Of a DNA stretch of 64,000 bases, positions 1 through 64,000 are shown one piece after another. The first letter of the stretch is position 1. The number at the start of each line of letters is the position of its first letter. The DNA is taken from contig NC_049979.1 in assembly GCF_000003815.2 (NCBI RefSeq), positions 11,068,471 to 11,132,470 on the forward strand, in the 5' to 3' direction. The notes under the pieces are model-generated. The model made no database searches and had not been told where the DNA came from. It was given only the letters and a program-made list of their open reading frames with translations. Position numbers and translations under genes: made by a program. Source of the stretch: Branchiostoma floridae. Taxonomy: Eukaryota > Chordata > Leptocardii > Amphioxiformes > Branchiostomatidae.

Positions 1-582
1 CATCGTATAATGTGAAGTAGTATGCAGTTATTACTTCCTAAAATTGATATCTATCGGAAAATAACACTCCCGTGTGGAGTAGAATGCCCCTTTAAAGAAA
101 CAGCTGTTTTTGGTTGCTGTACACTATGATGGTGTTTTTGCGAAGTGTAAGAAACGGATGCTCTTAGTAAAAACAGAACAGTGTAATGTCTGCCAATACT
201 TAGATATGCTTACAATCACACAATGTCATGCCATGTATTGAATTTAAGAACTACATTTTGTAAGAAAACCATTGTGTGGATAGTTTGCTGTTTAAAGAAT
301 AATGCAGCTAACAGAAATCATCAATCATGTCATTACTTCTTGCATAAATGTATGAGTTCTCTTTCACTTATAATTTCACCCTCTATTTCATATATAATTT
401 ACCTTTCATCCTTTAATTTGTCGAATATTCTTTAGAGTGCAACTACTGTACTGTTTCTATTCTCACATTCTTTTCTGTCTTTATCTTCTTGTTTCAGTTT
501 TCTTTCAGACCTTTCTTTCCTATCCTTCCTGATTGACTTCCTATTTGTTTCTACCACAACTCAGTCTGCCTTCTTTACGCAG
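1..582 (+). other. Intron (5' part of PPP2R5-like gene)
   Basis: The stretch lies before the first recognisable exon at 583, which joins onto a B56 HEAT-repeat sequence already in progress. It is therefore intron, and the 5' half of the gene is outside the window. It ends in a pyrimidine-rich tract and an AG acceptor at 581-582. I see no coding exon, RNA gene or clear repeat in it. Confidence 0.6.
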
Positions 583-3500
583 CTGGCTTACTGCGTGGTT
601 CAGTTTCTGGAGAAGGACGCCACGTTAACGGAGCCTGTCGTACGAGGCTTGCTCAAGTTCTGGCCCAAGACGTGTAGTCAGAAGGAGGTGAGCAGCGACA
701 CATGCACTTTCACTAAGACGTTGTCTTTAGTATCATGCCTTTCCAGGGCTCAACATACCCCCTAGGTTGTATATCGTATTGCTTGTATGTCTAACTTTCA
801 TAGATGTGGAATATATGCTGAGCTCATATACATGTTTGTGTGTAATAGTCTTTCAATCACTGTAGGTTTCTAGACCACCACCAACAACAACATATAATGC
901 TAATCCCTCCACTCTTGCATATCAGGTGATGTTCTTAGGAGAGATAGAAGAGATTCTGGATGTGATTGAGCCCTCCCAGTTTGTTAGGATACAGGAGCCA
1001 CTCTTCAAACAGATCTCCAAGTGTGTGTCCAGTCCTCACTTCCAGGTAGGTACCTGTGCAGTTCTGCATAGAAGAACTAGGGGGCACTGCTTTGCAGGGC
1101 TGCTTTACAGAGTCTGTAACAGGGGGCAGGTATATAGGGTACCATTGTAGGGAATCTTATTTGTTTTTATTCTGAACAGACCCAGCTGGTTGAACATCAA
1201 ACGGCCAATCATGTTCTCATCAGTAATGTGTTCTCCTGTTCAGATAGATTAATTTGGTTTGTTGTCTCCCACAAGGTAGTGTGCATGTACTGCACACACA
1301 ATCAAATAGAATGCAGTAACTGTATTATCTGAACAATTTGTGGTAGAACTGATATCAGCCATTGTATCAGAATTGCAGTCCAGTATACATGTAAACAGCC
1401 AAGAAACTGGCTTGCACACTTCCAATCTCTCCAGTTCACATACATGTCTGACCAACAGGATGTCCCTGTAGCTCAACTGGTAGCAGCCTTAAAGATGAGC
1501 TCCTGCTTCCAATTTGTCGAAAACTGGGACTCTCTGGTCCAATCCTGGGTAGGACTGAGCCCTGGTTCGGGCTGGGTTTGTCTTTTGAATAGGATGTAAA
1601 ATGTGGGCCCGATGTTCGAGGAGGTGCCTCAAGCTTGTTAAGGGGAAGGGCTAGAAACCCATCCTGGTGAAAATACACTTATAGATACCCAATATAATCA
1701 ACATATACATATATACATATAATCTTCATATACATGTGCCAATGGACTAGCTTTTCTGTTGTATACATATATGGTGGCCCTGTGTGATCCAAGGGCTATA
1801 GAAACAGAGATCCTCTCTACCGAAAGCTGTTGGAAAGATTGTAAGTAATTAATAACATGGCTTATCATCATCTTATCACACAGGTTGCAGAGAGAGCGCT
1901 GTACTTCTGGAACAATGAGTACGTGATGAGTTTAATCGAGGAAAACTCCAACGTCATCATGCCCATCATGTTCCCCAACCTTTATCGCATCTCCAAGGAG
2001 CACTGGAACCAGTGAGTGTCTTTATAAGAACTCCATCAACTTTATGTCCTATAGATTGTACTGGTAGCTCTACGTTATGCTCCTGAATGACTCAACTATA
2101 GTTAGATATTGGACTGTTTTCCCATAGCTGGTGCTGCAAGGGTTAGTGGGCAATAGGACTTAACCATCACGGTCAATACTGAATGACAAATGCCTTTAAT
2201 ATGTGCATGTATATTGTATCAAGCTCCACTTGTCTGTCTGGTGTTTTTGCCACCCCTCTATCAGTAACATTAGTTCAGAATCTCCTTTATCTGGTGGGTA
2301 ACCTATATACGTTGTTTCTAAAAAGTCACCGACGTGATCTCAAACTGCAATATTTTGAAAATACACACTGTGTATTGCAATTTGAAACCAATTTGATATC
2401 CCTAAATACCATATTAAAAAACAACGGATATAGGTTACCTCACGGATAAAGGTGAAGCACTGTTATATAAAGTGTATAATGATTTCCAGATTGTATTGAT
2501 GTTGATACATACCGGGTATTGCATAAAAGTGGCATTGGTGTCGCTTAACTGGTACAGTTTTGGGCTCAGAGCCAAAAGGTTCCCAGTTTGATACTCGCCA
2601 TGCCTCTGACATTATTACTTTTCCTGACAGTGGAGCAACATCTATGGAGCCTCTTGGCTAATCTGTCAAAAGTGTGCCAGAAATTTGGTACGCCATTGTG
2701 CCATCATGTACCAGCATTAACGCCACCAAGAGCCATCATTTTTGGGGTATATATGTGAAGGCTACTATTGTGTCAGGTCTGATGACATCAAACAGTCATC
2801 ATAGGCTGCTGCTGATCATGGAAGTTGCATACTAGGTAAATATCTTACACTGAATACCACTGACATCTATTCTCCCTTTCTCAGGACCATCGTGGCTCTG
2901 GTCTATAATGTGCTCAAGACATTTATGGAGATGAACAGCAAGTTATTTGATGAGCTGACGGCCAACTACAAGGCAGAGAGACAAAAGTGAGCGTTCCTAT
3001 TTATTTTCATTTTTCAATAGTTCAATATTGCCCAAAAGGGAAAGCTTTGTGATCTCATAACCAGTTTAGCTCAGATGAATTCAAGGAAGAGATGTGCTAA
3101 TATTCCACTGGTTATGACAGAGAAGACAGGCGTCACATGTACAAATGTATGTACAGTTTCAGGTTCATTTTGCTGCAGAAACCCCCGTAGCTCTTTCTGA
3201 CAAGTACATTTATGAACAGTGGACAATGGCTTAATGTCCCATCCCAAAGGTTGTGAGCCTTTCCATTAGCATGTATGTCAGATGAGCAGAAACCAGCAGG
3301 AGTCAAACTCACAACTTCTTTTCCAGAGGTGGTGTCACTAAAATTTGTCTGAGGAACCTTGCACTTTCCCTGGAAGTGAAACAAAATGTTATGATTTCTT
3401 CCAGAGAGAGGAAGAAGGAGAAGGAAAGAGAGGAGCTGTGGAAGAAACTAGACGGTCTAGAAATCAACGCTACAGTTAACAACAAGGAGGTGAAGTCGGT

Positions 3501-3603
3501 ACCTCCGACATCCACAAACACACCCGTGGCTGGAGCCAGCCCAGCTGTGGGCACCAGATATGCCCCCTACTCCCCTACTGCTCACAGACTAATGGCCAAA
3601 TAG
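583..3603 (+). CDS. PPP2R5: PP2A B56 regulatory subunit, C-terminal exons (partial gene)
   Basis: Five coding exons can be joined in frame across GT-AG introns: 583-687, 926-1045, 1884-2011, 2885-2986 and 3405-3603 (stop TAG). The joined protein reads [18 protein letters not shown], then [38 protein letters not shown] and [18 protein letters not shown]. These are hallmark segments of the HEAT-like repeats in B56 (PR61) subunits. Known family role: B56 binds the PP2A scaffold and catalytic subunits and recruits LxxIxE-containing substrates, in cytoplasm and nucleus. The last exon encodes a charged helix ([19 protein letters not shown]) and a short Ser/Thr/Pro-rich tail ending HRLMAK. The N-terminal half lies upstream of the window. 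The vertebrate paralogue (alpha, beta, gamma, delta or epsilon) cannot be assigned. A single pro-orthologue is likely in a cephalochordate. Confidence 0.93.
1455..1560 (+). repeat. tRNA-derived SINE-like sequence in PPP2R5 intron
   Basis: The stretch has a good A-box-like TAGCTCAACTGG at about 1469 and a B-box-like GGTCCAATCC about 65 bases downstream. This is the spacing of a tRNA-type RNA polymerase III promoter. The arms do not fold into a clean tRNA cloverleaf by eye, so a degenerate SINE head is more likely than a functional tRNA. It lies inside the intron between exons 926-1045 and 1884-2011. Confidence 0.4.
2536..2605 (+). repeat. Second tRNA-like SINE head in PPP2R5 intron
   Basis: GTCGCTTAACTGG resembles an A box, and AGTTTGATACTC, about 40 bases later, resembles a B box. 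No acceptor-stem pairing is evident. The stretch is best read as an old tRNA-derived SINE fragment. Confidence 0.3.
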
Positions 3604-6290
3604 TTCCCCCTTAAAGTAGGTCTTTTGTCCGTACTTCATATTGATAAGAAAGAGAAAGGAATCGTTGATGTTTAGCAGTTGATGTTTTGTGGAAAGACTC
3701 ATCTTGTACTTGCCACTTTCCTGCTTCCAAACATGTGTCCTTTTGAGCCATAGGACAGCTGCACAACTCTCCAAATACATCATTAAATTCTGAATGGGGT
3801 TCACAACTGAATTGTTTACTTTCTCCATTGAGAGGATTGCATGGACAGAAGCCTTGGTGCAAAACATTTGTTCGTATGTTCGTATGGGCTCCTAGCACAC
3901 ATTATCTTGGGGTCTTTTTTCTTTAAAAAATTGGCACATTTTAGCAGGATGTGACACAACAAGTAGCACTAGATCATAGACCTTGTAGCAAATCTGCTAA
4001 TCAAAATATGTTTTGATAGTAGGAGAAACACAGTAATACTTTGGAGGATTTTACCATGGTTTACTCTCATCAGTATGTGTATCTAACGAAAAGCTAAATT
4101 AAGGTGTTAAGCTGCATTATCATAACGCTACAACGCATTAAGATTTTTTAAGCTTAAAATGCCAATCCTTTTTGTTTCGTTTATCTTACCAGGTATTCTA
4201 AACCAGAAGTGTTTTAAGAGTTGTGTCACTGGACTATTAAAAGCTCTGCAGAACACCTAAAAAGAGGGCACTTCCTACTGATGTTTGTTCTTGTATTTTG
4301 CAACGTACTGCTCATGTAGTTTTATACTTTGACCACTGTTTATCAGACCACTGTTTTTGGTACTGCTGAAAATGAAGTATGTTAACCACTCAATATGGAC
4401 AAGTATGTGAGTTTAATTTCAGTCTGCATTTCACCTTATTTGTATTGACCTGTTTAAGTACATTTGTATCCAAAGAATGAGTCCCCACATCAGTCTGTTG
4501 TTACAGGTAGGTAGTAATATAGCACAAGAATATCTTACTCAGGTCACAGTTCAGTAATAGATACTGGTTGTCTAAGCAAAAAGAAAGTGACTCTAGGAGT
4601 ATCCTACTTCTTGTTATCCACATACATCTCTAACTGTCCATAGATTTTAACATTCACTGCCTTAAGTTTTGAATGCTTCCATAGGAAACTGAATGTGCAA
4701 CTTTATGAACTTCCCATTTTAGACTTACTTAATACTCTGTACAGTTTAACTGAACAAGTATGTGGCCTGCAGATTAGCAAATGAAAACTTCTTTTGTCCT
4801 CAGCACAGAAGTTATTTCAGTGATGAATACAGACACATACAGTGGTGATGTGATACCAAGGCAAGACATTGTACTCATATGCAGATACATAAATATGCAT
4901 ATTGTAAGTCATGTAGCAAAATTTCTCTCCTCAACTTGTCAAGGACTCTTAGAACAGATTTTCGATGTTAGGTCCAGTGGTGTTTACTTGGAAAAAAAAT
5001 AATAATACAACATGTACATGTATGAATAAAAATGGAAAATATATTGGTAGAAAAGGAAGGTAGAAACAAGTACTTGATAAGCTTTCCACAAGGTTTGTCA
5101 AGAATCCCTCGGGAATCTTTGTCCTCTTTCTTGAGGAATGTTTGGCTTGGGTGGTAAGGTAGTTCTGTGTATGTGTACATGTAAGATATGTACAATACTG
5201 TTCCTATGTACCAGTTAAATGTTAAACTGTGCCAGATATGGGGAAGGGGTGAGGGGATGTATTTCACTTCATTTAACTATTCTTTGTGTCAGTTTCATTA
5301 AAAGTTTAGTGAGTTGTGAGGATTTCTATCATGACATGGTGTTGACATTGACATGACCCAGGCAGTGGTTGTTGCACGCTCCAGAAGGGTGTGTACAACA
5401 CTGCCGTACAGCTGCTTCTAGCTGCAAGCCTCAATTCATAATGTATCGTGGTAAAGTTGAGCGTGACTGTATAGAAATTATTTGTATGCTTTTTTCCGCC
5501 ACATCACGAGTATCTTAGAGCATGCTGGGAAGACGGACTCAGAAACAGGAGGTTTTACGTACTCAAAGGTGGATGGTTGTGTTGTGCCATGACAGGAGTT
5601 TATAAGCAGCGTCCATCTTGTTTTGAAACGTCCTCATTTTGTAAGACATTTTTTAAACATGCCTTTCCCAGAATGCTCCTTGATAGGCTGGTTGTTTGTG
5701 TATACCCTATAGGACAGTCTATAAAGACAATCAAGCTTTTTTGTTACTAAGTTATGACATCGGATGTTTACACATGTTGTATATTGTTATAGGGTGAATG
5801 GTTTATGTATATCAAAATGGTAAAAATATCAATTTGTGTTTTGTAAATAGTCATCCTTATAAATTTGATTTGTGCATTGGGAAACATGACAAACATGGTG
5901 TACTCATAGATGCTAAGTGTGCATTTTAGTTTTTTCACCTGTCTAGAGAGGTTTTGTTCGTTGCACGTGCGTGAGTTGTTGAGAATCTCTTTGAAATGTA
6001 TTGTGCACCTTCCAGACTTACCCATTGAAGAGGAAAATAAGACACATGATTGTTCTAAGCAAGACATGACATTTCAAGGAAAATGACCAGTCATAAGTGG
6101 TGTTTTCTTTCCCATATATGGTATGTTGTTGTTGTTACCATGTCAGTAGACTGGGTCACATGACAGGTCTTGTGCCCAGGATGGCAGATCTTGTGTCCAG
6201 GACACAGAAGCACACAGTCTGCAGTATGGTATTGAACTATCATTCCGGATTGGTATGCACAAAATTTTCTTGTCACTTGCAATTAATAAA
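3604..6290 (+). other. PPP2R5: 3' UTR / downstream flank of PPP2R5-like gene
   Basis: This AT-rich DNA follows the B56 stop codon. AATAAA-type polyadenylation hexamers occur near 5023 and 6284, either of which could end a long 3' UTR. Around 3230-3320, inside the last intron just before the final exon, there is a reverse-strand tRNA-like B-box remnant (GTGAGTTTGACTCC on the minus strand). I see no further coding sequence. Confidence 0.4.
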
Positions 6291-9169
6291 AGAACTGACC
6301 TATTGGTAAAGGGGATTTTTCTTTTTGCTATATCATATATGGTTGTAGTGGATGGAATCATGGTGCCCCAACAACCCACACAGAGGTCAAGGGATAGGTG
6401 AGGTGAGGTGATATGGTTGTAGATAATATTTAATCAAATTGTGTCTGTCATAGCCTGACTAGAATCGTGCTCCTAGCGGCCGGCCTTACAGCTACCACCA
6501 CCTACAACATTAACCCCAGCCAGCGAGAGATTATCTGAACACAGGCTAGTGTCCATCATTAGAACAGTTTTCCTCGTTCAGTTCAGTTCATTCTCGAAGA
6601 GGTGACACCAGCGTCTCCACGTGTTAACAGCAAACTATAGGGGAAGTAATTCTGTTATGCAAAGAAATGAAGTTATGGATATATATATATAGAGAGAGAG
6701 AAAAAATACTGTTTTATCTTGGTTATGTCCAGTCTTAAGCATACACTCACAACTCTAACTAATGACTTTGTCCCAACTGTAACTCGACCTAAAGGAGTAA
6801 ATATTATGAAGCCCACGTCCATTTAATTGGTGAGTCATTACCCGATCCCCCAATGCCAAGGCCGTCCTATGTAAACTGAAAGACTTGTTAATTACGCCTT
6901 CGTGATAAGCCAAGGCTGGGAAAGTGTTTGATCACCTTGTAATGATAAGCCATGGCTGGTTCCCAGCAGACTGAGAGTAGAAAGCATCATTATGTCATTA
7001 TGATAAGCCGTGATTTCCAGACCAAGGAGTAGGTATATGTGACATACAGCAGTAGCACCATTGGTTCTCATTTACCTGAAGTTAAAGTCCATGGATCAGC
7101 AACCAAGCTTTTGAACCTTCCTCTTACGCTTGGAAAGAACATACAGTCGGTTGAATTGGGAATATAATTTATTTCGGCTGTAGCCTAAATCAGTAATCAG
7201 TGTTTAATATGAGGGTCTGAAATGGCAGTCTAATGACCTCAATACGACGGTAATTGCCCCAGGTGCGGCCAGGGACTGTAGGTTTTGAACCACCACACCG
7301 CACCATCGCACGTGTGGTGGTTCTTTTAAGGTGCCTGGGGTACGGCTCTCCCCAGACACGGGACCTCCATTTAATGGGAAACATTACGCAACAGTTCCTA
7401 AAGCAACTGGTAGCACCCTTGAGTGATTCAGAGCTTAAAACAGGTTCTTTATATCGGCAAGGGTAAACGACCACACCTCTCCCACACCCTGCAGGTCTAC
7501 TCTCCAAGCAGAGGTTCGGCTCCGGCTGTGTTTTTTCAAGCGTTTTGGGCGTTTTTATCGGGCTTTTTATTTTGTACAGTTTTTTTGATGTCTCGCGGCA
7601 GCGAGTGCTTCAGGTCCTGGTGCCTAGGAAACATTTCCACTTTTACATCTCAGGGTTTTCCGGAAGAAGACCAGTGTGCAAACCTTTTATTTCCCTTTCT
7701 CCTTTGCTGGGGGAAGCACACCTGTTTACTCATAGGCGAGGTGTATTCCGAGAAAGGACTATTTAAAACGATACTCATAGCCACACGCATGGCCGTGTCC
7801 TGTTACGTGTACAATACTAGCTATAGTGACTTCGCTTTTTAAGTAAATGTTTGTATAGAAAAAACACAGGAAAAGAAAAAAAATTATCGACTGATAGTAC
7901 CTAAACATTAGGCTGGACTTAAAGCCCCTGTTACAGAGTCAATGGTATTCGGCCATAGTTGTTGATTGCTCGAATGTCTCCCAGAAGCGACAGAGGGTTG
8001 AAAAACGTGGCCTCGATTTCTTTCGTTTGCCTTCTTCCACTTCCACTTTCAGTGGAGATAGGCAGACGAACAAAATCACTGCCACTAATAAGAGAATATA
8101 GCGGCCGTAGTACTACCAAGGAGCCCTTTTTTACCTTCTTGGTACTACCTCAAATGTCATTAATTAAAACTTGCAGGCTCGGCCGATAGATTTCTGCTCA
8201 TTGTAACAGTGTCTTAACCTTTGTCCTTTGGGCAAACTTTCACCATACAATCTCCCTATGCTGGGTGTTTTAGACCCCTTGGAAAGGAGAGGTACTACAC
8301 TCCAGCACGTGACTGGAGACATTTGTCAAATGTAGGCCACCAGACGTGACGGACAGGCGATACTCTCAGCAATATGCGTCACGTGTTTACACAAAGGGTA
8401 TCGACATTACACTACAAACAGCTCAACATTTCTCAAACGTTTTCAACCGTCTGTCTCTCCTTTCACCACCCGTCTTGAGAACGTAACGAGGCGAAAACAA
8501 ATTTTACAACAACCCCTCCTGGTAGAACCATCCTTCTTCTTGTATTACATAAATATCCACACAGTACGTGCAGATTGTAACGTTGACAAGGATTTGAAAA
8601 GTTAGAAGTGACGCATGTAACATTATGACGCCCTGCCCTTGCTCCTGTGTTCAAGTTGACCTCAAACTCGTGGGCAACTGTTATTGTTGCGGATGGCAGG
8701 TCGCGTCGGCTGCTACCAGCAGAAACCTGGACACTGCGAAAACACCTTTGTGAGCGATACATTATTTTGACAGGATATTTGCCCGTCCTTTGTCGAGCCG
8801 TGGAGATCAATAGGTGTGAGTAAAAGGCACCGCCTAAGCCCCTCCCATCTCGGCCAGAGACAAAGGTGTTTACGACGGAAAGTGTTACCGATACGGTAAT
8901 TTTACCTGTCGTGAGGATCAGCACGTGGTGCGGAGTAGGCTCAAAACAAAGTCGCGAAGAATATGACTCCCTGTGTACCAAATACCCAGTGTATTATTGC
9001 TTTGTGCGTGGTTGACCAGGTAGCATTGCAATTACACTTGGCCACAGCAAGGACGCGACTAGCCGAGTCCAGTCGGTTGTTTGGGGTTGATAGGTGCACG
9101 TAAGCGTTTGTCGCCCCTCAAGAGTTCCTCATTTCGTCAACGGACCGATTGATTTATTGAATAACAAAC
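6291..9169. other. Intergenic region with repeat fragments
   Basis: No gene is supported here. Contents seen: a degenerate tandem repeat around ATGATAAGCCATGGCTGG at about 6900-7010; a dispersed-repeat-like stretch at about 7240-7420 with an internal inverted motif on either side of the sequence ACCACCACACCGC; and, from about 7497, one half of the foldback MITE whose complete copy lies at 35872-36072. The last kilobase is the likely promoter side of the single-exon gene at 9170. Confidence 0.5.
7497..7600 (+). mobile_element. Half-copy of foldback MITE family
   Basis: The sequence TACTCTCCAAGCAGAGGTT, followed by a CTCCGGCTG-T-rich segment and TATCGGGCTTT, matches the left half of the complete MITE at 35872-36072. 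The inverted right half is absent downstream, so this is a truncated or internally deleted copy. Confidence 0.55.
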
Positions 9170-10240
9170 ATGTCTGTGATGGGGCCCAATGAAAAGATGT
9201 TGGTGCGGTCCAGCAGCACACAAAGTCTGAAGACTGAGTTGGAGAGACAAAAACAAGAGGAGAAGGACCTCAAGGAACAAGAGAGAAAGGAACGCCTTGA
9301 GCGTCTCAGAGAGGAGTACAACTTTCGCATGGGCACAAGCATCATGGATCGAACCGACCCCGGCGTGAAGAGACCGAACCCCAAGAGTTTCCCTAGCCAT
9401 TACGCCAGTCCGCGGCTTGTACGGAAGCCGAGGGGCAAGAACCAGCAGGTGGACGGGTCGCTATCCCCGCCGCCCGCGCCAAGGATGCTAGTCGACGCCG
9501 CCAAGGTCAACAGCGAGCCGGGCGTCCTGCAAAGTATGCCATCGTCGGCCAGGAGGCTGACAAGGTCCGTTTCGGAGAGCAAGCCAATCGCGATACCGAA
9601 CAAGAAATCACAGCTCACGTCCCCAACCCGTTCCCCCAGCTCCACGTCAAGCAGCCCTGCACCCCCGAGACGCACTCGGGCAAGCACCCACTCCGAGGTG
9701 GAGACAGACCTGCGGCGGATCGCTCTGGAGAGAGGCAAGGGGGCCAACACTAACGCCGATCCGCGGCCACGGGTGAATTCTATGCCCACACGGAACCGGG
9801 CAGCCAACAGAGGAAAGAAAACCGGATCGTTGGACAACCTGAAAAAGTCACCGAAAGGATCGCAAGCCAGTCTGGCTTCTTCCAAAGGTTCCAACAGCAC
9901 GAAAGGTAGCAAGGAGTCGGTGTCTTCAGCGGAGGAAAATATGGCGAAACTGTCGCTGAGTTCAGAGGGGATAGCCGACTTCCCACCTGGCATCGTAGTG
10001 GACGGCGATCAGGTCTTTTTCACCGACGGCGACGGTGGTACTGACCAGACAGCGGGCGGCGAGGCGCACGACACCAACCACCACCATCACCACAAGAAGC
10101 ACATGAAGAAAAGCCCGATCCCAGCGCAGTACCAAGGCTACGAGGTGGACTACCAGGGCCAGTTTGACAACGTGGTGCAGTCCAACTTCAACGAGATGCT
10201 AGGAATCCACACGATTCTATCCATGGTGAACAAGCAATGA
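9170..10240 (+). CDS. Intronless gene for a 356-aa disordered, Ser/basic-rich protein (unrecognised)
   Basis: A single uninterrupted ORF opens at ATG 9170 (context AACAAACATGT). It is much more GC-rich than its surroundings, as coding DNA in this window is. Residues about 18-55 form a highly charged helical segment (ELERQKQEEKDLKEQERKE), likely coiled coil. Residues about 60-250 are low-complexity Ser/Pro/Arg/Lys, suggesting a disordered, phosphorylatable, possibly microtubule- or membrane-associated region, though that is inference only. A polyhistidine run (NHHHHHKKHMKK) lies near residue 300. The C terminus is a more ordered, perhaps conserved segment (QYQGYEVDYQGQFDNVVQ) ending ILSMVNKQ. 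I see no signal peptide or membrane span. I do not recognise the family. The whole CDS is one exon, although a 5' UTR intron is possible. An AATAAA at 10932 could end the transcript. Confidence 0.75.
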   Translation: MSVMGPNEKMLVRSSSTQSLKTELERQKQEEKDLKEQERKERLERLREEYNFRMGTSIMDRTDPGVKRPNPKSFPSHYASPRLVRKPRGKNQQVDGSLSPPPAPRMLVDAAKVNSEPGVLQSMPSSARRLTRSVSESKPIAIPNKKSQLTSPTRSPSSTSSSPAPPRRTRASTHSEVETDLRRIALERGKGANTNADPRPRVNSMPTRNRAANRGKKTGSLDNLKKSPKGSQASLASSKGSNSTKGSKESVSSAEENMAKLSLSSEGIADFPPGIVVDGDQVFFTDGDGGTDQTAGGEAHDTNHHHHHKKHMKKSPIPAQYQGYEVDYQGQFDNVVQSNFNEMLGIHTILSMVNKQ

Positions 10241-13200
10241 CAGTCTTTCATATCTTCCATTCAGTGGACATGGCCGACCGAATCATTCCAGTAGGTCGAA
10301 CTAGATGGGACATTTGAATATTGACCACATTTTTGTAGTAAAACAAAAGGTAAGAGAAAAAACATGTACATACACTTTGATTTGATTTCATAATTTTCCT
10401 CCTCAACACCCGTAGCTAGCAGTTTCATAGTGCCCACCGTCCTCATAAAGAACGTAATAATGCTCCTTTTCATATTTAACCAACCCTGTATATTTGTACC
10501 ATAGACGTTGCTGCTACTTTGTTTGAATCCCTCTTTCCACTAGAGCATGTGACCGCTAAGAGACCAGAAATTTTACAGACCTCAGCGAATCTCAAAGATA
10601 AAGATCTGGTTTGTTTACGTTTTGTGTGTTTTGATGTCTTTGGAACGTAACCATACTTTAACATCTTCCATCATGTTTCAATTATGAAGTCAAGTGATTT
10701 TGATCACTGTATGGTCTCTCATTGATCGCCGCCTAGTGGAAAAGGGCCTTACAGCTATGTATTCGAATACCTGTGTATGTCTTGTCAAGAGACACTTGTA
10801 TAATTTCTTTCATTCAAAAAGATAACATATGAAAAGGTACAAATTAACGTAAAGAGACGTAGTGGCGGTGACCTCAAGTTTTGGCAACTTATATTAACGC
10901 CACCACTTGTATAATGGAAAGTAGAATATTAAATAAACAAGATTGTAAATACATTTAGTAAATGAATAGATTAATGAATACGTTAAGTATCGGTGTGAGT
11001 TCAAACCCCTCCCGGCATAAAAGAAAGCCATAAAGGACATATGTAATAAGAAGCGCTTTGTTTCTATGATGTAATGTTGACTAGCTAACATAATTGTATA
11101 ATGATTGTAAATCTGTATAATTTGTTGTGCAGTTGTAATTGTCGATCACAAAAATTGGTTGGAAATACTCGATAAAACTATCAAACAGTGGATGTCACAA
11201 ACTGTCTAACATGAGGATCAGTTGGACTTCGTGAACAAATAGTAACATTGTACATAGTTGTGAGATATTCTATTTAACTGATGCGTTTAATATAGCTGTG
11301 TTGCATGTTTATGCAGATGTGTGCAAATTTTGCAATGTCGTCGTATCGTTCTCAGAAGAGTAAACTAAATGGACATTCTCTGATTTATCATATAATTAAA
11401 AAATACAAAACATTATCATAGGTTTTAAACGATTTTCCGTTCAAAATAGACCGATAACGTCACTGCGTTTGGAAATTCAAACAAAAAACAACCACTAAAA
11501 TGAACCAGGCGTATTGTTGACATGAAACATCGCCGTACGTGTTTTGAACGCACACCGCACATGGCGTCATCTGTCCGAAGTTGGCGCCATGCCAACATTA
11601 GGTCACCTGCGTGTGTGATCAGGTATCATGTACAAAACAACACAACACAAGATTGTTTTTATCTGTGTCACTCGAATGAAAATGTAGATGTAAAACAATT
11701 GTAGAAATGCTGCACTGCATTTTGTATTTTCTTTACGACTATAGAACTCGAACCAAACACACGATTTCAGACATGTTTAGTGAAGATTGTTTATTTGGGT
11801 AAAAGCCAGCCTTGAAGAAATAATTTATCCTCTGTAATTGCTTGTCAGTGTGTTGACTAAGTACAGGCGGGTGCACCGCCAACAATGTATGCACTGCCTA
11901 CCTCTTGTAAAGGGAGTGGTGACAAATTGTGGTCCTTGGAAGCAATGTTTGTTCACAGGTTAGAGACAGCCTGATTTTTCTGATTGTCGCTCGGCCTTGC
12001 TTGAACCTCCCCTGAGCACGTTGCATACGTGCGAGGCACCACGTTGTTTTGAGTTGTTTGATGTTATAATAAGAAGCTTGTACGTTGAGAGGGTTAGGGA
12101 GGCTTGATTGCTCTCGAAGTAACCAAAGTGTGCTACACAAATCTGTACATTGTAATCTATTTTGTTAGATCTTTCAAAAGCAGGATATCACATTGCTATA
12201 GGATTGATGTAATCATATTGTGGCAGATAGCAAATTCCTTCTGAATCACGCACTTTGTAAGAACTCTTCTGTTAGCTTGTATCTGCCATTGTTGCTGTTA
12301 GCACAATCATCGTGAATACTTCACGCTAAATGTTATCATATCATTGTATGTTTTAAGTTATACGTATGCAAAAGTGTGCCTTGTAATAAATGTATATACG
12401 TAACGTTACACAAAGCCTTGTCTGTCGCCAATTTCATTGTGAGTGGTTGCACAAATGTAGTTGTCAATGTAGGCATTGGCAAACACAACTTCGTGAGGAA
12501 ATGATTATTGAAGAAGTGTTGTGACGGTTGGTGTGGATGAAATTATAAACAGGGCCACCCTTTAGTACAGCTATACACAAGGCTGTGTATGTTTGTTTTA
12601 CTGGGTTCAGTGACCGCTTGAAGAGGGATGCCGTAATCGTGGCGACCAAGGACAGGGTCTGTACGGAATAGAGCCGCATCCTGAATCTTTGAACAGTTAC
12701 TATGGTTAAACAAACCATTTTCAACAGTCAGGAGACTAAGCAATAACAACGTCACAAGGCTTTGGCACAAAGCCAGTAATCAAACCCCAACCATGCCAGA
12801 TGCACAAGCAGTTCTCCAATGTCGTTTTATACAAATAGTAACCTAGTAGCCTAGCATAAGCTACTAAGCAGCAGAGGAATGGGTTGATGGCTACCGGCGC
12901 AAACAACCTCCTCTTATTAATTGATATCAAACAGCGATATAATAGATTCCGATGATGGTGTTGAGTGTTGAGGAGTAAGGGGTGCTTTCCCTAGTGCTCA
13001 AATGGCCTTTCAGTTGTTCATAGCTTTCCGTGAAAAATATATAACTGAGCGCTTGTTACTATATTGATGGTATTGGTGGTTATGGGTTAAATCAATTGCA
13101 TTATTTCTTAGATTTTACGATACACACGTATGATGCTTCTTTACAATGGGGCTGTTACAGTCGTTAGCTTTGGCACAATATCTTGTAGTGAGAGTATTCA

Positions 13201-13260
13201 ATGTTCTACTGTACTTTAGTGGAAACCAAGAGAATGTTGTTCGACTAGAAAACTAAATAC
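10241..13260. other. 3' UTR and intergenic DNA
   Basis: This AT-rich noncoding sequence follows the gene ending at 10240. Candidate poly(A) hexamers are at 10932 and about 12385. Reading frames here are short and have no recognisable domains or codon bias. I see no RNA gene. Confidence 0.5.
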
Positions 13261-14043
13261 AACAAGAGTTCGTAGACCTCAGATCTCCATGAAATAGTCC
13301 GATCATGCAAATTACTTCCACATTTACATAATCTATGCTTGGTTATGTATACCTTTAAATAACTTATGCCGGTCCAAATGTTGATTGTCCAATGATATAC
13401 CATTGAGAAGAATTATAGCACTTTTATATCAATTATGCAAATTAGGTTTGAATTTGCATAATTGTTATCTGCTAATGTTCCACCAGCCACAAACTACATA
13501 TATTACAGGTATTTGAGTCCTATAATGGAAACCACTACAAATATAGATTTCCCTCATTAATTATGCAAATTAAGTTTGCATAATTTGCACTTAAGGATGT
13601 AACATCTATGTTAAAACTACCTTTATACCAAATAGCATCTAAATGTGTCGTTCTCTTGTTCAGTTATCCTCCTAAGAAGATTTAAAAAAACGCCCTTGCA
13701 GTTCCAGAGCAACCTGCTAGAGGACCCAAACATACACCACCTATTCCTTACGTCATTAGCTATCTGCCACCAAAAAATCAAGACCCCAGCACATCCAGTT
13801 CAAAAGATACAAAAAAAACGAATTTTTGCTGCAGTACCAAGGTCACATACCAGGCGGCCCAAAATTGACCTTGACCTTTGTCTTCCTAACACCTACTTAC
13901 ATACCAAATATCATCGTAATCCATCTAGAGGTTCTTGAGTTATGCTGACCAAAAATATCCGGAAACACAAACACACACGGACACACAGTCAGACAGACAC
14001 ACGGACACACCTAAAACTATATCTCCATTTTTCATGGAGATAA
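13261..14043 (+). mobile_element. Helentron/HINE-like nonautonomous element
   Basis: The element opens with AACAAGAGTTCGTAGACCTC, followed by CTCCATGAAAT. It closes with a short hairpin (CTCCATTTTTCATGGAG) and ATAA. The 5' subterminal CTCCATGAAA is complementary to the 3' TTTCATGGAG. This subterminal inverted repeat with a 3' hairpin is characteristic of Helentron-type elements. The interior is AT-rich with repeated ATTATGCAAATT motifs, and an ACACAC/GACAGACA-rich tract precedes the hairpin. No ORF of transposase or Rep/helicase type is present. A related, longer copy lies at 51684-52770. Confidence 0.6.
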
Positions 14044-16231
14044 CACTACACATGTCAATGACACAGATGAGATACATTTGAGGTTCTCATTCCCAGTCAT
14101 TGTGGATGCTACCTGAGCAATCTGATGCTTTAGAGAATTTATCCAATTGCTTGATTTATTTTGTATTACGCAATAATTTACCTGGATGATTATTGACACA
14201 GATATAAAGCAGTGTACAAAAGATAATGTTTCGAATGCGGTTGATGAAATATCTACAATGCCTCGACGCGTGAGTAAACGTCTGTCAGATGAAGATAAAG
14301 CCAAGGATACGAAATAGGGCCATGTTCTTACATCTTCTGTCCACGGAGGTATGGCGAGCAGTATTGGACACACAACTCGAAGTTCAGGTCCAGCGCGTTT
14401 GTATCTCAAACACATATGCAAACACAGCTGCGAGTCCGCGCCAGAACCCGACACCATCAGACGTACATGTACAGGCACACTCAAGGCGTGTGCCAAACGA
14501 TGAGCGAGGAGTTTGTCAAGAATGGACAAGTTACCCTTTATAATAGAAGGCACTGCTAGCCGGGATTTTGGGGGCTTATGGCATGCCTTATTTATTTTAT
14601 CTGATATTTTTATATCCTCTGCGGAAATCCCACAAGAAAACGAGTACAGTTCGGACTGATATGGCATCAGAAGAAGGCATATCATTTGCCCACCAAAAAG
14701 CCCAAATCAAATCCTGCTACGGAGGCTAAAACAAGCGCCGTTTGCACACGTTCGCACACTTACTGTAACCTACATCTGCTTAGTGCGACCTTCAAATAAA
14801 GAGATACTACTTGTGTAGCTACCACTCTTGTTTGGATCAAAAGAAAGCTGTTGCTTCAGTCGAACAGAGTAAATATAAGGATAATTGTTCCGATTTTTCA
14901 TCACGGAGCTTGCTTCAACATGTCTGGGATCTCCAGCTATTTTAGAAACTGCTTAAAAGTAGTTGCATGCGTGCAGAGCTCCACGTTATTATGAGTTGTT
15001 TGATATGAAAGCTCTGTTTTGACTGAAAGACAGGATACATGTGCATGGAAGGATTGTATTCCAGGACTCGTGACGTCGATAAACACACGCACACGCAGAC
15101 ACACACACGCACACGCATGTACATGTATGCACAAATGGGCAGATACAATAAGTGTTGAGCACGCTTTGCTATCAGCCAGATAGTTACATTGGAGATAAGT
15201 TGTCTTCTGTATACATATGAACTGGTGTCAGAAAGAGAATCCGTCAATAGAACTAGGCCGGTCTGCCCCTTGCGGAATAACCTCTAACTGCACCAACTCA
15301 AGGTAGCTAGGTACGGTCACACTCGTTCGTCAGAACGTTACAATCAACTTTTGTCGAAAGATTTTCAGTAACGCTGCCATAGAACCGAATGCCCAGAATG
15401 ATCTACGCCAATCTTTTTGTTACCCAAGCACTGGATCCGGAGCTTGTCCCGACAATGCCCTCAGTTTGCATAACTCACGTTCGTGAATATATTGTAAAAT
15501 GGGGCTGATAGTCAACATATTCAGTCATACTTTGTTATAAGCCAGTTAGCAAGAAAATTCGAGGTCTTGTCCAATTAAGTTGGTGCATATGAATACGCAT
15601 CAGAGGCTACATACGCACAGTTGGGTGTACGAAAAAAACACGGAAAGGCTGGGTCAAAGTCCAGTCTATATCAGTCTCGTCTCCGTCTACTAACCAGGCC
15701 ACAGTTTATCCGGTCATGACTCATGTGATGCCGCCCAGTCATAGCAATATTCTACATCGGATCTGACCGCTGACTGTATTTTCAAGACAGAATATGCAAA
15801 TCCGACTCAAGGTATGCTCTCACAGTGGTATCGCTGGACAAAGGTATTTTGTTTTGATCGTGCAATGTTGTTGATAACCGTATCATAGTTTGTTGTTTAG
15901 ACCGCATGTCTTATAGCACAGGAAAATTCACTAAGAAGCATCGTTCTATGACAGAAGAAAACATACAACGACAACAGTACATGACAGTTATTTGAACTTT
16001 TCTAAACACACCTGGACACGACGATATCTGAACACTACGTTTGTGCTGAAAGACAGAAATCATCTCATACTAAGTTTTGGTGACAGGACAAAGTACAAAG
16101 TACAAACCACTTTATACACGAGGCATACCCAAATGGTCTATGAAACAATGCATTGCATACATACAAGCATTTTGTGTTTGTTATTTGAACACAGACAAGG
16201 TCGATTCGTCATAGACCCTTCTGCAGCCGAC
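14044..16231. other. Intergenic region upstream of MFSD6-like gene
   Basis: No gene is supported. A short ACACAC/CACGCA simple repeat lies at about 15085-15120. The last few hundred bases are likely promoter and 5' UTR of the transporter gene. The reading frame of its first coding exon is open back to about 15992 but has no conserved features there. Confidence 0.4.
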
Positions 16232-16240
16232 ATGACATGC

Positions 16241-19200
16241 ATGGATTCCGAAGAAAGTCCACACCGGCGCATTCCTATTCCAACATGTGAGGTGAACCGG
16301 GGGCTTCTACCTGTCAAAGGCTTCTACTTTTTCTTCCATTCAGGTACAGTATAGACGAATAACCACACGTCAAACTAAGTGTTCTGGCAGAGAAATGTAT
16401 CTGTATTCTTCTTGGCAAGCGTAAAGCTGTGTACAGTTTTTGCACCCAGGTGTTTCTGAGCTTACCTATCGCTGGGTATCATTGCCTTACTGATATTGGT
16501 TGTGGCGTGTTGAAGTGGTCAATGACTATGTCATACAATGTCCGCTGCTCGTCGATGAGAATGGAATGAGTTCAACGTGAGCATAGAAGCTGGGGATAGG
16601 CGATGTGGTAACCTTAATGATTTCAGGGACTTGGACCGAACAGCCTGAGCTCATGGTAAATATACATCAACTACTCATATATTGGTTTCTATAGATCTAC
16701 TGTAGACTAGGTCGGCGTTTCGTTGTATTTCTTATTTCATAACATTACGTACCAAGGAGTACGTCACATTTTCTACCCGGGGCCCGGTCGGACTGCTTGC
16801 GGAAACGAAAAAAATATTGCACAAGGCTGTTGAATTATTTTTGGTCAGTTTTGTGTTTTTGTTGTCTTTTATGTCGTACTTTTCGTTCCCCCAAACTGCC
16901 CGGCAGAGCCCCTTTGTGGAAATGTTACGTTAGCCATTTGTATTTTCGCTACGGTACTGTGTTCATCTCTTGTTATATGTATGGGTATGGTTGCAAGTCC
17001 TTTGTTTTCCGTTGCAGCCAGCTCGTGCCTGTGGCCGTACATCCCCGTGTACATCAGACATCTCGGCGTCCCTGCCTACCAGGCCGGCCTCATCAGCGGG
17101 GCGCAGCCGTTCGCGGGCTTCCTCTTCAAACCCGTCCTGGGGTTTGTAGCAGACAGGCTCGGCAAACACAAGGAAGTTCTGCTCGCGTCTATTTTCCTCT
17201 GCTTGACATTTCTTTTCTGCTCCTACTTTGTTCCCCCAGTGCAGACGTCAACTATACTACTGTCAAATGATGAGTACAACTGCACCCCTTACAGTATTGA
17301 AACTACAGGCTTGCTTTCGACACTCACTAATTCCTGTATATCAGGACAAAACATGTCAGGTACCTTCGATGTACCGTCATGCAATTCTAGTATAAACGGA
17401 GCAAATCATTTAACCGCAGATGAAGTCAAAGAACAGATTTCTTGTCTAAGTGTCGTAGAACTGCCCATAAATTTGACTAGTCTGTACATGTGTTGTCATG
17501 GAAACGAAACCGCTACAGACTGTCCTGTCTGTCAATGTACCGAGGAAACATGTGAAGGCGACAGTGAGATAGCCGTTGGAGGCTGGACTTTGACGTTCTG
17601 GTTTCTTTTCTTGCTGCTTGTTCCTGGTCTCTCTCTACACGCGTCAGTGCTAACCCAGTCTGATGCCTACACGATGCACTCGCTGGGTGAGGAGAAGACA
17701 GAAGGGTATGGGCGACAGCGACTATGGGGCTCCGTGGGCTGGGGGATATTTGCAACTGTTTCTGGTTTTTCTACTGACATTCTAGGAGACGAAAGCGGTC
17801 AGTCTAACTATGACTTCGCGTTCTACAGCTTTGCGGCGTTTGGCGCGGTGACCCTGTTGTTGGTCGGCTTCACCTTTAAAAGATGGGACCAATCCGAGCC
17901 AGAAAATATGGCACGTCACATAAGGAAACTGATCTGTAAAAATAATGTGATTGTCTTTTTATCGGTTTTGTTCGTTTTGGGGTCTTCGTTTGGCGTCTTG
18001 GAAACTTTCGCTTTCTGGTATCTAAAAGACCTCGGAGGAAGCCAACTTCTGTTAGGTCTATGTTTGACTGTTAATTGTATCGCAGAAGTGCCGTTTTTCT
18101 TCTTTTCGGGTAGACTTATTGAGAAGATCAGTCACAGAGGTGTTTTCTCAGTCTCTCTGTTCTGCTTTGCTCTGCGCTTCCTCTTCCTGTCGCTGCTGGT
18201 GAACCCGTGGTGGGCCATCCCGGTGGAGGTTCTGCACGGCACCACGTACGGCGCCATGTTTGCCGCCTCCACCACCTACGCCAGTCAGATCGCCCCGCCG
18301 GGAATGGAGGCCACGATGCAGGGGGTCATGGGGGCCGTCTTCATGGGTGTGGGTAGGTGTCTTCTTTTTCAAGATGTATTTATAGAAATTTAATAGTGTT
18401 AAGTGCAACTGCATTTGATTTACAAAAATAAAGAAGATTCAGAACGACATGCAATCTTGCCACAAGAAACTATCGCCCAGCCTACAAGCAAATACGACTA
18501 AATTGTTATGCGGTATTGCCCTTAGTATAGTATATATAGCATGACGCCAGCAATCAGTATGAACTGTCACATTCGTCGTCTTTCATCGTACGGTTTTTAA
18601 AGGATTTTCAAGTACGCTGATGCAGAACCAATCACCAAGGGTCGCGCATTTTCCGTAAAAATGAATTTTCTACGACATGTGCACGATTTATCTTCGATTA
18701 TCTAATGTGACCTGCCCCTAAACTTACAATTTGACTTTGAGCTAGCTTTCAACTTTTTAGATCTAAACTAAGAGTTATCTCTGTAGGTCAATTGCAATGG
18801 AGATCCAATGTGACATTTTAGTTTGAAATCTGTTTTGCCTCTTCAAACTACTTTCTTTGCTGAAAAAAATAGTAATGCAAATCTGTAACTATATAGACTT
18901 GTAGCTCCTTAGAAAAATCAATCAATCAACCTTTAGGGCCAGCTTCTGCTACTTTTTCAGCAACCAAAAGAGTCTCGTGGGGACGATTTCATAGTACAAA
19001 CTTTATTACGTAACGATTGTACAAGGTACATATATCTTCTACTACATAACAGAAACCATGTTAGGCGAGACCAATCGACCACGCAAAAGTCTAAAAGTTA
19101 CTACTTCTACGAACAACCTAACGTATTAGTGACCATTTATTATAAAAAATGATGTTGGTCCTTCCCCAGGCTGGGCGTCTGGCTCTCTGATAGGGGGCGC

Positions 19201-19732
19201 TCTTTTCGAGCAGTACGGAGGAGTGGTGCTGTTCCGTGTCTACGCAGGCGTGTGTCTCTTCACCTGTGTGGTGTACACTGGGGTGTCAAGGTTCATTAAA
19301 GAAGACCATCCCACGGACGACAAAGAGCTGGTTGAAGGTGTGCGGATCCTCAGATTTCCTCAGAGTCCACTCCGAGATACCACGAGGGTTTTTAGACAAT
19401 AACTGTAATAAGCCCCAACAGTCATAATTTTTTCCAAAATTTCCGAATTTTGAATCTATTTGAATTCCTTTGAATACTTTGGAAACATTTTGAAAGAGAT
19501 CACACAAAAATCATATGCATGTAAAGCACACAATCGTGCAGGCATTACAGACGTGCAGACATTAAAAGTGCATGTCCATTGAGATAAACCGTTTGATCAT
19601 TGTACTGATTTTATAGCATCTGTTTCATGTTTCCTACCAGATGCAGCACGTAATCGAGGAGTGGAGAACCCTGCAGTTGACGTCGATAGTACGCACGGAA
19701 GGTGTGACGTAGAGAGAGTGACGTCAGTGTAA
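16241..19732 (+). CDS. MFSD6-like major facilitator superfamily transporter
   Basis: Four coding exons join in phase: 16241-16343, 17018-18352, 19170-19337 and 19641-19732 (stop TAA), giving about 565 aa. An ATG at 16232 is an alternative start, three codons upstream. Exon 1 ends LLPVKGFYFFFHS and exon 2 resumes ASSCLWPYIPVYIRHLGV, rebuilding the MFSD6/MFS_1-like first transmembrane helix. GFVADRLGKHK is the MFS motif-A-like cytoplasmic loop. A long Cys- and Asn-rich extracellular loop (about residues 120-220, several NxS/T sites) lies between early helices, as in MFSD6. Exon 3 gives the last helices (GSLIGGALFEQYGG) and exon 4 a short hydrophilic tail. Family role: MFSD6 proteins are multipass membrane proteins of poorly defined substrate. 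The substrate cannot be told from sequence. Confidence 0.88.
18353..19169 (+). other. Intron 2 of MFSD6-like gene
   Basis: The intron opens at a GTAGGT donor immediately after the GVG codons and closes at CTTCCCCAG. It contains AT-rich sequence only. A short frame-continuing read-through ending at 18393 is an artefact of the unspliced sequence. No repeat family was recognised. Confidence 0.6.
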
Positions 19733-21116
19733 CGCGGATGACATCGTCACTGACATCATGTTCACATCAGTTTGCGTCATGCTACTTTATCAGAAGCAAA
19801 GCTGACACAAATCGCTTTGAAGCACAAACCCTCATGGCCGTTCCCTTTTTGACAAAGCCTGCCCCGACGACAAAAGCATTTAAAGATAGGATTCTGTAAT
19901 AACATGCACGTGGATTGATAAGATAATGTGCACAAATATGGACGTAAGTTTCATTCTTAAAAAAAGGGTACACCTGATGAAACGTGTTCGCATCCCTTCT
20001 AACATCCAATGTGGCTTCCACACAAGCTGTGTGCTTTGTTCGTCTATGGCTATGGTTTAATCTATATGTTATGCGTATACACTAAATGGGGTTGTTAACT
20101 CATTGCGATGGATTTACATTACAAAAATCTATTACCTTCTATAAAACCAAAGACCAAACCTATGAAATACACGAATTGCTAGCATTGATTGTGATCTTAT
20201 GATACAGAACAGAAATTAATAAATAAAACCAAAAAGGAAACACAGAGGGTGTTGCAGCCATACGAATTATTGTAATGAAAAGACAGTGTGGTCACGCTAG
20301 GAATTAACATCAACATCCTGTAAGTCCCTCCAACTTGTTACATACATGTACATGACGTTCAAAGATGATACTTGGTACAATTGCACATTTACATGCCTGC
20401 GATGCAGACTTATACAGATGTTTGTGTCAGATTAAAGCCTTTTAGACATGCTAGTAGCCGCTGACATCAAATCAATTAAATTCTTGGCAAAAAAACTTTC
20501 TTATCCAGGATGTATACTAAACGCGTGTTTCACAAACTACTAGTATACGTGCAAAAACATTTCAGCCCTAGGCCTACGTATACATTGGATAAGAGTAATG
20601 ATTAGGATAAATGTGAAATAGCGTTAAAACACACGTGGAAATGTATAACTCTATATTACTAGTATTATGTTCATGATAAAAATGAATCAAATATTTTTTC
20701 CACGTATGACTAAAGATCAGTGTCCATGCTCCCCATTTTGTCGAAGTGTCTGGGAGTAGATTGCATACAAACGTTAACATGTCTATAAACATGTTTCATT
20801 TGATTAACAAATGAAAAGCACGCACCAGAAAATTACATTCTACATGACGTGAATGGTACCTTTCATTATGTTTGACATGAATGCTCTTTATGGTTCTCTA
20901 TTATATTGTAGACTCTGTAGCTTCAGATCTGTTCGTCATGTATCATTGAAGAATCTCCGTGTTCTGATTTTGGTAAATTTGAAGAAAATTACTATGTACA
21001 AAGACGTTTTACCACGATAAACTGTAAAATTTCCAAAGACGTTTTACCACGATAAATCTTCATAACGTATTTTACTGTTCATAACGTATTTTAGATGGAC
21101 TCTCCTGGGACAGGTA
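19733..21116. other. Convergent intergenic region (MFSD6-like / LRR-Ig)
   Basis: The 3' ends of the plus-strand transporter and the minus-strand LRR-Ig gene face each other across 1.4 kb. Overlapping AATAAA hexamers at about 20217-20226 are the best poly(A) signals for the transporter. Just before the LRR-Ig stop, near 21000-21060, a roughly 20-base phrase (AAGACGTTTTACCACGATAA) occurs twice. No gene is seen. Confidence 0.5.
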
Positions 21117-24029
21117 TTAGATATCATTATTTTCATACACTAACTGAGGAGCATCGTCTGCTGCCTGCCCGTCGTCATTTCCATAGATGACATCTGAAGC
21201 AGCAGGTTTTGCCTGTTTGTCGTTATTCCTGTATATGGCTGATGAGGCTGCGGACACTGCTTCCTCCTTTTGATTCTCATATATAAACTGAGAAGAAGCA
21301 TATGATACTGCCTCAGTCTCATTGCCAGACTTACGGTCCAACCGAGGAGGAGTAGATACTGCCATGTCACCATCATCGTTCCCATAGATGACACGACAAG
21401 CAACAGATTTTGCCTTTTTACGATTATTCTTGTAGATGGCTGTTGAGGCAGTGGACATTGCTCCACCATTGGCATTCCCATAGATAAACTGAGATGAAGC
21501 ATCTAGTTCTGCCTCATCAGCCTCGTCGCCATCTTCAATGTTAAACTGAGAAGGAGTAGTTTCTGTCTCCTCACCTGCATACCTATTGATGGCCTGAGAG
21601 TTTTCAGTATTCTCATCCACGTGCTTGTCATCAAGGTGTGATGTCTCCTCGTCATTATTTTCACATGTAAATGGCCTATGGACTGTAACGTTAACTGCCT
21701 GAAGTGCCGATTCAGGTGGATGTTCTACCTTTGGACCTACAGTTCCTCGAGCGGGAGGACCTGCTAACTTATCATCCTCGTGTTTGTTAGCTTGTTTGGT
21801 TGCACTTGTTTCCAATACTTCGCCATTCTCGTATATGAGAGCCTGATCAGTTGTTCCTACTTCCTCGCTATTCTCATACATATTAGCTTGGTCACTTGTA
21901 CTAGCGGGGTAGTGGGTGTTGCCAGGGGTTGGCAATCCACCCTCCTGCCCTTGTATATCTTTGCCATTTATCACAACTGTGTTCATATTGTTAGGAATAG
22001 AAGCAAGTGCACAGACCAAAGGAGGCTTTCTGGACCTACGGCGAAACAGGGCGAAAACAACGCCAAATATACTCAGCATTGCAGCAATGGCACCAAGACC
22101 AATCGACAGGGAAATCTCTACCGAGTCAGTACTGATTTCTGCCTGGTCAGTCGGAGAGGATGCAGACGAAGCAAACTGGGAGAAAACTGAAGATGGGCCT
22201 TTGATGTCAACAGTTAGTGTGGCAGATGTGGATCCAGCAGGACTCATTGCAATGTAGCTGTACAGATCGGCATTTGCCGCAGTAACATTTGTTATTGTAA
22301 TAGTAATTGTACCATTCACCTCTACAGTTACTCTCCCACTTGACTCATCAACGCCTGTGTCGAGTCCAGATGGGAGAATGACCGTAATGTTTGATGAGGG
22401 TATTCCTTTATACACTAAACGGAGAGTGACACACCAAAACAATGTGTTATTCTTGATCCTCTCAAACCTCAAAGTGATTGGGTGTTCAGACAGTGTCGCA
22501 AATATTGCCGGGCTAATGGCAGCAGAAGTGTTTCTATCACCATATTGTGAAGTTGTTGATATGGCTGATGACATGTTACCATCAGCAGGCAGGGTGCCAA
22601 GTGTTGAAGTTGTTGATATTGCAAATGTTGGAATTATAATATCAACAGACAGTGTAGCAAATGTAGAGCCGACATGATTTGCTGCAATGCAGACGTATAA
22701 ACCAGAATCTGCTTTAGTAAGATCCCTTACAATGATGGTACCGTTCTCATTCACGATAACTCTCTTATCTGACTCAACTGTTGCGTTTCGTCCGGATGGA
22801 ATAATGACCGTTATGTCTGGTTTAGGAATTCCCGACGCTTTGCAGTCCAAGTTCAATGCTTTCCCACGAATCAGCGTGATATCTTTTCTTCTTTGAAAAC
22901 TAATGACTGTCGGTTTTTCACAGGTCAAATTTTCGGGCTCTAAATCTTGAAGCTTTAGCCCACGGAAGTTACTGGGTTCTTCACAAATGATTTCGTTTTC
23001 AAACAACTGAGACCCGGCCATCCATGACCTGAAGGCAGCCATCCTACAATCACACTGCCAGGGGTTGTTGTGCCAGATCAAAATAGTATCCTTGGGTAGG
23101 TTTGAAAATGTGTCAGGCTGAATGATAGTGATTTGGTTATATTCTAGGCATAGCTCTTGTAGGCTTGGGAGATTTGAAAGTGTACCGGGTTTAATCTTAT
23201 GTATATGGTTATATGGTAGTTCTAAATGTTCGAGCTTAAGAAGGTTTGAGAATGCACCAGGCATAATGTTAGTTATCTGGTTTGAGGCCATCTCCAATTC
23301 TTCGAGCTGGCGTAGGTGTGAAAATGTACCCGGTTGAATGACAGATATCTGGTTGGACTCAAGGTCCAACTCTCGCAGCGTCGGTATCTTTGAGAATGTA
23401 TCAGACTCAATGTTAGCTATCCGATTTTTGCTCAGGTCCAGCGTTCGGATCCTTGGTAGATTTGCGAATGACTCAGGATGAATGTTAGTTAGATGATTCC
23501 GACTCAAGTACAATCGTTCAAGCTTGGGTACATTTGTGAATGCGCCAGGCTGAATGTAGGACACGCTGTTGCCTAACAGAGTCAACATTTCAAGACTGGG
23601 TAGATTTGAGATTGCACTAGACGGAATGCTGGATATATTGTTGTGGCGTAGGAACAGTTCTGTCAGCTTGGGTATATTTGTGAATACACCAGCCTGAATA
23701 CTCGATAGTTTATTATGAGTAAGGTACAAACGTTCAAGATGAATAAGATTTGAAAATGCCCCAGGCTGTACAATAGCTATCTGGTTACCGTCGGCCAAGA
23801 GTGTTGTCAAACTGCTGTACCTTGAGAGATCAGGCGAAGATAGGCTTGTGATGGCATTGCGCCCTAATTGAAGGGTTTTGATACTTGTAGGTAGATTTTG
23901 AGGAACACTACTAAGGCCTCTGTTGGTGCAGACACAGTATGATGGACAGCTGCTGCTACATGGTGTGGTTGGTCCAGATTTTAGGATGATCAGTAGAAGA
24001 ACCAGCCTTATCTTTAGCTTGCTGGACAT
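21117..24029 (-). CDS. Intronless LRR-Ig transmembrane receptor with YxN-motif tail, 970 aa
   Basis: One ORF encodes a signal peptide (about 1-24), a Cys-rich LRR N-cap (CSSSCPSYCVC), about eleven 24-residue LRRs of the type LxxLxLxxNxIxxIxPGxF, and an LRR C-cap (NPWQCDCRMAAF, about 320-370). Next come an Ig domain (about 376-463, with C and YVC), a second Ig-like domain (about 520-610), one membrane span (about 640-665) and a 300-residue cytoplasmic tail. The F-strand position of Ig 2 reads LYSYIA, so its canonical disulfide cysteine is missing. The tail holds nine Tyr-x-Asn motifs (YEN, YGN, YKN, YRN). LRRIG receptors are known to be expanded in amphioxus. A strong acceptor (TCTTTCTTAACAG) ends five bases before the ATG, so a 5' UTR intron is likely. 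It is divergent to EMC7. Ligand unknown. Confidence 0.9.
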   Translation of the reverse strand: MSSKLKIRLVLLLIILKSGPTTPCSSSCPSYCVCTNRGLSSVPQNLPTSIKTLQLGRNAITSLSSPDLSRYSSLTTLLADGNQIAIVQPGAFSNLIHLERLYLTHNKLSSIQAGVFTNIPKLTELFLRHNNISSIPSSAISNLPSLEMLTLLGNSVSYIQPGAFTNVPKLERLYLSRNHLTNIHPESFANLPRIRTLDLSKNRIANIESDTFSKIPTLRELDLESNQISVIQPGTFSHLRQLEELEMASNQITNIMPGAFSNLLKLEHLELPYNHIHKIKPGTLSNLPSLQELCLEYNQITIIQPDTFSNLPKDTILIWHNNPWQCDCRMAAFRSWMAGSQLFENEIICEEPSNFRGLKLQDLEPENLTCEKPTVISFQRRKDITLIRGKALNLDCKASGIPKPDITVIIPSGRNATVESDKRVIVNENGTIIVRDLTKADSGLYVCIAANHVGSTFATLSVDIIIPTFAISTTSTLGTLPADGNMSSAISTTSQYGDRNTSAAISPAIFATLSEHPITLRFERIKNNTLFWCVTLRLVYKGIPSSNITVILPSGLDTGVDESSGRVTVEVNGTITITITNVTAANADLYSYIAMSPAGSTSATLTVDIKGPSSVFSQFASSASSPTDQAEISTDSVEISLSIGLGAIAAMLSIFGVVFALFRRRSRKPPLVCALASIPNNMNTVVINGKDIQGQEGGLPTPGNTHYPASTSDQANMYENSEEVGTTDQALIYENGEVLETSATKQANKHEDDKLAGPPARGTVGPKVEHPPESALQAVNVTVHRPFTCENNDEETSHLDDKHVDENTENSQAINRYAGEETETTPSQFNIEDGDEADEAELDASSQFIYGNANGGAMSTASTAIYKNNRKKAKSVACRVIYGNDDGDMAVSTPPRLDRKSGNETEAVSYASSQFIYENQKEEAVSAASSAIYRNNDKQAKPAASDVIYGNDDGQAADDAPQLVYENNDI

Positions 24030-25493
24030 TCTCCCTGTTAAGAAAGAGAGACATCAGACTGAGGTATCAGAAAGACTGAGTCCGATTCCCCGCCAACATA
24101 GATCATTTCCTCGATTCCTTTGTATCCAGGGACAAATAGAGACTAACATAGTCCTTTAATTTGGAAAATTATAATCTTTTCACTTGGAGAATTTTGTCAA
24201 GAACCGTGGATATTTAGCAGTGGAAGAAGAGGCAATAGATCAGTTTTGTTTGCAAAAGAAAAACCTCGATTTTGTGTGTAATATCCTATATTGGAAGGGG
24301 ACATCTGAATGATATGGTGCATGCCAGTATCAGTGGACGGAAGGATATTTTTTTCAGAAAAGACCTAGAATGTGTTTTTATATCATGTTGGGACATTCTT
24401 ATACCAGGTATAAAAGGTGCGGTGCTTAAAAGTTTGTTTGCAATTCAAATGTAAGTGTTCGTGTCCCTCCATAGTAAAATACAGGAAAAGTCCCATTATG
24501 GGCTTAGCGACTTTCTGTGTTCTGGACAGGCTATGGTAACGTTACTAGACTCTTAATGGCAGATTTGTGAAGAAGTGACATATAGGTTTGGCAAGCAGCT
24601 TTTTTTAATTGCAGGGTTCGATATCCGAAAGATTGTTTCGAGAGACTTTGAACAACTCAAGAGGGGTTGATGAATCGTCAGATTGTCATGATGTTAACGT
24701 TACATAGATTGATGAATTCGAAGCTTTTCAAAACCTCTTTAACGTTAGAAAGGACCTCCATTTTGGTAATGTACATTACAAAATCACAAAAGAATCACAA
24801 AACGCTTCGCTCTTTCATCAAATCTGCAAAACTTTAAGTGCCAAAGACAAAGTACCAAAACAAAGTCGAACCTTACGCTTGCACAAGAATGCAATTACTG
24901 CCTAACGTTACATACAATGTTGTGGTCTTTTCGTTTCAAGGACAGCAAAGTGAGGAGGGGGAATTTTCCACGCTGATGTTTCACGCAAAAATAGCTCCTC
25001 GAGGATGTGTAACTCTTTCAGGGTATATTTTACAGTTTGACTTAATATATACATTCTCTTACCATAGGGAATTATGCAAAAATGATAATAATTTACATTT
25101 GAGTGACATTTGCATACGATACTAGGAGTTAACGTTAGTGAATTGATATGTTTAACCAGTTTTTGTAGTTAGCCATGTTAGATGTACTTGTAAATCTCCG
25201 GGTTTTTTTTCAGTTTCCCCCACTCTTCTAAAATAGCCCAAAGCTATTCTACTCCTAGCCCGGCTACACTCCTTTGCCAGCTTTTGATACTATCTTTGAT
25301 ATGCTACCGTAGGATCTGCTTGGAGAGTAGACCAACCCTCCCCCGTCAGCTGTAGTGGACTGTGCCAAATACCCCATCATGCAGTTCGCACCGGTCCTGT
25401 GAGACCTGAGTGAGAGGCCGTGGAAGACAAGAAGGAACGCGCTGTTTGAACACGGATTTTAACTTAAAAGAAGCTTGTGACTGTCAGAAAACG
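24030..25493. promoter_or_regulatory. Divergent intergenic region between LRR-Ig and EMC7
   Basis: The start codons of the minus-strand LRR-Ig gene (24029) and plus-strand EMC7 (25494) are 1.46 kb apart, head to head. The region must hold both promoters and the LRR-Ig 5' UTR exon. I see several AACGTTA/TAACGTTA words and no TATA box I would defend. The short ORFs here show no domain. Confidence 0.45.
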
Positions 25494-27865
25494 ATGGAGA
25501 TCGCGAAAGGAGGACAAAGTTACCTCATACTGTTGGTTTTAATGAACCTAGCTGCTGTTGGACGTGTTTTATCGCAAGAAGACGTGTCAGTAGGGGGAGG
25601 GGCGGTGTCGTCATCAGCGGGTTGGGAGGAGGAAAATGGAACCGGCGCAGCGCCGACAACTTTTAAAGTCGAGGGGAAGGCGATGGTACCCGGGCTCAAG
25701 ACACTGGAGTGGATAGGAGACGCCAAGATCATCGTAGACCACGGGGCATATCTTGGGTTCTTCAGGTAAGGACCCTGATTACACGATTATTAGGTTTACC
25801 TATGGGAAAGGCAGAGCTGCAGAATGGTCCAGAATAATAATGACATGATACTAATTTTATCTTGTGCTTTCTGATATTCAGAACAAAAATGCTTATATCA
25901 GGCTACAAGGGGAAAAAAACAACAACATTGGAACCTGTTACCAAATGTATATTGTAGTGAACATCATCAGCTGTGAAAACTTCCCGGTATGTGCTATAAA
26001 TTCATACAGTAGGAGGGCAAGCAAGTTTTCATAGTGTTTCATGTTAAAACAATTCTGTAGTTCAATAACAATACAACGAGATGCATATTTGTGTTGTGAT
26101 GAATCCACGACAGAGAGGTCAATATGAAAACTGCAAAAACTAAAAGATTTTACCAAACTCCTTGATTTTACAGTGAACATTTCAATATTTGCAATATACG
26201 TGATGTACTTAATTCATCATGATGGTATTTCATTCCGTGTTTGACTTTACTCCTTTATTGTTCCTGACAGGATGGACGGTAGTTTTTCCCTGTACGTGCC
26301 ATCAGGGTCCTTTGTGGTGGAGGTGGTCAGCCCAACCTGGGCTTTTGAACCGGCAAGAGTGGACGTCACTGCCAAGGGCAAGATCAGGGCCAGGAAGGTC
26401 AACCTGCTCCAGATCCAGAAGAACGACCCCCTGCCGTACCCCCTGCGCTTCAAGTCCAAGGGCAGAATCAACTACTTTGAGAGAAGAGAACAGTGGAGGA
26501 TAACAGACTTTCTCTTCAACCATATGGTGGGTATACAGGGGTGCAGGGAGTATAAATTATAATGTTGCGGGGGTAGTCAGTCGAAAAGCAGTGTGACAGT
26601 GTTGGGGAAGAATGATGACCTTGGAGATATATGAGATGTAATGCAGTCTACTTTGACATTTTGAAAATAGCAAAAATCACATCACTTGGCTCTGTATCTC
26701 TGATTTCAGGATTATTCTTGATTAATGTTGTAAACAGTCAAATGAGACCTGTTTTTACTGCTTGTTGAATGTTTTAAATATAATAGATGATTTCTAGTAT
26801 GATATACAAACTTAATGGAGAGTCACTGCTGCCAAATGAACAATCCTTTGCTCCAGGTTTTTGAGAGATTGTATCTTGATGATTGATGAAACTGTGATGT
26901 TTCTGTACTACAGGTGATCATGATGGTCCTCCCACTGGTTCTCCTCCTCATCCTGCCTAAGATGATTAACACCAATGACCCGGAGATGCAGAGGGTGAGT
27001 ACTCAATGATAGTTAAAGTCCTTCCTGTACAAAATGGTGCATTTGGCAGAGCCCATCTCCATTTCTAGTCCTGGGCCACACAAGTTTGTGCAGTCACTAC
27101 AGCAGGGGGCTAGTCCACTGGTAGTGGTGGAGTTAAATATTCAATTACAGTACCATACCCTATCACTAATGCTGAGTGCTAAGCAGAGTAAGCAGCATGT
27201 ACCATTTTAAAGTCTTTGGTATGACTACGCTGGGGATCAAACTCACAGCCTACAGACTGCAAGGCATTACACTCTACCCACTTGGCCCTTGCAGCACCAA
27301 TGTCCAATGGCCATTGATAGGTCATCTGAACAAATTGCACATTGAACTTAAACTCTGTTGATTTACATGGTGCCAGAACATATCATGAATACTGTAGATT
27401 AAAACATTGGTTTTATCATATTGCAGACTTTTTATTTGTGGGTCAATTATTTCAGTGAAGAAGCTATTATGTTTTCACTGTTTTCCATGTAATTGCAAGG
27501 ATATCAAAGTTCTGTATTCTTTGTACTTGTACATGTATATTAAGAATCATGATCACAGAGGCACACACATGGCCAGTCAAAATAATACATCACCCAGATG
27601 AGGTGGAGTAACAATGTTATAGGGTCACGGAAAAATAAGTATAGTATACATTTGATTATCACATGTACTTTTACGTATAGTTGTATCCTGAAAATGTGCT
27701 TACTGTATATCATCCTCCAATACCTTTCAGGAGATGCAGCAGTCAATGAACATGCTGTCCCCCAACAAGGATCTACCAGACATGTCAGAGTTCTTCACTA
27801 AGATGTTTGGTGGTGGTGAAACCAAGAAAACAACAACAAGTAGAAAAGTAAAAAGAAGACAATGA
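25494..27865 (+). CDS. EMC7: ER membrane protein complex subunit 7
   Basis: Four exons join in phase: 25494-25765, 26271-26526, 26914-26994 and 27731-27865 (stop TGA), giving 247 aa against about 242 in human. Residues 1-30 form a signal peptide (SYLILLVLMNLAAVGRVLS). The lumenal beta-sandwich domain contains VEGKAMVPGL, then DGSFSLYVPSGSFVVEVVSP and PTWAFEPARVDV. Exon 3 encodes the single membrane helix (VIMMVLPLVLLLILPKMI). The cytosolic tail carries EMQQSMNMLSPNKDLPD and ends in a Lys/Arg-rich stretch, as in EMC7 orthologues. Family role: EMC7 is a peripheral lumenal/single-pass subunit of the ER insertase that inserts tail-anchored and multipass membrane proteins. The start is the ATG that gives the signal peptide; the frame is open farther upstream without features. 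Confidence 0.95.
27195..27310 (-). repeat. tRNA-derived SINE-like sequence in EMC7 intron 3
   Basis: Read on the minus strand, it has GGCCAAGTGGGTAGAGTG (A-box-like) and, about 40 bases later, TGTGAGTTTGATCCCC (B-box-like). The spacing and the degenerate stem suggest a tRNA-derived SINE rather than a tRNA gene. Confidence 0.45.
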
Positions 27866-28670
27866 GAAAGCCCGAGTTAACCTGTAGTATTCTAAGGGTA
27901 TCAAACAACATCAAAGTAGGAGTACTGAGGGGTTAATGACTGCTAGTGAAGTTGCATGGGTTTAGAGGACAGGTTATTTCAGGATCAGAATTTTACCTTA
28001 TTGCTAGCGAGTAAATCTGTCATGGGGTAAAATTGACTTGGCCCTTTCCAACCTTTAGCGCCATGTGAAATCTGTTATCAGGAACACCAGTTTTGGGTAA
28101 AACTAGGGTCAGGTTTAACATTTCTTATGTAATAACGTTTTACTTATTACCATTTCTTATGTTTTACCACCTGACTCCCTTTACCCAGTTCACACACGTT
28201 CCTGCCAGATTGTGCTCTCACTAGGGCAGTTTTGGCATTGGCACTGGGGTTTGGAAAGGGGTCTAAATTTTAAAGTCAGCTCATGATCCCATGCTGCTAT
28301 ATCTTCAAGTGTAGACTTCTGGTGTTATGTAAAAAATGTGAAAGGTCAATGATAATTTGTACAAGCTTGCATTCACTTTGCTGTAAACACTTTTTGGATT
28401 GAAATTTAAAAAAAAAGGTGTTTTGAAATGTGACAAATACACAGGATGTCTCTCCTGTAACAGGATTCTGATTCATATGTGAAGAATTACTACTCAGATT
28501 TAGCATACTGTAAAATGATTCTGAATAGGTCTGGGACAAAATCTCAATCACATAGAGTTGAGAATTCCATTCTGTATCTGCATGTGATACAGACATAGAA
28601 CAAATGTAACATTGTGTAAGAGGTAATGTTATTTATTCAGCATGTTTACCTTCATTGCTGTGGTGTTTCA

Positions 28671-28676
28671 AATAAA
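28671..28676 (+). terminator. EMC7: Poly(A) signal of EMC7
   Basis: AATAAA about 800 bases after the EMC7 stop codon is followed within 20 bases by TTGTGTTGATTTCTG, a GT-rich downstream element. This is a plausible cleavage site. Confidence 0.55.
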
Positions 28677-30343
28677 AGCTTGTGTTGATTTCTGAACAAG
28701 GAAACCTGTTTATGGATGTTTCCTGGATTTCAGAATTTCCAGGAAACTTTGTTTACACACATTACATTTATTAAATTTCTTTGTGTGCTGGAAGTTTTAG
28801 AAGAAATGCTACACCACTTTCTCGAAGAAATGCTACACCAGTTTCTCGAAGAAATCCTACTGCAAAATTAATTCCCCGCATACCTTAATGAATTTACAGA
28901 ACTCAAAGGTCAGTTAGGTAACACATGCCATGTGTTAGCACCCAGTTCAATTCCTACTCAACAACTGTGTATATTGAACCAGTTTATTGAACAATGCAAA
29001 AATTGTCCTAAATACATGTACCACATGTCCACGAAAACCTCAGATTTAGTCAAAAAGTTGTGAATGGATAAAAGCTTCATATAGCTTTTTAAGTTAAGTC
29101 CTGTAATAATGTACTATGGATGTACTAGAAATTAATTCTGTAAAGAATTCAAAGAACATAAGCACTCTTTTATTCTGTTTGTATGTAAAACACAACTGTA
29201 GTACTAAGTACATACGACCTGACAGAAAACTAGACCCTACACTACAGGTATGTACACTTAATTCCTGAACAACAGTTTCTTAACAGTCAAAAACATTTGT
29301 CCAGTATAGCTACAACACTCGTTCTTTGACTGTGCCTACATTATAATATCCCAATTCCTGAACTGGATCATAAATGTCATAAACTTCTGTCCATCCAGCT
29401 TTGTCGATGTACTTGTACCTTGGAATTACCTCATTTAGGGAACTTGCCAGATGCACAAACACTTTGATGATGGAATGAAAGGTACTTGTATAATCAGTCA
29501 GAATACAGAATGCAGTGCTGGCCAAAATAATTTTGCCATAGTTTAAAGTTGTACATGTATTTCAATGTCTGCTATCCAAAGATGTTTCAAATGAAAACAA
29601 GAACCTGTTTGTCTGACCTGTCATTTACTCTTTTGCCAACAATGTAATTGCTATGAAATAAGAGCAGAAATACAAAGAATTCACCTGGAAAAAATGTGGT
29701 ACCCAAAGCTGAAGATAGTTCACCTGACATAACTTGGATACTCCTCTAGACATGAATGTAAATCCAACACACAGTTCAAGTTAACCATATGGTTTGAACC
29801 TTGTAAAATTGATGTCAGCACATGTGTGCTGTAAGCTGCCTCTTGTATGTTGCCACCGGACTGAACAAATCTCATTGTTATCAAAACATACTTATGACAG
29901 GTACGTCGGACAAGGACTGTGTGTGCCCTTTACAATCTATAAAACAGAAAAATAAAAATTGCCAATTACATAGTACTTAACTTCATACTCTATTAGACTC
30001 AAACTACCTTGGTAAATTTAAAGTTACCTCAGGTAGTGTATCAAAGGTGTAGTATACTTGAAGGGTTGAAGTTGATAAGTAGTAAGAAAAAAATCTAACT
30101 GTGAAGAGTATTCAACACATACTTCAAATATCAACAAGATCACTTGGATTTTGTTCATAATGTACAAAAAAAATATCTGGTTAGGATATAGTATGTGGAG
30201 AGTTAACTTTGCCACACAACAAACTACAATACATGTCTTGGAAGTCTTGGAACTAGATTTGAAATATGTAAGAGCTATTTATATCTACAGGCACAAGTAA
30301 CATCACTAGAATTACTCATAGAAACATAATTCGGCTCTAAAAT
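28677..30343. other. Convergent intergenic region (EMC7 / TOMM20)
   Basis: The two genes converge here. The right part is likely the TOMM20 3' UTR on the minus strand. A three-unit tandem repeat of about 25 bases (AAGAAATGCTACACCA type) sits at about 28799-28862. No gene is seen. Confidence 0.45.
28799..28862 (+). repeat. Short tandem repeat, about 25 bp x 2.5
   Basis: The phrase AGAAGAAATGCTACACCA plus CTTTCTCG-type spacer is repeated, the last unit with substitutions (AAATCCTACTGC). Confidence 0.7.
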
Positions 30344-33061
30344 TTACTCTAGTTCATCATCCATGGTTGTTGTTGCCATTGCCGATGCAAATTTCTGTAA
30401 AACACAAAAAAAGAATGACATGTCATTGCTGAATAACAAACATAAAACAGGATGAACAGATCAAATGGCTGATGCTAAGTAGCCAAACTGTATTGGTTTC
30501 CTATCTTGTGACTGAAATGGTGCTTTTAGTCTTACCTGGAGTTCCCAGCACATAGAATCTCCAATTGTTACTTACTTCATGCTGATTTTGCAGAGAACTA
30601 CCAGTTTTTCTATAGCTATGAAGAAGGCAATTGCCGATGAACCAAAATTGGATTTGTGTGACCCTAGATTTTAGACTTGGAATATCATGCACAATGTAAA
30701 AGTATGACGTGAAAGACGGAAAAGCACACAGAACTAAGTTTTGTGTTTCATCTATGAAATTCCTTATGCAATCTGTCATATTTGTCAATTTTGCTCAGTG
30801 GGCACTCTGGTGGAAACATTTTTTTCATCACATGAAGTGCACAAACAGATTATAATCTATGAAATCCATGATCAATAAACATTGGAAATTGCTATTTGGC
30901 GCAGCTAGCATTCTATCTTACCTGACTGACACTTGGTAGCTTGGCGATGAGCATCTGGAACACCTGCGGAGGCAGTGTCTGCTGTAGCACCTGCAGCAGC
31001 TGCTGCGGCTGCCCACATACAGCCACGGCATTAGTCAGGTGCTCCACACCATTCTCAAAGTCACCTGTGTCAAAATGTGGGAAAAACATGTTTTCACATT
31101 ATGTAAACTCAAGTAAGTTGCTGCCTATAATTTTAGTAGCTCAAAATTAAATGACCTTTTCTCTATGTGCTTTTATTATCAACAATTGATTGATTTTACT
31201 TTTGGCAAATCTGACATTTGTCACTGGAATAAAGGTTGTTTACAAACATAATTACAGAAGGCTTGATAACTATAGAAATATTTCAAACTTTGACATTTCA
31301 TGGTCTTTTTCCTCTTTGGTGGTAATGTTTGGTGGTGAACCAGGGTAAAAACAGCAACCAAAACTTTGGCGAATACTGCAGTGGGAAGGGGGTTGCACTC
31401 ATGGAAAAATCTTACTTGCCCAATCGGGCAAGTGGGGTATGACATCCACTTGTCTGATTGGCACTTTCACTTGCCCTGGACAATCGGACTAGTGGACTTG
31501 TCCAACCCAGCCTTAGGGAAGTAATGGAGCCCTGGTAAGGATGACATACAGGCTATGGATGCCCCTACTGTTCTTGGTTACTGTGAGTTCCACTACAGGA
31601 TGTAGAACTGACCCTGAGCCAACAGCTCCTCTCCCAGCTGGACCTCCTCCAGGAAGAACTTCTGCACGGCCTCCGTGTCCTTCAGGTCAGGAATCTGAAA
31701 CACCAGGTGGTGCACAGTCAGGTCACATCTAACACTTCATCATTCTCACATAAGTGCAGACTAGGGCATCTCCAGCTTCAGATTTTTTTGCCTTTCCCTT
31801 TCATTGTTTGGGAGCCAATATGTTGTTGATTTTCCTTGCAAAATCTGTCATTTCCAGCTGACAAAAACACATTTTCATCACTTTTTATGTAGTGAAGTTC
31901 AGCTTTTGGGAATGGAACATTTGTCCGTCCAAACAAGCAAATTTGAGGGACGGGTCCTAGCCTGGCAGCCCTGCTGCAAACCCAACCAACTTCCAGGACA
32001 CAGTCCACCTGCACCTGATATAACAACAACATTACATTTACAACACAGCACACTTCCAAGGTACTTGACCCCCACTGTGGGGTGTTACCTGGTATCTAAA
32101 CAAGACAAAATCATCTGTCATACTCTTACTCTTATATTACTGAAGCAACTACAATCATTGGTGATTAACAAGCCAAATACAAATTACAGTAAGGAGGAAA
32201 TGTTCACTTGGATTTTGTGGTTGAATCAGTATCATTGAAACAAGTGAGTAGGCAGTAGTTATATGTTTACAGTGAATAGGTAACTAGTAAAGTTGCAAAC
32301 ATACGATTAAGACCACTGGGAACATTTGTCCTTTTCGTTTTACAGTAGATCTAAACTAAAAAGATCGCATAAAGGTTAAGCTGCATGCTGCACCTGTCAT
32401 GTCACTTCAATTATTCACAAACAAAATCAAATGACAGTCTACAAAGCTGAAAGATCTGTCGCATGAGTTAACAGGGCTTACCTTTGTCGTTGTCTGTGTT
32501 TTCTTGGTCTCTTTTTGCCTTTTTCTCCCTGCATAGCATGCAAAAGAAGAAAATATCAACGTGAATGTTGATATAAAGTATTCTCATCTTATCAGTCTAG
32601 CACTATATTAGTCTATAAGGTACCACGGAAAGAAGTAAAGCGGTGAGTATGTTGAGAGATCACGTGTGGGAAGAGTGGGGGAGGGGGGCGAGAATGCACG
32701 TTTTTTCATGACCCTTGGTGACATGTCATGACAGCACAGAAAGAACGTAGCACACGCTCCTGCGTATTTCGTGGGGAGGGGGAACACATATCACTAAATC
32801 AAATCTGCATAACCTTAGTCACTTCGCAAAGCCATAATTTACAGCACAAATATAATTTGATTACAACCGTGAAAATACTAAATTTCACCCGGTGCCCCCC
32901 TCCCACCCGGCGACATGAGGAGAGAAACACTTACTTTCTCGCAACTTCTGTTTGAAGCCGGGGTCGTTTCGTCTCTTGTGGTCAAAGTAGATGCAGTACC
33001 CTAGAAATAAGGTACCACAGACGCCAGCCGCGAGGCTGAGGGCTGTCTTTGTGGTGATCAT
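30344..33061 (-). CDS. TOMM20: Mitochondrial import receptor subunit TOM20
   Basis: Five minus-strand exons join in phase: 33061-32935, 32528-32482, 31694-31613, 31064-30922 and 30394-30344 (stop TAA), giving 149 aa against 145 in human. The N-terminal membrane anchor is LAAGVCGTLFLGYCIYFD, followed by the basic KRRNDPGFKQKLRE. The linker RRKRQKETKK is followed by the cytosolic receptor domain: IPDLKDTEAVQKFFLEE, QLGEELLAQGDFENGVEHL, AVAVCGQPQQLLQVLQQTLP and QVFQMLIAKLPSVSQ. The acidic C terminus is TMDDELE. Family role: TOM20 sits in the outer mitochondrial membrane and binds amphipathic presequences of matrix proteins for the TOM channel. I chose ATG 33061 because it gives the family length; an upstream ATG at 33085 would add eight residues. 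Convergent with EMC7. Confidence 0.96.
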
Positions 33062-33649
33062 GACTTGTCCTAGTCCGCCCTGCATGTGCACGACAAGATG
33101 GCAACCCCGGCCCGACCGTTCGTGACGCAAGGTGGGGGCCTCGCGGTCTCACGCTCTGTCTTCCGTATCCTCATTACTGTGCCTGCAAAATGGTAGAGAC
33201 AGTGGTGCCCCCGAAGTGCCCGTTTCCGTGCCTTAATCAACACTTACATGACTATGAAATATTTCCTGTCAGCAGAAGTGTAAAGAAACCTGTATGTGTA
33301 ACATTTACAAAGAACAACGACATGGTGCCGTAATTGCATGATTGACCAGCAGAGACATCTAGCAGTTAATCCACCTACTGCATATCTCAGTGGGAAGGAA
33401 ACTGTGATGTTTAAACGTTAACGTTAACGTATTACAGTGAAAGGTTGTTCTTTTCAGTTAAAATTTTCCCCGAAGTTACACCTCAAGATTCACACAGGGG
33501 CCATAAAGAGGTTTCATATCGCAGCCTGCAGACAGCAGAGTTAGAGAACAGTTGTGATAAACAGTTAACGTTAGAAGTCCGTCATTACCTGCATGTATGC
33601 AGGTATGGTTTTGATGCTGGTGGAAACTTTTCGGTAGCCGGGGATGTAG

Positions 33650-33752
33650 TAGCCTGGGTACCATCCTATTTCTACCGGGGTTCCCTACACTCACTTTTTT
33701 AGGGGTAGCGAGTGTAAGGAGCCCCGGTAGAATACGGATGATACTCAGGCTA
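33650..33752. mobile_element. 103-bp foldback MITE inserted in copy 1
   Basis: The element is a near-perfect inverted repeat from TAGCCTGGGTACCATCC to GGATGATACTCAGGCTA, with arms of about 45 bases. It is flanked by GGGATGTAG on both sides (33641-33649 and 33753-33761). Copy 2 of the surrounding repeat has one GGGATGTAG at the same place and no insert, which confirms a 9-bp target duplication. A diverged relative is at about 39731-39835. Confidence 0.9.
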
Positions 33753-33764
33753 GGGATGTAGGGC

Positions 33765-34340
33765 GCTGTATCTCGTGAACGCATGGTGCGAGCACGACGA
33801 TTTTTGGTACGTGGGTTGGGGGTGGTAGCCTGACACTCAGGTGTGATTTTGGGCCTCCTGGCGCTTGACCTTGACATTGAAGGTGGCATTTTTGGTGTTT
33901 TTGGGGCACTTTTGGCGCTGTGTGTCCGGAACGATACGCGCGATTGCGACGATTTTTGGTGCATGGGTGGGGGGTTGTTGCCTGTTGCCTAGGATTGACT
34001 TTGGGCCTTGTCGCGTTTGAACTTGACCCGGCAGGTCGAATTTTGTGTCCGGGAGGGGTGTTTCCGGAGTTATATCTTCTGAACGGCTGGTGCTGGCGCG
34101 ATGATATTTGGCACATGTGTCGGCGGTGGCTGAATAATGCTCAATTTTGATTTTGGCGCCCTTGGTGCTTGAACTTGACATTTTAGGTTACCTTTTGTGC
34201 GGGCACGGGGCGTGCGCTGTATCTCCGGAACGCAAGGTGCCATTGTGTTGCCATTTGGTACGTGAGTTGTTTGTGGTGTCCTGGTGGTCAGGTTTGATTT
34301 TGGGCCTCCTAGTGCTTGAACTTGATACTGTATAGGTTGA
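33765..34340. repeat. Degenerate 147-bp tandem units inside the 2-kb element
   Basis: Four units begin near 33765, 33915, 34065 and 34213. Each carries a core like TCTCGTGAACG...CGACGATTTTTGGTAC and ends near GCTTGAACTTGAC. The same array recurs in copy 2 from about 45648. The overlapping Arg/Pro-rich ORFs on the minus strand are a by-product of this repeat. Internal tandem repeats are common in HINE elements. Confidence 0.75.
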
Positions 34341-35871
34341 CCCTGTTTTAGTGTGGTTGGGGCATCCTCCCAATATCTGCTTGGTTTTAAAAACAGATGA
34401 TGGTTGGGTGTAGAACCATCATCTGGCCTGGGCCACCTTCAATGTATCAGGTTACTTAGTGGCACTGACAGTTTGCCAGATGACGGGAGTGTGCCAGATT
34501 ATATATCTGTTGGTCAGGTATAATTGGAGTTTGCTTATTACTCTTTGTGGTGTTTCTAGAGCTGTATAGTACTGAGTTTTAAGTTCCGGTACAAGTTCCT
34601 TTACCCTGTTGGCAATCATGGTTGAACTTGAACTTAAACAGAAGAAGATGCAATTTTCTAATGTGGAGGAGAACTGTATAGAGTGTGGGCATAAGAGAAA
34701 GGTATGTGTATGATTTGTCCTGTGTTTCTTTTTGTTTCTTTGGTAATGCCATTTCCATACTGTATACAGGTAATTTGTTGTTTTGGGCTAGTCATATTCG
34801 CTTGGTTTTTGGGCTTGCTTAATCTATGGTACAGGCAGGGTTAAGTGGTGGAGGCTTAGCTTTGTTCTGTTTTAAATTCAGTATCGTTTGTTGCATTTTG
34901 TCGCGGCAAATATATGATGAAATTCCCCTTCTAAGCAACTGCTCATTGGTTTGTGGGGATGTTTGCTGGGTGTTTGCTTTGACTACAACAGCTTCTGAAC
35001 TTTTCAAAGCTTCCATTGCCAGCAGCTTGCCATCTATAAATGGGATTGACAAGGACATTTTTCATAGTAAATTATGCTGTTAAATTTGGCTTAGATACTA
35101 CAGGAGATTTAGGTTTGGGTTGGATGGATTGAATGAAAATATCATACCACCCTGGGGACTAACTGTTGCTGCTGCATGGGGGCTACCACTATTCATGTTG
35201 TCTAATGTCTATGGAACTACAGATAAAAGTATCATTGGTCAAATTATGCGAGTAACATTCCGATGTCAAGTGAATAACACCCCAGAAATAAATCTTTAAT
35301 GAATATCATTGGAAGAACACAAACCAAGGAGACTTAGCAGCTGCATTAGGTCAGTACATTGAAATAGGAAGATATTAGTATATCATGTGACAGAGTAACT
35401 ACATGTGCATGGGCCATCTGAGACAAAAAAAGGTAGCGTCTCAACAACTTCAAAGTACTGTGGTTGGTTACATACTTAAGAAATCCAAAATAAGTAATGT
35501 TCATCCATGTCCAAACTTACAAATTCAGAAAATGGAATTTCAGAGTCAGACTTTTGCATGGTGCACAACCAACACAGTAAAAAGCTCATTTTTCCAACCA
35601 CGTACCACAGACAAAAAGGCAAAAATACACAATAGGTCTACAGAAACCCAATACATTTCATGCAGGCCTGAGGTCTACGAACTCTTGTTCTAGGATGTTC
35701 TCCGCTACACGGCGAACAGAGGCACTGCAGTGCACCACTGCTCAAATGGGGATATTCAGTAACGTTAACATTCGTTAAGATGAAATTAAAACGCCGTGCA
35801 AGTTGCTCGAGTATGAGTTCTAGTTTAGCGGTGGGTCTACAGACGGGTACACCTATTCAAGCTGTATCGGC

Positions 35872-36072
35872 TACTCTTCAAGCAGAGGTTAGGCTCCGGC
35901 TGTTTTTTTTAATCGTTTTTATCGGGCTTTCTATTTTGTCATTTTTCTTGAAGTACGCCAGCCAGTTAGGTTTTGACACAGCAAGATGAAATACGAAATA
36001 GAGAGCCTGATAAAAACGTCTAATAAAAACGTTAAAAAAAACAGCCGGAGCCTAACTTCTGCTTGGAGAGTA
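35872..36072. mobile_element. 201-bp foldback MITE with 8-bp target duplication
   Basis: The left end is TACTCTTCAAGCAGAGGTTA and the right end is the inverse, TAACTTCTGCTTGGAGAGTA. Inverted arms extend about 70 bases. GTATCGGC flanks both sides (35864-35871, 36073-36080). The 8-bp duplication excludes TA-targeting (mariner) or TTA-targeting (Harbinger) elements and fits hAT- or Mutator-type transposases. Confidence 0.9.
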
Positions 36073-36200
36073 GTATCGGCAGGACATCAACACTCACGAT
36101 GACGCCTCGAAAAACTAAACTAGAACAGCATTTTTTGTTTGTTTTTGTAATAATCTGTTTGTAATCCAGCCGAGACCAGAATCTGTCAGACGAGAAGGAC

Positions 36201-36363
36201 TGCTCTCCAAGCATAGGTTAGGCCTAGCTGTTTTTGACGTTTCTTTGATACGTTTTGTCTAGCTTTCTATTTTGTACCGTTTGTCACTGTTGCACGGCAA
36301 AATAGAATGCCAGATAAAAACGTTAAAAAAATCAGCCGGGGCCTAACCTCTGCTTTGATAGTA
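36201..36363. mobile_element. 163-bp second copy of the same MITE family
   Basis: The left arm is TGCTCTCCAAGCATAGGTTA and the right arm is CCTAACCTCTGCTTTGATAG. Flanks GAGAAGGAC (36192-36200) and GAGAACGAC (36364-36372) are a 9-base duplication with one mismatch. The arms are more diverged than in the copy at 35872, so this insertion is probably older. Confidence 0.8.
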
Positions 36364-37241
36364 GAGAACGACCAAAGCATGGAGTGCCTATCTCCCATCC
36401 CCACTACAGATACTGGCACTGTCCTTGGTGCTGAAGACCGATCAGTATGGTCAGTTCCGATAACTCGCCCTTTTGGGCAATTTGGGCCTTCGTTATGATA
36501 TTTTTGTACCAAGTACGATCGATTCTGACTCACTAATTATATGGAAGCATGCAACGTTACAGGTCTATAGAGAGGCAGACTGAACAAAACTGCAACAATG
36601 CGGATACAGATGTCTTACTCAAGGAAAACTGCGGTGCGATAGATGTCGGTTAGCTGTGTCCACTCTACTATATATTACAGATCTCTAGAGGTTTGAGAAA
36701 AAGCAAGACGCGAAACTTGCTTGCATGCAAGAGGAGTTTATTCTAAACCAAGAGGACACCGATAGACAATCATAGATCAACAGGTTAAACTATCAATATT
36801 GAGAAAGTTCCCAGCTAGCTACTTTGTTCAGCTTTATTGGGCAGCATCGTAAAACGCAGTTATGGAACGTACTGAAAGATACATATACACCGCCATTGAA
36901 GTACGTAGTGCGCATGTTAACATTAATTAACATAAGTGTACACCTTGCTCCGGATATCTTTTTCTATAACATTGCCCTGTGCGATATGGGTTGTGATTAG
37001 ATGTAAGCTATATTATCAAAATATTAGATGTAAGTTATATCGTCAAAAATACAGTACGAGAGGATGATATGCCACCGACAATCATGTATTATAACCACTA
37101 AAAACCTTTAACGATATCGAAGTTGCAAATTAAATTGGGGATAAAATTGAAATTAAAAACAAATCCAAATACATATAAGTAGGATAATTTGAATATTTTG
37201 TGTAAAATGCGATTATGTTACGTTACAACTTTCACCGAAAC

Positions 37242-37252
<11 letters not shown>

Positions 37253-37288
<36 letters not shown>

Positions 37289-37330
37289 TGTGTGCAAGCA
37301 CGTGCGCGCGTGGCGTGTGTGTGTGTCTGT
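37253..37330 (+). repeat. GT microsatellite
   Basis: A run of GT dinucleotides with a few GC/CG interruptions. Confidence 0.95.
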
Positions 37331-38035
37331 GCGGGTGTTTTATATATCTGGTTATTATCTAATAACACGTGCGTAATGTTGTTTTGAAGTAAAGACATAA
37401 AAATATATGAAATGTTTTGTTTAATCGTTACAAACTGGCCTTCTCCTTTGCACATGTTCTCAATAAATTGGTTTTGGAACAGGATGGTCAGGAACACCTG
37501 ACCATCCTGTGTACTGTCTACCCACATCTTGTCTATATCCTCTCATACAACGTCCGTCAACATCGTGACCCACTCTCCTCTCTCTTATAAAATCTATCTT
37601 CCATTGACTCTTCTCATTGAAAAAATCTCCCCACAAACGCCACAGTGTATCTCCGTACAGGTGTTGGGCTAGAAAATCGTGCTGTTTTTTTTACAACCAC
37701 TACCCTGACCCATTCATCTACGCATGTACAGCGCTTCGCTTGCGGACTATGTAATACAAACGGGCTGATGTCTTTACATTATGGGCATGGTCTCTAAGAA
37801 GATGTCAGTCAATCAGAGAACGTCCTAAGTGTCTTCTTTTATAGGTAAATCCGATTCTCTGATTAGTTGACAGCCGGTTGGAGGCCAAACACACAAACTT
37901 TAAGTTTGAGCGGAAAGGACGAGGCTCTTCGTCGGTGAATGTTAGAACCCCAACATGCATGGAATAAGAAACTGTCAAAAAAAAAAAACGCTACAATCTT
38001 CCATCCCAAGATGTGCTTGGAGATGACGTCACAGC

Positions 38036-41000
38036 CTACAGCGGAGTGACCTCCATCTCCGGCCTGCCGCCATCATCGTAAGCAGGAGGACGCCCCATCA
38101 TGGCCTCCTCGTACTTCTTATCCAGGGGCGGCAGTGTGCCGCGCACGTTGTGGTCGATGATCCCCGCGCCGATGGAGTCTCCCAGCACATTGGTGGCAGT
38201 CCGGAAGCGATCCCTGCAGAAACGCACACGTACATCGCTTACCTACTAGTACTAGATACATTGTACATGTTTATACGATAAATGTAACGTTAAACTCGTT
38301 TCAGTCAAGAAGACTCCATGCAACGTTTGCACAGAATTAAACGGTACTTAAGGTTGTAAACTGTTATATCATCAAAAACATTAATTTAACTTTCTATTTT
38401 CATTATCCGTAAAGGCGAAGACGGCCATGGCAAAATCAGACTTCTCCCATGTTACCACACTTTTATATCATGTCAGAACACTTTCTGGTACTAGACACTT
38501 TCTTCGGCAGTCTCTAAAACTCCTAAATTGGGATGAGATATTCACTTTCTTGGGCTTGTCCACCAACCGGCTGTCAGCCAATCAGAAAATCTGACTTTCC
38601 TAAAGAAAACAAGTGGGCGATGTTCTGATTGGCTGACAGATGGAAAGAAGGGCTCTGCGTAAGAGAATGATTCCTACTATAACATACAGACATACTCACA
38701 GGAGCCAGTCAATAGCAAACAGCAGGGTGATGTCCTCGATCGGCAGCCCCACAGCCGTCAGCACGATCACCATGGTGATGAGCCCAGCTGACGGTATCCC
38801 GGCAGCCCCCACGCTGGCAGCAGTCGCGGTGACGCTGCAGATATTCAAAGTTTTAGTTAAATGTTCCAACAATCTTTCCAATGTGCGCTATGCTCATTTT
38901 AAGCTACAGGTGAAAGAGTACGCCTGCTAACGCTTCGGTCACAATTGCGCCGGTGCCCGTCGGTGGTGTAGCCCCGGCCGGGCTCTCAAGTCATAAATTT
39001 GTCCCGGTGGACTGTCGGGCAACCCGGGGGTACCTGTCGGTGTTTTCACCGGTAGGTTAAATCGTCTATCTGTCGCCGGGTCTCGGTCGGCTTGATTTTA
39101 ACCAAGGACGTAATCATAACGTCCTTGATTTTAACTCCGAATGAAGAAAAAAAATCAGGGGCCCGGAAGGCCCAAATCTAGTCCGGTAGCAGCAGGGGCC
39201 ACGTGGGGCTATGATTGAAAATGCCCCAAAAATGCCCGGCAGCGCCCGTTTTTCCAATTGTGACCGTAACATTTGTAAGTTGTTAACGAGCAAACAGTAA
39301 ACTAAGATTATGGGCCCGTCTCACCTGATGGCGACGATCTGTCCGAAGTTGAGTGTGATGCCGTTGACCTGGGCGATGAAGATGGAGGCGACGGCCTCGT
39401 ACAGCGCAGTGCCATCCATGTTGATGGTGGCTCCCACCGGCAGCACCAGGCGGGCCACGCGCGGATCCACGCCGTTCTTGTCCTCAAGGCACCGGATGGT
39501 CACGGGTAGAGTAGCGGAGCTACATTGATGATGGTTTGGAGTCATCAGGGTAATGAGATGCTCAATATAGTTACTCAAGAAACTGGATACTGAGTTTTTT
39601 AAACGTAGAAAATGTATCCAGTTGATTTTAAACTTGTCTTGCTTGAGTGACTTTAGTATTGACTATAACGTTATAGAACTACATTTGGATCGCAGCAATT
39701 TAACATTAACGTTTAATATGAAACAGTTTTCTAGTAGCCCGAGTGGGTACCATCCTATTTCTACCGGGTCTCCTTGCACACGCTGTGGGCCTATTAAAAG
39801 CAAGTGAAAGGAGCCCCGTTATAAATACTTCGGAAGTGACACCAGTGACGTAGCCATGAGTGCAGTCATAGGAGTGACACAAAAAGTGCGATACACCAAG
39901 TGTATGGTAGCCATGATAGTAGTGAGTGTATGAGTGTAGTTGTAGAATTGACACTACAGTGAGATAGCCATGTAACCCATGGCTTAGGTCCCATTTCCAA
40001 AACGGGACTCGGTCGGCATGTTTGTGGAGTTTTTACCAAGAAATATACACAAGTTATGCTCATTTATGTATTTATTTATTGATCTTTAGGGTAGTCCCTT
40101 CAGTTAACGTAGTAACTGATTTCCAAGGGAGCCCTATATACATGTTCGCACAACGACGGATTATACCGCTCCTTACGGGGTGACACAACAACAGTTGTAA
40201 AGGTACCGTATTTAAGATCAGGACAATATGGACAGTAGAGTTGTTGATAGTTTCAGAAGCTCAGCAGATCCTGCGAAGCTCATCTTTTAACAGTTAAAAA
40301 ACACATCATGATTATTTTTTATTACATTCTGTGTGTTTTCTTGCCATTTATATACTATTTTTCGTTTCCGAAAGCTATCCGGCCGGGCCCCGGGTTGGGA
40401 ATTGGGACCTAAGCCTAACCGGGTGTGCTTGGAGTGGTTACTTGTAAAAGTGACACTATGAGGTAGCCAAGTGTCTAAAAAGAGATGCGTGAAATTTATG
40501 ACAATTCATGGCATTATTATTACGCAAATGGTTATGTTTAGTCTCCCCTTAGAAAAGCACGATACCACCAAGGGGCCCCAAAGGAGGAGATACCAAAGAT
40601 AGTCCCTTAGGCTGGATTTTACGACAGAACGCCTGCTGCCGTAAGCGCGAAATGACACATGACGTAAAAGCTGGAAGTGTACTTCTGAAAGTTCTTCCTC
40701 CACGGCCACGTGTGCAGATGAATGCGACTTTCACCCAGACGGAAATTTGGAAGCAAACGAATATATTCAGTGGATATAAGGTATGCATATTTTTTCGAGC
40801 TATTATGAAGCATGTATCTGTATTTTAAACGCCTTTTTGTTGGTGAAAGAACGATCAAACGCAGCAAAGGGGAAAATATACTGCTGGTGGTGGGGAGGGG
40901 GGGCGTAACTCCACGCCAAGATACATAGTTGCTGAAGAGTGACCAGTCACTGGAAAACCCAGTGATGAACCAGTGACCTACGCATGTATATGTCACAGTA

Positions 41001-44000
41001 GAGATCACGATCCAGTAGAATCGCTGATTCTACTAGTACAGATTGCGATCGGGATCTCTCCTAGGACCAAGTAGGATCTCTTGGAAGATGGATCTCTTGG
41101 AATAGGGTCTGCATGCCTTTTTCCGTTAAGCGTTACGAGCCATTTTAATTCACCGTTAATCGTTACCGACCCGCTCTAATTCAACGTTAATCGTTATCGG
41201 TATATTCATCGTGAAGCGTTATTGGTCGTTTTAATGCAACGTTAATCGTTATTTGTTATCCCGAATTCACCAAGAAATTCTTCGTAACCCGTTATATACA
41301 CGAAGTCTAATGCCAGATAGAACCCCTGAGAATGCAGGAAATGGCGTTTCAAAGGGTCCATGTTTCAAAATTTCTCCGAGGCCCCCGGCCTTCAGCTCCG
41401 GACAGGGTAAAATATGTTGTGGAAGCGTTGCCTTCAAAAACTTTATCACTCATACAGATTTCAGTGTCAAGCTTAGTTTCGGGCAAAAAGTACTCCTAGA
41501 ATGCAGAAAATGAGGTTTCTCCGGATCTCTCTTGCGACGGCTTGCGCCCTTGGCGCTTACGACGACATGGCGAAAATATGTTAGGGGCGTGGGTTTTCGC
41601 ACAAAAAAATCTTTTCTCTCTAATAAAATCTAATTTAGTTTCGTCTCACAGCAAAATCTGTCCTTCAAAAGTCCAGATTTTAAAATTTCCCTGGACTTAT
41701 ATTGCAACGTCTCGTGCCTTCCGAGCTCGAATCTAAATGGTAAAATATGTTGGGGGCTCTGGGGCCAAAGCTATAACCATGTGTGATTTGATGAAAATGT
41801 TAAAATCAACCTAGCTTGGTCGGTCGGCAAAATTTGCCGAAAAATGCAAGAAAAAGCATTTAAGAGGGTCTTGATTTTAAAATTTTCCCGGGGAAGCATA
41901 CCCCCGGACCCCCCTGGGATGCGTCGCGCCTTTGGCGCTCCATGTGCTGAAACGATAGTTCAATCCCTCCATAAGTAATTTGCTACCGCCGTCTCTGTGG
42001 CTGGCCGGGAACTCTAGATCTGCCTCCGTCAATTTACAGATGTCATGGACATTGTCCCTCTCATTCCTCCGGGTTCTGGTCACCTTTTGCTTCTCACAAT
42101 GTCATTAAACGGATATTTTCACCCATTGATATAACTACTCTAGCGCTGTATGAATATGAATGTTACTTAAGTGCTATGCGTTGTAACTCCTTCTGAATTA
42201 ACCGTTAAGCGTTACCGGGCCTCCTGAATTTACCGTTAAGCGTTACCGGGCCTCCTGAATTCACCGTTAAGCGTTACCATGCAGACCCTCTTGTAAGAGC
42301 GGCTAAGGCCAACATGGTATTTTCCAGTTTAAAAATGATGGTTATTGATTGATCGAGTGATTGAACTTTAGATGTTTGAGTCAAACATTGTTTTAAGACC
42401 AAAATTGCTGTCAGTCATGTCAGTCAGTCATGTTCTCTGTAGCATTTGGAGGTCAGAGGTCAAGTTGAAATAAAGATATGGTAGGCCCGCATAACTTGAT
42501 TGTTGTTTAGTTTGCCACATATCCAGCATTCAAATGAAGTCCATCCTTGACACGCTTCTTCTTCTATTACAGGAACATTTTCTGTCAAAAGATCTAAATC
42601 AACTTGTACATGAATCCTCAACCCACCATGGACTTTGGAGGAGTGGGCGTTGACACAGCTGACCAAAGAGGCTGTACAGGCTGTTCTGCTGGTCAGGCTG
42701 GGCTCTGGCCTGCCATGGAGCTGTTGATAACCAGAGGTTCGGGTGTTTACTCAACTGACCAAAGAGGCCGTACAGTACTGCATCTTGTTGCACAGGCAGG
42801 GCACTGCCGAGCTATAGAGCTCTTATTAAACAGAAGGGTGCGTATTCATGCAACGGACCAAAGCGGCCAGACAGCATTACATCATGCTGCCTATGCAGGG
42901 CACTGTCCAGCTATGGAGCTGTTATTGGACAGAGGGGCGAGCATTGATGCAACTGATAAATTAGGCTGTACAGCATTACACCATGCCGCTCAGGCCGGGC
43001 AATGTCCTGCTATGGAGCTGTTATTGGGAAGAGGGTTGTGTGTTGACACAACAGACCGAAGAGGCCGGACAGCACTGCATCATGCTGCTCAAGCAGGGCA
43101 CTGTGGAGCTATGCAGTTGTTGTTGGACAGAGGGGCGAGCATTGACAAAACTGACCATAGAAGCAGGACAGCATTACATCGTGCTGCCTGTGCAGGGCAC
43201 TGCCCAGCTATGGAGCTGTTATTGGGCAGAGGGGCGAGCATTGACGCAACTGATAAAACAGGCTATACAGCTCTGCATCTTGTTGCTCATGCAGGGCACA
43301 GTGGTGCTGTGGAGCTGCTATCCAACAGAGGGGCGAGCGTTGACAAAACTGACCAAAATGGCTGGACAGCATTACATCATGCTGCCTGTGCAGGGCACTG
43401 TCCAGCAATGGAGCTGCTATTGGAAAGAGGTTCAGGTGTGAATACAGCTGACCAAAGAGGCGGTACAGCACTGCATCATGCTGCTCAGACAGGGCACTGT
43501 GACGCTATAGAGTTGCTATTGGGCAGAGGGGCGAGCGTTGACATCACTGACAAAACAGGCCATACAACACTGCATCTTGTTGCTCAGGCAGGGCACTGTC
43601 CAGCTATGGAGCTGTTATTAAACAGAGGGGCGAGCATTGACAAAACTGGCCAAAGAGGCCTGACAGCATTACACCATGCTGCCTATGCAGGGCACTGTCC
43701 TGCTATGGAGCTGTTGTTAGACAGAGGTTTGGGTGTTAACACAACTAACCAAACAGGCCGTACAGCACTGCATCTTGTTGCTCAGGCAGGACACTGTCCA
43801 GCTATGGAGTTGTTATTAAACAGAGGGGCGAGCATTGATGAAACTGACCAAAAAGGCAGGACAGCATTACATCATGCTGCCTATGCAGGGCACTGTCCAG
43901 CTATAGAGCTGTTGTTGGACAGAGGGGTGTGTGTTGACACAAGAGATCAAAGTGGCCGTACAGCACTTCATTATGCTGCCTGTACAGGGCACTGTGGCGC

Positions 44001-47000
44001 TATGGAGCTGTTCTTGGGCAGAGGGATGTTGGACGTTATGGACGTTGACATAACTGACAAAACAGGCCGTACAGCACTGCACCATGCTGCCCAGGCAGGG
44101 CACTGTGGTGCTATGGAGCTGTTGTTGGACAGAGGGGCAGACATCAACATAACTGGCAACTCCAAGCGATCACCTGGCAAGACAGGCCTGACAGCACTTC
44201 ACCTGGCTGCAATCAACAGTCGCTGTGCTGCGATTACCCTTCTCTTGGACCGGGGTGCAAACTTGGAAAAAAGGAACATGCTCGACCAGACAGCACTACA
44301 CTTCGCTGCAAGTAGAGGCGACTGTGACCATGTTGGATTGTTGCTGAATCGAAACTTTGGTGGAGCCAGTGGGCCTTTAATGGACAAAGATCTGTTGACA
44401 GCTCTTCATCAGCAGACCTCTGTGTCTACAGAAGAAGGTCATCGTGTTGCGATCACGCTCTTGTTAGATAGACAAGCGGATATAGATGCTGTTGATCATT
44501 TTGGCTGCACTCCCCTACATTATGCTGCCTTGAAAGGGAGCAATGACCACATTCTCCTCTTGTTGGATAGAGGTGCAGACCTTAATGTGCAGAATAGTTA
44601 TGGTCAGTTTCTACTTCACTCAGCAGCATTGGGCGGGCATAACGATACCATCAATTTGCTGTTAGATCGTGGTGTGGAAATTGAAGCAGAGGAGGTCTCA
44701 GGCAGCACAGCACTCCATCTAGCTGCACGGTACGGACACCAGGAGACTGTCAAGTTGCTGTGTTCATGCGGTGGGAACCTGTCAGCAAAGGACAAGTATG
44801 AGGACTTGACTCCTCTTTTGGAGGCTGCTTCGAACGGACACTGCAATGTTATTGACGTCGCCTTATCATTAGGTGCTACATTGGCTGAGAGGGATTTTGC
44901 TGGCAACTCAGTGCTTCATTGTGTTACAACTCGTGACCCGAACACAGCGCTGAACACTGTTACTCATTTACTGGGTCTGGGTGCGGATGTGAACGCAAGG
45001 AACGAAGTTGGCGAAACAGCGCTTCACCATTTCATTGATTCAGAAGAATGCTCCTTGAAAATGGTAGAAGCATTCCTTCTGGCGGGCACAGACTGTAACC
45101 TGAAGGACATAGATGGTCTGACACTCTATGACGTGGTGCCAGAGGATACAGACCTTCAGAAACTCCTGCTTCATCATCAAAAACATCACCCTGACCTGAA
45201 GAGATTGTGTCGGGCAAAGATCCACAGTGCTCTCCGTAAGAGTGGGCAAGAAGAATCTGAAATCAACCAGTTTGCAATACCCAAAGAACTGAAGGACTAC
45301 CTATTATTCAGAGCTATTTTCTAAGTGCTGTGCAGCCTGCTACTTCCTTGAACAGTTTCAGTAGTTTAGCAAGGCACAAGCTTACAAAGTTCTTTGTACC
45401 AAGTGTTTCGATTGTTATAGTGCTATTATCATCATGTCTATCAAGCTATTTGGTTTCTTTTTAGTTTGCTTTTTGAATAGAATGATAGTCTGACTACATG
45501 TGTTTCTTATGTATCTTTAGTAGTTCTGAGGAACAAGTAATGGGATATTGAAAAAGTCCTGGAGACAACAAATTCCTTTTTACCTGCATGTATGCAGGTA
45601 TGGTTTTGATGCTGGTGGGAACTTTTCGGTAGCCGGGGATGTAGGGCGCTGTATCTCGTGAACGGATGGTGCGAGCACAACGATTTTTGGTACGTGGGTT
45701 GGGGGTGGTAGCCTGACACTCAGGTGTGATTTTGGGCCTCCTGGCGCTTGACCTTGACATTGAAGGTGGCATTTTTGGTGTTTTTGGGGCACTTTTGGCG
45801 CTGTGTGTCCGGAACGATACGCGCGATTGCGACGATTTTTGGTGCATGGGTGGGGGGTTGTTGCCTGTTGCCTAGGATTGACTTTGGGCCTTGTCGCGTT
45901 TGAACTTGACCCGGCAGGTCGAATTTTGTGTCCGGGAGGGGTGTTTCCGGAGTTATATCTTCTGAACGGCTGGTGCTGGCGCGATGATATTTGGCACATG
46001 TGTCGGCGGTGGCTGAATAATGCTCAATTTTGATTTTGGCGCCCTTGGTGCTTGAACTTGACATTTTAGGTTACCTTTTGTGCGGGCACGGGGCGTGCGC
46101 TGTATCTCCGGAATGCAAGGTGCCATTGTGTTGCCATTTGGTACGTGAGTTGTTTGTGGTGTCCTGGTGGTCAGGTTTGATTTTGGGCCTCCTAGTGCTT
46201 GAACTTGATACTGTATAGGTTGACCCTGTTTTAGTGTGGTTGGGGCATCCTCCCAATATCTGCTTGGTTTTAAAAACAGATGATGGTTGGGTGTAGAACC
46301 ATCATCTGGCCTGGGCCACCTTCAATGTATCAGGTTACTTAGTGGCACTGACAGTTTGCCAGATGACGGGAGTGTGCCAGATTATATATCTGTTGGTCAG
46401 GTATAATTGGAGTTTGCTTATTACTCTTTGTGGTGTTTCTAGAGCTGTATAGTACTGAGTTTTAAGTTCCGGTACAAGTTCCTTTACCCTGTTGGCAATC
46501 ATGGTTGAACTTGAACTTAAACAGAAGAAGATGCAATTTTCTAATGTGGAGGAGAACTGTATAGAGTGTGGGCATAAGAGAAAGGTATGTGTATGATTTG
46601 TCCTGTGTTTCTTTTTGTTTCTTTGGTAATGCCATTTCCATACTGTATACAGGTAATTTGTTGTTTTGGGCTAGTCATATTCGCTTGGTTTTTGGGCCTG
46701 CTTAATCTATGGTACAGGCAGGGTTAAGTGGTGGAGGCTTAGCTTTGTTCTGTTTTGAATTCAGTATCGTTGCATTTTGTCGCGGCAAATATATGATGAA
46801 ATTCCCCTTCTAAGCAACTGCTCATTGGTTTGCGGGGATGTTTGCTGGGTGTTTGCTCTGACTACAACAGCTTCTGAACTTTTCAAAGCTTCCATTGCCA
46901 GCAGCTTGCCATCTATAAATGGGATTGACAAGGACATTTTTCATAGTAAATTGTGCTGTTAAATTTGGCTTAGATACTACAGGAGATTTAGGTTTGGGTT

Positions 47001-50000
47001 GGATGGATTGAATGAAAATATCATACCACCCTGGGGACTAACTGTTGCTGCTGCATGGGGGCTACCACTATTCATGTTGTCTAATGTCTATGGAACTACA
47101 GATAAAAGTATCATTGGTCAAATTATGCGAGTAACATTCCGATGTCAAGTGAATAACACCCCAGAAATAAATCTTTAATGAATATCATTGGAAGAACACA
47201 AACCAAGGAGACTTAGCAGCTGCATTAGGTCAGTACATTGAAATAGGAAGATATTAGTATATCATGTGACAGAGTAACTACATGTGCATGGGCCATCTGA
47301 GACAAAAAAAGGTAGCGTCTCAACAACTTCAAAGTACTGTGGTTGGTTACATACTTAAGAAATCCAAAATAAGTAATGTTCATCCATGTCCAAACTTACA
47401 AATTCAGAAAATGGAATTTCAGAGTCAGACTTTTGCATGGTGCACAACCAACACGGTAAAAAGCTCATTTTTCCAACCACGTACCACAGACAAAAAGGCA
47501 AAAATACACAATAGGTCTACAGAAACCCAATACATTTCATGCAGGCCTGAGGTCTACGAACTCTTGTTACTATTTGTATTCCTGCTCCATATGGTTATGT
47601 TTTACGATAAATCTCAAAGATTAAAAAGGGCACATTTCCAATGTTGCTTTACAAAAAGATCCAGGGATCTGATAGCCTTGCGTGTAGTTGTAGAATTGAC
47701 ATTAGTGAAGTAGCCATATGTGTATTTGTAGAAGTGAGATACCCATGAGGGTGAGGTAGCCATGAGTGTATTGTAGAAGCAAGGGGTAGAACTTGGTAGA
47801 AGTGACACTAGTGAGATAGCCGTGAGTCTGGAGAAGGTCGGCTACTTGTATGCGTGACAGGGGTTTAAGCACAGCACATGTGTCACTTAGTCACTTCATT
47901 CCTAAAGAATATAGAAAGAAATGGTAGTACCATTTCTTTCTATAGTCTTTAGGAATGAAGTGACTAAGACCGTAGATTTCTAGGAGTTGATCCAGTGTTG
48001 TGTTCTCACCTGGAGGCGGTACCAAACGCCGTGACCAGGGCCTGGCCTATCCCAGCGATGTACTTGAACGGGTTCTTCCGGGTGAAGATCAGGTAGAGCC
48101 CGGGGAGGATGATGAAGCCGTGAATGGCCAGTCCTGTGTTTACCGTGAGACACAATTGAATAGATTTATGTGAATGAACGAAAGTAAAGTAGACTAAACT
48201 TAACACTGAGACATGTTGAATATAATACAACCCTAGTGCCCAAGATTTGCTGGAGTTCAACTTTCAACGCCAGTAGCACAAGATGTGATCACTGTTTGGT
48301 TATTAGAGAAAGCCAAGGAGACACAACTGTCTAGCCAGCTTACATTCTTTTCGTCTTTGTGTTGATTGAGGTATAGTCAACAAAAAAGTTAAACTAAGGC
48401 CAGGGACAGACGACAAATAATGAGTTACGAAGACAAGTCGTAAAAGTCAAAAGGGCAAGACTAACGTGTCCTGTATGGTATGCCACCACCCCACTAGTTG
48501 CGCTGCAACCACAGAGGCGATCTAATTTGGATTTGTGTATCTATTGACTTCATAATTGAAATATTTTTACAAAATCTAAAAGCGTGACTGGAGATTCGAG
48601 AAAACACCCAAAGTCTAAATAGATACGTTCTATTATCTATGAAATGATGGATCCCTCTGTGAAATCGCTCGCTCGCAGCAATGTCACCGCGTTCTAGATC
48701 TAGTGAGGTGGTGGGAATAATGCAAGTCTACAGGTCAGTTACATCCTTGGTTATATGTATTATTCTGCATGGCTAAGTAGAAAAGGTGACAACAATGATC
48801 TACATTCTTGACGAAAAGCCATTTGCGGCGGGGAGGGTTGAGTCTGACTACAGCGTGTGAATTATCGACCTCAACTACCCCATGGTTCTTTTCGTCTTTC
48901 TGCAGATTGAGACCCTGATTGAAACATAACTCAGAAAGTGAAAATATGCATTAAAATGCGCTTAAAACACCGCCGCAACAGACACACTTATCCATGAGCT
49001 TACCGACGATGACCGTGACCATGTACATGCCGAGCTGCCCCACCAGCTTGAGCGGGTCGATCATCTTCATGATCTTACCTGCGATGAGGAACATGATGCC
49101 GATGGGAGAGTACCTGAGGACGGAAGGCACCACAGGTCTGACATTACGTGAACTATCTCCTACCATATGCTTTATTCTTAGGCCATGTTGATTTGATTAT
49201 ATGGATGTCATCGTCGTGCTCATCAATGTTAGGATACTGTAGATATCGCTCAAAATAAGCAAATATATTACGTACGTTGATTACAGAAACATGTCGCAAA
49301 ACGTATGCTAATGACATAAATTATTCAAAGATCAAAGAAGATGTTAAAGAACAAAAATGAAGAATGTATTGCTCGGTATGGTATAGCTATATTCGGTGTG
49401 TTCAGTCACTTGTTCAACGTTGCTGACCACTTACAATGAATGCAACTCTTTTTTTTTGGGCGGGGGGGGGCAAACTTTTTTATTTGCACGCTCGCATCAG
49501 TTTTGGGGCTCTCAGAGATGTAAAGACAAAAAATTAAGCCACATGGCATTATATAATTCTTCATTTTTCAGCCATAACTTTCCATCAACTTTTCTAGAAG
49601 CTTACCACATGATGAGGTAGACCAGCGTCATGATACAGTCGTTGAAGATGGTGAAGACCTGGACCAGAGGCTTGCCCTTCTCGCCCATACGGCCCAACAC
49701 CACCCCGAAGAAGATGGAGAAGGTGATGATGCCCAGAACGTTCAAACGGTTCAGATAGCTATGGTCAGGAAAAAAAGATCGCTGCATGGTCAATATTGTT
49801 CAAGGTATAGGTTCTAGACCACATGGTTTTGATTCTACAGTCTTCGTATGATCGATATGGGCGTCATCGAGATAGGTCGTTCAGTGTAATATAACCAGCT
49901 GCTGCCGCGCCAAGTGTCTGTGAAACTGATGCGTTACTGGCGCCGATGGACGATTATACTGGCTGTACTAGTACAAATATACTGTAATAAGTGGCTTATG

Positions 50001-53000
50001 AACATGAATTTCACTATAGATTACTGATTGATTTAGAAATAGTATATCGGACTCCAAGTAACCTAGATTAATATTTTAGGTATGTTTTGCAGGTCTTCAC
50101 AAATATTATTTATTTATTTTTTGTTTACTTACCCTCCTTGCTTCACATACACCGTGATCTCCTCTGGGATGGCGGTAACGTTAGTCATCATGGTGGTGAA
50201 GGCGGCGGCCGTGGCGGTGATGTTGGGAGGGGTGTAGGCCGGGTTTGGCTTGGTTTGTGCCACGATCTGCGTGTTGTACTGCAACATGGACGTGACAAAC
50301 GTTCGTTCATTCGCCCTTAATATTGCCTAATGGCACCAAGTGCAGCAGGTTTCCTTACTATTTCAGTAGCAGGTTTTTTTTAGGGAGGAATCGTTAGTCT
50401 TTCCCCCTTTAACGTGCGCACTTCCTCGTACGCGGGACCCGAATTTTATGGATGATATCCGCGCATGCATAAGTTTTCTCCTGTTCTAAAAAATCCATCT
50501 CCTACGAGGCTCAACGCAAGTCCGGAGCTTGCCGCAAAGGGCAGCATGTGCTAGCTTGCGTAAAACTCGATACGCACTACCACAAACCGTGCTAATTTTA
50601 TCAAACTCTTGGTCTAACTGCCCCTACTTGAGAATTTCACAAGAACGATCAAAGAAGTACACTATCAGAAGGTATATCAAATATCAATTACGTCAACTGA
50701 GTCATAGTGAATGCGCCTCATGCATACAAATACTTGTTGCTTCCTGTAAATACACTGTGTTCTGTGGTTAAATTCCTAACATCAGACTTTGTTCTCCTGT
50801 GGTTCCACCGCATTTTTATGTTGTTGCTGGATTTATTTCACCCTCCCGCATTAGTTTCGGGGTCTCCAGACGATGTCACCACCAATCACCACATAAATTC
50901 TCAAGTGCTGAATCCATTTTGTTCCCTGTGAATATTTCTGACCACCCCTTCAAAATGGAATAAACCTCGTGGAAACAATTACAGTACAGAAAACTTACCG
51001 ACTGGAAGCAGGCCTGCGCAATGTTGTCTGGAAACATATTCCTGTGACAAATGCATAAAAAACCTAAAATATGAAAAAGTACATTACGACAACTCCTTTG
51101 GCTTTTGGGAAAGTTTGACCTTTCTTCAGATTACAAACCATTCCAGAGTGGGATGCCCTGCCTGGCACGGTGGTGATTGCTCCCACCGTTAAGAACTTCC
51201 GCGCCAGGCAGCTGAGAGCTGCCCGCCCTAACTCGGGACCTTCTATGTTACCCCTTGCGGGGCTATTTGTGGGTACTTAAGAAGAAGAAGAAGTAGACTG
51301 GAATATAATTTGAAATGTAAACGTATGACTGAAAAACTACATTACGACAAATACTTTGTGTAAGTTTAACCTTTCTTCAAATTACAAATGTGAACGTATG
51401 ACCAATTCAGCAACAACCACAGAAAGCGTAAAATGATTCCTTCTTGTGCGTACTCCCAAATCCATTGGATTTCGTAGAATTTCGTACGGAGGTGGTACTA
51501 ACCATTTACGGATCACAAAAGATTGCCCACGTTTTTGCAGGTAGATCGCACGCAGTTGCAAGTACAGCGGGTTGTGCCCTTAGCTTAAGATAATTATCTT
51601 AAGTTAGCTTAAGATAATTATCTTAAGTCGAAAAATACTCTTGCGCAAACCAATGGCTCGCCAGAGCCTGTAATTACTAGCACAACTAGAGTTCGGCGAC
51701 CTCATACCTCCATGAAAATTTAAAGCTTTCGTAAATTTCATGCAATTGACTAAGACATTAACATAATGTATGCATGGTGTTGTTAATCATTGACTAACGT
51801 TCACATGTCACAATTATAAAATTCCCATTATTAATCATAAAGAGGTTTTGCAATTTTTACATAAATTATGCAAATAAGTTCCTCATTACCATATTTGGTA
51901 TCTGCTTATATTCCACCTATCATAATTAACATGTGTTACATGTATTGAGGTCCATTTATTGAAAACAATGGAACTGTACAATTTCCTCATTAATTATGCA
52001 AATTCAGTCATCATTTGCATAACATGTATATCATTATGAACATCTTTGCCTAAGCTACCTGTATGCCTAAAATGCAGGCAATCCGTCGTTCCTTTCTGCA
52101 GTTATCCTCTTTGGAGTGTCTTGACAAAAACGCCCCTGCAGTTCCACAATTGAATGTTAGGGGACTGAAACTTGCCCCACTTTGTCATGACGCTAAAAGC
52201 TATCAACCACCCAAATGTCACGACCATATCACGTCCGGGACAAGAGATACATTGAAAAAACTGCTATGATAGAATATTCTCATTAATTATGCAAATGTAC
52301 TCCTATTTTGCATAATTAGTATTTTATCTTGTACAACATTGTCTAAGGTACCTACATACCAAAAATCATGAAAATCCGTTATTCCCTTCTTGAGTTATCC
52401 TCGTCAGAAGTTTTTGACAAAAATGCCCCTGCTATCCCAAAACTAGACGCTAGGGGGCCCAAACTTATGTCATTTTTTCCTGAGCACAAGAACTATCTAA
52501 TACTTAAAAATCTTGACCATAGCATGTTCAGAACACCGAGATAGCAAAACCGGAAGTTGCGCTGCAGTACCAAGGTCACACACCAGGGGGCCCAAAATTG
52601 ACCTTGACCTTTGTCTTCCCAACCCCTACCCACATACCAAATATCATCGTAGTCCATCAAGAGATTCTCAAGTTATGCTGACCACAATATGCGGTCACAC
52701 AGACAGACACACACACAGACACACACACAGACACACTCAAAACTATACCTCCATTTTTTCATGGAGGTAATAAGTCAACGACTGTGGTCAGACTCAAACA
52801 TTGATCCGGCTCATTGTTGTTACCTTTTCCACTCAACCATGCAAAATAATACATGTAACCAAGGACACTATGATATATAAACGTCCTTGATGTAACTGGA
52901 CTAGAGGCATGCATTGTAGTAATGCATGATAGTAATGACTAATGTCTCATTGGTCATATCGAAAAATCTCATAATCATTAGTTATATCGAAATTTTAAAT

Positions 53001-56000
53001 GACCATCAATACTCTACGACAAATCTGGCGCAAACCAATTATCACGGGGTCGTTGGTGCACGATAATTCACCCGCTTAGGTTAGTCGCTACCATGTCTGA
53101 CCGCAAATGGCACTTCGCCAAGGATGCAGCTCATTGTTGTTACATTTTCCACTCAAGCACGCAGAATACGATATATCATGCCATTGATGTCACTGAACTG
53201 CAGGATTGCATTCTTTACACCCAATTCTACTAGGACGCAGTCNNNNNNNNNNNNNNNNNNNNNNNNNNNNNNNNNNNNNNNNNNNNNNNNNNNNNNNNNN
53301 NNNNNNNNNNNNNNNNNNNNNNNNNNNNNNNNNNNNNNNNNNCATATCCAGTTGCTTGAGTACTATTTTTGGCGTATGATTCCTTCTTTGTCTATGAAAT
53401 TCGTTGATTACTCTGTCAAATCGTTCGCTCCCAGTCAGGTGACTGCGTCCTAGTAGAATTGGGTGTAAAGAATGCAATCCTGCAGTTCAGTGACATCAAG
53501 GGTATTATATATCTTATTCTGCGTGCTTGAGTGGAAAATGTAACAACAATGAGCTGCATCCTTGGCGAAGTGCCATTTGCGGTCAGAGATGGTAGCGACT
53601 AACCTAAGCGGATGAATTATCGTGCACCAACGACCCCGTGATAATTGGTTTGCGCCAGATTTGTCGTAGAGTATTGATGGTCATTTAAAATTTCGATATA
53701 ACTAATGATTATGAGATTTTTCGATATGACCAATGAGACATTAGTCATTACTATCATGCATTACTACAATGCATGCCTCTAGTCCAGTTACATCAAGGAC
53801 GTTTATATCTCATAGTGTCCTAAGCTTGGTTACATGTATTATTTTGCATGGTTGAGTGGAAAAGGTAACAACAATGAGCCGGATCAATGTTTGAGTCTGA
53901 CCACAGTCGTTGACTTATTGTGCTAGTAATTACAGGCTCTGGCGAGCCATTGGTTTGCGCCAGAGTATTTTTCGACTTAAGATAATTATCTTAAGCTAAC
54001 TTAAGATAATTATCTTAAGCTAAGGGCACAACCCGCTGTACTTGCAACTGCGTGCTATCTACCTGCAAAAACGTGGGCAATCTTTTGTGATCTGTAAATG
54101 GTAAGTACCACCTCCGTACGAAATTCTACGAAATCCAATGGATTTGGGAGTACGCACACACGCCGTAGTATGTTAATTAATTCTCAACTTTCTCTGCGTT
54201 AGGGCTGCGGATTCCCCCTGCGGATTCACCCCGCGCGTCCCGCACAGCGAATAGATTTAGTAAGGAAGCCCTACGTAAGCAGCACGTGTAAGTACGGCCT
54301 GCATACGGTAGCGTGGCAATCGCACAGAGATAGAACGTACAACTCACTACTTGCGAAACGAACGATGCAGGCAACCACTCACGGCCGGGCGTGGCATGCA
54401 AACCACATACTTATATCTTGCGCAACCGTGCAAGTGACGTGCGTTGAGACGTACAGTACTCCCTCCCTGCTCTTGCCATTCCTTCCCCACGTTTTCAGGA
54501 AAACTCCAAGAAACAAACGTACGGAAAAATAACACGTGAGTTGTCGGAGACAAAGAATATGGTGTTTATAATTGCCCATCTCTGCGTGGTTCTATCTTAG
54601 AGGTGCTAAAACACCAAAGATTTGTGTCGCCTCATGATTAACATCCTTTTATCGAGTAATATTTAAACTAATCATCATCTGCAGAATAGCTAATGTTAGT
54701 TCACGCTGAAGTGGAAAATATGAAATCAATGCAAGGTGCGATGCGAGCATGGTTGGTCTAAGTAGCGAATGTATGGTACTGGATCGTGTATAATTTCTTT
54801 AAGGTCACAGTTTTTCCACTCCGAGGAATATTTTCCACATAGCAGAGCACATTTATAAAACGCTACGGAAACAGCAGTATAACACACAGACCATCGGCCT
54901 CACCTGATGAGGTCCAGGAAGGAATCTGCAGCGCTGACCCTGCGGGAACTGCCCGCCCTCTCGATCTTGCTGGGATCGCCCTTCCCAGGGTGGATGCTCA
55001 CCACTAGGATGATGCCTGACATCAATAAATAAGATTTTCAGACAACTACAATCTCTCAAGAGCATACCAACAAATGGCGTTGAAGGTTGAAGTTCATTAC
55101 TGGTTACGGGAGACTTGAGCCTCAACATACGTAAAAGATACAGTTTAGAGCACAAATCATGCGTCAATCTCGAAAGATAGAAGCATTTTTGATTAACACC
55201 CTAGAAGTTTGGCACAGGTTTGTCAACTGCCATTTTGAATAATCTGGTACTAATCATTTGGAGACTTTTCATAGGCATATACAGCTGAAAATCATGATTG
55301 TATGTGTAAAAGCAAGCACCTATGATAACGGCGATCAGAGTGGTGCCGGCGTAGTACGCCACCGCACGCCCTCCCAGCCTGCCGGAGGTCTTGGCGTCCA
55401 GAGCGGCCAGGGCAGAGATGATACTGCAGAGGATGAGCGGCAGGATCATGCTCTTCAGCATCCTGATGAACAGCTCCCCCGGGAAGGAGAAATAGTCGAT
55501 GTTCTGGAAATATTACAAGACATGAAGGCATGGTGTAATCAATGATTTTCATGAAGTAAGTGGAGTTAAAATTTTTTTTTTAGGTGACCCTACCTCTGGA
55601 CCAATTGTAATTGTCTGTAATTATCGCCCACCTGTTGTAGCTATGGCTACATTAAATGGTTACAACCCAGGTGTTACGCCGCGGTCTACTGTCCATTGTG
55701 CTTATCAAAGATATCTAAGGAAACTTCTCAGGTACAGTGAGTCTGTCGTATGGCTGTATATACCCTTTTCTCTTTTCTGTGACGATCAGTGGAAGAAACG
55801 AGCTAAACCCGAGATCATTTTCAACTTCATGACAAGATAGTGACGAAGACCCTCCCCTTACCTCATCAGACAGGTTGGCCATGCGCATGAGGAACCCCAT
55901 GAGGATCCCCAGCCCCACTCCCAGGATGGTCAGGAGCAGGAGGAGGTTTTCCTTGAGAGCGTGCTTGCACATCTGTCCCCGAGAAGGCCCGGGGTCCACA

Positions 56001-56026
56001 TCCTCGATCTCGTCTGGCCTAGTCAT
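38036..56026 (-). CDS. SLC1 family glutamate/aspartate transporter, EAAT type
   Basis: Eleven minus-strand coding exons join in phase: 56026-55862, 55503-55320, 55015-54904, 51041-50999, 50278-50133, 49758-49606, 49113-49004, 48133-48010, 39519-39325, 38834-38700 and 38213-38036, giving 514 aa. Motifs in order: [30 protein letters not shown], a glycosylatable loop ([11 protein letters not shown]), HP1 [13 protein letters not shown], the Na+-binding TM7 [17 protein letters not shown]2 [16 protein letters not shown] and TM8 [13 protein letters not shown]. Family knowledge: the Arg of DRxRT binds the acidic side chain, and NMDGTALYE separates EAATs from ASC-type neutral transporters. It should be a Na+/K+/H+-coupled plasma-membrane glutamate carrier with chloride conductance. 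The tail ends VTPL. An acceptor at about 56041 just before the ATG implies a 5' UTR exon. One intron (39520-48009) hosts an antisense gene and many repeats. Confidence 0.95.
38936..39266. mobile_element. 331-bp MITE with CGGTCACAATTG termini
   Basis: The left end CGGTCACAATTG and right end CAATTGTGACCG are exact inverses. The flanks TAACGCTT and TAACATTT suggest a decayed 8-bp target duplication. The interior is GC-rich with repeated GCCCGG/CCGGTG words and no ORF. It lies in the intron between the exons at 39325 and 38834. Confidence 0.8.
39731..39836. mobile_element. Diverged relative of the 103-bp MITE
   Basis: TAGCCCGAGTGGGTACCATC and CTATTTCTACCGGG match the left arm of the 33650 element. 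On the right, GAGCCCCGTTATAAATAC is a decayed inverse arm. No target duplication is evident. Confidence 0.55.
39835..39975 (+). repeat. Degenerate minisatellite in EAAT intron
   Basis: Units of about 35-50 bases share GAAGTGACACTAGTGA and GATAGCCATGAGTGTA words. The same words recur near 40435-40475 and again at 47690-47830, at the far end of the same intron. Confidence 0.65.
41104..42289. mobile_element. 1.19-kb nonautonomous DNA transposon with terminal repeat arrays
   Basis: The ends AGGGTCTGCATG and CATGCAGACCCT are exact inverses. Inside each end lies a short array of CCGTTAAGCGTTACC-type units, about 35 bases per unit: about four diverged units on the left and three well-conserved units on the right, in inverted sense. 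The flanks CTTGGAA and CTTGTAA may be a decayed target duplication. No transposase ORF is visible. It lies 0.3 kb upstream of the ankyrin-SOCS gene, within the EAAT intron. Confidence 0.75.
42628..45324 (+). CDS. Ankyrin-repeat / SOCS-box protein (ASB-like), intronless, 898 aa, nested in EAAT intron
   Basis: One ORF on the strand opposite the host EAAT gene. ATG 42628 has a near-ideal context (CCACCATGG); an in-frame ATG at 42610 is the alternative. It encodes 24 full ankyrin repeats of about 33 residues. Repeats 1-15 are nearly identical ([20 protein letters not shown] type) and repeats 16-24 are diverged. The C terminus reads [13 protein letters not shown], then [11 protein letters not shown]. 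These match the Elongin-BC box and the Cul5 box of a SOCS box, the signature of ASB substrate receptors of Cullin-5 ubiquitin ligases. No signal peptide or membrane span is seen. A good acceptor (TTCTTCTATTACAG) ends at about 42572, so a 5' UTR exon is likely. Substrate unknown. The repeat homogeneity implies recent unequal exchange within the array. Confidence 0.88.
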   Translation: MDFGGVGVDTADQRGCTGCSAGQAGLWPAMELLITRGSGVYSTDQRGRTVLHLVAQAGHCRAIELLLNRRVRIHATDQSGQTALHHAAYAGHCPAMELLLDRGASIDATDKLGCTALHHAAQAGQCPAMELLLGRGLCVDTTDRRGRTALHHAAQAGHCGAMQLLLDRGASIDKTDHRSRTALHRAACAGHCPAMELLLGRGASIDATDKTGYTALHLVAHAGHSGAVELLSNRGASVDKTDQNGWTALHHAACAGHCPAMELLLERGSGVNTADQRGGTALHHAAQTGHCDAIELLLGRGASVDITDKTGHTTLHLVAQAGHCPAMELLLNRGASIDKTGQRGLTALHHAAYAGHCPAMELLLDRGLGVNTTNQTGRTALHLVAQAGHCPAMELLLNRGASIDETDQKGRTALHHAAYAGHCPAIELLLDRGVCVDTRDQSGRTALHYAACTGHCGAMELFLGRGMLDVMDVDITDKTGRTALHHAAQAGHCGAMELLLDRGADINITGNSKRSPGKTGLTALHLAAINSRCAAITLLLDRGANLEKRNMLDQTALHFAASRGDCDHVGLLLNRNFGGASGPLMDKDLLTALHQQTSVSTEEGHRVAITLLLDRQADIDAVDHFGCTPLHYAALKGSNDHILLLLDRGADLNVQNSYGQFLLHSAALGGHNDTINLLLDRGVEIEAEEVSGSTALHLAARYGHQETVKLLCSCGGNLSAKDKYEDLTPLLEAASNGHCNVIDVALSLGATLAERDFAGNSVLHCVTTRDPNTALNTVTHLLGLGADVNARNEVGETALHHFIDSEECSLKMVEAFLLAGTDCNLKDIDGLTLYDVVPEDTDLQKLLLHHQKHHPDLKRLCRAKIHSALRKSGQEESEINQFAIPKELKDYLLFRAIF
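45325..45579 (+). other. 3' flank of ankyrin-SOCS gene
   Basis: AT-rich sequence between the stop codon and copy 2 of the 2-kb element. I found no AATAAA, so the transcript may end inside the element. Confidence 0.4.
45580..47568 (-). mobile_element. 2-kb Helentron/HINE-like element, copy 2
   Basis: Same termini, tandem units and exon-like ORF as copy 1 at 33585-35689, in the same orientation. It lacks the 103-bp MITE and has a 4-base deletion near 46768. It starts about 255 bases after the ankyrin-SOCS stop, inside the EAAT intron. Confidence 0.65.
47690..47830 (+). repeat. Degenerate minisatellite, second block
   Basis: Units share TGTAGTTGTAGAATTGACA, GAGATACCCATGAG and GTGACACTAGTGAGATAGCC. 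They match the block at 39835-39975 at the other end of the intron. Confidence 0.65.
47886..47968. repeat. 83-bp near-perfect palindrome
   Basis: The arms run from CTTAGTCACTTCATTCCTAA to the inverse TTAGGAATGAAGTGACTAAG with only about two unpaired bases. The centre is GGTAGTACC. It lies about 40 bases from the splice donor side of the EAAT exon at 48010-48133, within the intron. Confidence 0.95.
48590..48910 (+). repeat. Diverged copy of the large inverted-repeat arm
   Basis: Shares the order TCTATGAAAT...AAATCG(C/T)TCGCTC, then TTATTCTGC(A/G)TG, ACAACAATGA and GCCATTTGCGG with the right arm at about 53391-53640. It lies in the neighbouring EAAT intron between exons 48133-48010 and 49113-49004. 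Confidence 0.7.
51130..51297 (+). repeat. Possible retroposon tail
   Basis: A GC-rich stretch (CCAGGCAGCTGAGAGCTGCC and neighbours) ends in CCCCTTGCGGGGCTATTTG followed by an AAGAAGAAGAAG run. This resembles the 3' end of a dispersed retroposon. Family not recognised. Confidence 0.3.
51447..53242 (+). repeat. Left arm of a large inverted repeat (interrupted by an element)
   Basis: Bases 51447-51684 and 52771-53242, about 710 bases together, are the reverse complement of 53441-54158 with few differences. They are split by the 1.09-kb element at 51684-52770. The arm contains two 20-base palindromes CTTAAGATAATTATCTTAAG in tandem (about 51586-51630) and a repeated ACAACAATGAG-type unit. It lies in the EAAT intron between exons 51041 and 54904. 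Confidence 0.92.
51684..52770 (+). mobile_element. Helentron/HINE-like element inserted in the left arm
   Basis: It starts AACTAGAGTTCGGCGACCTC, then CCTCCATGAAAA, and ends in the hairpin CCTCCATTTTTTCATGGAGG plus TAA. The right arm (rc of about 53915-53935) carries the uninterrupted site CACAATAAGTC. The insertion therefore added the element with no target duplication longer than two A residues. Interior AT-rich with ATTATGCAAAT repeats and an ACAGACACACAC tract before the hairpin, as in 13261-14043. No ORF. Confidence 0.72.
53243..53342. other. Assembly gap (100 N)
   Basis: Exactly 100 unresolved bases at the centre of the large inverted repeat. The round number suggests a placeholder for unknown length. 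A hairpin centre is a typical place for assembly to fail. Confidence 1.
53441..54158 (-). repeat. Right arm of the large inverted repeat (empty site)
   Basis: Reverse complement of 53242-52771 joined to 51684-51447, uninterrupted. Also carries the paired CTTAAGATAATTATCTTAAG palindromes (about 53977-54020). The spacer between the arms is 53243-53440, including the gap. Confidence 0.92.
54159..54903. other. EAAT intron sequence
   Basis: Unique-looking AT-rich sequence between the inverted repeat and the exon at 54904. Nothing else seen. Confidence 0.5.
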
Positions 56027-58959
56027 GCTTCTTCTCCACTGTAGAAGAGTTCATATGTACAAAAGGCTAAGGCTAGGATAAATCTTGCCTATACAGCATA
56101 GATCATAAAAGAGACTTACTGCACTCTTGTCATAATGAGATGCGTTACCAGTTCACAGAACTGGAAAATAGACCGTTCAATGAGTCTGCAAGCTCGAAAT
56201 GTCATTTTCGGCAACACTATTCTCGGTCATCGAGCAATTTTCAGGGAGTGGTCGACATGTGCATGTCAACGAACCCTGTCCAAAGTGATAGGATAGATTC
56301 TTAGACGAAAATACGCTCGACTCTTCTGAAATCAAGCTTGCAAGCAACCCTCAGGTGATAGGTTAACATTTTATAAGCACGTCGACTTTGTCTCCGGGGT
56401 TTTACGAGGAAGAAGCTTTACGGGGCATTTAGTTACAACAAAGTAACCGATAATATACATTACGTTCGACGCCTCTGCTAAGTATTTGACCTTAATCTTA
56501 CAGTGATAAATTTACGAGTTAGTTACTTAACCCAGCTGTTAACTGCATGCTGCACGAGAGGAAGTACACCCCACTGTCGTGGTACAGTATTTACAGTTGT
56601 TGCACGAGACCCGTGCCTGGTATGCGCATGATGCGTGGGTACGGACCCCATATTGCCCTGGAGCACTTCTGTCTCTGTGGCATGTTGCAACAACTCGCGC
56701 TGGTAGCCAGATATTAATTAGACAAGCAGGTCGTCTCTGTGGTTGCCTGATTTTTCTCACAAGCAAGCCTATTACATCCTGTGTGCGTCCGCTTGTATTC
56801 TGATAGCTATTGTAATCCTGACAAGCCGGACCATCTAGAGCAGCGATCAAATTTCTCGAACAAAACAGTGCTACATGACGACCTTACGAGTCTGTCCTGG
56901 TCCCACCCCGAAATCAACAGCTACGGGGCGTACACTTACAAACAGACATAACGTAACATAACATAACATATCCATTCCCACAGACAGAACAACAGAATTT
57001 TCGTCGACCTCTCAGCTCAGTTCATCAGGCGATCGAAATTTTAACTTCTCCACCTGTATAACCAGCCTCTAGAGGTGCAAGGATAGCTATTTGTTATATG
57101 TCGTTTGTAAAAATGTGTGAAGAATTGTGATTGTAAAACAAACGCCATTAGGGCAAGTGGCGTCATATCGCTTGTACATGTGACTGCGATGTCGCTTCTA
57201 TAGACAAAGAAGAAAAGACAAAACTAGGACGTCGAATTTCTCTCCATATTTCCCACACAACTTTGTGTTTGTTCGAATTCTTGAGCGACGAATGCCAGGT
57301 CACGCTCGGAAGTGCAACTATCCGGGCAGAGACGGACAAGGACGCGAAGAGGGCCTACTACGACCAGGACAGGCACCGGCTTGATGTGTTCGTAACTTGA
57401 CTAAACTGGCCGGAGGGGAGTTAACTGGAACTTCGAGAGGTCTACCAAAACACCGAGGACTGGTCGGGGTGTTACCTACACCTGGCGTTATGGTAGCGAC
57501 GTCCTGGCTCGTAAACCAAAATAGCTTGTTATGATTGCGAGTGTAAATCCAAAAAGTCATACCTTGGCAGACTGCTGTGATTGATTGTTGACACATACCT
57601 ACATGTATACATGTCTTTGAACAGATCAAGAGCTGAAAATCAACACATCCTTAACCGTACAATACGTGTAATGTTCTATCTTACGGAGTAACTTGTGTCC
57701 TACCTTTCTTTGTGTCCTTCGAATATGGCCAAGTTTTGACCCGACACTGTGACACTGTCTGCCTGGTTCTGGAGATAGTCAGTGGAACAATGGTGAGTGA
57801 CGTTAATCTGACTGGTTCCACAGGGGCAGTAGGACTGGTGTGACAGAGACGCCCAGGTTGTTAATATTCATAAGCATAGCCATAGGACCAAACCACTGCA
57901 ATTCATTTCGTACTAATTTTCATGACATGACTGTCGCACTTACGCGTAACGTCAACGGTCACTTGATTGTCACTGTATTCAATCTATTTCATTTCGTGCT
58001 GTCATCATCATTTCTGCAGTTCGTAAGACCAAAAAACTCTTACACCATTTTTACCGAATATGTTTTAATATATTTTACGCATTTGAAGAAACATAACCTA
58101 ATCCATTATGCACAATTACACATATCTATGATAGTTTAGGGCATTTACTCCAACATTAACTGAAACCGTATACTACACCACCAATTTGGGGAAGTCAAAA
58201 ATTCGACAACGTTCACAGCTCAATTGGTTTTATACACATACTCTAGTATAACAATCCACAGCATAAGTGTTTCTGCACTAGGTTACATCGCTCAGATCTT
58301 GTTATCATTGCAAAGTCCATGTCAAGGACAATACATCGCGATAGCAGTCACTATTGTACGTTTTTCAGCCATGATCTAGTGACGTCGTGAACATGTTAGG
58401 CTATTTTTTTATTACATAGAATTCTGTTTTTGGTAGTTGAATTTGTACACAGAGCCACATGTATTGATAAATCCCATTACACTTTAAGGTCAGTCTGATT
58501 TTATTCACATTTAGCGGGTGTCACACTACCAACGGACAAATCAGACATTCAGCTGGAGACAGTTAAAATACCACTAATATCAGCACACCTTACATAAAGT
58601 AATCGCACTTCTGCATACTTATATAGTACATGCTGCCTTGCCGTCTTAACTTAATCCTGTGTATATCTTACATCAGTTTAAAACAGCAACATTAGTATCA
58701 ATCACATCAGCTTTATCTTATTACGGGACTTGCCAGTGAGTTTGTGAAACACTGAATAAAACAAGACCATCAGTCATCAGTCAGCATTTCCGTATACTAG
58801 TATTAATATATATAGATACAAGTATGTAGACACATACATGCTGAAAAGGATTCCCATTAAAGCTTTTATAATTAGTAGATCACTATGGTCCATCAGTTTA
58901 GATGCAGATTGATAAGTTTCAAACCGACCTAAGGTAGACTCCATTGGTCTGAAAATCCG
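56027..58959. other. 5' region of EAAT gene and 3' flank of the RTK gene
   Basis: A minus-strand acceptor (CTCTTCTACAG) ends about 15 bases before the EAAT ATG, so its 5' UTR exon lies in this interval. A minus-strand donor-like site (AAAGAAAG then GTAGGA) near 57713 is the best candidate for its end. The part left of about 58959 includes the RTK 3' UTR, with minus-strand AATAAA near 58405 and 58500. No other gene is supported. Confidence 0.4.
57700..57935 (-). promoter_or_regulatory. Candidate first exon/promoter block A (upstream of EAAT)
   Basis: Shares CCCGACAC, CTGCCTGGTTCTG, AGGACCAAACCACTGCAA and TCATGACA-type words in the same order with 62745-62925 upstream of the RTK gene. On the minus strand it ends in a GT donor-like site. 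Homology of the two blocks is seen in sequence; promoter function is inference. Confidence 0.35.
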
Positions 58960-61644
58960 TTATCGCCTGTTGTGATTTTCCAGAAGCGCAGCATGTCTTT
59001 GTGGCCTCATTTGGTCCATCTTTCGGAACAGCTCTTCAGGCGTCGGCCGCTTTGTTGGGTCGACTATCCAGCAGGACCTGATGATGCGGTACACCGACAG
59101 CGGACAGTTCTCCGGCTGCTGCAGACGGACTCCTTTCTTCAGCAGCTCCAATAGTGTGCACACGTCCGGGTGCAGCGGCCCGCCAGCATAGCGGGGCTCC
59201 TCCCCAAAGCTGGCGATCTCCCACAGCAGCACGCCGTACGACCACACGTCACTCTCGCATGTGTACACCCCGTCCCGTAACGACTCCAGGGCCATCCACT
59301 TCAACGGCAACAACTCCTCCTCCCCGCCCTGGTTGGTACGTTTGTACGCCGACGACACGTAAATGTCACGCGACAGCCCGAAATCCGCGATCTTCGCCAC
59401 TTTCCTGTCGCTGATGACAATATTACGAGCTGCGACGTCCCTGTGCACGATCTTCAGACGTGCCAGCTCCGATAGCCCACAGGCTACGTCACAAGCAAAC
59501 CCCAGGCGCTCCAACAGTTTGCTATTTCCCGTGGTCTTGTAGTGTTCGCGCAGACTCCACAGGTACCGTCGCAGTTCTTCATTGCTCGCGTACTCTACAA
59601 GGATGTACTGAGGCTCAGACTTGGTAACAACGCCATAAAGCTTCACCACGTTCGGGTGTCCCTCTTTGTCCTCGTGGATCCTGGCGAGGATGTCCATTTC
59701 GCGGCGAAAGTCACGGACAGCAGAGGCTGTCATGCGCTCGGGCCGGATACTTTTGGCGGCCACCAAAACCTGGTAGCCTTCGGGCACGCGCAGTTTTCCC
59801 CGTACCACATGGCCGAACTCTCCCTCACCGATCATGTGTTCGAACTGAATGTCCTCTTTGTCTACTTCCCATGGTGAAAGAGTTTCTATCATGTTTAAGT
59901 CTTCAGCTGGGTGTTCAGGTCTTCGACGACCCCGTCTTACCAGGATACCGGTCACTATACATCCGATTAGAGCAATGGTCGGGATAACGGACGCCAACAC
60001 TACAACAACGACTCGGTTCTCATCAGGAATGGAGACGTTCTGACAAAACTCACCCGACTGTCCTTCAGCACAAATACAGCTTCCATTCACTGAATCACAC
60101 GAAGCGTCGTTTTCACATTTGCACTCCAAGCTGCAGTTGAACCCGAATGTGCCAGGTGCGCATTTGTGCTCACACCTGTCTCCATGACGGCCCGGAGGAC
60201 ATAGACAACCCTCCCACCTGTCACACGTCCCGCCGTACTCACAGTCACACACTTGGCTGCAAACTTCCCCATGGTAGTTAGGTCGGCATTCCGTAGCGTT
60301 CAGAACGTAAGTCGCATTAAACAGTTGTTCGTCTTTCGCCTGTACCAGACAACTATATCTACCGTTATCCGATTCTAGGATAGTTTGAAAGCTAAAGGAA
60401 CTGTTCTGTACGTTCCCTTCCTCGATGACTTTTGTGTCGTTCTGTCTGTTACCTATTTGGTAAGCCCAAGTCATATTTGCTACGTGGATGTTTGCAGCCA
60501 GACAGGTTAGTGTCAGATTGGTATCGATGTACTTCACAACTGAATCACCAGGTGTCTCTACGATGACGACCTCAGGCCAGGGAATATCACAGGCTCGTCC
60601 TCTCCAGCCAGGACGGCACTTACAGGCACCGTTAAAGCCATGGCAACGGGCTCCGTTCTTGCAAACACAGTCCTTGTCACAGTACAAACCGTACCGACCC
60701 TCAGGACATCCTGTAACGTTGTACTGAAATGTGTACACAAGCTGATTTGTTCCCCCATTGAGCGCGATGTTAGCGCTACATCGCACCCAGTACGGTGATG
60801 TGGACCATATATCATTTAACTCTATAGTAATGACATTGCGGTCACCTTTATCAATTTGAAAGTGACCACTTCTTAGCCATTGGGGGTAGTCTTCATTGAG
60901 AGAAATGTCAAAAAAAGAAATCTTCCCTTTATCCTTCCTCTCTCGGTCGTGACACTTTAGTTGAAGCCTACCTTGTTGTGGCCCTTGGAGCAGCGAGAAG
61001 AGTGTAGTCGAGTCTGAATCCCATTCGCTCCCGGTAATAGCGATTCTTGCAGAACAATCATCTTTCAATAGGAAGTTACTCGGAAAGTTCCTCGCGTATT
61101 TCCTCGAGGTCTTAAGATAGTCCCGGTATGACAAAAATTGATCTCCGATTGAAACTTGGATTCCGTCACTGCTGAGTACGGTATAATACCCGCCCCGCTG
61201 TATGCCCAAAAGGACTGGCGCTTCGCACCGTTTATCATAGAATGGTGGGTATCCCGGCACGTCTATCACTTCAATGACGATGATCACGTACAGGACAGTC
61301 CTATAAGTGGTGTTTGTTAGCTCCACCGTCAGGTTGTATCGCGAGTGGAACTTGTAGTCCAGCGGAGCCGCCAAAATCAACGCCAAGTCCTCCGCACGAA
61401 CCCCAAACCGCCCCGAATCGTCCCCTGTGGTGATGTTTACTGACCAAAACGCCCCATTGCCGCCTTGTGCAGAACCAACGCTGGCGTTGAGAAAATCTCT
61501 CAGCTGCACCACTGTGCTACCAACTGAAACATCCTCGGGTATTGCGACATTTTCCACCAAAACGAAAAGTTCCTGATAAGCATGGAGACCAGATAGCAGC
61601 ACGACTAGCAGAAGTGCCGCACTGAACGTCCCATGTCGTGTCAT
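58960..61644 (-). CDS. Intronless receptor tyrosine kinase with cadherin-like, EGF and Ig ectodomain, 894 aa
   Basis: The first true ATG is 61644; the frame extends upstream only via GTG. Residues 1-22 form a signal peptide (GTFSAALLLVVLLSGLHA). Residues about 25-121 look cadherin-like (ENVAIPEDVSVGS, LAAPLDYKFHSRYNLTVEL). About 122-310 is unrecognised. An EGF-like module follows (about 315-352, CPEGRYGLYCDKDC), then an Ig domain (about 361-447, ending GRYSCLV), two or three EGF modules (about 451-535), and a membrane helix (about 545-570). The kinase domain spans about 598-881: glycine loop GEGEFGHVV, VAAKSI lysine, HRDVAARN catalytic loop, DFGLSRD, PLKWMALESL and DVWSYGVLLWEIAS. All catalytic residues are present, so an active tyrosine kinase is expected; HRDVAARN replaces the usual HRDLAARN. 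Amphioxus is known for extra RTKs. No exact vertebrate orthologue is recognised; Tie-like EGF/Ig features are suggestive only. Confidence 0.9.
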   Translation of the reverse strand: MTRHGTFSAALLLVVLLSGLHAYQELFVLVENVAIPEDVSVGSTVVQLRDFLNASVGSAQGGNGAFWSVNITTGDDSGRFGVRAEDLALILAAPLDYKFHSRYNLTVELTNTTYRTVLYVIIVIEVIDVPGYPPFYDKRCEAPVLLGIQRGGYYTVLSSDGIQVSIGDQFLSYRDYLKTSRKYARNFPSNFLLKDDCSARIAITGSEWDSDSTTLFSLLQGPQQGRLQLKCHDRERKDKGKISFFDISLNEDYPQWLRSGHFQIDKGDRNVITIELNDIWSTSPYWVRCSANIALNGGTNQLVYTFQYNVTGCPEGRYGLYCDKDCVCKNGARCHGFNGACKCRPGWRGRACDIPWPEVVIVETPGDSVVKYIDTNLTLTCLAANIHVANMTWAYQIGNRQNDTKVIEEGNVQNSSFSFQTILESDNGRYSCLVQAKDEQLFNATYVLNATECRPNYHGEVCSQVCDCEYGGTCDRWEGCLCPPGRHGDRCEHKCAPGTFGFNCSLECKCENDASCDSVNGSCICAEGQSGEFCQNVSIPDENRVVVVVLASVIPTIALIGCIVTGILVRRGRRRPEHPAEDLNMIETLSPWEVDKEDIQFEHMIGEGEFGHVVRGKLRVPEGYQVLVAAKSIRPERMTASAVRDFRREMDILARIHEDKEGHPNVVKLYGVVTKSEPQYILVEYASNEELRRYLWSLREHYKTTGNSKLLERLGFACDVACGLSELARLKIVHRDVAARNIVISDRKVAKIADFGLSRDIYVSSAYKRTNQGGEEELLPLKWMALESLRDGVYTCESDVWSYGVLLWEIASFGEEPRYAGGPLHPDVCTLLELLKKGVRLQQPENCPLSVYRIIRSCWIVDPTKRPTPEELFRKMDQMRPQRHAALLENHNRR

Positions 61645-61789
61645 CTTTTCTTTATCGGGCAGTGGCACTATAATACCACGTTTCCTTCCTCTGTCGACTT
61701 GTCAACAATTTTTCCGTGTCACCTTCTCTTATCAGGAAGCCAACTAACGTTACTGATGCTTGTCTTGTTTCCTCTTCTGTTGGACTGCC

Positions 61790-61842
61790 ACATCCTCGGG
61801 TATTGCCCATCCATTTCCCACCAAAACGAAAAGTTCCTGATA
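61790..61842 (-). pseudogene. Duplicated fragment of RTK N-terminal coding sequence
   Basis: ACATCCTCGGGTATTGC, CCACCAAAACGAAAAG and TTCCTGATA match 61529-61578, which encodes residues ELFVLVENVAIPEDV of the RTK, at about 90% identity over some 50 bases. It lies upstream of the intact start codon in the same orientation and has no open frame into the gene. Confidence 0.7.
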
Positions 61843-62059
61843 CTCCTGGATGCCTCTTTCTTATGGCTAGACAAAATCAAAGCAAAATAGTCAATTTCAC
61901 TGCTCTTTGTCTCAATGACGGCCCGGAGCACAATGGACAACGAAAGGTTGCTCGCGGAAATAGGTTTGAAAAAATTAAAATTTAGTACTCACCTTAGGCT
62001 GCCATGTTGTTGTATAGACTTTACTTTATCCAAGTACGTCGTCGTTGGATTCATTTACA

Positions 62060-62064
<5 letters not shown>

Positions 62065-62121
<57 letters not shown>

Positions 62122-62135
62122 GCGCGCGCACACAG
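62065..62135 (+). repeat. CA microsatellite
   Basis: About 27 CA units followed by a short CG/CA-mixed run. Confidence 0.98.
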
Positions 62136-62744
62136 TTTGCCACGTACATGCGTCTTTTCCTCCCAAGTAGATTCCTTCGGAAACAGGATTTTACCAACTT
62201 TCTAGCATAAAACGATTAATTAAAAAACCAGAGGAAACACTCATTGAGGGCATGCCTCTCCAGTAATTGTTGAAAAATGTTCTAGTCTCTTACACAAATT
62301 GATAGAAATAAACATATGCTATCTATAACGAAATTATAGCTACTTACGTAGGTCGCCTTCAAGCCCTGCTCATGAGAACGTAACAGAAGGCAGGATTTGT
62401 ACAATAGATGCCTTTGCCACTATCGTTAAAATTTCTTTCTCACAGGGGGAGAGACTTTATCTTGCAGTGCGGATTTGTCCCGGTGCCACTTCCGGCTGCA
62501 CTGTCGTCTAACCTGTCCGTTCACCTGAGGAAAACTATTCAAATGTTTAAGTCTCACCTCTGACATGGGAAGCTACTTGGAAGCGTATAAACATCATAGC
62601 ATGCAGTATAAGTAAATGTTTTTTCAAAGGATAGGATATACCGTTATAGGATAGCTGTAGATAGGGACGACGGATTTCCATGTTGTCGAAAATGAGCAAC
62701 ATTACATACGTTATGCAAATTAGAACCTAATCCAATGTAGTAAA

Positions 62745-62925
62745 GTAGGTCACACCTTGTGTTGTGTCGTTGTATTGTTTTGGCCCGACACGGAAACGAC
62801 CTGCCTGATTCTGAACAATGGGATATCACTATGTGACGCACAGGTTCCGAAGAGAAAGGAGGACCAAACCACTACAACTTAAGTACCGATTCATTGCACA
62901 CTGATCTTTATGACAGAACTCGTCT
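62745..62925 (-). promoter_or_regulatory. Candidate first exon/promoter block B (upstream of RTK)
   Basis: Paralogous to block A at 57700-57935: CCCGACAC, CTGCCTGATTCTG, AGGACCAAACCACTACAA and TTATGACAG occur in the same order. On the minus strand it is followed by a donor-like AAG then GTGTGA. It could be a noncoding first exon of the RTK gene; this is inference. Confidence 0.35.
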
Positions 62926-64000
62926 AATTATATATAACTACCACAACAGTCAAGCAGGTGTGATGTAATATATTATATATAAGAGAGAGAGAGAAGAGAG
63001 AGACCTTTTGATGTAAGGAAAAGGTAATGTAGGTTTGAGTCCCCAGCAGGTTGCTCTTGAACTGCAGAGACATTTTAGTTCATTAGACACCTGTCTCGTC
63101 TTTACCCCAAGGCGGCACTACATGTAGATTTGGACAACCCAGTAACACCAGGGAAGCCTCACAAGCCGAAAAAATCACTCCTGGTAGATCCGCCATGCTG
63201 TTCATCAAGCATGCATTCAAGATATAATTGCTACAATTTCATTTGCCATTCGCTTATAGATTGCTTCCATTCCGTGCAGTCAGCACCAATGGACCCAAAA
63301 CACTTCAGATGACACAAAGCAGTGCAGTATGTACTTTGTATTAAAATGCGACACACATGGAAAGCTTTGTCTAAAATGTTTCTACACAAATACATATCTG
63401 GGAAAATATACTGTTTTCGTATATGATTTGTTTTCTCCTTCTTATAAATTTGGCTATGTGCATAGTACTAGTAGCATATACAGTTCAACTAACTTGCGGC
63501 AATACGACAGCCTTGTTATCATTTCATGTTACCTCGGCGCACAGCTGAATTCGAAATACATACCCATTATCACAAAACTGATCTGTCGTAAAATCTAACC
63601 TTTATGTGTTTATGTCAGGGCAGCCAGGTTTCAAACGGGTATACAATACCAAGCAATATTTCAATCAATAACAGTTATATGTCCGACATAACAAGCCCAA
63701 GCAGTAAACGTTATGTGAAGGTTAAGACCGCATGATAAAAAGAAAAGCAGTAGATGATTTAAGGATTGAACAAATACTAAACCATGGTTCTAAAATCACT
63801 ACAAAACACACCTTCAACATGTTTATCAGTTAATCCTCTGATTAAAACACTGTGCCTTTTGATTCACAGTATACAAACACTATGCAGTGTATTATCTATT
63901 TACAACCATGGCTTTGTAGTACCAGAGAAAAAAATTAATTGTATGGATACATATTATTTGCCAATATAATACTTAAATGTATGTAGCAATTAATTAATTA

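Follow-up and report, generated by a model that had tools for sequence, protein, structure and literature searches.

The window analysed here, a 64,000-nucleotide stretch of the Branchiostoma floridae genome (contig NC_049979.1, positions 11,068,471 to 11,132,470), contains a large inverted repeat at 51445-54158, whose loop includes a run of exactly 100 N (53243-53342). One arm carries a 1.09-kb element on the minus strand (51684-52770, TT at both ends included), delimited by comparison with the other arm, which retains the empty site TTATT on the plus strand (53915-53919, the TT itself being 53918-53919). Element, filled arm and empty arm all lie as the initial annotation had described. The filled site reads CAC-AA-CTAG...GGT-AA-TAAGTC and the empty site CAC-AA-TAAGTC, with AA (TT on the minus strand) common to both and nothing longer; this is a single same-locus pair (n = 1), and insertion between T and T is indistinguishable from a 2-bp TT duplication. 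Aligned with the other arm, the joined flanks of the filled site show 11 mismatches and 7 gap columns in 720 columns; two of these gap columns reflect the shared AA, which was entered twice in the joined query. Given this divergence and the 100-N loop, the inverted repeat may have arisen in assembly, from two haplotypes placed head to head, and the empty site holds in either case.

In its 5' to 3' order, which is that of the minus strand, the element comprises TT, a 5' hairpin with an inverted repeat, a microsatellite, two repeats of ~293 bp, a 3' inverted repeat, a weak 3' hairpin, CTAG and TT. Its 5' side runs TT-ACCTCCATGAAAAAATGGAGGTATAG, forming the 5' hairpin, and then into a GT/GTCT microsatellite (GTGT/GTCT on the minus strand, 52695-52736, limits approximate). 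The terminal hairpin itself, TACCTCCATGAAAAAATGGAGGTA (52746-52769), folds as DNA at -7.4 kcal/mol with a z of -4.67, none of 200 shuffles being as good, and contains the 5' inverted repeat (ATIR or subTIR) TACCTCCATGAAAA at 52756-52769. In all 14 bases this repeat is the reverse complement of the 3' inverted repeat TTTTCATGGAGGTA (51705-51718), which is unchanged across full-length copies bar single changes in a few, and which is followed by 19 bases ending in CTAG. The two internal units (52251-52543 and then 51958-52249 in the true orientation), delimited by alignment to each other, are 68.9% alike over 293 columns.

The 3' side runs TTTTCATGGAGGTA, T, GAGGTCGCCGAACTC, TAG-TT, in which GAGGTCGCCGAACTC is the 3' hairpin, GAGGTC-GCC-GAACTC with one mismatch (51689-51703). 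As a single-sequence fold it is no better than shuffles (z -0.10, 80 of 200 as good); by eye, the shape GAGGTC-NNN-GAACTC recurs in related 3' ends. The element closes with CTAG and then TT (51684-51689), which fits T-N-G-T^T and is conserved as CTAGTT in all 35 full-length copies described below. The initial annotation had proposed a Helentron-like element read on the plus strand; the Helentron assignment stands, whilst the plus-strand reading was rejected, since the flanks would then be A and A, against the Helentron rule, and the anatomy fits on the minus strand. The strong hairpin which it had placed at the 3' end is accordingly real but marks the true 5' end, and the weak one near the true 3' end had been missed. 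Internal TTGCCTGCAT.. hairpins, considered as possible ends, were rejected because they lie inside the element, and were left out of the counts.

The short motif TACCTCCATG is by itself little proof, matching the window eight times with at most one mismatch as against 3.93 expected, a number reached by 5 of 100 shuffles; the element as a whole is not a product of chance, as is evident from its genome copies and from exact counts of the 3' end. A search of the 513-Mb genome returned at least 48 matches to the window element. The copies examined came from 39 places with flanks and eight loci from the search, L002-L008 being left out as duplicates of L041-L047, and 35 full-length copies in 34 loci, the window copy included, reached both ends of the query (copies short of either end were excluded from the end counts). 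The two-A ambiguity without longer target duplication, proposed at the outset, is borne out by the empty site and by these copies, which share TT alone at both ends (28/35) or TTT (7/35) rather than being consistently flanked by a duplication of 3 bp or more. Of the 35, 34 are at least 93.7% identical to the window copy and the remaining one 91.8%; divergence from the consensus of the 35 has a median of 1.0% (range 0.37-6.3%) and is 0.74% for the window copy, so that, judged by divergence, the family is young and the window copy recent. Their 15-base flanks are no more alike than shuffled pairs, the longest common word averaging 3.71 versus 3.51 (sd 0.15). The 21-base 3' end of the related subfamilies that terminate in CTTG has 510 exact genome matches (259 + 251), as against 0 + 0 for the reversed control.

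Some copies occur in composite arrangements. In two loci (L013:601-2733 and L021:601-2737, true orientation) the HINE, as we term the non-autonomous Helentron in the window, forms a tandem dimer with the body of a related element; the dimers are 94.5% identical over 2147 columns and have different outer flanks. The dimer thus seems to have moved as one unit past its internal 3' end, and its presence at two loci fits 3'-end bypass, that is, replication past one 3' end to the next. Before the HINE of L013 (477-600, true orientation) stands a 31-base 5'-hairpin unit of a related family, repeated head to tail four times, and the spot behind such a hairpin (TATAT^TT) has received insertions in L013, L029 and L039.

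All four copies that had been reported in the window proved real, the other three being relatives of the element at 51684-52770. An older relative on the minus strand (13261-14043) has the 5' hairpin TATCTCCATG.. and the 3' end CTTGTT. On the plus strand, 33585-35689 belongs to another subfamily, with the hairpin TACCTGCAT/ATGCAGGTA and the same CTTGTT end, and the same subfamily is represented again at 45580-47568, where the insertion site is unrelated (T-T-T-T^T); across 1989 aligned bases the two copies show 10 mismatches, besides two gaps of 112 and 4 bases. The 112 bases, present at 33641-33752 in the first copy and missing from the second, themselves form a small element whose ends are inverted (TAGCCTG.../...CAGGCTA), with a repeat of GGGATGTAG flanking it. 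Across these related window copies the inverted repeat is altered (TATCTCC, TACCTGC), its hairpin partner is altered along with it, and the 3' repeat tracks the 5' change, imperfectly in the 33585 copy. Comparison of the latter with those proteins tried from two further Helentron families (A and G) gave no significant match (best E 3.3). The window also holds a long open frame (42598-45324) of 908 codons in which a 99-base unit is repeated, and which resembles ankyrin repeats.

An autonomous partner was sought amongst genomic Rep sequences, of which there are 79 matches to Helitron_like_N (PF14214). CTTG-type 3' ends were listed at 100 of the 510 places, on contigs C1-C3, and the lists compared by eye; among the matches listed, two of 18 Rep hits on these contigs have a CTTG end at most 15 kb downstream on the same strand, namely C1:25210274 (8 kb, 3' end match at C1:25218247) and C3:2482810 (G family, CTTGTT end 10.7 kb downstream). 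The former lies within C1:25204709-25218267, a 13.6-kb element that is the probable autonomous relative of the window element. It was read in pieces, with 25206300-25208773 and 25212350-25214899 outside the sequence read; its 5' end was found in a 2-kb stretch chosen by guess from distances in an element on contig C5 (see below), and its 3' end is ...TTTCATGGAGGTATGAGGTCTACGAACTCTTG-TT at 25218267. The Rep region is split between two frames, with DUF6570 and Helitron_like_N domains detected in one piece (L077). The second frame of this piece, which matches no Pfam family, contains PHAH and YVTSYMMK, which we take to be the HUH and two-tyrosine motifs. Another piece (L088) has an open frame of 845 aa with PIF1 (8.2e-24) and Exo_endo_phos (6.3e-10) domains, a frame that seems to run on to a stop ~40 bases into the piece L087.

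At their 5' ends the C1 and window elements are identical over the first 28 bases, match at 57 of the first 60, and remain 89.2% identical over the first 1047 columns, an alignment lacking only the last 71 bases of the HINE; the C1 element also has a microsatellite-like tract at the place matching that of the window element. At the 3' ends, both of which contain TTTCATGGAGGTA, 31 of the last 35 bases agree, the C1 element ending in CTTG and the window element in CTAG. As described in PMC4067079, members of a family share at least 11 identical subTIR bases, and members of a subfamily at least 80% identity over the last 60 bases. The two elements share at least 11 subTIR bases, and their last 60 bases agree in 48 of 63 columns (76%), below the subfamily threshold, so that by the published rule they would belong to the same family and to different subfamilies. 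The 13261 copy in the window matches the C1 3' end at 52 of its last 60 bases, and the C1 3' region at 75% over 192 columns. The matches at both ends suggest that the window element is a deletion derivative of the C1 lineage, in which ~1.0 kb from the 5' end and ~70 bases from the 3' end are left of a ~13.6-kb Helentron. The search for a partner with Rep, helicase and endonuclease domains and the same ends, suggested by the initial annotation, was therefore successful in the C1 element, albeit one read in pieces with two stretches left out.

Other Helentron families are present in the genome. An E-family element on the minus strand of contig C5 (20609866-20621310) has ends of the same kind, with 12-base inverted repeats, starting TTACCTTCGCCAAGAAGGTTATA and ending TTTGGCGAAGGTATGGGGTCGTGGAACTCTAG-TT; the target T discussed below is present in its 5' flank. 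It contains a Rep hit and an endonuclease domain ~1.1 kb before the 3' end (L084), and OTU and DUF6570 were scored on its sister on C8 (L072). The element has N gaps (2013 N in L086) and was scanned in parts, helicase not being among the parts scanned. An A-family Helentron (L078/L079, C10:2097001-2114000) has OTU, DUF6570, Rep, PIF1 and endonuclease domains; as a direct partner, this element (C10:2103581) was rejected for its different end sequence. Arrays of 162-bp repeats and several hairpin-plus-CTAGT ends were seen near it. For the H family (L085), the 3'-end pattern had no match in the 5 kb read. A partner bearing a DDE transposase had been named at the outset as evidence that would speak against a Helentron, and no DDE domain was reported in the scanned parts of the Helentrons, the C1 element included.

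The target had initially been given as TT. That TT is shared was upheld, but these two letters are not the full target, as a T further out is nearly invariant. At the window element the 5' target side reads T-T-A-TT (52769-52773, minus strand), and a T three bases before the 5' TT is found in 35 of 35 full-length copies, the base adjoining the TT being A in 20, T in 11, G in 4 and C in none. For a wider count we collected 50 unique 12-base flanks of 5' ends matching chosen hairpin patterns, reduced to 49 by excluding one nested hot spot common to several copies (target T present). The T occurs in 40 of 40 unique flanks behind the 5' hairpin of the window family, the C1 Helentron included, and in 48 of 49 with all families counted, one of the 48 (L039 at 1733) following a different hairpin within the same array and the sole exception being the 14043 end of the older window copy; it is also absent at a diverged hairpin outside the patterns counted (L013 at 4425).

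Since the empty site in the window already has this T, there it belongs to the target, and a paralogous pair agrees: L039 reads TATAT-TT-element-TT-TACCC where a further copy of the host repeat has TATATTTTACCCC. At the 3' side, both CTAGT^T and CTTGT^T match T-N-G-T^T. The target appears to be T-N-(A/T/G)-T^T, a pattern that the 3' junction of the element also follows. Published accounts describe insertion of FoHeli1/2 of Fusarium oxysporum after TNAT, the base after the cut being given as T in a figure legend and as A in the text (PMC5148889), and of Chlamydomonas Helitron-1N1 after TTTT (PMC3627910).

These features allow a movement mechanism to be proposed, which starts from what can be read in the DNA itself, namely the termini of the element, its insertion in TT with no longer duplication, the T that is nearly invariant in the target, and the probable partner's shared ends and its domains. 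The partner's Rep, with its putative HUH and two-tyrosine motifs, would nick T-N-D-T^T at the donor 5' junction, and the PIF1 helicase would peel the strand off whilst replication fills in. The 3' inverted repeat could then pair with the 5' one, opening the 5' hairpin and marking the end, an idea put forward for such pairing by Bao and Jurka (PMC3627910). A second cut by Rep at the 3' end (TNGT^T) would be followed by joining of the strand to a new T-N-D-T^T site. Because a single motif fits the three cut sites, no target bases would need to be duplicated. That a Helentron Rep acts on a single motif, T-N-D-T^T, at the donor 5' junction, the element 3' end (CTAGT^T, CTTGT^T) and the target is a tentative reading, to which we would give slightly less than an even chance.

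We consider it very probable that 51684-52770 is a non-autonomous Helentron (HINE) on the minus strand, a short element free of genes that most likely uses rolling-circle machinery borrowed from a larger Helentron of the same genome. The original proposal of a Helentron-like insertion is supported by the ends, by insertion in TT without longer duplication, and by a Rep/helicase/endonuclease element with like ends. Several known features of HINEs are present: insertion in TT without target duplication, subterminal inverted repeats within the ~11-15 bp range (14 bases at 51705-51718 and 52756-52769), a 5' complementary repeat that forms a hairpin (z -4.67), and a partner with Rep, helicase, endonuclease and the same ends (on C1, read in pieces). 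An element of Helitron2 type, without an endonuclease, might instead move the window element, which would then be a Helitron2 derivative. Inverted repeats and a 5' hairpin are common to Helitron2 and Helentrons, the distance of the 3' repeat from the end is closer to that of Helitron2, and no autonomous element was found that combines this inverted repeat with the exact CTAG end. Both Rep elements with read, matching ends (L088 on C1 and L084 on C5) nevertheless carry an endonuclease, and we regard this derivation as improbable.

Short inverted repeats and a shared TT would also be expected if the element were a MITE derived from a DDE transposon that duplicates 2 bp of target (TT/AA). However, the repeats are asymmetric, terminal on the 5' side but set 19 bases in from the 3' end, the invariant T falls beyond the shared TT, no duplication exceeds TT or TTT, and like ends flank Rep/helicase/endonuclease genes, all of which make such an origin hardly credible. 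Equally remote is a canonical Helitron (Helitron1): whilst CTAG fits CTRR and is preceded by a weak hairpin, the 5' end is TTACC without a 5'-TC, insertion is at T^T and not A^T, and the 5' hairpin has inverted repeats.

The HINE assignment agrees with descriptions of HINE/DINE-1 (PMC4067079) and of Cg_HINE of oyster (PMC7492417), which likewise have subterminal inverted repeats, a 5' complementary repeat, a microsatellite, central repeats, a TT target without duplication, and a Rep/helicase/endonuclease partner. The window element differs in its target, extended to T-N-D-T^T, in the weakness of its candidate for the 3' palindrome that HINEs have, and in the position of its 3' repeat, 19 bases from the end as against ~38-60 described for mite HINEs (PMC4067079). 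With Helitron2, as described by Bao and Jurka in 2013 (PMC3627910), it shares asymmetric terminal inverted repeats, a 5' hairpin using the 5' repeat, a 5' T, compensatory changes between repeats and a 3' repeat ~20 bases from the end, the repeats of Helitron2 lying 0-2 bp (5') and ~20-30 bp (3') from the respective ends; unlike Helitron2, which is described as lacking an endonuclease (PMC4067079), its probable partner has one. FoHeli1/2 resemble it in the TNAT target side before the 5' end and in asymmetric inverted repeats, but are fungal and reported without an endonuclease (PMC5148889). The proto-Helentron of Phytophthora infestans shares the 5' TT and 3' CTAG, but inserts between A and T and is seen as a stage before endonuclease gain (PMC4067079).

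By anatomy and probable partner, then, the element is an ordinary HINE of a known class, and one literature search found no paper on a Helentron in amphioxus. The fresh points are a well-resolved filled/empty pair, a candidate partner in the same genome and a nearly invariant outer target T; one animal genome contains a young HINE, the matching empty site and a probable autonomous Helentron whose ends are the same. With the outer T, seen in all 40 unique flanks behind the window family's 5' hairpin, a target known vaguely as T-rich becomes a cleavage motif that can be tested. Should the one-motif reading prove true, it would directly account for the missing target duplication, and a single cleavage site would underlie the targets given as TT for Helentrons, TNAT for Fusarium Helitrons and TTTT for Chlamydomonas Helitron2.
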